The translations under genes were made by a program, and so were the position numbers. Below are positions 1 to 34,651 of a stretch of 34,651 nt of DNA, one piece after another (positions within the stretch are counted from its first letter, which is position 1; every line of letters begins with the position of its first letter). The DNA is from Pararhodobacter sp. SW119 (GTDB taxonomy: Bacteria; Pseudomonadota; Alphaproteobacteria; Rhodobacterales; Rhodobacteraceae): assembly GCF_017811755.1 (NCBI RefSeq), contig NZ_JADDJF010000036.1, positions 1 through 34,651 of the forward strand. The letters are read 5' to 3'. A model generated the notes under the pieces. The model was not told where the DNA came from. It saw only the letters and a program-made list of their open reading frames with translations, and did not search any database.

Positions 1-15
1 ACCGCAATGAAACTT
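1..15 (-). repeat. Copy 1 (cut by window edge) of a post-stop repeat
   Basis: Read on the minus strand this is AAGTTTCATTGCGGT, lying 29 nt after the stop of the MscS-type gene. It matches 15 consecutive bases of the 20-bp element found in full at 15825-15844 and 28188-28207. The window edge cuts off the remaining TAA end. All three copies have the same orientation relative to the gene that ends beside them. Confidence 0.6.
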
Positions 16-43
16 CTGGCGCGGGCGACGGACCTGACGCGCG

Positions 44-2425
44 CTAGCGATTGTCGGCCTCGTCCTGGCTGGGCAGGTCGCGCCGGGTGGCGGCGTCTTC
101 CTCGTCCTGATGCTCGGTGCGCGCGCGGGCGGCGTCGGTCGCTTCGGCGGCATCGGCGCGCAGGGATCTCGGCGCATCCTCCAACCGCGGCGCGGCGGGC
201 TCGGCCGGCAGGTCGCGCATCGGCGGGGCGCGGCGCAGGTTCAGCGGCGGGGCGCTGCCGTCCTTTTCCTGACCCATGTAGAGCGTCATGTGCGGGAAGG
301 GGATCTCGACCCCGGCTTCGTCCAGCACTTCCTTGATGACCTCGTTATAGGCGCGCCCGACGCTCCACTGGGTGCCCGGCAGCGTCTTGATCCGGCCGCG
401 CACCACCACGGCGGAATCGCCCAGTTCGGAAACGCCGTGGATCTCGAAATCGCCGATGATGTTGGCGCCGTGATCGGTTTCCTTGAGGATGTCGAAGGCC
501 TTTTTCATCAGCTCCTTCACCTCGCTGATGTTCTCGCGGTAGGCGACGCCGACATTGGCGACGTGATAGCTGAAGCCCTTCATGAAGTTCGACACCATGT
601 CGACCGAGCTGAACGGGATCAGGTGGTAGGTGCCATCCAGATCGCGCAGCCCGACCGAGCGGATGGTCAGCTTCTCGACCACGCCGGTGGTGCCGCCGGC
701 GGTCACCACGTCGCCCTCGTTCATCGCGTTCTCGACCTGGATGAAGGCGCCGGTGATGATGTCCTGCACCAGCTTCTGCGCGCCGAAGCCGATGGCGAGG
801 CCCAGCACACCGGCGCCGGCCAGCAGTGGCGCGATGTTCACGCCCAGTTGCGACAGGGCCAGCATCGCCGCCATGATGATCAGCGCGATGGTCAGGGCGT
901 TGCGGAAGAGCGCCAGCAGCGTGCGTTCGCGCGCCGTCGGCACGCGCCCCACATCGGGGTTGAGCCGGTATTCGATGAACGAGGTCATCCCCAGCCAGGC
1001 CCCCAGCGCCAGAAGCAGGACCAGCGCCGCCGAGACGAGCCGGCCGGTGACTTCGCGGCCGACCCCGGTCGCCGCCCAGCCGAAGAAGTCCATGATCTGC
1101 CAGGCCTGCGCCACGGCCAGTAGCACGCCGAGGAAGACCAGCAGCCGCAGCACCTTCAGGATCGTCGGGACAAACGCGTTCAGGCGATCCTCCAGCAGGG
1201 GCAGGGTCTGGCGCACGTCCGCGGGCAGACGCATGCCGCCGGTGATCGCGCGGCTGATGATCGCCATGACCAGAAAGCCCAGAACGATGGCGATGGCCGA
1301 TTGCAGCGTGGCCATCAGCACGAAGGGCAGCGCGTCCTCGGGGCGGGCCATCCAGATGAAGAACAGCGCGAAGAGATAGGCGATCGCCAGCCAGTGCCAG
1401 AAGCCGGCGAACACCGCCTCGATCCGGCCGATGAGATCGTCGGGGTCGCGTTCGTTGCGCGCCCGCAGCGCGCGCGCGACCGGGTCGCGGTTCTGCAGCA
1501 CGATCAGGGTGGCGATCAGCAGCGCGGTCAGCACGATCAGCAGTGTGACGCCCTGGCCGACGGCAAACGAAATCGCGGCATTGATGATCGGCACCACAAG
1601 CAGGATGCCGTAGCCCAGAAGTCCGACAAGGCGCGCCGACCAGAAATACCAGTAGGCCGCGGTCTCGTCGGACATGGGTGCAAAGCGCAGGCGGTTGAAA
1701 TTCGGCGCGAAGACACCGCGCAGCGCCACCTTGACCAGTTCCACCAGCAGAAAGGCGTTCAGGAACAGGCTCTGGCGGAAATCCATCGAGCCGGCATCGC
1801 CATACCACAGCGCAAAGGCATAGCCGCCGCCCCAGGCCAGCACGATGATCAGCGCGTCGATCACGCTGGAGCCGGCGATCAGCAGGCTGGTAAGGATCCA
1901 GCGCCCGTTGCCGGCGCCGCGCGCCATTTTCGCATAGATGCGCGAACCGACCGCGCGCAGGACGAAGAACAGCGACAGCGTCACCGCCCCTACCAGCAGC
2001 AGCGACACGGCGGTCTGGCTGATCTCGGACCAGTTGATCGGCGTGGCGCCGGTGAACGCCGAGAGGACCGTGCCCGTCGCGCCGCCCAGTTCGCCCAGGA
2101 ACGCCGTCGCCTGCTCGGCGATGGACCGGGTCTGCTCGGCGATCTCCCGGGCGAGCGACATCTGCGTGTCGGCGGCGGGCGCGGTTTCCGCGGCGGCCTC
2201 GGACGGGGCGGCGTCGGTCGCGGCGGCGGCTTCCAGCTGGCGGATCAGCGCCTCGCGCGCCTCGGGATCGCGCAGGATCTCGACAAGCTGCGCGGCGGCG
2301 TCGGTATCGGCTGGGGTTGCGGCTGGATCGGCGGGGAAGATCGATTGCGCCGCGGCGGGCAGCGCGAGCAGCAGCCAGAGGGTGAAAATCCGCAAAAACG
2401 TCAACAATCCGCTCCCAATCTTCAA
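44..2425 (-). CDS. Large mechanosensitive ion channel (MscS family)
   Basis: This is an inner-membrane channel of the MscS superfamily, expected to open under membrane tension and release solutes during osmotic downshock. At 793 residues it is far longer than E. coli MscS (about 286) and resembles the larger MscK/YbdG-like forms. It begins with a signal-like segment ending in LPAAAQS, followed by a short A/E-rich periplasmic stretch and about ten hydrophobic segments. The pore-lining helix and start of the beta domain are recognisable around residues 535-565, with Gly/Ala-rich GVLGLAIGFGAQKLVQD followed by FIQVENAMNEGD. The C-terminal 80 residues are charged and low in complexity. The start is uncertain. 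The frame opens with TTG at 2425, and another TTG at 2404 lies 7 nt after GGGAG. The stop is TAG. It is not obviously co-transcribed with infB, because a terminator lies between them. Confidence 0.9.
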   Translation of the reverse strand: MKIGSGLLTFLRIFTLWLLLALPAAAQSIFPADPAATPADTDAAAQLVEILRDPEAREALIRQLEAAAATDAAPSEAAAETAPAADTQMSLAREIAEQTRSIAEQATAFLGELGGATGTVLSAFTGATPINWSEISQTAVSLLLVGAVTLSLFFVLRAVGSRIYAKMARGAGNGRWILTSLLIAGSSVIDALIIVLAWGGGYAFALWYGDAGSMDFRQSLFLNAFLLVELVKVALRGVFAPNFNRLRFAPMSDETAAYWYFWSARLVGLLGYGILLVVPIINAAISFAVGQGVTLLIVLTALLIATLIVLQNRDPVARALRARNERDPDDLIGRIEAVFAGFWHWLAIAYLFALFFIWMARPEDALPFVLMATLQSAIAIVLGFLVMAIISRAITGGMRLPADVRQTLPLLEDRLNAFVPTILKVLRLLVFLGVLLAVAQAWQIMDFFGWAATGVGREVTGRLVSAALVLLLALGAWLGMTSFIEYRLNPDVGRVPTARERTLLALFRNALTIALIIMAAMLALSQLGVNIAPLLAGAGVLGLAIGFGAQKLVQDIITGAFIQVENAMNEGDVVTAGGTTGVVEKLTIRSVGLRDLDGTYHLIPFSSVDMVSNFMKGFSYHVANVGVAYRENISEVKELMKKAFDILKETDHGANIIGDFEIHGVSELGDSAVVVRGRIKTLPGTQWSVGRAYNEVIKEVLDEAGVEIPFPHMTLYMGQEKDGSAPPLNLRRAPPMRDLPAEPAAPRLEDAPRSLRADAAEATDAARARTEHQDEEDAATRRDLPSQDEADNR

Positions 2426-2600
2426 GGCTGCCCGTACCTAACCGCTTTGGCCGAAAGGGGCAATTCCGCCGCCCCCGCACTATTTGTATGGCAAGCGCCG
2501 CGGGTTTCCAGTGGTTTGCTGACGGTCCGACCGGTCGCTGCCCGCCACGGCGGCGGCGTCCTGCAACCGCTTCGGCCGCGCGAGCCCGGGCTACGATGCA

Positions 2601-2629
2601 ACAGAAAAGGGCGGCCGAAGCCGCCCTTT
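2601..2629 (-). terminator. Intrinsic terminator of the rimP-nusA-ylxR-infB operon
   Basis: A perfect 10-bp stem (2606-2615 with 2620-2629) closes a CGAA/TTCG tetraloop. On the minus strand it runs straight into TTTTCTG. It lies about 20 nt after the infB stop codon, in the right orientation to end that operon. Confidence 0.9.
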
Positions 2630-2649
2630 CGAAGCCGTTTCCGCACCGG

Positions 2650-5145
2650 TCAGAGCGTACGCTCGACCGTCTCGCGCTCGAAGATCTCGATCACGTCGCC
2701 GGGACGGATGTCCTCGTAGTTCTCGAAGGCCATGCCGCATTCCTGGCCCGAGATGACTTCCTTCACCTCGTCCTTGAAGCGCTTGAGGGTCTTCAGCGTG
2801 CCTTCGTGGACCACCACGTTGTCGCGCAGAAGCCGCACGCCGGCCGAACGCCGCGCGATCCCTTCGGTGACCAGGCACCCCGCGACCTTGCCGACACCAG
2901 AGACCTTGAAGACCTCCTTGATCGACGCGTAGCCGATGAAGCGCTCGCGCACCTCGTCCTTGAGGAGCCCCGAGGCCGCCGCCTTGATGTCGTCGATCAG
3001 GTCGTAGATGATCGAATAGTAGCGGATCTCGACGCCCTTTTGCTGGGCGGCGGTGCGAGCGGTGGCGTTGGCGCGGACGTTGAAGCCGATGATCGGCGCG
3101 CCCGAGGCTTCGGCCAGGCCCACGTCCGAATCGGTGATCGCGCCGACGCCGTAGTGCAGCACGCGCACGCGCACCTCTTCGTTGCCGACCTTTTCCAGCG
3201 CCTGGACGATTGCCTCGGCTGAGCCCTGCACGTCGGCCTTGATCAGGACCGGCAGTTCGGCCACGTCCTTGTCGGCCTTGGCCCGCGCCATCAGCTGTTC
3301 CAGCGTCGTCGCGGCGCCGGCCGCGGCGCGCTTGTCCTTCGCCGCCTCGTGGCGATAGTCGGCGATCTCGCGCGCCTGACCCTCGGTCTCGACGACGTTC
3401 AGCACGTCGCCGGCCTCGGGCGTGCCGTTCAGGCCCAGCACCTCGACCGGGACTGAGGGGCCGGCTTCGTCGACACGCTCGCCATGGTCGTCGATCAGGG
3501 CGCGCACCTTGCCCCACTGCTCGCCGACGACGAAGATGTCGCCCTTGCGCAGCGTGCCGTGCTGGACCAGCACGGTCGCCACCGGACCCCGGCCGACATC
3601 CAGCTTGGCCTCGATCACCGCGCCCATCGCGGCGCGTTCGGGGTTGGCCTTCAACTCCAGGATCTCGGCCTGCAGCGCGATCGCCTCCAGAAGCTGATCC
3701 AGCCCCTTGCCGGTGATCGCCGAGACCTCGACATCCTGCACCTCGCCGGACATCGCCTCGACCACCACCTCGTGCTGCAGCAATTCGGTGCGCACGCGGT
3801 TGGGATCGGCGTCGGGCTTGTCGCACTTGTTGATCGCCACGATCATCGGGACGCCCGCGGCCTTGGCGTGGTTGATCGCCTCGATCGTCTGCGGCATGAC
3901 CGAATCGTCCGCGGCGACGACCAGCACGACGATGTCGGTGACCTGCGCGCCACGGGCGCGCATGCTGGTGAAGGCGGCGTGCCCCGGCGTGTCGAGGAAG
4001 GTCAGCACCGCGCCCGATTCCGTCGTCACCTGATAGGCGCCGATGTGCTGGGTGATGCCGCCGGCTTCACCGGCCACCACGTTCGCCTGCCGGATCTTGT
4101 CCAGAAGCGAGGTCTTGCCGTGGTCGACATGGCCCATGATCGTGATGATCGGCGAGCGCGGCTGCAGATCCTCGGGGCTGTCGTTGACCGCGTCGATCAC
4201 CTGTTCGACATCGGCGTCCGACACGCGCACCGCCTTGTGGCCGAATTCCTCGATCACAAGCTCGGCGGTGTCGGCGTCGATCGGCTGGTTCTGGGCGACC
4301 ATCATGCCCATCTTCATCAGCATCTTGACGACATCGGCGGACCGCTCGGCCATGCGGTTGGCCAGTTCCTGCACGACGATCGTGTCGGGCAGCTGCACTT
4401 CGCGCACCTGTTTCTCGGCGCGAATGCCCTGGCCCAGCGCCTTGGCGCGGGCCTTTTCCTGCTTGCGCTTCATCGCCGCCAGGCTGCGCTGCCGGCCGCC
4501 TTCGCCGTCCAGCGCCGCCGACAGGGTCAGCTTGCCGGCGCGCCGGCCGCCATCCTCGCGCGCCTTGCCGCGCGAATCGCGGTCCTCGCGCTCGCGTTCG
4601 GACTTGCGCACCGGGGTCGATCGCGGCGCGGCGCGCTCGGCCGGCTTTTCGGCCGGGCGTGGCGCGGCGGCGGCGGCGGGTTCCGCCGGGGGCGCCGCGG
4701 CTTCGGCGGCGCGGCGGGCGTCGTCGTCGGCCTTGGCTTTCAGCGCGGCCTCGCGCTCGCGTTCCTCGCGCTCGCGGGTCTCGGCCTCGGCGCGGCGGCG
4801 TTCGCGGTCTTCCTCGCGCTGACGCTCTTCCTCGGCGCGGCTCACGGCCTCTTCGGCTTCGCGGGCCCGGCCGGCGCGCACGGCGGCGAGCCGGCGCTCC
4901 ATCTCGGCATCCGAGATTCCGGCGGGACGGCGGCTCGGGCCATCCTTCTTCGATGTCCCCGCCGATGACGGGGAGGCGCTGGAGCCGGTCGCGGCCGGTG
5001 CCGCGCCGGGTTTCGGCACGACCACGCGCCGCCGCTTGGTTTCAACCACCACAGACTTCGTGCGGCCGTGGCTGAAGCTCTGCTTCACCTGGCCGGGGCG
5101 GGCGCCCTTCAGGCCGAGGGGTTTCTTGTCGTCGGTATCGCTCAT
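2650..5145 (-). CDS. infB: Translation initiation factor IF-2
   Basis: IF-2 is the GTPase that brings initiator fMet-tRNA to the 30S subunit and promotes subunit joining. The protein has 831 residues. Residues 1-250 form a highly charged, low-complexity N-terminal region rich in E/R and A/P, as is usual for alphaproteobacterial IF-2, and an IF2_N-like segment follows. The GTPase motifs are G1 GHVDHGKT at 338-345, G3 DTPGH at 385-389 and G4 NKCD at 439-442. The EF-Tu-like domain II and the C-terminal fMet-tRNA-binding domain follow (the latter with [20 protein letters not shown]). The ATG overlaps the stop of the upstream RNA-binding protein gene by 4 bp (ATGA), which implies translational coupling. 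This is the last gene of the operon. The identification is secure. Confidence 0.98.
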
Positions 5146-5774
5146 GCGTCCTGTCTATCCTCTCCGGCGTCCTGATCGCCGATCTGCCCGCGCAGACGTG
5201 CGAGCCTTGCCGCTTCCTCTACTACACGCCCGCATAGACCGCCAGCAGCCAGCGCGGCGTGTATCACATTCTCGCGCCCGAAGGCCATGCCCAATTCCCG
5301 CCCGGAAAGGCAGGTAACGTGGCTTTCAGACCCTGCCGGCGGGCGCAGCTTCGTGCGCCCCCGCGTCGATCCGTCGGCGGCCTGCAACAGCGCCGCCGCG
5401 TCGCCGCGCACCAGCCATTCGCGCGCCTTCTCGTAGCCCGCGACCGCCGCGCCGGCCTTGCGCGCCAGCGCGATGGTCTCGACCAGACGGCGCACCAGCG
5501 CGGCCTCGACCTGGTCGGCCAGATCCGGCGGCGCGGTCACCGGTGCGCGCGCGGCGCGGGCGAACAGGCGCTTCTTCACCGCCGTCTCGAGCGCGGCGCG
5601 ATCCGCCGTTACCCAGATGCCGCGACCGGGCAGCTTGCCCGCCAGATCCGGCACCACCGTCCTGTCGGGGCCGACCACGAAGCGGATCAGCCCGCCGGTC
5701 GAGCCGCGGTCGCCCGAGACGATACAGCGCCGCTCGGGGTCGTCGCGGTCCTTCGTTCGTCCGCCGCGCGTCAT
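5142..5774 (-). CDS. YlxR-type RNA-binding protein (DUF448) with L7Ae-like C-terminus
   Basis: This 210-residue protein carries the YlxR/DUF448 domain at about residues 10-85. The hallmark RRCIVSG appears near the start and [14 protein letters not shown] near residues 44-58. The second half (about 90-190) resembles the ribosomal protein L7Ae fold that is fused to YlxR in many alphaproteobacteria. YlxR proteins lie between nusA and infB across bacteria and are thought to bind RNA or the transcription/RNase P machinery, but the precise role here is inferred. The gene starts with ATG 23 nt after the nusA stop, and its TGA overlaps the infB start by 4 bp. There are no signal peptide or membrane segments. 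Confidence 0.92.
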
Positions 5775-5797
5775 GGCCTGCGCGCTCCCGGCGCCGC

Positions 5798-7501
5798 TCA
5801 GGCGCGCTCCGCCTCCTGGGCGAGCTCGTCTTCCACGCCCTCGCCGTCATCCTCGGTTGCCGCCGGTTCCAGCTCGGCCGGGTCGACCCAGCCGAGCATC
5901 ACGCGCGCGGTCATGATCATGTGCTGCGCTTCCTCCAGGCTGACGCCCAGCGGTTCCAGCACGCCATCGTCCTTGACGCGCTGGCCGTTGGCGGTCGTCC
6001 AGCCGCCGGCCAGTTCCCAGTCGGCGCAGGTGGCGAAGTCTTCCAGCGACTTGACGTCGTCCTTGGCCAGCGCCTCGAGCATTTGCGGCGTCAGGCCCTC
6101 GAACTCGATCAGGCTTTCCTCGACGCCCATCGCGCGGGCGTTCTCCAGCGCGGCGATGTTGATCGCTTCCAGCTTGTCGCGGGCGCGCGCCTGCAACTCC
6201 TGCGCGGTATCCTCGTCGAAACCGTCGATCGACAAGAGCTCGTCCAGCTCGACATAGGCGACTTCCTCCATGTCGGCGAAGCCTTCGGCGACCAGAAGCT
6301 GCGCCATCATCTCGTCGACGTCGAGTTCGTCCATGAACATCTGCGTGCGCTGGGTGAACTCGGCCTGCCGGCGGGCCGATTCCTCGGTCTCGGTCAGGAT
6401 GTCGATGTCGAGGCCGGTCAGCTGGCTGGCCAGGCGCACGTTCTGCCCGCGCCGCCCGATGGCGAGGCTCAGCTGTTCGTCGGGGACCACGACCTCGATC
6501 CTGCCGGCATCCTCGTCGATGACGACCTTGGAGACCTCGGCGGGCTGCAGCGCGTTCACCAGGAACGTCGCCTGGTCCTCGTTCCACGGGATGATGTCGA
6601 TCTTCTCGCCCTGCAGCTCGTTGACCACGGCCTGGACGCGGCTGCCGCGCATGCCGACGCAGGCGCCGACCGGGTCGATCGAGCTGTCGTAGCTGATCAC
6701 GCCGATCTTGGCGCGGCTGCCCGGATCGCGCGCCACCGCCTTGATCTCGATGATGCCGTCGTAGATCTCGGGCACTTCCATCTTGAAGAGTTCCGCCATG
6801 AACTGCGGGTCGGTGCGCGACAGGAAGACCTGCGGGCCGCGCGCCTCGCGCCGGACGTCCTTGATGAAGCAGCGGATGCGGTCGTTCGGGCGGTAGCTTT
6901 CGCGGCCGATCTTCTCGTTGCGGCGCAGGATGCCCTCGCCGCGGCCGATATCGACGATGATGTTGCCGTATTCCTCGCGGCGCACGACGCCGTTGATGAT
7001 CGTGCCGGCGCGGTCCTTGAACTCGTCGTACTGGCGGTCACGCTCGGCCTCGCGGACCTTCTGCAGGATCACCTGCTTGGCCGACTGCGCGGCGATGCGG
7101 CCCAGATCCACCGGCGGGACGGCCTCGTGATACTCGTCGCCGACCTGCGGCGCGCCGGCCTCGGCGGGGTCGATCCGCCGGCCGTCGCGCAGCCAGAACT
7201 CGTCGCGCCCGGGCTTGGCGGCCACGAAATAGGGGCGGGCCTGATCGGCGGTCAGTTCGGCGTGGTAGTTTTCCAGCTCCTCGTCGGCGACGACGCTGCG
7301 CACGCGGGTGAAGTTCGCGCGGCCGGTCTTGCGGTCGATCGCCACGCGGATGTCCATGTCGGCGCCGTAGCGCGACTTCGCCGCCCGGGCGAGGCTTTCC
7401 TCCATCGCCTGCACGACCAGCTCGGGGTCGATCATCTTTTCGCGCGCGACGGCCTCGGCGGTCTGCAGCAGCTCAAGCTGGTTGGCACTGGTGATGGCCA
7501 T
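5798..7501 (-). CDS. nusA: Transcription termination/antitermination protein NusA
   Basis: NusA binds RNA polymerase and nascent RNA and modulates pausing, termination and rRNA antitermination. The 567-residue frame shows the N-terminal polymerase-binding domain with the usual leucine-rich start, an S1 domain around 135-200, and two KH domains. The KH segments are [19 protein letters not shown] and [19 protein letters not shown] helix-hairpin-helix-type C-terminal repeat region follows and ends in an acidic tail. I chose ATG at 7501 because GAGGAG sits 8 nt upstream. A GTG at 7510 that overlaps the rimP stop is also in frame and would add three residues. It is co-transcribed with rimP, ylxR and infB. 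Confidence 0.98.
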
Positions 7502-7506
7502 GTGTC

Positions 7507-8109
7507 TCACTCCTCCTCGGAAGCGGTGTCGGTTTCGATCTCGTCAAAATCGGCGTCGTTGATGGTGCCCGCGGCCTTGCGGGTGCGCAGGGTCTCGGCG
7601 ATCAGCTCGTCGGTCAGCACGAGCTTGGCATCCGACAGCCAGTCGAACTTCAGGCCGATGGTGACGGGCTCGCCGTCCTGGTCGATCTCGATCAGGACCT
7701 CGTCGCCCTCGGTGCCGGCCAGCAGGCCCTTGAAGCGCCGACGCCCGTCGATCAGCTCGGTCGTCTCGAGCTTGGCCTCGTAGCCCTCCCACGCCTCGAA
7801 GTCCTTCAGCCGCGTCAGCGGCCGGTCGATGCCGGGGCTCGACACTTCCAGCACATAGGCGTCCTCGATCGGGTCCTCGACATCCAGCACCGCCGACACG
7901 ACGGTCGAGATCTCGGCGCATTCGTCGACCTCGATCCCGCCGTCGGGGCGGTCGGCCATGATCTGCAGGATGCGGGTCTTGCCCGCCATCAGCCGCAGGC
8001 GCACCAGCTCGAACCCCATCGCCTCGACCGCGGGGGCGACGATGCCCGCCAGCCGGCGGTCCAGCGCGGTATGGGCCACAAGGTCGGTGACGGTGTCGGA
8101 TTCGCCCAT
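7507..8109 (-). CDS. rimP: Ribosome maturation factor RimP
   Basis: RimP helps late maturation of the 30S ribosomal subunit. The protein has 200 residues with the two-domain RimP layout. The N-terminal alpha/beta domain contains [12 protein letters not shown] and the DECAEIS motif near residues 55-65. The [18 protein letters not shown] motif near 85-105 is the family signature. A C-terminal SH3-like domain carries [16 protein letters not shown]. The start is ATG at 8109, preceded by GGAGGT at 8115-8120. A longer upstream reading in this frame would run through the terminator-like leader and is rejected. It is the first gene of the operon with nusA, ylxR and infB. Confidence 0.97.
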
Positions 8110-8122
8110 CGCGAACCTCCAG

Positions 8123-8200
8123 AAATAAAAAAACGGGCCAAGCGGCCCGTGCATCTGTCCGGTGGAGCCTGCCGGTTTGGACCCGGTCTGCGCCGCTGTT
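8123..8200 (-). ncRNA. rimP leader: attenuator-like 5' UTR with intrinsic terminator
   Basis: On the minus strand, a perfect 7-bp hairpin (8133-8139 with 8144-8150, four-base loop) is followed by a run of Ts at 8132-8123. This ends only 13 nt before the rimP ATG. Upstream, CCGG-N7-CCGG and further GC-rich segments (about 8156-8200) could form competing structures. This arrangement matches the rimP leader, a proposed alphaproteobacterial attenuator described computationally upstream of rimP operons. What switches it (perhaps NusA or RimP feedback) is not visible in the sequence. Confidence 0.75.
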
Positions 8201-8206
8201 GGGAGG

Positions 8207-8235
8207 CATATAGGCCCGCCGAAGCGCGAACGCAA
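8207..8235 (-). promoter_or_regulatory. Probable sigma-70-type promoter of the rimP operon
   Basis: On the minus strand, TTGCGT (8235-8230) and TATATG (8212-8207) are separated by 17 bp. Transcription would start near 8200 and give a leader of about 90 nt in front of rimP that contains the attenuator-like hairpin. Confidence 0.5.
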
Positions 8236-8242
8236 GTGCTTT

Positions 8243-9232
8243 TCAATCGAGATCGAGATGCCCTTGCCGGCGCCGCAGCCCGTCCATGGTCCGCACCAGT
8301 TCGGCGGTGATCCCGGGCTCGGACAGGGCATGCCCGGCCATCGGCACCATGCGCAACTCGCTTTCCGGCCAGGCCCGGTGCAGCGCCCAGGCGGTGCCGG
8401 GGGGGCAGATCATGTCCAGCCGCCCCTGCACGATCGTCCCCGCGACGCCGTTCATGCGCCCCGTCTCGGCCAGAAGCTGGCCGTCGTAGTCCAGAAAGCA
8501 GCGGTTGCGGAAATAATGGTTCTCCAGCCGGGCGAAGGCGCGGGCGTAGTCGACCGGCGTCTCGCCGACCTGGCGCGTCTCGACGGTGGCCAGCGCGTTT
8601 TCCCATTCCGCCCAGAGCCGCGCATAGCGCGTCTCGGTGGCGAAGACCCCGGAAAAGAGGCGCGCGTGATAGGCTTCGATCAGGTTGTCGCGCTCGTCCT
8701 CGGGGATCGGATCGGTGAAGCGCGCCCAAAGCTCGGGGTGAAAGCGGCCCGCGCCGCCGCCGTAGAACCAGGTCAACTCGGCCACCGTGCCCAGGAAGAC
8801 GCCGCGCAGCACCAGATACGCGGCCCGCGACGGGTGCGTCTGCGCGTAAGCCAGCGCCAGCGTCGCGCCCCAGCTGCCACCGAAAACGATCCAGCGGTCG
8901 ATCTCCAGCGCGCGGCGGATTTGCTCGATATCGGCGACCAGATGCTGGGTGGTATTGGCGTCGACGCAGGCATGCGGGCGCGACCGGCCGCAGCCGCGCT
9001 GATCGAACAGCACCACGCGGTAGTGCTTGGGGTCGAAGAAGCGCCGCATCATCGGGCTGGTGCCGCCGCCGGGGCCGCCGTGCAGAATCACGACCGGAAC
9101 GCCGTCCGCGCGCCCGCATTCCTCGACATAGACCTCGTGCCCGTCGCCCACGTCCAGCATGCGCCGCGCGTAGGGCTCGCTCGGCGGGTAGAGGAACGCG
9201 GCCGCGCTCTTTTGTTCTGGGGACTTGTCCAT
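8243..9232 (-). CDS. pip: Prolyl iminopeptidase (alpha/beta hydrolase, S33)
   Basis: This enzyme would release N-terminal proline from peptides in the cytoplasm. The 329-residue protein has the usual length and motifs of the family. The oxyanion-region HGGPGGGT is at about 51-58, DQRGCGRS at about 77-84, and the nucleophile elbow [10 protein letters not shown] has Ser120. The acid and base are expected in the last 80 residues; LDMICPP and [10 protein letters not shown] (with the catalytic-type His) fit. ATG at 9232 gives the conserved N-terminus ([20 protein letters not shown]). The gene is divergent from ubiG across a short 73-bp gap. No signal peptide is seen. Confidence 0.93.
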
Positions 9233-9305
9233 GAGGCGGACTATATACCGGTCCAGGCCCCCGCACCACGGGGGCAAGACGCGAATCGCCGACCGGAGGC
9301 CACCC

Positions 9306-10061
9306 ATGAGCACCAGCACCATCGACCCCGCCGAGATCGCCAAGTTCGAGGCCATGGCCGCCGAATGGTGGGACCCCGAGGGCAAGTTCAAGCCTCTGCA
9401 CATGCTCAACCCGTGCCGGCTGGACTACATCACCGGCCAGATCGCCGCCGAGTTCGACCGCGACCTGACCGCCGACCGCCCCTTCGCCGGCCTGCGCCTG
9501 CTGGACATCGGCTGCGGCGGCGGGCTTCTGGCCGAGCCGATGGCACGGCTGGGCGCCGAGGTCGTGGGCGCCGACGCCGCCGCGCGCAACATTCCCGTCG
9601 CGCAACTCCATGCCGAACAGTCGGGCCTGGCCATCGACTACCGCCACACCACGGCCGAGGACATGGCCGCCGCCGGCGAGCAGTTCGACGTGGTGCTGAA
9701 CATGGAGGTGGTCGAGCATGTCGCCGACCCGCTGGCCTACCTGACCGCCTGCCGGGACCTGCTGAAACCCGGCGGGCTGATGATCACCTCGACCCTCAAC
9801 CGCAACGCCAAAAGCTACGTGATGGCGATCATCGGCGCCGAACACGTCATGCGCTGGCTGCCGAAGGGCACGCACGAATGGTCGAAGTTCATCACCCCGG
9901 ACGAGCTTTACGACCTCCTGCGCCAGGCCGGGCTGGACCCCGTGGACCGCAAGGGCATGGTCTTCAACCCGCTCGGCTGGTCCTGGTCGCTCTCGGCCCG
10001 CGATCTCTCGGTCAACTACGTCACCGCGAGCATCCGGCGCGCCCCATCCCCGGCGACCTGA
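9306..10061 (+). CDS. ubiG: Ubiquinone biosynthesis O-methyltransferase UbiG
   Basis: UbiG performs both O-methylation steps of ubiquinone synthesis, using S-adenosylmethionine. The 251-residue protein begins with the family N-terminus ([27 protein letters not shown]). The SAM-binding loop LLDIGCGGG is at 65-73 and the acidic end of the next strand at VVGADAA. The conserved [11 protein letters not shown] lies near 135-145, and [12 protein letters not shown] lies in the C-terminal third. ATG at 9306 is preceded by GGAGG at a good distance. It looks monocistronic and is divergent from the iminopeptidase gene. Ubiquinone is central to respiration in this group. Confidence 0.96.
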
Positions 10062-10162
10062 GCGCACGGCTTTTCGGTTGCCGGTTCGTCCATTCGGTGC
10101 GACGCTTGCCGTTCAACGGTGTCGTCGTAGCCAGTCCCACGACCATCTGAAGGGGAAACGAC

Positions 10163-11188
10163 ATGACCGGCCTTGTCCTGCTCACCGGCGCCTCGGGTTT
10201 CATCGCCAAGCATATCGCGCAGCGGTTGCTTGCCGCTGGTTGGCGTGTGCGGGCCACCGTGCGCAATCCCAAGCGGATCGAGGAGGTGCGCGCGGCCCTG
10301 GCCCCGCATCTTGCCCCCGATGTCTTGGATCAGGGGCTCGACTTCGTCGAACTGGACATGACAAGCGACGCCAACTGGGACCGCGCCCTTGCCGGGGTCG
10401 ACGCGCTGCTGCACACCGCCTCGCCCTTCCCGATCACCGAGCCCGAGCATGAGGACGAACTGATCCGCCCGGCCGTCGATGGCACGCTCCGCGCCCTGCG
10501 CGCGGCGCGCGCCGCGGGCGTCGGGCGGGTGATCCTGACCTCCTCGATCGCCGCGATCATGCACCGCGATCTGCCCGATGGGCGCGCCACCTACGACGAC
10601 AGCGACTGGACCGACCCCGACCATCCCCGCGCCAGCGCCTACGACCGCTCCAAGATGCTGGCGGAACGGGCAGCCTGGGATTTCGCCAGAGACGAAGCGC
10701 CCGGCATCGCACTCACCACGGTCAACCCGGGGCTCGTCTTCGGCCCGCTGATGGACGACCGCTACGGCAGTTCGGTCTCGCTCGTGCGGCGATTGCTGTC
10801 CGGCAAGGACCCGATGCAGCCGAACTTCGCCATCCCGGTCGTCGATGTCCGCGACGTGGCCGAGATGCACCTGCGCGCGCTCCAACGCCCCGAGACTGCA
10901 GGCCACCGCTTCATCGCCAGCGCCGGGACGATGAGTTTTCCCGAGATGGCGCAAGTCCTGAAGGCCGCCCACCCCGACCGGCGGATCGCCACGCGCACCG
11001 CCCCCAATCTCGTCATGCGGCTCCTGGCGCTCTGGGACCGCGAGGCGCGCACGATCCTGCCTGCCCTTGGCTGGGTGCCGCAGCTTTCGGCCGCGCGCGC
11101 CGCGCGCGAGATGGACATGCAGTTCATCCCCGCCGCCGACGCCCTGCGCGCCACCGCCGAGGACCTGATCCGCCGGAAGCTGGTCTAA
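10163..11188 (+). CDS. NAD(P)-dependent extended SDR reductase (dihydroflavonol-4-reductase-like)
   Basis: This 341-residue protein belongs to the extended short-chain dehydrogenase/epimerase class that includes plant dihydroflavonol reductase and yeast-type aldehyde reductases. A Rossmann cofactor loop TGASGF lies at 8-13. An Arg-rich end of beta-2 (ATVRNPKR) suggests NADP. Catalytic-site residues fit, with Ser127/Ser128 in VILTSSIA, Tyr160 and Lys164 (YDRSK). The true substrate is unknown; reduction of an aldehyde or ketone is the family-level inference. ATG at 10163 follows AAGGGG. An amidohydrolase gene follows on the same strand after 83 bp, so the two could be co-transcribed, although a GC palindrome (11193-11206) sits between them. 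Confidence 0.88.
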   Translation: MTGLVLLTGASGFIAKHIAQRLLAAGWRVRATVRNPKRIEEVRAALAPHLAPDVLDQGLDFVELDMTSDANWDRALAGVDALLHTASPFPITEPEHEDELIRPAVDGTLRALRAARAAGVGRVILTSSIAAIMHRDLPDGRATYDDSDWTDPDHPRASAYDRSKMLAERAAWDFARDEAPGIALTTVNPGLVFGPLMDDRYGSSVSLVRRLLSGKDPMQPNFAIPVVDVRDVAEMHLRALQRPETAGHRFIASAGTMSFPEMAQVLKAAHPDRRIATRTAPNLVMRLLALWDREARTILPALGWVPQLSAARAAREMDMQFIPAADALRATAEDLIRRKLV

Positions 11189-11271
11189 GTCCGGCGGCGC
11201 GCCGCCGCCGATGCGGCTTGAACCCGCCCCGGCGGGCGACGATAGTCCGTCCCGAAAAGGGGAGGACCCAC

Positions 11272-12897
11272 ATGGCCGACACTATCGTCTACCGCGCGCA
11301 GAAGATCATCACGATGGACCCCAACCGCCCCGACGCCACGCATGTGATGGTGCGCGAAGGCCGCATCCTCGCCGTCGGCGGGGACGAGGTTGCGGACCTC
11401 TGGGGCGGCGCGCCGGTGGACGACCGCTACGCCGACAAGGTCCTGATGCCCGGCCTGATCGAGGCGCATGCCCATGTCAGCGCCGGCGGCGTCTGGCGCT
11501 ACATCTATTGCGGTCACTACACCCGCACCGACCCGCAGGGCCGCCCCTGGCCCGGCGTGACCGAGGTCGAGGCGCTGGTCGCCCGCCTGCGCGAAGCGGC
11601 AAAGGACCTGCCTGCCGGCGTGCCGGTGATCGGCTGGGGCTTCGATCCGGCGCGGCTTTCGGGCGCGCTCGACCGGCAGGTGCTGGACAGGGTGGCGGAC
11701 GACCGGCCCGTCGTGGTGCTGCATTCCAACTTCCACCTGATGAACACCAACACCGCCGCCCTCGCCGCTGTCGGCATGGACAAGGGGTCGAACATTCCCG
11801 GCGTCATGCGCGGCGCCGATGGCAAACCCTCGGGCGAGTTGCAGGAATTCGCCGCGATGGGTCCGGTGATGGACCATGTCGGGCTGACCTTCGCCACGCT
11901 GGGCGACGCGTCCGGCCTGCGGGCCTATGGCGCGGTGGCGCGCAATTGCGGCGTCACCACCGTCGCCGATCTGCTCTCGGACCTCGACACCGACGAGGTG
12001 GCGATGCTGCGCCGCGTCACCGCCGAGGATGACTTTCCCGTCCGCTACGTGCCGATGATGAACGCCATGCGCGACGCGCCGGGCCGCGAGGCCGAGCGCG
12101 CCCGCGACCTGCGCGCGCTATCCACCGACCGGCTGCGGCTGGGCGGCGCGAAACTCTTCACCGACGGCGCGATCCAGGGCTGGACGGCGCAACTGAACGC
12201 GCCCGGCTACTATACTGGCACCGACCACGGCCTGTGGAACATGGAGGTCGCGGATTTCCGCCACGCCGTCGCCACCCTGCACGCCGCCGGCGTCAAGGTG
12301 CATGTCCATACCAACGGCGACGCCGCCTCGGAACTCGCCATCGAGGCCTTTGCCGAGGCGCATCTGAAAACCGCCGACGCCGACCACCGGCACGTGCTGG
12401 AACATGTCCAGCTTGCCGACCGCGCGCAGTTCCTGCGCATGCGCAAGCTGGGCCTTTGCGTCAATGTCTTCGCCAACCACCTATACTACTTCGGCGACAC
12501 GCACTGGGGCCGCACCCTCGGCCCCGACCGCGCCGCGCGGATGGACGCCTGCCGCGACGCGGCCGAGGTCTATGCCGGCGATTTCGCCATCCATTCCGAC
12601 GCGCCGGTGACGCCTATGTCGCCCCTCTTCACCGCCTGGTGCGCCGTCAACCGTCGGACCGAGGGCGGGCGGGTTCTGGGCGACAGCCAGCAGATCCCGG
12701 TCGCGACCGCGCTGCGCTGCATCACCATGGGTGCTGCGCATGTGCTCAAGCTCGACCACGAGGTCGGCTCCATCGCCACCGGCAAGCGCGCGGATTTCTG
12801 CGTCCTCGACGCCGACCCCCTGCAGGCCGACCCCGCCCACCTGCACGAGGTGCCCGTCGCCGGCACCGTCATGGGCGGCCGGCATTTCGACATCTGA
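11272..12897 (+). CDS. Metal-dependent amidohydrolase (Amidohydro_3/YtcJ-like)
   Basis: This 541-residue cytoplasmic hydrolase belongs to the Amidohydro_3 group, whose members act on exocyclic amide or amine bonds. The metal-binding HAH pair is at 66-68 in LMPGLIEAHAHV. KLFTDGAIQG holds the position of the bridging lysine. HVHTNGD and LEHVQL supply later histidines, and HSDAP carries the catalytic-type aspartate (GSDAP is commoner). The C-terminal GSIATGKRADFCVLD returns to the small beta-sandwich domain. ATG at 11272 follows GGGGAGGACC. The substrate cannot be read from the sequence. The neighbouring reductase may act in the same small catabolic step, but this is only a guess from position. 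Confidence 0.9.
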   Translation: MADTIVYRAQKIITMDPNRPDATHVMVREGRILAVGGDEVADLWGGAPVDDRYADKVLMPGLIEAHAHVSAGGVWRYIYCGHYTRTDPQGRPWPGVTEVEALVARLREAAKDLPAGVPVIGWGFDPARLSGALDRQVLDRVADDRPVVVLHSNFHLMNTNTAALAAVGMDKGSNIPGVMRGADGKPSGELQEFAAMGPVMDHVGLTFATLGDASGLRAYGAVARNCGVTTVADLLSDLDTDEVAMLRRVTAEDDFPVRYVPMMNAMRDAPGREAERARDLRALSTDRLRLGGAKLFTDGAIQGWTAQLNAPGYYTGTDHGLWNMEVADFRHAVATLHAAGVKVHVHTNGDAASELAIEAFAEAHLKTADADHRHVLEHVQLADRAQFLRMRKLGLCVNVFANHLYYFGDTHWGRTLGPDRAARMDACRDAAEVYAGDFAIHSDAPVTPMSPLFTAWCAVNRRTEGGRVLGDSQQIPVATALRCITMGAAHVLKLDHEVGSIATGKRADFCVLDADPLQADPAHLHEVPVAGTVMGGRHFDI

Positions 12898-12952
12898 CGG
12901 GGCGGCGGCGCCGGATCGGGCAAGCCCTCAGCGCGGCCTCTTCCGGCACTCA

Positions 12953-12982
12953 AAAAATCCTTTCCAAAAGGTTAGGATTTTT
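12953..12982. terminator. Bidirectional intrinsic terminator between converging genes
   Basis: A 9-bp stem AAAAATCCT/AGGATTTTT (12953-12961 with 12974-12982) surrounds a 12-nt loop that can itself pair weakly. The A and T runs on either side make it usable from both strands. It lies between the amidohydrolase gene (+) and the pentaheme cytochrome gene (-), which converge here. Confidence 0.75.
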
Positions 12983-13015
12983 CGCCTTTTCACATCATAT
13001 CAACGACTTGGGTAA

Positions 13016-13042
13016 GGTGTGCAACTTGCACACCCCGGCAAA
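13016..13042. repeat. Palindromic repeat A beside the redox module
   Basis: GGTGTGCAACTTGCACACC (13016-13034) is a 9-bp inverted repeat around a single C, followed by CCGGCAAA. Nearly the same element occurs at 15767-15793. The one internal difference, T to C, is matched by A to G in the opposite arm, so the symmetry is preserved. Confidence 0.7.
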
Positions 13043-13064
13043 ACTGCCGAAATCCGCGCCCGCC

Positions 13065-14150
13065 TCAGGGCCGGCGCAGCCGCCCCATGTCGATCTCGAC
13101 CTGTTCCGACAGGCTCTCCAGGCTGTCATGCAGCAGTTGCAGCAGGTAGGCCGGGTTGTGGACATACCCGCCCGGGTCCTTCTTCGCGACCTGATAGTTG
13201 TAGGCCGCCTGCAGCAGGCGCGGCGTCCAGTTCTGGTAGCGGTTGGGAAAGATCGCATCCTCGGCCGCAATCTCGCCCGCGCCCGCGGGATCGTTGAAGT
13301 AATAGGGGAAACGGCCAGGGAAATAGACGATGGGCGCGCCCGCCACCTCGGCAGCATAGACGCGGATCGCGTCGTAAAGCTGGCCCTGCAGCCCCATGAC
13401 CTCGGCATGGATACCGCCCGCAATGTCGCCGTCGCCGTCGAAGTCAGTATGTCGCGTGCGGATCGCGCGAATGTCCTCGACCCCGCGATGACAGCTCAGG
13501 CAGCCGTCGACCTCGACCTGCGTCGAATGCGGGTCGTGGCAGGCCACGCAGGTATCGGCGCCCGGCACATGCCGGAACCGCCCGGCATAGTCGCGCCCCG
13601 GATACTGGAACCCGCCGCGCACGTCGGACCCGTGCATCACCGCCGCGGCCACGCCGTAATGGATGTTCAGGAACGACAGGTCCCCGGATACCGCGTCGGG
13701 GTCGATCCCCTCGACCGCCTGCAGCACCTGATCGGTCGATTGCCGCCCCTGGTGGCAGACCGAGCAGACCGCGTTCGCGCCCAGACCCGCAACCTCCACG
13801 CCCGAGGGGAAGCTGACCGCGTCCAGCGCATGCGCCGCCGAAGTGTGGCACGAGGCGCAGCCGATGGGCGAGTTGATCGCGCCCGGATGCTCCACCACCC
13901 CCGGCGCGCTGCCATCGGCGCCCAGCCAGGCCACGAAGGACGGCTCGGAATGGCAATGCGCGCAGGCGACCGGCACCTCGCCTTCCTCGTTCCAGTAGGT
14001 GAAGGACAGCGATCCGTAGTCGCCATGCGGCGAGGCCAGCCAGCGCTCGACCAGTTCGGTCAGGCCGGTCAGTTCCTCGGCCAGCGCCGCCGGCGCCGGC
14101 ATCAGACCCAGGGCGAGTGCCAGGGCCAGGCGGAGCTTCGTTCGGAACAT
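13065..14150 (-). CDS. Secreted pentaheme c-type cytochrome
   Basis: This 361-residue protein has an N-terminal signal peptide (hydrophobic residues 6-18, likely cleavage after ALA at 24) and five haem-attachment motifs. These are CAHCH 63-67, CASCH 98-102, CSVCH 129-133, CVACH 201-205 and CLSCH 217-221. Many further histidines could be distal ligands. All haem sites lie in residues 60-221; the last 140 residues have none. An EF-hand-like acidic loop DFDGDGD sits at 236-242, just after the fifth haem. There is no membrane anchor after the signal peptide, so a periplasmic or exported location is inferred. It is divergent from a flavocytochrome reductase gene and shares an FNR-type box with it, which suggests an electron-transfer partnership. 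The electron acceptor is unknown. ATG at 14150 gives the cleanest signal peptide. Confidence 0.88.
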   Translation of the reverse strand: MFRTKLRLALALALGLMPAPAALAEELTGLTELVERWLASPHGDYGSLSFTYWNEEGEVPVACAHCHSEPSFVAWLGADGSAPGVVEHPGAINSPIGCASCHTSAAHALDAVSFPSGVEVAGLGANAVCSVCHQGRQSTDQVLQAVEGIDPDAVSGDLSFLNIHYGVAAAVMHGSDVRGGFQYPGRDYAGRFRHVPGADTCVACHDPHSTQVEVDGCLSCHRGVEDIRAIRTRHTDFDGDGDIAGGIHAEVMGLQGQLYDAIRVYAAEVAGAPIVYFPGRFPYYFNDPAGAGEIAAEDAIFPNRYQNWTPRLLQAAYNYQVAKKDPGGYVHNPAYLLQLLHDSLESLSEQVEIDMGRLRRP

Positions 14151-14221
14151 GGACCTTCTGCCTCCCTCGGTTGCATCCAAGCCGCAGACCCGCATGCTGC
14201 GCGATCTGGACACCTGAAACC

Positions 14222-14235
14222 TTGATCCTGATCAT
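14222..14235. promoter_or_regulatory. FNR/FnrL-type box in the cytochrome-reductase divergent region
   Basis: TTGAT-N4-ATCAT matches 9 of 10 bases of the FNR consensus TTGAT-N4-ATCAA. It lies 72 bp upstream of the pentaheme cytochrome start and 57 bp upstream of the flavocytochrome start, so it is positioned to control both. By analogy with FnrL in Rhodobacter it suggests activation under low oxygen. Confidence 0.6.
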
Positions 14236-14291
14236 GGCGCCGGGTCAGAATGCCGCCAAGCCTGTGCCCAACGCAACAGCAAGAAGTCCCG

Positions 14292-15752
14292 ATGCCGGAA
14301 TCCCCCAAGAAGCCCCCCATGCCCGCAACCCCGCGCCTGCCCGGTCCAGCGCTGGCCGTGATCTACGTCGCCTTCTGCGCGCTGCCGCTGGTGCTGGCCC
14401 TTATGCCGCGCGTCGCCCCACTGGCGGGCTGGGAACGGGCGGGTGCGGCGCTGGGGCTGCTGGGGTTGGCGGCGATCGCGGTGCAGTTCGTGACCTCCGG
14501 CCGGTTCGAGGCTGCCTCGGGCCGGCTGGGCATCGACAAGATCATGGCGTTTCACAAGATCGCCGCCTGGTGGGTGCTGCTGGCGCTGATCCTGCACCCG
14601 CTCCTCTACGTGCTGCCCACCTGGCTGGACGATCCCGCGCGCGGCCAGGCGCGGCTGACCGCGTACCTGACGCTGCCGCATTACCGCAGCGGCGTCGTCG
14701 CGCTGGCGGCGCTGGCGCTTCTGGTCCTGACGTCGGCGCTGCGCGAACGGCTGCCGGTCCGCTACGAGGTTTGGCGCGCCAGTCACATCGTCTTTGGCGT
14801 CACCGCCGCCGCGGCCGGGCTGCACCATGCGCTGACGACGGGGCGGTTCAGCGCGCTGGGGCCGGTGCCGGCGCTCTGGTGGGCGGTCGGCGCGGCGCTG
14901 CTGGCGGTGGTTGGCACGCTCTACGGCTGGCGCTGGTGGCGGCTGCACGCGCGCCCCTGGCGGCTGAAATCGGTCGAAAAGCTGGCGGACCGGATGTGGG
15001 AGCTGGACATCCAGCCGCAGGCGAAGACACCGCAACTGCCCTACCACGCCGGCCAGTTCGTCTGGATGACCGAGGGCGAGCGGCGCTTCCCGCTGTTCGA
15101 TCACCCGTTTTCCATCGCCGATTCGCCGCGCCGGCCGGGGTTGAGCCTGATCATCAAGGAAGCCGGCGACTTCACCGACCGGATCGGCGCACTGCCCCCC
15201 GGCACGCCCATCGGCATCGACGGCCCCTATGGCGAATTCGCGCTGGAGGATCATCCCTGCGACGCGGTCCTGCTGATCGCCGGCGGGGTGGGGATCGCGC
15301 CGATCATAGGGCTCGTGCGCGACATGGTCGCGCGCGGCGAGCGACGGCCGGTGCGGCTTGCCTATGCCGCCGGGCAACCCGAGAACTTCGCCTGCCTGCC
15401 CGAGATCGCCGCCGCCGAGGCGCAGCTTGACCTGAAGGTGATGCTGCTGAGCGAGGAGGACGGCGCGGACTGGACGGGCGAGGTCGGGCGGCTGGATCAC
15501 GACCGGCTGCGGCGGCTGCTGGAGGGACTCGATCCGGCGCGGACGGTGGCGTTGATGTGCGGCCCCGGCGGAATGGTGACGGCGGTGTCGGACGCGCTGC
15601 TGGACGTGGGCCTGCCGATGTCGAACGTCATCTACGAACGCTTCGACTACGCCGGCGGCGCGGCCTCGCGCCAGGACCGGCGGCGCAGCTTGGCCTTTGC
15701 CGGCATCGGCGCCGGGCTGGCCTTAGTGGCCGGGCTTTTCGCGCTGACCTGA
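14292..15752 (+). CDS. Ferric-reductase-like flavocytochrome (FRD transmembrane plus FAD/NAD domains)
   Basis: This 486-residue inner-membrane protein has six predicted helices in residues 20-217. They carry two His pairs spaced like bis-haem ligands: His88/His102 and His165/His178. A ferredoxin-reductase-type module follows, with the FAD segment FPLFDHPFSIAD at 266-277, the glycine-rich GIDGPYGEFAL near 308-318, the NAD-binding start LLIAGGVGIAPI at 327-338 and MCGPGGM at 422-428. This is the architecture of ferric reductases and NADPH-oxidase relatives, which move electrons from cytosolic NAD(P)H across the membrane. An extra hydrophobic helix at 468-485 ends the protein, which is unusual. 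ATG at 14292 is chosen; a start 14 codons upstream lacks support. The partner is probably the divergent pentaheme cytochrome. Confidence 0.88.
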   Translation: MPESPKKPPMPATPRLPGPALAVIYVAFCALPLVLALMPRVAPLAGWERAGAALGLLGLAAIAVQFVTSGRFEAASGRLGIDKIMAFHKIAAWWVLLALILHPLLYVLPTWLDDPARGQARLTAYLTLPHYRSGVVALAALALLVLTSALRERLPVRYEVWRASHIVFGVTAAAAGLHHALTTGRFSALGPVPALWWAVGAALLAVVGTLYGWRWWRLHARPWRLKSVEKLADRMWELDIQPQAKTPQLPYHAGQFVWMTEGERRFPLFDHPFSIADSPRRPGLSLIIKEAGDFTDRIGALPPGTPIGIDGPYGEFALEDHPCDAVLLIAGGVGIAPIIGLVRDMVARGERRPVRLAYAAGQPENFACLPEIAAAEAQLDLKVMLLSEEDGADWTGEVGRLDHDRLRRLLEGLDPARTVALMCGPGGMVTAVSDALLDVGLPMSNVIYERFDYAGGAASRQDRRRSLAFAGIGAGLALVAGLFALT

Positions 15753-15766
15753 GCCCGGCGCGGCCG

Positions 15767-15793
15767 GTGCGCAAATTTGCGCACTCCGGCAAA
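15767..15793. repeat. Palindromic repeat B beside the redox module
   Basis: GTGCGCAAATTTGCGCAC (15767-15784) is a perfect 18-bp palindrome followed by TCCGGCAAA. It differs from repeat A at 13017-13042 by a compensated pair inside the arms, by the centre, and by one flanking base. It begins 15 bp after the flavocytochrome stop codon. Confidence 0.7.
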
Positions 15794-15824
15794 CGTTTGA
15801 AAAACGACAGGAATCCGCCGGCGT

Positions 15825-15844
15825 TAACCGCAATGAAACTTTCG
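15825..15844 (-). repeat. Copy 2 of the post-stop repeat
   Basis: On the minus strand this reads GAAAGTTTCATTGCGGTTAA. It starts 11 nt after the purN stop codon. The same 20 bases occur on the plus strand at 28188-28207, and 15 of them at 15-1 on the minus strand. In each case the element follows a stop codon in the same orientation. Confidence 0.75.
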
Positions 15845-15855
15845 CGCGCGGCCGC

Positions 15856-16452
15856 TCAGCCGGGCAGCAGGACCGGGCGGCGGTCGCCGGCGGCGAAGCG
15901 GCGCAGGACCGCGGGATAGAGGATATGCTCCTGCTTCAGGACGCGCGCGGCGAGGGTCTCGGGCGTGTCGCCGGGCAGGATCGGCACCCGCGCCTGGCCC
16001 AGGATCGGCCCGTCGTCCAGTTCCGGCGTCACGACATGTACGCTGCAGCCGGCCTCGGTATCGCCCGCCGCCAGCGCGCGGGCGTGGGTGTGCAGGCGCG
16101 GATATTTCGGCAGAAGCGAGGGGTGGATGTTCAGCATTCGCCCCTCGAACCGTTTTACAAAACCCGCGGTCAGCACCCGCATGAACCCCGCCAGCGCGAT
16201 GATGTCGGGCCGCGCCGCCGCCAGATGCGGGGCGAGCGCGGCCTCGAAGGCCGCACGGTCGCCGCCGAAGGGGCGGTGGTCGACGGCCACGGTCGGGATG
16301 CCCAGTTCCGCTGCGCGCGCCAGACCGCCGGCTTCGGGGTCGTTCGACAGCACCAGGCAGGGCCGCGCGGGGTGATCGCCGGTCATGCTGCGCACCAGCG
16401 CCAGCATGTTCGACCCGCCGCCCGAGATGAAGATGGCGACGCGTTTGCTCAC
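15856..16452 (-). CDS. purN: Phosphoribosylglycinamide formyltransferase PurN
   Basis: PurN transfers a formyl group from 10-formyl-tetrahydrofolate to GAR in purine synthesis. The 198-residue protein begins with the phosphate-binding [12 protein letters not shown]. It has the catalytic [10 protein letters not shown] segment (Asn and His of the active site) and the later LDDGPILGQ with the catalytic Asp. The usual Gly in KYPGLHTH is Arg here (KYPRLHTH), an unusual but not clearly inactivating change. The start is GTG at 16452, overlapping the purM stop in a GTGA, so translation is coupled to purM. Its stop is followed by a post-stop repeat, and it converges with the flavocytochrome gene. Confidence 0.96.
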
Positions 16453-17504
16453 AGATCGCCCGTGTAGCGCACGCCCGTTCCCGGTGCGACGCGGCCGATA
16501 TCGTGGACCGTCTCGCCGGCGTCGCGCAGCAGACCGGCCAGCGCCTCGGCCCGGTCCGGCGCCGCCACCAGCACCATGCCGATCCCGCAGTTGAAGGTCT
16601 TCAGCATCTCGTCGGTCATCAGCCCGCCCTGCGCGCGCAGCCAGCCGAAGGCGACGGGCAGCGGCCAGGCGCCCAGGTCGACCTCGGCACCCAGCCCCTC
16701 GGGCAGGATGCGCGGCAGGTTCTCGGTCAGCCCGCCGCCGGTGATATGCGCCAGCCCCCGCACGCCGCCGGCGCGGATCGCGGCCAGCGCGGGCTTCACG
16801 TATAGCCGCGTCGGCGCCAGGAAGGCCGCGCCCAGCGTGCCGTCGCCAAAGGGGCAGGGGTCGTCCCAGCGCAGGCCCGCCCGGTCGACCACCGCGCGCA
16901 CCAGCGAATAGCCGTTCGAATGTACCCCGCTGGACGCCAGCCCCAGCAGCACGTCGCCCGCGGCCACGTCGCGGGGCAGATCGCGCCGGCGTTCCATCGC
17001 GCCCACGGCAAAGCCCGCCAGGTCGAAATCGCCCGCGGCGTACATGCCCGGCATCTCGGCCGTCTCGCCGCCGATCAGCGCGCAGCCCGAGGCCGCGCAG
17101 CCCTCGGCGATGCCCTCGATGATGCGCGCGGCGGCGTCCACCTCCAGCTTGCCGGTGGCGAAATAGTCCAGGAAAAACAGCGGCTCCGCCCCCTGGCAGA
17201 CCAGGTCGTTGACGCACATCGCCACCAGGTCGACGCCGATCGTGTCCAGATTGCCGGTGTCGATGGCGATGCGCAGCTTGGTGCCGACCCCGTCGGTCGC
17301 GGCGACCAGCACCGGGTCGGAATAGCCCGCCGCCTTCAGATCGAAGAGTGCTCCAAACCCGCCCAGCCCGGCCATCGTGCCCGGCCGCGCGGTGCGCTTG
17401 GCCGCGGGCTTGATCCGCTCGACCAGTGCATTGCCGGCGTCGATATCGACCCCGGCCGCGGCATAGCTGATCCCGCCCTTGCCTTCATCCCCGCGCTGGC
17501 TCAT
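16449..17504 (-). CDS. purM: Phosphoribosylformylglycinamidine cyclo-ligase PurM
   Basis: PurM is AIR synthetase, the ATP-dependent ring-closing enzyme of purine synthesis. The 351-residue protein contains the conserved [20 protein letters not shown] near the start, [12 protein letters not shown], the ATP-site [12 protein letters not shown], and [21 protein letters not shown] at 17504 is preceded by AAGGAGG, and this start gives the usual alphaproteobacterial N-terminus. An upstream in-frame start, 20 codons earlier, is less likely. It is the first gene of a purMN pair and overlaps purN by 4 bp. Confidence 0.97.
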
Positions 17505-17559
17505 CGCCCCGGCCTCCTTGCCGATTTCAGGCGAGGCCATAGCCCAAGCCCGCGGCCCC

Positions 17560-17577
17560 GGCAACCGCCCGGTTGCC
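17560..17577 (-). terminator. Perfect hairpin after rpoH (terminator-like, no T run)
   Basis: GGCAACCG-CC-CGGTTGCC forms an 8-bp stem with a 2-nt spacer, 23 nt downstream of the rpoH stop. It is not followed by a run of Ts, so it may only be an RNA 3' stabiliser, or it may mark a Rho-dependent end. Confidence 0.35.
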
Positions 17578-17600
17578 AGCCAACGCCCGCGCCGCGCGGA

Positions 17601-18497
17601 TCAGCCGGCGGGAACCGACAACCCCTTTTCCTTCGCCAGCACCCGCATCCGGGTCTGCAGCTTCTCGAAGGCGCGCACCTCGATCTGGCGAATGCGCTCG
17701 CGGCTGACGCCGTATTTCTCGCTCAACTCCTCCAGCGTCACCGGCGGCTCGGCCAGCTTGCGCTCGGTCAGGATGTCGCGCTCGCGCTCGTTGAGGACAT
17801 CCATCGCCTCCATCAGCAGGCCGTGGCGGGTCTGGAACTCGTCGCGCTCGGCGTAATCCTTGGCCTGGTCGGCGTGCTCGTCCTCCAGCCAGTCCTGCCA
17901 ACTGCCCGAACCCTCCTCGCCGCCGATGGTGATGTTGAGCGAGGCGTCCGACCCGGCGAGCCGGCGGTTCATCGACACGACCTCGTCCTCGGTGACCGAC
18001 AGGTCGGTGGCCAGTTGCTTCACGTTCTCGGGGCGCAGGTCGCCCTCCTCGATCGCGCCGATCCGGGCCTTGGCCTTGCGCAGGTTGAAGAAAAGCTTCT
18101 TCTGCGCCGATGTCGTGCCCAGCTTGACCATCGACCAGGACCGCAGGATGTATTCCTGGATCGAGGCGCGGATCCACCACATCGCGTAGGTCGCCAGACG
18201 GAACCCCTTTTCGGGATCGAAGCGCTTGACCGCCTGCATCAGGCCGACATTGGCCTCCGAGATCACCTCGGCCTGCGGCAGACCGTAGCCGCGGTAGCCC
18301 ATGGCGATCTTGGCGGCCAGGCGCAGGTGGCTGGTGACCAACTGGTGCGCGGCGTCGGTGTCCTGGTGGTCCACCCAGCGCTTGGCCAGCATGTACTCCT
18401 CCTCGGGCTCCAGCATGGGAAAGCGCCGGATTTCCTGCAGGTAGCGGTTCAGCCCCTGTTCGGGCGAGGGGGCCGGAAGATTGGCATAGTCACTCAT
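17601..18497 (-). CDS. rpoH: Heat-shock sigma factor RpoH (RpoHI type)
   Basis: This is the alternative sigma-32 factor that directs RNA polymerase to heat-shock promoters. The 298-residue protein has region 2 (LVTSHLRLAAKIAMGYRGYGLPQAEVISEANVG within 53-85, and FDPEKGFRLATYAMWWIRASIQEYILRSW at 93-121). The RpoH box AQKKLFFNLRKAK lies at 131-143. The C-terminal region 4 contains the recognition helix in VSRERIRQIEVRAFEKLQ. The N-terminus (NLPAPSPEQGLNRYLQEIRRFPMLEPEEEYML) resembles RpoHI of Rhodobacter relatives. ATG at 18497 is used; a GTG one codon earlier is also possible. A promoter-like sequence lies about 40 bp upstream of the start. rluD lies upstream on the same strand. Confidence 0.97.
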   Translation of the reverse strand: MSDYANLPAPSPEQGLNRYLQEIRRFPMLEPEEEYMLAKRWVDHQDTDAAHQLVTSHLRLAAKIAMGYRGYGLPQAEVISEANVGLMQAVKRFDPEKGFRLATYAMWWIRASIQEYILRSWSMVKLGTTSAQKKLFFNLRKAKARIGAIEEGDLRPENVKQLATDLSVTEDEVVSMNRRLAGSDASLNITIGGEEGSGSWQDWLEDEHADQAKDYAERDEFQTRHGLLMEAMDVLNERERDILTERKLAEPPVTLEELSEKYGVSRERIRQIEVRAFEKLQTRMRVLAKEKGLSVPAG

Positions 18498-18535
18498 CAC
18501 GTTCCCTTTCCGTCGGGCGCAGCGCCGGGCCGGCC

Positions 18536-18564
18536 GATATAGCCAGAGCGTCCTTCAAAGGCAA
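18536..18564 (-). promoter_or_regulatory. Probable promoter of rpoH
   Basis: On the minus strand, TTGCCT (18564-18559) and TATATC (18541-18536) are separated by 17 bp. Transcription would begin about 30 nt before the rpoH ATG. Only a sigma-70-like pattern is recognised. Confidence 0.45.
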
Positions 18565-18641
18565 CGCGCAGGGCCCTTTCATGGATAATGAACGCGCCGG
18601 CGGCGTCGTTCCATCGCCGCGGTGGGCGGATTTCAGGGAAT

Positions 18642-19694
18642 TCACGCAGGTTTGTGCGCCGCCGCATCCCGCAGCGCGGCCAGAAGGCCGGCCATGTCGC
18701 CGGGCAGGGGGCTTTCGAAGAGCAGCGCCTGCCCGCTGACCGGATGCGCGAAACCCAGCGTCGCCGCGTGCAGCGCCTGCCGCGGAAAGGCCGCGACGGC
18801 GGCGGCGGCGGCCTCGGGCAGCGCACCCTTCGCCAGGCGCCGCGCCCGCCCGTAGACCGCGTCGCCGACCAGCCCGTGGCCGACATGCGCCAGATGCACG
18901 CGGATCTGATGCGTGCGCCCGGTCTCCAGCCAGCATTCGAGCAGCGCCAGTTGCGGCGGTGCCCCGAAGCTCTCGACCACCCGCGCCCGGGTCACTGCGT
19001 GACGGCCGCGGTCGAAGAAGACCGCCTGCCGCTGCCGGTCGTGGCGGTGGCGGTCCAGCCGCGTCTCGATGCGCAGGATGCCGGCACCCTCGAAGGCGAC
19101 GCCGCGCAGCCCGCGCAGGCGCGGATCGGCGGCATCCGGCAGGCCCTGGGCCAGTGCCAGATAGCGCCGGGTCGCGCTATGCGCCTCGAACTGCGCGGCA
19201 AGCCCGTGATGCGCGCGATCGGATTTCGCCACCACCAGCAGGCCCGTCGTGTCCTTGTCGATGCGGTGCACGATGCCCGGCCGCTTCTCGCCGCCGATGC
19301 CGGAGAGGCGGTCGCCGCAATGATGCAGCAGCGCGTTGACCAGCGTGCCGCTGGCCGCGCCCGGGGCCGGGTGGACGACCATGCCGGCGGGCTTGTCGAT
19401 GACGATCAGGTCGTCGTCCTCGAACACCACCTCCAGCGCGATCGCCTCGGGGCGGGTGTCGACCTCGGCGGCGGGGGCCAGCGCGATCTCGACCCGGTCG
19501 CCCGCCGCGACCTTGGCGCGCGGGTCGGTCAGCGCCAGGCCGTCCCGGCTGACCGCGCCCTCGGCGATCAGCCGCATCAGGCGCGAGCGCGACAGCGCCG
19601 CCGCCTCTGGCACATCGCGGGCCAGCGCCTTATCCAGACGGGCGGGCGGGTCGTCGCCGATGACCACGCGCAAAACGGAAAGGTCGCCTGTCAT
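18642..19694 (-). CDS. rluD: RluA/RluD-family 23S rRNA pseudouridine synthase
   Basis: This 350-residue enzyme converts uridines of 23S rRNA (helix 69 in the RluD subgroup) to pseudouridine. An N-terminal S4 RNA-binding domain spans about 16-75 (ARLDKALARDVPEAAALSRSRLMRLIAEGAV). The catalytic domain contains LIVIDKPAGMVVHPAPG and the signature GIVHRIDKDTTGLLVVAK with the catalytic Asp in RIDKDT. ECWLETGRTHQIRVHLAHVGHGLVGDAVYG is the conserved C-terminal block. The start codon (19694-19692) overlaps that of the divergent small membrane protein gene, so the two ATGs share CATG. Choosing RluD over a close paralogue rests on length and domain order. Confidence 0.92.
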   Translation of the reverse strand: MTGDLSVLRVVIGDDPPARLDKALARDVPEAAALSRSRLMRLIAEGAVSRDGLALTDPRAKVAAGDRVEIALAPAAEVDTRPEAIALEVVFEDDDLIVIDKPAGMVVHPAPGAASGTLVNALLHHCGDRLSGIGGEKRPGIVHRIDKDTTGLLVVAKSDRAHHGLAAQFEAHSATRRYLALAQGLPDAADPRLRGLRGVAFEGAGILRIETRLDRHRHDRQRQAVFFDRGRHAVTRARVVESFGAPPQLALLECWLETGRTHQIRVHLAHVGHGLVGDAVYGRARRLAKGALPEAAAAAVAAFPRQALHAATLGFAHPVSGQALLFESPLPGDMAGLLAALRDAAAHKPA

Positions 19695-19998
19695 GTCCGA
19701 GCCATCCGATAACGGTACGCCGCCCGAGGTTCGCTTCCTCAAGCGGCTGGTGACCACGTTGACCGTGGTGATGATCGCGGGACTTGTAACCATCGTCACG
19801 CTGCTTGTCATCCGCCTGGGCAGCCCGCCCGCGCCGCTGCCGACCCTGCCGGCGAACATCGCCCTGCCCGAGGGCGCCCGCGCCGCCGCCGTGACGCTGG
19901 CGCGCGACTGGGTGGTGGTGGTGACCGAGGCGGGCGAGATCCTGCTCTACGACCGCGCCGCCGGTGGCGCGCCCGCCCAGCGCCTCACCCCCGACTGA
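19693..19998 (+). CDS. Small single-pass membrane protein (DUF6476-like)
   Basis: This 101-residue protein has a short polar N-terminus, one transmembrane helix at about 19-43 (VTTLTVVMIAGLVTIVTLLVI), and a small C-terminal domain. That domain has two short beta-rich segments, ALPEGARAAAVTLARDWVVVVT and EAGEILLYDRAAG. It resembles the uncharacterised DUF6476 family of Rhodobacterales; no function is known. The ATG overlaps the rluD start on the other strand. GGAAAGG upstream could serve as a ribosome binding site and lies inside rluD. Confidence 0.75.
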   Translation: MSEPSDNGTPPEVRFLKRLVTTLTVVMIAGLVTIVTLLVIRLGSPPAPLPTLPANIALPEGARAAAVTLARDWVVVVTEAGEILLYDRAAGGAPAQRLTPD

Positions 19999-20105
19999 CC
20001 CGCCCGTGACATGCCGCTGACGGCGCGTGACGGGGTGACGGAAGGTCTCCCGCCCCTCGTCAGGCTGTGCGCTCCGCGCACGAACCTTCCTCGCGTTGGG
20101 CCGGG

Positions 20106-20128
20106 CGCCGCGCGCTTCGCGCGCGGCG
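20106..20128. repeat. 10-bp perfect GC hairpin
   Basis: CGCCGCGCGC-TTC-GCGCGCGGCG. It lies in the gene-free region and is followed by AAAAG on the plus strand, not by a T run, so it is not a clear intrinsic terminator. Confidence 0.6.
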
Positions 20129-20208
20129 AAAAGAGGCTGCGCCGCAAAGAACGAGTGTTCCCACCGCCTTGGACTTTTCCTGTCCGAAAATATCCCGGGG
20201 GGTGAATT

Positions 20209-20247
20209 GGCGCAGCCAAGAGGGGGGCAGCGCCCCCCTTCTGCGCC
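20209..20247 (+). terminator. Nested hairpin, possible terminator
   Basis: The outer arms GGCGCAG/CTGCGCC (20209-20215 and 20241-20247) enclose GGGGGGC-AGC-GCCCCCC at 20222-20238. Only two Ts follow the inner stem. It could be part of a dispersed intergenic repeat rather than a dedicated terminator. Confidence 0.4.
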
Positions 20248-20310
20248 TCACCCAAAGCCCGACAGCAGCGGGCTAAGGCGTTACCAAATCCCTGCCGCAC
20301 CGTTCGGAAC

Positions 20311-20376
20311 TGCCATACGTTTGCCATACGCTTGCCAGCCCCTTGCCATACGCGCGCCAGCACCCTGCCGGCGGGG
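20311..20376. repeat. Six 11-bp tandem repeats next to the yebC stop
   Basis: Units begin at 20311, 20322, 20333, 20344, 20355 and 20366. The clearest are TGCCATACGTT, TGCCATACGCT and TGCCATACGCG; the others keep only the GCC core (TGCCAGCCCCT, CGCCAGCACCC, TGCCGGCGGGG). The last ends one base before the yebC stop codon. Confidence 0.65.
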
Positions 20377-20377
20377 T

Positions 20378-21118
20378 TCAAAGCTGTTCCATCACCGCGT
20401 CCGAGGCCTCGAAATTCGCGGTCACCGACTGCACGTCGTCGTCCTCCTCCAGCGCGTCGATCAGTTTCATCAGCTTCTGCATCCCCTCGAGGTCGAGCTC
20501 GGTCACGGTCTGCGGTTTCCACACCAGCCGCGTCGATTCCGCCTCGCCGAGGGCGGCTTCCAGCGCGGCGGACACTTCCGCCAACGCGTTGAATTCGCAC
20601 CAGATCACATGACCATCCTCGCCGGATTCCACATCCGTCGCGCCCGCCTCGATGGCGGCTTCCATCACCGTGTCGGCATCGCCCGCGCCCGCCGGATAAA
20701 GGATCTGCCCCATCCGGTCGAACATGAACCCGACCGAGCCCGTCTCGCCCAGGTTGCCGCCGTACTTGGAAAAGGTCGAGCGCACGTTCGACGCCGTCCT
20801 GTTGCGGTTGTCGGTCATCGCCTCGACGATGATCGCCACGCCCCCGGGACCATATCCCTCGTAGCGGATTTCCTCGTAATCCTCGCCCTCGCCCCCCGTC
20901 GCCTTCTTGATCGCGCGCTCGATATTGTCCTTGGGCATCGAGTTCGCCTTGGCCTCCTTCACCGCCAGGCGCAGGCGCGGGTTCTTGTCGGGATCGGGGT
21001 CACCCATCCGGGCGGCGACCGTGATCTCCTTGGAAAACCGCGAGAAAAGCTTCGAGCGTGCGGCATCCTGCCGGCCCTTGCGGTGCTGGATATTGGCCCA
21101 TTTGGAATGGCCTGCCAT
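20378..21118 (-). CDS. YebC/PmpR-family protein
   Basis: This 246-residue protein belongs to the YebC/TACO1 family. The hallmark start is [26 protein letters not shown]. It is followed by [51 protein letters not shown] and [20 protein letters not shown]. Members have been described as DNA-binding regulators and, more recently, as factors that relieve ribosome stalling. The role here is inferred from family only. ATG at 21118 is unambiguous. It lies downstream of carD on the same strand, but a strong terminator separates them. Confidence 0.95.
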
Positions 21119-21227
21119 GGTTCGCTCCGTTGTGGTGGCGGGTCGTGTCGGGGGTCGCTCCGGGGCGCGCTATAATCCGGTCGGGGGCGCCGAGGCAAGG
21201 GGCGTAGCCGCCAGCACCAGGCCGCCC

Positions 21228-21258
21228 AAAGCAAAACCGCCCCGGGATCCCGGGGCGG
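21228..21258 (-). terminator. Intrinsic terminator of carD
   Basis: A perfect 22-bp palindrome (21237-21258, GATC centre) is followed on the minus strand by TTTTGCTTT. It lies about 22 nt after the carD stop. Confidence 0.85.
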
Positions 21259-21280
21259 CGCAGTCGGTTCGTCGGCCGTT

Positions 21281-21790
21281 TCAGGCGGCGCGGGCGACAA
21301 GCACCTCGTCAACCTGTTTCATCGCGCCGGCCTCGTCGATGCCGGTGACCGCGGCCACCTCGCGGGTCAGGCGTTCCAGCGCGGCCTCGTAGAGTTGACG
21401 CTCCGAATAGGACTGCTCGCGCTGGTCGTCGGCGCGGTGCAGGTCGCGCACCACCTCGGCGATTGCCAGCAGGTCGCCCGAATTGATCTTCTGCTCGTAT
21501 TCCTGGGCCCGGCGCGACCACATCGCCCGCTTGACCCGCGCCTTGCCGCGCAGCGTCGCCATCGCCTTCGACACGATGTCGGGCGAGGACAGCGAGCGCA
21601 TGCCGACCTGCGTGGCCTTGTCCGTCGGCACGCGCAACGTCATCTTGTCCTTCTCGAAGGAAATGACAAAAAGTTCGAGTTGCATGCCGGCGATCTCGCG
21701 ATCCTCGATCGAGACGATCCGTCCGACGCCATGGGCGGGATAGACGACAAAGTCGTTCGGGCGGAACTCGGCCTTGCGGGTCTTGCTCAT
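21281..21790 (-). CDS. carD: CarD/CdnL-family RNA polymerase-binding regulator
   Basis: CarD binds the RNA polymerase beta subunit and stabilises open complexes, especially at promoters lacking a T at -7, as shown in Rhodobacter sphaeroides. The 169-residue protein starts with the polymerase-interacting Tudor-like domain (FRPNDFVVYPAHGVGRIVSIEDREIAG). The helical C-terminal domain contains the conserved WSRRAQEYEQKINSGDLLAIAEVVRDLHR. ATG at 21790 gives the conserved start MSKTRKAEFRPND; upstream residues in the frame are not conserved-looking. The gene has a long leader with hairpins and its own promoter, and lies downstream of fdxA in the order usual for this group. Confidence 0.96.
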   Translation of the reverse strand: MSKTRKAEFRPNDFVVYPAHGVGRIVSIEDREIAGMQLELFVISFEKDKMTLRVPTDKATQVGMRSLSSPDIVSKAMATLRGKARVKRAMWSRRAQEYEQKINSGDLLAIAEVVRDLHRADDQREQSYSERQLYEAALERLTREVAAVTGIDEAGAMKQVDEVLVARAA

Positions 21791-21940
21791 TCTGGCGCTT
21801 CCTCGGGCTATGCCCTGCCGACCGGAGACAAAAACACGGCACGGGAAACGCAAGCTTCCCGAAACCTGATGCACATGCCACCGAAAACGACGACCACAGG
21901 CTGCTCGAGCTGCGGCTAAGGGCTGTTATTCTGTAAAGGA

Positions 21941-21968
21941 TATATAACAGAATTGGGGCGCGAATCAA
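21941..21968 (-). promoter_or_regulatory. Probable promoter of carD
   Basis: On the minus strand, TTGATT (21968-21963) and TATATA (21946-21941) are separated by 16 bp; TATATC two bases further on is an alternative -10. The leader would be about 140 nt. The hexamer lacks the final T, the class of promoter that CarD is known to help. Confidence 0.45.
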
Positions 21969-21994
21969 AGCACGGAAAGTGCTTGACTCGCCCC
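21955..21994. repeat. Inverted repeat overlapping the carD promoter
   Basis: GGGGCG (21955-21960) pairs with CGCCCC (21989-21994), and AAGCAC (21968-21973) pairs with GTGCTT (21979-21984) around loop GGAAA. The arms are imperfect in between. It overlaps the -35 region and could be an operator or a terminator-like hairpin for fdxA transcripts. Confidence 0.5.
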
Positions 21995-22071
21995 CATTCG
22001 ACCGATTCGCACAATTCTAGCGAACGAAACGTTACGTCAGCGTTAGTTTTGCGTTCGTTGCGGCCCCGGAC

Positions 22072-22410
22072 TCAGGACCCTTCGCCCGGATTCTCGGTGA
22101 AGTACTTCTCCAGCTTGCCGGCCTCGCCGTCGCGTTCCTCCGCCTCCGGCATCGGATCCTTGCGCACCGTGATCACCGGCCACTTTTCCGAATACTTGCG
22201 GTTGAACTCGACCCAGGTCTCCATTTCGGGCTCGGTATCCGGCCGGATCGCGTCGGCCGGGCATTCGGGTTCGCAGACCCCGCAGTCGATGCATTCGTCG
22301 GGGTGGATCACCAGCATGTTCTCGCCCTCGTAGAAGCAGTCGACGGGGCAGACTTCGACGCAGTCGGTGTACTTGCAGGCGATGCAGTTGTCGGTCACCA
22401 CATAGGTCAT
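22072..22410 (-). CDS. fdxA: 7Fe (3Fe-4S/4Fe-4S) ferredoxin FdxA
   Basis: This small cytoplasmic electron carrier has 112 residues. The cysteine pattern fits the Azotobacter FdI class: Cys9, Cys17 and Cys50 for the 3Fe-4S cluster, and Cys21, Cys40, Cys43 and Cys46 for the 4Fe-4S cluster. The start [20 protein letters not shown] is typical, and a C-terminal extension of about 50 charged residues ([21 protein letters not shown]) is also usual. ATG at 22410 is preceded by GAGGAA. It lies between the S4 protein gene and carD, an order I recognise from Rhodobacterales. The physiological partner is unknown. Confidence 0.97.
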
Positions 22411-22457
22411 CGCGGGGTTCCTCGTTCCATGCGGCGGAAGTAGTCCTGCCGGCGCGA

Positions 22458-22850
22458 TCAATCAACCCATCGGGGCGGGGGTGCGGCAAGGCTGCGCGGG
22501 CCGGGGCCGCGCGGGCGGCCGCCCTTGGCGGCGCGCGGCTGTGCCGGGTCCGGTGGCGGCGCCGGGGGCGAGAGATCCTCGTAGAGCGCGCGCGCCTCGG
22601 GGGCCGGGCCGCGGCGCGTGCCCGCGGCCAGGACCCGGGCCACCACCACCCGCTGCCCGATGGTGAAGGTCAGCACGTCGCCCGCCCGGACGGGCTGCGC
22701 CGGCTTGCCGACGAGTTGCCCGTTCAGGCGCATCCGCACCTGGCTCACCGCCCCGCTGGCCAGGCTGCGCGTCTTGAAAAAGCGCGCATGCCAGAGCCAC
22801 TTGTCCAGCCGTATCGGCCCCGCGCCGCCCGGCAGGTCGTCGGTGGTCAT
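22458..22850 (-). CDS. S4-domain RNA-binding protein (Hsp15/HslR-like)
   Basis: This 130-residue protein has an S4 RNA-binding domain at about 13-75 ([33 protein letters not shown], then GDVLTF and VVVARVL). This resembles Hsp15, which binds the 50S subunit with stalled nascent chains. The last 45 residues are Pro/Arg-rich and probably disordered. ATG at 22850 lies 4 nt after the helicase stop codon, so it is co-transcribed and probably translationally coupled with the helicase gene. Confidence 0.9.
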
Positions 22851-22854
22851 GTCG

Positions 22855-25962
<3,108 letters not shown>

Positions 25963-26040
25963 CTTGCTGCCCTGTCTCGCGCGGTGCGGCCGGGTTATCG
26001 CCTCGACGCGCAAAGGGAAAGCCCCCGGCGCGCCGCCGCG

Positions 26041-26610
26041 TCAGAGGGCGGTGCCCTCCAGTTGCCGGTCAAGCCGCGAGATCGCCTCCCGGATGGACGG
26101 GCGGTGCGGGTGGATCGCATGCGCTGCGGCAAAGGCCTCCCGCGCTGGCCGATGCAGCTCCAGTTGCTCGAAGATGATGCCCAGGCCCGACAGCGCGCCG
26201 AAATGGCGGGGATTGCGCGCCAGCGTCTCCTCGATGTCGGCCAGCGCCTGGCCCAGCCGATTCGCCTGGAAATAGGCCGTGGCCCTTGCGTTCCAGGCCT
26301 CGGCGAAATCGGGCGCATGGTCGATCACGGCGCTGAAATGGGCGATCGCCTCGTCGCTGCGACCCTCGCGCAGGGCGTCCTGGCCGCGCTGGAACAGATA
26401 ATCCGCCACCGCCGAGCCCGACCGCGACCATTGGCGCAGGATCTGCCGCTCGATCCGAACCCAGCGTTCCTGATCGGGGCGGGCGAGTTCCGAAAGCAGG
26501 GTCTCGATATCGGCGCCGGGCGGGTCGCTGGCCTGTGCGGCCGCGGACAGCGGCGCCAGCACCAGGGATGCCGCCACGACAAGGTTGAGAATGGTGCGCT
26601 TTCGTGCCAT
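26041..26610 (-). CDS. Exported tetratricopeptide-repeat protein
   Basis: This 189-residue protein has an N-terminal signal peptide (MARKRTILNLVVAASLVLAPLSAAAQA). About three TPR units cover residues 70-180 (VADYLFQRGQDALREGRSDEAIAHFSAVIDHAPDFAEAWNARATAYFQANRLGQALADIEETLARNPRHFGALSGLGIIFEQL). It probably acts as a periplasmic protein-interaction scaffold; nothing more specific can be read. ATG at 26610 gives the signal peptide but lacks a clear ribosome binding site. A strong terminator hairpin stands 25 nt upstream. The helicase gene follows after 78 bp on the same strand. Confidence 0.88.
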   Translation of the reverse strand: MARKRTILNLVVAASLVLAPLSAAAQASDPPGADIETLLSELARPDQERWVRIERQILRQWSRSGSAVADYLFQRGQDALREGRSDEAIAHFSAVIDHAPDFAEAWNARATAYFQANRLGQALADIEETLARNPRHFGALSGLGIIFEQLELHRPAREAFAAAHAIHPHRPSIREAISRLDRQLEGTAL

Positions 26611-26634
26611 GCGGAAAGTGTAGCAGGACGGATG

Positions 26635-26671
26635 AAAAAATCGAGCCTGCGCTGCATGGCAGCGGCTCGAT
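26635..26671 (-). terminator. Intrinsic terminator just upstream of the TPR gene
   Basis: On the minus strand, ATCGAGCC pairs with GGCTCGAT (26671-26664 with 26647-26640). Inside it lies a second stem, GCTGC-CAT-GCAGC, and TTTTTT follows. The hairpin faces toward the TPR gene and ends 24 nt before its ATG, so it could attenuate that gene or end a short minus-strand RNA. Confidence 0.7.
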
Positions 26672-26697
26672 CGGCAATCACAGTAAGGATACCTTGA

Positions 26698-26985
26698 ATG
26701 AGCGACGTGATCGACAAGGCGGTTGAGACACTGAACGCCAAGATCGGTGGCAGCTATGACGGCAGCGCGAAGTTCGTGATCGAGGACGAGGGCGCGATCA
26801 TGCTCGACTCCGCGGGCGCGCGCGCGGGCGACGAGGATGCGGACGTGACCCTGACCGCTTCGGTCGAGACCTTCCAGGGCATGCTCGAGGGCGACGTGAA
26901 CCCGACGATGGCATTCATGTCCGGCAAGCTGAAGGTCGACGGCTCGATGAGCGAGGCGATGAAGCTCGCGTCCGTTCTGGGCTGA
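26698..26985 (+). CDS. SCP2 sterol-carrier-domain protein
   Basis: This 95-residue protein consists of a single SCP2-type lipid-binding domain. VIDKAVETLNAKIGGSYDGSAKFVIEDEGAIMLD forms the first strands, VTLTASVETFQGMLEGDVNPTMAFMSGKLKVDGSMSEAMKLASVL the conserved C-terminal half. SCP2 proteins bind hydrophobic ligands such as fatty acyl chains. ATG at 26698 follows AAGGA. A lipase-like alpha/beta hydrolase gene follows after 7 bp, suggesting a shared lipid-related role. It is divergent from the TPR gene. Confidence 0.95.
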   Translation: MSDVIDKAVETLNAKIGGSYDGSAKFVIEDEGAIMLDSAGARAGDEDADVTLTASVETFQGMLEGDVNPTMAFMSGKLKVDGSMSEAMKLASVLG

Positions 26986-26992
26986 CCCGGCC

Positions 26993-27922
26993 TTGGCCGG
27001 GTTCGCAGCGGCACCGCTGGCGGATTGCGACGCTGCCGAAGGCGGGCGCGCGGTCTGGCTGCAAGCCGGCGACGGGCGGCGGCTGCGGCTGGCCCTCTGG
27101 CCGGGCGCGCGTCATGTCCTTCTGCTGCCCGGGCGCACCGAATGGATCGAGAAGTACGGGCAGGTCGTCGGCCAGCTTGCCACGGCAGGCTGGGGGGCGC
27201 TGGTCCTCGACTGGCGCGGACAGGGACTGTCGGACCGGCTGGCGCCGGATTCGCGACTGGGCCATGTCGCGCGCTTTTCGGACTACCAGATCGACCTGCA
27301 CGCCGCGCTTGACGCGGCGCGAACACTCGCGCCCGGCCCCCTGCCGATCCTTGCGCATTCGATGGGCGGCTGCATCCTTCTGCGCGCGCTGGTCGAGGGG
27401 CTGCGCCCGCCCGCCGTTGCGTTGAGCGCGCCGATGTGGGGGCTGGAGCAGCCCTTCGGACTGTCCGCGGCCTTGCGCGCCGGGGCGCGGCTGACTGGCC
27501 CTTTCGGCCGGGACGCGGTCTATACGCCCACGACCGGACCCGACTACGGGTTGGCCTCCATGCCATACGACGACAATCCGCTGACGCGTGACCGCGCCCG
27601 CTTCGAGCGGATGAAGGCCCAGATCGCTGAAAATCCCGATCTGGTCATCGGCGGGCCGAGCCTGCGCTGGCTCGCCGGCGCCCTGGTCGAGATGCGGGCA
27701 CTGGCGCGCGCGCCGTCGCCACCGGTGCCGGCACTCGTCGGGCTGGGCGGCAACGAACGCATCGTCAGCCCGCGCGCCATCCGCAGGCGGGCCGCCGCGT
27801 GGTCCGAGGCGACGCTTGTCGACTATCCCGAGGCGGAACACGAGTTGCTGATGGAGCGCGACGCGGTGCGCGACGATTTCCTGCGCCGCACGCTGGCGCT
27901 CTTCGCCGGGGCGGTGGATTGA
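26993..27922 (+). CDS. Alpha/beta hydrolase, lysophospholipase (PldB)-like
   Basis: This 309-residue protein is a serine hydrolase of the Hydrolase_4/monoacylglycerol-lipase-like group often called PldB. LLLPGRTEWIEKYGQVV lies near 43-59, VLDWRGQGLSDR near 71-82, and the nucleophile elbow AHSMGG has Ser123. The late AEHELLMERDAVRD supplies the catalytic-type His. The start is taken as TTG at 26993, 7 bp after the SCP2 stop; no ATG or GTG gives a better N-terminus, but the exact start is uncertain. It is co-transcribed with the SCP2 gene, and its TGA overlaps the TTG start of the RHH gene. Confidence 0.88.
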   Translation: MAGFAAAPLADCDAAEGGRAVWLQAGDGRRLRLALWPGARHVLLLPGRTEWIEKYGQVVGQLATAGWGALVLDWRGQGLSDRLAPDSRLGHVARFSDYQIDLHAALDAARTLAPGPLPILAHSMGGCILLRALVEGLRPPAVALSAPMWGLEQPFGLSAALRAGARLTGPFGRDAVYTPTTGPDYGLASMPYDDNPLTRDRARFERMKAQIAENPDLVIGGPSLRWLAGALVEMRALARAPSPPVPALVGLGGNERIVSPRAIRRRAAAWSEATLVDYPEAEHELLMERDAVRDDFLRRTLALFAGAVD

Positions 27923-28185
27923 CCGGCCGGCCGCAGAAACACTCCCTGACGCTGCGCGGGCATCGCACCTCGGTCTCGCTCGAACCCGAATTCTGGGCGG
28001 CTTTCCGCGCGCTGGCCGCGCGGCGGGGCCGGGGGCTCAACGATCTTGCCGCCGAGATCGACGCGGCGCGCGGCGACCAGGGCCTGGCCTCGGCGATCCG
28101 TGTCCACATCCTCGCGGCGCTGCAGGACGATCTGCGCGGTTTGGAACCGACCGATGAGCGCGCAAACCGCCCGGCGGACGCCTGA
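27919..28185 (+). CDS. Ribbon-helix-helix domain protein (RHH_4-like)
   Basis: This 88-residue protein resembles the alphaproteobacterial ribbon-helix-helix family with the opening GRPQKHSLTLRGHRTSVSLEPEFWAAFRALAARRG. The strand-helix-helix fold is suited to DNA binding as a dimer, and a small regulator is the likely role, though no target is known. The start is taken as TTG at 27919, which overlaps the stop of the hydrolase gene (TTGA); no ATG fits the conserved start. A post-stop repeat follows 2 nt after its stop codon. Confidence 0.8.
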   Translation: MTGRPQKHSLTLRGHRTSVSLEPEFWAAFRALAARRGRGLNDLAAEIDAARGDQGLASAIRVHILAALQDDLRGLEPTDERANRPADA

Positions 28186-28187
28186 GC

Positions 28188-28207
28188 AGAAAGTTTCATT
28201 GCGGTTA
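28188..28207 (+). repeat. Copy 3 of the post-stop repeat
   Basis: GAAAGTTTCATTGCGGTTAA begins 2 nt after the stop codon of the RHH gene. It is identical over 20 bases to the minus strand of 15825-15844. A short AATTCT-C-AGAATT palindrome follows it immediately. Confidence 0.75.
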
Positions 28208-28282
28208 ATTCTCAGAATTATCGGTTGAGAAACAATGGCTTGAAAGCCTGCTCACGCGTGTGCACCTGCCGGCTGTCAGCCC

Positions 28283-28810
28283 TCATGCACCCTCGTGTTC
28301 CCGCAGGCCTTTGCGAAAGCGCCGCATGTTCGCCTGGTAACCCAGCGCCGACTCGCGCAGCTTCGCGCGCGCCTCGGCATCCATCTCGCGCACCACGCGA
28401 CCGGGGCTGCCCAGCACCAGGCTGCCCTCCGGGATCTGCTTGCCCTCGGCCACCAGCGCGCCCGCCCCGATCAGGCAGTTCCGCCCGATCCGCGCCCCGT
28501 TGAGCACGATCGCGCCCATGCCGATCAGGCTTTCATCCCCGATCGTGCAGCCATGCAGGATCGCCCCATGCCCGATCGTGCAGTCGCGCCCGATGGTCAG
28601 CGGAAAACCCATGTCGGTGTGCAGCGTGCAGCCATCCTGCACGTTCGACCCCTCGCCCAAGGTGATCCGCTCGTTGTCACCCCTGAGCGTGGCGCCGAAC
28701 CAGACCGAGGCACCTGTCGCCAGCGTGACGCGCCCCAACACGTTCGCCCCGGGCGCGACCCAGCTGTCCTCGGCAATTTCGGGCAGGATATCGTCAAGGG
28801 CGTAGATCAT
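28283..28810 (-). CDS. Gamma-class carbonic anhydrase-like hexapeptide protein
   Basis: This 175-residue left-handed beta-helix protein belongs to the gamma-carbonic anhydrase/YrdA group. Hexapeptide-type repeats run through residues 20-130 ([40 protein letters not shown]). The candidate metal ligands His64 (CTLHTD), His81 and His86 (IGHGAILHG) are present. The loop carrying the proposed proton-shuttle glutamate of archaeal Cam is absent, as in most bacterial members, so activity is uncertain. ATG at 28810 overlaps the guanylate kinase stop by 4 bp. It is the last gene of the yicC-gmk unit. Confidence 0.93.
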
Positions 28811-29460
28811 GTTCTGGCTCCGCTCTGGCGGGTTTCGAATTCGGCGTTCAGCCCCCTCACGAAGTCGCTGAGTTCCGGCTGCCGGTCGCGGCGCATCCGT
28901 TCGGTGCGCACGATGGTGATCAGCTCCTCGGCGGCGGTGTCGAGATCGCGGTTGATCAGCACGTAGTCGTATTCCGCCCAGTGGCTGATCTCGTCGCGGG
29001 CTCGGGCCATGCGGCCGGTGATCACCGCCTCGCTGTCCTGCGCCCGCTTGCGCAGGCGTTCTTCCAGCGCGGCGATCGATGGCGGCAGGATGAAGATCGA
29101 CACGACATCACGCCCGAGGGTCGAGTTGCGGATCTGCTGCCCGCCCTGCCAGTCGATGTCGAAGAGCGTGTCGCGCCCGGCCTCGACCGCGGCCTCGACC
29201 GGGGTGCGCGGCGAGCCGTAATAATGCCCGAAGACCTGAGCGTGCTCCAGCATCTCGCCCGCCGCCACCATCGCCTCGAACGCGGCATGCGTGGTGAAAT
29301 GATAGTGCTCGCCCGCCACCTCGGCGGAGCGTGGCGGCCGCGTCGTGGCCGAGATCGAGAAGCGCAGCGTCGGGTCCCAGTCGATCAGCCGGCGCGCCAG
29401 CGTCGACTTCCCCGCCCCCGAGGGCGACGACAGGATGATCAGAAGCCCGCGCCGCTGCAT
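28807..29460 (-). CDS. gmk: Guanylate kinase
   Basis: Gmk phosphorylates GMP to GDP with ATP and feeds nucleotide and ppGpp metabolism. The 217-residue protein has the P-loop SPSGAGKS at 12-19 and the GMP-binding segment [43 protein letters not shown] lies near 70-90, and the conserved [12 protein letters not shown] and VSIFILPPS follow. ATG at 29460 lies 3 nt after the YicC-family stop. The stop overlaps the carbonic-anhydrase-like gene. Confidence 0.97.
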
Positions 29461-29463
29461 GGC

Positions 29464-30366
29464 CTACTCCACGTTCTGGACCTGCTCGCGCATCTGGTCG
29501 ATCACCGCCTTGACGTCAAGCCCGATGCGGGTGAGCGGCGCGTGCTGCGACTTCGAGCAGAGCGTGTTGGCCTCGCGGTTGAACTCCTGCATCAGAAAGT
29601 CGAGCTTCCGACCGACAGGGGCTGCGCTTTCCAGATGCGCACGGGCGGCCGCGCAATGCGCGGCGAGCCGGTCCAGTTCTTCCGTCAGGTCACCGCGCAC
29701 GGCGATCAGCGCCAGTTCCTGCTCCAGACGCCCCGGCTCGACACCGGGTGCGGCTTCGCCCAGGCGAAGCAGGGCGGCGCGCAATGCCTCCGCCTGATTG
29801 CCGCGACGGTTCTCGGCCATCCTGCGCGCTTCCATGGTCAACCGCTCGATCGCGTCTACCTGCGCTTGCAGCACGTCACGCAGTGCAGTTCCTTCGTCCG
29901 CGCGGCTTGCTTCGAAGGAAGCGATCAACGGATCAAGCCGGGCAAGAAGTGCGGCAACCAGCGGCGCCGGATCGGTGGCGTCACTGCTGGTATCGAGGAC
30001 ACCGCGCAGCCCCAGAAGCCCCGCTGCCGTCATCGGCGCGAGGAGCAAGCCACGTTCCGAAGCTTGCGCCTCGGCCGCCGTGACCAGCGTGATCGCCGCC
30101 TCGAGCGCGGCCGGATCGAGCCGCGGCCCCCGAGAGCCGCCACCGCGAATGAGTCGCAACGACAGCGTCACGCTGCCGCGCGCGACCGAGTCGGAAAGCC
30201 TGCGACGAAGCGCCGCTTCCAGCCCGTCGAGCCCGTCCGGCAGCCGGAAACGGAGATCCAGACCACGAGCGTTCACCGCGCGCAGCTCCCAAGAAAACTC
30301 GTAACGGTCTGATGTTATTTCAAAACTTCCGGTCTCGGTGGCGAAGCCGGTCATGCTTTTAACCAT
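29464..30366 (-). CDS. YicC-family protein (putative endoribonuclease)
   Basis: This 300-residue protein has the YicC N-terminal start MVKSMTGFATETG and the conserved ELRAVNARGLDLRFRLP. The C-terminal DUF1732 block is GRKLDFLMQEFNREANTLCSKS...VIDQMREQVQNVE. YicC proteins have been reported to be ribonucleases that act on small RNAs in E. coli; function here is inferred by family. The start is taken at ATG 30366 because it gives the family N-terminus; an upstream in-frame start is less likely. It heads the yicC-gmk-gamma-CA unit and is divergent from the PAS protein gene. Confidence 0.95.
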   Translation of the reverse strand: MVKSMTGFATETGSFEITSDRYEFSWELRAVNARGLDLRFRLPDGLDGLEAALRRRLSDSVARGSVTLSLRLIRGGGSRGPRLDPAALEAAITLVTAAEAQASERGLLLAPMTAAGLLGLRGVLDTSSDATDPAPLVAALLARLDPLIASFEASRADEGTALRDVLQAQVDAIERLTMEARRMAENRRGNQAEALRAALLRLGEAAPGVEPGRLEQELALIAVRGDLTEELDRLAAHCAAARAHLESAAPVGRKLDFLMQEFNREANTLCSKSQHAPLTRIGLDVKAVIDQMREQVQNVE

Positions 30367-30518
30367 TTGCCTAAAATGTCCCCCCAATTTGGCGCAATCC
30401 GGTTAGATTAAGATATCGGTAACGGATGTAATTCAAAGGTAAACACCGGATCTGCGCCGATAGCGAGACGCCCCGCAGGGGGCGGGCGTTAGCAGGTCCG
30501 CATTTGGTGGAGCTTTCC

Positions 30519-31172
30519 ATGACCGACGTCACGTCGAACGTCGCCTCCTTCGTGCAGGAGCAGGCCGGCCGCATACTACGCCTGCCGTTTGCCCTGCGCG
30601 CGCCGACACTGGAATACCCCGCGGTCAACACCGTACAAGCCTACTGGGACAGGTTGCGGGTGGGTCGTGCGATGCCGTTCCGCAGCGAGATCGACCCGCG
30701 AGAGATCGATACCGCCCTGGAGTATACCTTCATCGCCGAGATCGTCGCGCCAGGCGTTGCGCGCTTGCGGGTGGCGGGTACGCATCTCAATGACCTGCTG
30801 GGAATGGAGGCGCGCGGGATGCCGCTGAGCGTCTACATGACCGGAGAGTCGCGCGGAGAGCTTGCGACCGCGATCCGGCAGGTCTCGCAGGGTGCGCGCG
30901 CGCAGCTTCCGTTGCGGTCAGACGCCGGCGTCGGCAAGCCGGCGCTGGACGGCTTGCTGGTGCTGATGCCGTTGCGCGACCGGGCAGGGCAGGCCACGCG
31001 TATCCTGGGTATCGTCGAGACGCATGGCCAGATCGGGCGACTGCCCCGGCGGTTTCGACTTGCCGGACCGGTTACTCGGCTGGTCGATTCACCCGCAGAC
31101 GGCGCCACCGACCCTGTGCCGCGGTCTGACGGGCGACCGCAGTTTACCGTTATCCAAGGCGGGCGCGGCTGA
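30519..31172 (+). CDS. PAS-domain protein (PAS_5 family)
   Basis: This 217-residue soluble protein has one PAS_5-type domain spanning about 25-170 (YWDRLRVGRAMPFRSEIDPREIDTALEYTFIAEIVAPGVARLRVAGTHLNDLLGMEARGMPLSVYM). No kinase, HTH or cyclase output domain is present, so it may act through partner proteins, as the single-domain PAS protein MopJ does in Caulobacter. ATG at 30519 is preceded by GGAG. It is monocistronic and converges with the transporter regulator gene. No signal peptide or membrane helix is seen. Confidence 0.85.
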   Translation: MTDVTSNVASFVQEQAGRILRLPFALRAPTLEYPAVNTVQAYWDRLRVGRAMPFRSEIDPREIDTALEYTFIAEIVAPGVARLRVAGTHLNDLLGMEARGMPLSVYMTGESRGELATAIRQVSQGARAQLPLRSDAGVGKPALDGLLVLMPLRDRAGQATRILGIVETHGQIGRLPRRFRLAGPVTRLVDSPADGATDPVPRSDGRPQFTVIQGGRG

Positions 31173-31236
31173 AGGTCTGCTCGACGCCGCCGCAGCGATG
31201 CAATGAAACCGCGCCGGATCGTTGTCGCCGAAGAGA

Positions 31237-31262
31237 AAGGTCTCCCAAGGGGCGGAGACCTT
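31237..31262. terminator. 9-bp hairpin between converging genes
   Basis: AAGGTCTCC (31237-31245) pairs with GGAGACCTT (31254-31262) around an 8-nt loop. On the minus strand TTCTCTTC follows, a weak T-rich tract. It may end transcripts of the HTH-PBP regulator gene (stop 118 nt away) or the PAS gene. Confidence 0.45.
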
Positions 31263-31380
31263 GATTCCCTCTCGAAGTCGGAGAATGTCATCGAAATGCA
31301 CGGTCGGCGAGCGGCCCGCCAAACGTCAGCGGTCGGGCTGTACTTCGACCTAGCATCCAGCCGCGAGCCGGTGCAGGGCG

Positions 31381-32301
31381 TCATCCATTCCAGCGCACTT
31401 TTCCATGATCGGCGAGGTCGTAGCCTCCCAAGTGAAGGGCGCGTCTGGCGAAGGCCTCGCTTCGGGCGAAAGCCAGGAGAGACTGGATCGGCGGCTCGAA
31501 ATAGTCGCGCCGCGTCATCGCCAGATCGAAGCTTTCGTCTGCAAGCAGCGGTAGAAAGCCCATCAGCCCTGCCGCCGCCTTCAGGCCCAGTCCGCAATCG
31601 GCCTCGCCCGTCTCGATCAGTGCGGCCAGGTCGGCATGGGTTTCGGCGGGGCGGTCGACCGTCGTCAGGTCGGCTGCGCTCAGTCCCTCGCGCGCAAGCA
31701 GAACGTCGAGCAGGCGCTGCGATCCGGCCCCCTCGGCGCGCGTCGCGAAACGCATGCCGCGTGTCACGGCATCCCTGAGTCCGGAGATCGCGTGAGGGTT
31801 GCCCGGTGCAAGGATCAAGCCTTGCGTGCGCCGCGCCCAATGGATCAGTACGCAACTTATGCCCGGCAAATGCGCCTGCGCCGCGGCGACGTTCCAGCCT
31901 CCGCCCTCGGGGTCGAGCAGGTGAACGCCCGACATCAGCGCACGGCCCGCCGCCAGGTCCTCCAGTCCTTGGGTCGAGCCGCGTGCCAGCACGGCCAGAC
32001 CGCTGCCGGATTGACGCAGCGCCCATTCCAGAAGCGGATCGTTCGAGCCCGAATAGATCGGCGGCGCAGGCGTGAGGCCCACCTCCGGAACCTCGGTCTG
32101 CGCCTCGAGCCAGGCATCGATCAGCCGGCGGGGGAAGAGCAGCTTTCCGGTGGCGCGGCTGAAAGGGATCGTCTGGCGCGCGACCATCTCGTAGATCGTC
32201 CGCTCCTTGACCCTCAGATAGTCGGCCACCTCACTGGTTGTCATGAGCGGCGACGTACGGCGCGCACTTTCCGGTGAGCCTTCGATGCGCGTTTCCTGCA
32301 T
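31381..32301 (-). CDS. HTH regulator fused to a PBP-like ligand domain, likely tungstate/molybdate sensor
   Basis: This 306-residue protein has an excisionase/MerR-like helix-turn-helix at about 20-68 (MTTSEVADYLRVKERTIYEMVARQTIPFSRATGKLLFPRRLIDAWL). A periplasmic-binding-protein-like domain (PBP_like class, as in some MoeA relatives) covers about 85-295. It has no signal peptide, so it acts in the cytoplasm. It is divergent from a Tup-type transporter operon across 86 bp, which strongly suggests that it senses the transported oxyanion and controls that operon. The ligand is inferred, not shown. ATG at 32301 is the first codon; TSS prediction places it almost leaderless. Confidence 0.88.
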   Translation of the reverse strand: MQETRIEGSPESARRTSPLMTTSEVADYLRVKERTIYEMVARQTIPFSRATGKLLFPRRLIDAWLEAQTEVPEVGLTPAPPIYSGSNDPLLEWALRQSGSGLAVLARGSTQGLEDLAAGRALMSGVHLLDPEGGGWNVAAAQAHLPGISCVLIHWARRTQGLILAPGNPHAISGLRDAVTRGMRFATRAEGAGSQRLLDVLLAREGLSAADLTTVDRPAETHADLAALIETGEADCGLGLKAAAGLMGFLPLLADESFDLAMTRRDYFEPPIQSLLAFARSEAFARRALHLGGYDLADHGKVRWNG

Positions 32302-32317
32302 TACACCACAGTATCCT

Positions 32318-32355
32318 GCAAAATTTACATGTTTGAAACCTAGCGCAATTTTTGC
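32318..32355. promoter_or_regulatory. Candidate operator: split inverted repeat in the Tup divergent region
   Basis: GCAAAATT (32318-32325) and AATTTTTGC (32347-32355) form an imperfect inverted repeat with centres about 30 bp apart, roughly three helical turns. It lies among promoter-like sequences of both the regulator and the transporter, in an A+T-rich patch unlike the rest of the window. Confidence 0.4.
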
Positions 32356-32361
32356 TTTGAT
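32333..32361 (+). promoter_or_regulatory. Possible promoter of the Tup transporter operon
   Basis: TTGAAA (32333-32338) and TTTGAT (32356-32361) are separated by 17 bp. A second possible promoter reads the other way for the regulator: TTTCAA-N17-GATACT on the minus strand. The two overlap, as expected for joint control. Confidence 0.35.
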
Positions 32362-32387
32362 TCTACCAGATTGTGAAGGGATTCTCG

Positions 32388-33083
32388 GTGGACGGACCGT
32401 TTGGAATCGCGCTCCAGCTGATCGCTTCAGGCGATGCGGCGCTGATGCAGATCATCGCGCTTTCGCTACGCGTGTCGCTGACCGCGGTGCTCATCGCCTG
32501 CGTGCTTGGCCTGCCCATGGGCGCGGGGCTGGCGCTGGCGAGGTTTCCGGGACGCGGCGCGGTGATCGTGGTGTTCAACGCGCTGATGGGCCTGCCGCCG
32601 GTGGTCGCCGGCCTTCTCGTCTATCTGATGCTCTCGCGCTCGGGGCCGTTCGGAGCTCTGGCCTTGCTGTTCACCCCAACCGCCATGGTCATCGCCCAGA
32701 CCGTGCTGATCCTTCCCATCGTAGTCTCGCTGACCCGCTCGGTGGTCGAGGATCTCTGGGCAGAGTACCGGGAGCAGTTGCGATCCCTCGGCGCCGGGCG
32801 CTTGCGCGCCGTGCCGACGCTTCTGTGGGACGGCCGCGTGTCGCTTCTCACGGGCGTATTGGCGGGCTTCGGCCGCGCGAGCGCCGAGGTCGGCGCGGTG
32901 CTGATCGTCGGCGGCAACATTGCCGGGCACACGCGCACCATGACGACCGCCATCACCCTTGAGACGGCGCGCGGCAACCTCGGTCTGGCGGTGGCGCTGG
33001 GGATCATTCTGATGACGCTCACTCTTGCACTCAACGCGGCTGCCTGGGGCGCCGGGCAATGGGCGCGGGGGCGGCTGGGATGA
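32388..33083 (+). CDS. tupB: Tungstate-type ABC transporter permease
   Basis: This 231-residue inner-membrane permease has about five to six helices. The segment near the N-terminus (MQIIALSLRVSLTAVLIACVLGLPMGAGLALARFPGRG) and the cytoplasmic EAA-type loop (YREQLRSLGAGRLRAVPTLLWDGRVSLLTGVLAGFGRASAEVGAVLIVGGNI) fit the TupB/WtpB group of oxyanion permeases. GTG at 32388 is preferred because GAAGGGA stands 6 nt upstream; an in-frame GTG at 32373 has no such signal. It is the first gene of a permease-ATPase-binding-protein operon, with its stop overlapping the next start (ATGA). Confidence 0.88.
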   Translation: MDGPFGIALQLIASGDAALMQIIALSLRVSLTAVLIACVLGLPMGAGLALARFPGRGAVIVVFNALMGLPPVVAGLLVYLMLSRSGPFGALALLFTPTAMVIAQTVLILPIVVSLTRSVVEDLWAEYREQLRSLGAGRLRAVPTLLWDGRVSLLTGVLAGFGRASAEVGAVLIVGGNIAGHTRTMTTAITLETARGNLGLAVALGIILMTLTLALNAAAWGAGQWARGRLG

Positions 33084-33823
33084 GGGCCGAGTTGATCTCG
33101 GCGCGTGATATCGCCACCGCGATCCTGCCCTTACGGCTGGAGCACGCAGGCGTGGCCGTCGACGGCAAGCCGCTGCTGGCCGACCTGACGCTCGGCATCG
33201 AGCCTGGTCGCCGGCTGATCGTTATGGGCGCGAACGGTGCCGGCAAGAGCCTGTTCCTGCGCCTCTGCCACGGGCTGATCGAGCCCACTTCCGGCCGCCG
33301 GATCTGGGCTGACGGAACTTTGCGGCCCGATGCACAGGCAATGGTCTTCCAGCGTCCGGTGCTGCTGCGGCGTTCGGTTTCGGCCAACATCGACTACCCG
33401 TTGAAGCTGCGCGGCCTGGCGCGGGCGGAGCGCCACGCCATCGTTGCCCGCACGCTCGACCGGTTCGGGCTGAGCCCGCTTGCCGACCGTCCCGCCCGGC
33501 TGCTGTCCGGAGGCGAGCAGCAGCGACTGGCGCTGGCGCGCGCCTGGGCGATGCGCCCCGAAGTGCTGTTTCTCGACGAACCCACTTCGGCGCTCGACCC
33601 CTCGGCCACGCGGATCATCGAGGAGATGATCGAAATCTTCGCGGCGGATGGCATCACGATCGTCATGACCACGCACAGCATTGGCCAGGCCAGACGGCTG
33701 GCCGAGGATGTGGCCTTCCTGAACCGAGGGCGGCTGATCGAACATGGCCCCGCCGCGCCCTTCTTCGCAGGACCCCAAACGCCCGAGGCCCGCGCCTTCC
33801 TTGCGGGCGATCTGATCTGGTAA
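33080..33823 (+). CDS. tupC: Tungstate-type ABC transporter ATP-binding protein
   Basis: This 247-residue ATPase would power oxyanion import. Walker A is GANGAGKS at about residues 50-57, the signature is LLSGGEQQRLALARA, and Walker B is VLFLDEPTSALD. The H-loop is MTTHS. It lacks the extra regulatory C-terminal domain of ModC, which favours the TupC subgroup. ATG at 33080 overlaps the permease stop by 4 bp. The substrate-binding protein gene follows after 16 bp. Confidence 0.92.
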   Translation: MRAELISARDIATAILPLRLEHAGVAVDGKPLLADLTLGIEPGRRLIVMGANGAGKSLFLRLCHGLIEPTSGRRIWADGTLRPDAQAMVFQRPVLLRRSVSANIDYPLKLRGLARAERHAIVARTLDRFGLSPLADRPARLLSGGEQQRLALARAWAMRPEVLFLDEPTSALDPSATRIIEEMIEIFAADGITIVMTTHSIGQARRLAEDVAFLNRGRLIEHGPAAPFFAGPQTPEARAFLAGDLIW

Positions 33824-33839
33824 CTGACGGGAGAAAGAC

Positions 33840-34651
33840 ATGATCCACCTACGCTACCACCTTATTGGCCTCGTCTCGGGCGTCGCTATCGTGACCGCGC
33901 TGCCCGCCGCCGCGCAGGACTTCATAATCGTTGCCTCAACGACCTCGACCGAGCAATCGGGCCTCTTCGGCTATATCCTGCCGATGTTCGAGGACGAGAC
34001 CGGGATCGAGGTTCGCGTCGTCGCGCAGGGCACCGGTCAGGCGCTGGAAACCGGCCGGCGTGGCGATGCCGATGTCGTCTTCGTCCACGCCCGCGAACTG
34101 GAGGAGCAGTTCGTCGCCAACGGCTACGGGGTCGAGCGCTTCAGCGTGATGTACAACGATTTCGTCCTTGTCGGACCAGGCGATGACCCCGCCGGGATCG
34201 CAGACGCTGGTTGTGCCGCCGGTGCAATGGCGGCGATCGCCGGGGCCGAGGCGCCCTTCGCCTCGCGCGGGGACCACTCCGGCACGCATGTCGCCGAGCG
34301 CAACCTGTGGTCGGCCGCTGGGGTCGACCCTGCGGGCGGCTGGTACCGCGAGACCGGTTCGGGCATGGGGCCGACGTTGAACACGGCAAGCCAGATGAAC
34401 GCCTATGCGCTGACCGACCGCGGCACCTGGCTCAGCTTCGAGAACCGCGGGGAACTTGAGATCCTGTTTGAAGGCGACGAGGTGCTCTTCAACCCCTACG
34501 GCGTGATCCTCGTGAACCCCGAGCGACACCGCCATGTGAGGGCCGAGCAGGGCCAGTCCTTCATCGACTGGCTCACCTCGGGCGTGGGCCAAGAGGCCAT
34601 CGCCAGCTACACCCTCGACGGCAAGCAGCTCTTCTTTCCGAGCGCCGACTG
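33840..34651 (+). CDS. tupA: Tungstate-binding periplasmic protein TupA (reaches window end)
   Basis: This is the high-affinity substrate-binding protein of the Tup importer. The visible 270 codons begin with a signal peptide ending in ALPAAAQ. VASTTSTEQSGLFGYILPMFEDETGIEVRVVAQGTGQALETGRRGDADVVFVH contains the oxyanion-contacting TTST motif. APFASRGDHSGTHVAERNLW is the second anion-binding loop typical of TupA, and TLNTASQMNAYALTDRGTW the third. These favour tungstate (TupA) over ModA or WtpA. The last two bases are TG after PSAD, so a TGA stop may fall immediately outside the window. ATG at 33840 follows GGGAGAAAG. Confidence 0.93.
   Translation, partial: MIHLRYHLIGLVSGVAIVTALPAAAQDFIIVASTTSTEQSGLFGYILPMFEDETGIEVRVVAQGTGQALETGRRGDADVVFVHARELEEQFVANGYGVERFSVMYNDFVLVGPGDDPAGIADAGCAAGAMAAIAGAEAPFASRGDHSGTHVAERNLWSAAGVDPAGGWYRETGSGMGPTLNTASQMNAYALTDRGTWLSFENRGELEILFEGDEVLFNPYGVILVNPERHRHVRAEQGQSFIDWLTSGVGQEAIASYTLDGKQLFFPSAD

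Follow-up and report, generated by a model that had tools for sequence, protein, structure and literature searches.

A pentahaem cytochrome paired with a ferric-reductase-type flavocytochrome or an NQR operon: a possible quinone-independent route from NADH to the periplasm

In Pararhodobacter sp. SW119, a pentahaem c-type cytochrome and a ferric-reductase-type flavocytochrome (FRD) are encoded by a compact module of two divergent genes. The pairing of the cytochrome is strongly conserved, and the two-gene unit occurs in many alphaproteobacteria. We propose, at close to an even chance, that the FRD and the NrfA-like cytochrome form one unit that exports electrons from NADH without quinone, with the cytochrome probably serving as its terminal reductase.

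The divergent gene pair and its promoter box

The window, i.e., the whole stretch of DNA analyzed (34,651 bases), is identical to contig NZ_JADDJF010000036.1 of a 4.51 Mb genome. The cytochrome gene (13065-14150, reverse strand; 361 aa) and the FRD gene (14292-15752, forward strand; 486 aa) diverge from a gap of 141 bp (14151-14291); an alternative FRD start at 14250 is possible. A Sec-like signal peptide was read by eye at the N-terminus of the cytochrome (about residues 1-24), and the protein matched Pfam Cytochrome_C7 (E=3.3e-9); profile and structure matches make it a likely member of the NrfA/OcwA superfamily. Exactly five CXXCH motifs are present in this reading frame, bearing out the secreted five-motif protein of the preliminary description.

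The FRD combines a haem-b membrane domain (Ferric_reduct, E=4.1e-15; residues 54-174, 14451-14813, forward strand) with FAD (FAD_binding_8, E=3.3e-7) and NAD(P)H domains (NAD_binding_1, E=7.5e-16). Four histidines are invariant in 45 aligned FRDs and are candidate haem ligands: H88, H102, H165 and, just outside the Ferric_reduct domain, H179 are the predicted ligands of two bis-His haems b. This four-His membrane domain with FAD and NAD(P) domains is the make-up of ferric-reductase/NOX-type proteins and agrees with the haem helices and FAD/NAD domains described previously. An additional hydrophobic membrane helix at the C-terminus (about residues 465-486; 15684-15749, forward strand) was found in 62 of 62 cytochrome-linked FRDs; of the 12 distant paralogues examined, nine lack it and three are unclear.

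The gap contains an FNR/CRP-type box, TTGATCCTGATCAT (14222-14235), with one mismatch to TTGAT-N4-ATCAA, so that both the 141-bp divergence and the box claimed earlier are present at the locus. Among the relatives, a spacer-specific box recurs with both types of partner (FRD and the NQR operons described below) and is present in roughly half of the gaps; with one mismatch allowed, 29 of the 67 gaps next to FRD and 28 of the 58 next to NQR lack it. In the reading favored here, an FNR/CRP-family regulator would control the FRD and NQR versions, at least in the box-bearing half of loci. The box also bears on a NOX-like role, in which the FRD would reduce O2 to superoxide and the cytochrome would scavenge superoxide or its products. 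Over the membrane and FAD parts jointly (residues 58-370), the best solved chains were 8qt6, a bacterial NADPH oxidase, and related entries (E=3.8e-12), and a dual oxidase matched the flavin part at E=7.8e-7. However, an FNR-type box speaks against such a role, and a conserved multihaem partner should compete with O2, leaving this the least probable of the readings considered.

Two palindromes flank the pair, GTGTGCAACTTGCACAC (13017-13033) and GTGCGCAAATTTGCGCAC (15767-15784), as previously described, although they are similar rather than near-identical. Both lie between convergent ORFs, and exact copies of their motif occur 12 times across the genome of 4.51 Mb compared to none for a reversed control; they are copies of a dispersed genomic element, and were rejected as borders or markers of the module.

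Conservation of the pairing and exchange of the partner

Adjacency of the two genes was assessed among relatives. All 17 FRD homologues that reached at least 62% identity in one survey of the family (window included) were divergent to the cytochrome. Among 80 named relatives, the partner of the cytochrome was an FRD in 61, an nqrABCDEF-apbE operon in 15 and neither in four, three of which were near contig ends. The pair is therefore a conserved unit, the outcome that the preliminary description named as support for its claim. Exceptions not explained by a contig edge, in which the cytochrome stands beside neither FRD nor NQR, number 6 among 68 family loci and 1 among the 80 named ones. A third gene as a constant part of the unit was ruled out, as the commonest neighbor family was present in only 8 of 44 loci. 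On the cytochrome tree, a single switch between FRD and NQR suffices when partnerless rows are left uncounted (five broken, cut or read-through cytochromes, L085, L098, L104, L105 and L089, were left out, and 14 of 148 rows with identical core were removed). Since the tree was rooted at its midpoint, NQR is only suggested to be the older partner.

The cytochrome-linked operons resemble Na+-NQR in gene order (nqrABCDEF), in the presence of apbE and in the FMN motif of NqrC, which was kept in 60 of 63. All of A to F were seen in most NQR loci, some loci being cut by contig ends; NqrA, NqrB and NqrC were confirmed by family models in two loci, and no match for NqrB was found in L071. In contrast to Na+-NQR, the segment with the NqrB FMN threonine (Thr236) was absent in 59 of 59 distinct partner NqrBs (62 rows, 59 after removal of repeats; last 300 residues aligned), which agreed with two further comparisons. 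The quinone-site Gly140 was found in 0 of 59 and Gly141 in 1 of 27 and 19 of 32, and the longest open frame of NqrB spanned 256-283 aa in 42 of 62, versus 415 aa in V. cholerae. A DPVTSAST stretch considered as the counterpart of the NqrB FMN motif proved unrelated when aligned to a longer reference. With NqrB stripped of its FMN site and of the conserved quinone-site glycine, electrons should exit at the periplasmic FMN of NqrC, and the NQR of these related bacteria would feed the same cytochrome as the FRD does here.

The exchange of partners and the variable neighborhood also bear on assimilatory reduction of periplasmic ferric iron or metal chelates. Ferric-reductase-like proteins classically serve in this way, and the Ferric_reduct domain of the FRD would be suited to it. 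We consider this role improbable, as no iron-uptake gene was recognized beside the pair among the window ORFs (read by eye), no gene family is fixed there, and the alternative partner, NQR, is not an iron-uptake enzyme.

A close parallel to the NQR version is the Rnf complex with MmcA, which is archaeal and ferredoxin-driven, has a heptahaem cytochrome and carries FMN on RnfD; we know of no FRD version of it. As described in part of PMC12174285, this Rnf/Nqr-family complex of Methanosarcina acetivorans is likewise joined to an added multihaem cytochrome that is expected to accept its electrons. Nqr/Rnf-like, PepSY, MsrQ and DUF4405 systems export NAD(P)H electrons to extracytosolic acceptors, and partial complexes among them include an NqrB/RnfD-like subunit that lacks the conserved Thr and is fused to an NAD-binding domain; the passages of the two papers concerned mention no pentahaem cytochrome partner in these flavinylation systems (PMC11334425, PMC8238504). 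A literature survey, bioRxiv preprints and most subscription literature lying outside its scope, found no description of the cytochrome paired with FRD or NQR, including in the passages covered of PMC11334425, PMC8238504, PMC12174285, PMC9325719, PMC4014512, PMC12285233 and PMC6703420.

Haem ligands of the cytochrome and its likeness to NrfA

The best solved matches of the cytochrome, by sequence profile and VIA-align, were NrfA-type proteins and OcwA, both weak. The profile matched 3ubr (E=2.5e-5) in weak pieces that were partly out of register, including the top-scoring one (profile 95-179 on 239-326), followed by small multihaem cytochromes (E 7e-4 to 3e-3), and general multihaem Pfam models also matched 27 of 27 members of the family. 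Using hhalign, values of 25% (whole set) and 57% (A1, C-terminal piece) were obtained against E. coli NrfA and 30% against NrfB. Foldseek returned no match for the cytochrome model at E<=0.001, so structural kinship relies on the VIA-align rows (59 chains) together with the weak sequence evidence, and an NrfA-like core is supported but weak. The cytochrome shares with NrfA five haems, a signal peptide and, in its model, C-terminal helices, and differs in length (361 vs 478 aa) and around haem 1. Haem motifs and distal His follow one another in an order that could be matched one to one with E. coli NrfA, five of the non-motif His of NrfA being assumed to be its ligands.

Haem 1 (CAHCH, residues 63-67; 13950-13964, this and all following motifs on the reverse strand) falls, in the alignment, on the haem that NrfA binds through CXXCK, the catalytic-haem Lys being replaced by H67 in 134 of 134 cytochromes. 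Haem 2 (CASCH, residues 98-102; 13845-13859) and haem 3 (CSVCH, residues 129-133; 13752-13766) follow, the latter succeeded by an invariant Arg136 (His+3) at the position of E. coli NrfA Tyr216, which is Arg in 134 of 134. Haems 4 (CVACH, residues 201-205; 13536-13550) and 5 (CLSCH, residues 217-221; 13488-13502) complete the set. No conserved counterpart of the second-sphere Arg of NrfA was found between H42 and C63, where no Arg column exceeded 26 of 134; for the second-sphere His, a His is present in the cytochromes. In the family alignment H164 lies within an [NQ]-x-H motif, at what we take to be the position of the non-ligating catalytic His of NrfA. Haems 2-5 would be bis-His, with H42, H194, H208 and H331 as distal ligands. 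For haem 1, five-coordination is the most likely state, and H164 and R136 would lie in its distal pocket. With haem 1 open, the cytochrome would most likely be the terminal reductase, acting on some small molecule in the periplasm, rather than a wire alone.

Haem-1 coordination is read from sequence order, however, and H164 could itself ligate haem 1. The cytochrome would then carry five bis-His haems and, fed by the same route, act purely as a carrier that supplies other enzymes of the periplasm or soluble acceptors. Ten His are invariant in the family, sufficient for five bis-His haems (four cytochromes, L085, L098, L104 and L105, left out of the count), and the active-site Y and R of NrfA are not kept. 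Furthermore, orphan cytochromes adjoin other redox genes, as in L073, where an octahaem tetrathionate-reductase-family protein, matching the cytochrome profile only locally at haem motifs, and a cytochrome b561 are encoded. Against a carrier stand the position of H164 in its [NQ]-x-H motif, the matching haem of OcwA, which is open according to passages of the OcwA literature, and the lack of any other gene fixed beside the pair, although the gene for a downstream acceptor could lie in another place. We regard a pure carrier as possible but rather unlikely.

The NrfA superfamily also includes oxidases. The cytochrome might oxidize a donor in the periplasm, by hydroxylamine- or sulfur-type chemistry like that of HAO relatives, and send electrons inward to NAD+. 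Among the 80 named hosts, two bear the name thiooxidans (L156 and L164). We rate this reversed flow as improbable as the assimilatory iron role, as the pair has no fixed neighbor family, uncoupled NAD+ reduction through a flavocytochrome would be energetically poor, and FNR-type boxes suit reduction at low oxygen.

The partner of NrfA is a quinol dehydrogenase (NrfH/NapC or NrfBCD), whereas that of the cytochrome is an NADH flavoenzyme, either FRD or NQR. In the part of PMC12285233 covered, NrfA is under Crp-FNR-type control, in line with the box found here, and CXXCH-type NrfAs exist, all using NrfH. OcwA of Thermincola, as characterized in passages of its literature, is a nine-haem protein of the Gram-positive cell surface composed of an NrfA-like core and a cytochrome c554-like four-haem part, a make-up that the cytochrome, with five haems only and 361 aa, does not share; no FRD or NQR partner of OcwA is mentioned in these passages.

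Proposed electron route

In the proposed unit, cytosolic NADH, which we infer to be the donor, would be oxidized at the FAD/NAD domains of the FRD, and electrons would cross the inner membrane by way of its two bis-His haems b. On the periplasmic side, the pentahaem cytochrome would accept them by direct contact, with neither quinone nor a protein of the NapC/NrfH type in between. The own genome contains no match to the NapC/NirT family (PF03264), in agreement with the earlier claim that the usual CymA/NapC-type quinol dehydrogenase is missing. It likewise has no match to the MtrB/PioB porin (PF11854); an outer-membrane conduit of the MtrCAB/PioAB type was rejected, and the extracellular acceptor offered as an option is left without support. 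Overall, the conserved pair, the FNR-type box and the lack of a NapC-type protein stood from the preliminary description, whereas the palindromes proved to be a dispersed element and the extracellular acceptor found no support. The likeness of the cytochrome to the NrfA/OcwA superfamily, its sharing with a modified Na+-NQR operon and the additional C-terminal helix of the linked FRDs go beyond that description. A link to denitrification was also considered. NosZ was found in 12 of 40 genomes with the cytochrome versus 15 of 40 without, NapA in 4 versus 9 and NirK in 7 versus 2 (matches over cut-off; 40 of 66 positive and 40 of 328 negative genomes, uncorrected for kinship), which gave no clear tie, and none of the three exceeded the cut-off in the own genome.

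More broadly, and with less confidence than for the single export unit, we suggest a class of periplasmic reductases that are driven by NADH and do not depend on quinone. Each would be a pentahaem enzyme of NrfA fold, its His-ligated haem 1 open, and would be fed by one of two interchangeable membrane NADH enzymes: an FRD with an extra C-terminal helix, or an NQR whose dismantled quinone branch makes it an NADH:cytochrome c oxidoreductase, perhaps still sodium-pumping. If true, NADH would drive a periplasmic multihaem protein directly, bypassing the quinone pool, and NQR would have been rewired to a cytochrome through loss of its quinone branch, so that nature would have provided a test of which NQR half pumps sodium. 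The pair would then be a compact two-gene wire from NADH to the periplasm, predicting an unassigned reductase or electron-carrier activity in many alphaproteobacteria.

Conservation of the cytochrome-flavocytochrome pair

The secreted pentahaem cytochrome (13065-14150, minus strand) and the ferric-reductase-type flavocytochrome (FRD; 14292-15752, plus strand) are divergently encoded, 141 bp apart, on a complete 34,651-base contig (C123) of the 4.51 Mb genome. Among the matches listed, the closest named relatives at the locus were two Rhodobacteraceae metagenome genomes of the CSSed series, whose cytochromes were 85-86% identical. By eye, we take the flanking open reading frames to be an amidohydrolase on one side and purN/purM on the other, and both look unrelated to the pair. 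The palindrome GTGYGCAA-N1-2-TTGCRCAC, present at 13017-13033 and 15767-15784, is dispersed (also L106-L117), with 12 exact places genome-wide, several close to gene 3' ends and with similar CAAG-N-CATTGA-like flanks. Reading frames at 31381-34649 presumably represent an excisionase-type/ModE-like regulator and a tungstate-type ABC transporter.

A survey of 394 same-family genomes, almost all from different genera, identified the cytochrome (E<=1e-10) in 66 genomes, with 70 match rows representing 68 loci. The neighbourhoods of the 67 loci besides the window, some shortened by contig ends, were searched by tblastn. FRD adjoined the cytochrome in 17/68 loci (window counted), divergently in all 17, including one broken copy (L085 in G344) with both genes interrupted. 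An nqrABCDEF-apbE-CBS operon (NQR), or the part visible on the contig, was found in 45 loci (42 divergent, three same-strand), and neither partner in the remaining six. Searched in reverse, FRD matched in 45 of the 394 genomes (E<=1e-60); the 17 matches of at least 62% identity were exactly those adjoining the cytochrome, followed by one at 45%, in a genome with its cytochrome on another contig, and 27 at no more than 38%. In that genome (G199), the cytochrome (L053) and the FRD (L235:6116-7564) can be read as an unlinked or older pair.

In a wider search, one peptide pattern run against 84,980 species genomes picked up 462 cytochrome relatives. Among the best 80 of these, 61 had a divergent FRD, 15 a divergent NQR operon and one (L183) neither; in the remaining three no partner was seen, and the upstream sequence amounted to just ~2, 5 and 552 bases. 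The 61 FRD-type hosts were Paracoccaceae (39), Roseobacteraceae (6), Phyllobacteriaceae (6), Rhizobiaceae (5), Halomonadaceae (2), Notoacmeibacteraceae (1), Salinarimonadaceae (1) and an unplaced gammaproteobacterium. The family survey and this wider search overlap, so their counts are not additive. Plasmid matches carried the NQR form in four of five cases and neither partner in the fifth. A phylum-wide draw of 398 genomes gave cytochrome matches in seven, all of the same family and including our own. Where at least 3 kb was visible on both sides (44 FRD-type loci), no third gene family within 4 kb recurred in more than 8 loci. The cytochrome and FRD are a two-gene unit.

H88, H102, H165 and H179 were invariant across 45 aligned FRDs, a pattern compatible by sequence with two bis-His haems. 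A C-terminal hydrophobic helix was present in all 62 distinct complete cytochrome-linked FRDs and in the 45% copy; of 12 distant paralogues examined among the 27, nine stop at ERFxYD with the tail absent and three gave ambiguous read-outs, and an own-genome paralogue (L003) also lacks the helix. The closest solved chains by sequence, for membrane and FAD parts together, were 8qt6 and kin (E=3.8e-12).

A shared putative regulatory box and alternative partners

The motif TTGAT-N4-ATCAA, which we take to be an FNR/CRP-family-type site, was found with at most one mismatch in 38/67 distinct FRD/cytochrome gaps and 30/58 distinct NQR/cytochrome gaps (absent from 29 and 28), gaps being measured between alignment ends instead of start codons. 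With any other spacer length the count was 0 or 1, and it was 0 for each of four permuted palindromes; without deduplication the box occurred in 46/78 and 32/61 gaps, versus 0.06 and 0.28 expected from shuffles. The FNR-type box noted earlier between the two genes recurs in about half of the gaps, those of the NQR form included.

Built by a quick method, a tree of 134 cytochromes (66 FRD, 57 NQR, 11 partnerless) requires one FRD/NQR change if partnerless rows are left uncounted; counting them raises the total to nine changes. The FRD clade (SH-aLRT 97) holds the 66 FRD and three partnerless rows. Since FRD forms are nested among NQR forms at the midpoint root, this rooting suggests that NQR may have been the earlier partner. 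FRD and cytochrome distances were correlated (rho 0.63, n=62; a value as high arose in 0/1000 permutations). In the two Halomonadaceae pairs, the two nearest neighbours were the same for FRD and cytochrome.

A modified NQR beside the cytochrome

In NQR, the path described in PMC9325719 is NADH, FAD, 2Fe-2S, FMN-NqrC, FMN-NqrB, riboflavin and quinone. The longest open frame of cytochrome-linked NqrB was 256-283 aa in 42/62 loci, versus 415 in V. cholerae; the other 20 had a longer frame with an ambiguous start codon. A 48-residue segment carrying the FMN threonine (SGAT) was missing from 59/59 distinct aligned NqrBs, two of which have a TGAT or TGAS string away from that site. Gly140 was kept in 0/59 and Gly141 in 1/27 of one type and 19/32 of the other; mutation of both glycines abolishes ubiquinone interaction completely, according to PMC4014512. 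The NqrC FMN motif was kept in 60/63, the misses being L104 (cut), L105 (broken) and L196. With no FMN-NqrB to receive them, electrons would, we infer, naturally leave for the cytochrome from the FMN of NqrC on the periplasmic side.

In the loci examined, this operon type, with an NqrB devoid of the FMN-threonine segment, adjoins the cytochrome family and falls into two subtypes by NqrA identity; NQR loci lie among L035-L038, L055-L064, L066, L070-L072, L074-L084, L086-L104 and L180-L197. L105 (G013) and L236 (G742) are broken copies of the NQR type, in which several subunits are interrupted and the cytochrome is split.

Proposed electron route and end point

In the FRD form, electrons from NADH would enter the FAD, cross the membrane via two haems b and be taken up in the periplasm by the pentahaem cytochrome. 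Our preferred reading is that the cytochrome reduces a substrate at haem 1; alternatively, it may only relay electrons. The own genome had no NapC/NirT-family match, in agreement with the proposed route without a NapC-type quinol dehydrogenase, and no MtrB/PioB porin. For these reasons, of the periplasmic or extracellular acceptor originally suggested, the periplasmic end point is the likelier and the extracellular one loses ground. Comparing genomes with and without the cytochrome, NosZ, NirK and NapA showed no clear association with it, so whatever it reduces does not simply belong to the standard denitrification pathway.

An orphan copy of the cytochrome (L073:4863-8510) adjoins an octahaem tetrathionate-reductase-family protein, in which nine CXXCH were counted, and a cytochrome b561. 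On a Defluviimonas plasmid (L034:5688-16985), a copy lies between two two-component systems, with PepSY/cytochrome b genes, DUF2271, a PepSY-flavodoxin-reductase protein and apbE coming next; these might make up a feeder of a third type.

In the literature searched, no description of a cytochrome-FRD or cytochrome-NQR pairing was found; the closest idea comes from a methanogen, where Rnf is accompanied by a multihaem cytochrome (PMC12174285). We rate extracytosolic electron transfer by NADH flavoenzymes as the known kind here; what is unusual is an NQR that looks rewired and a feeder that can be exchanged.
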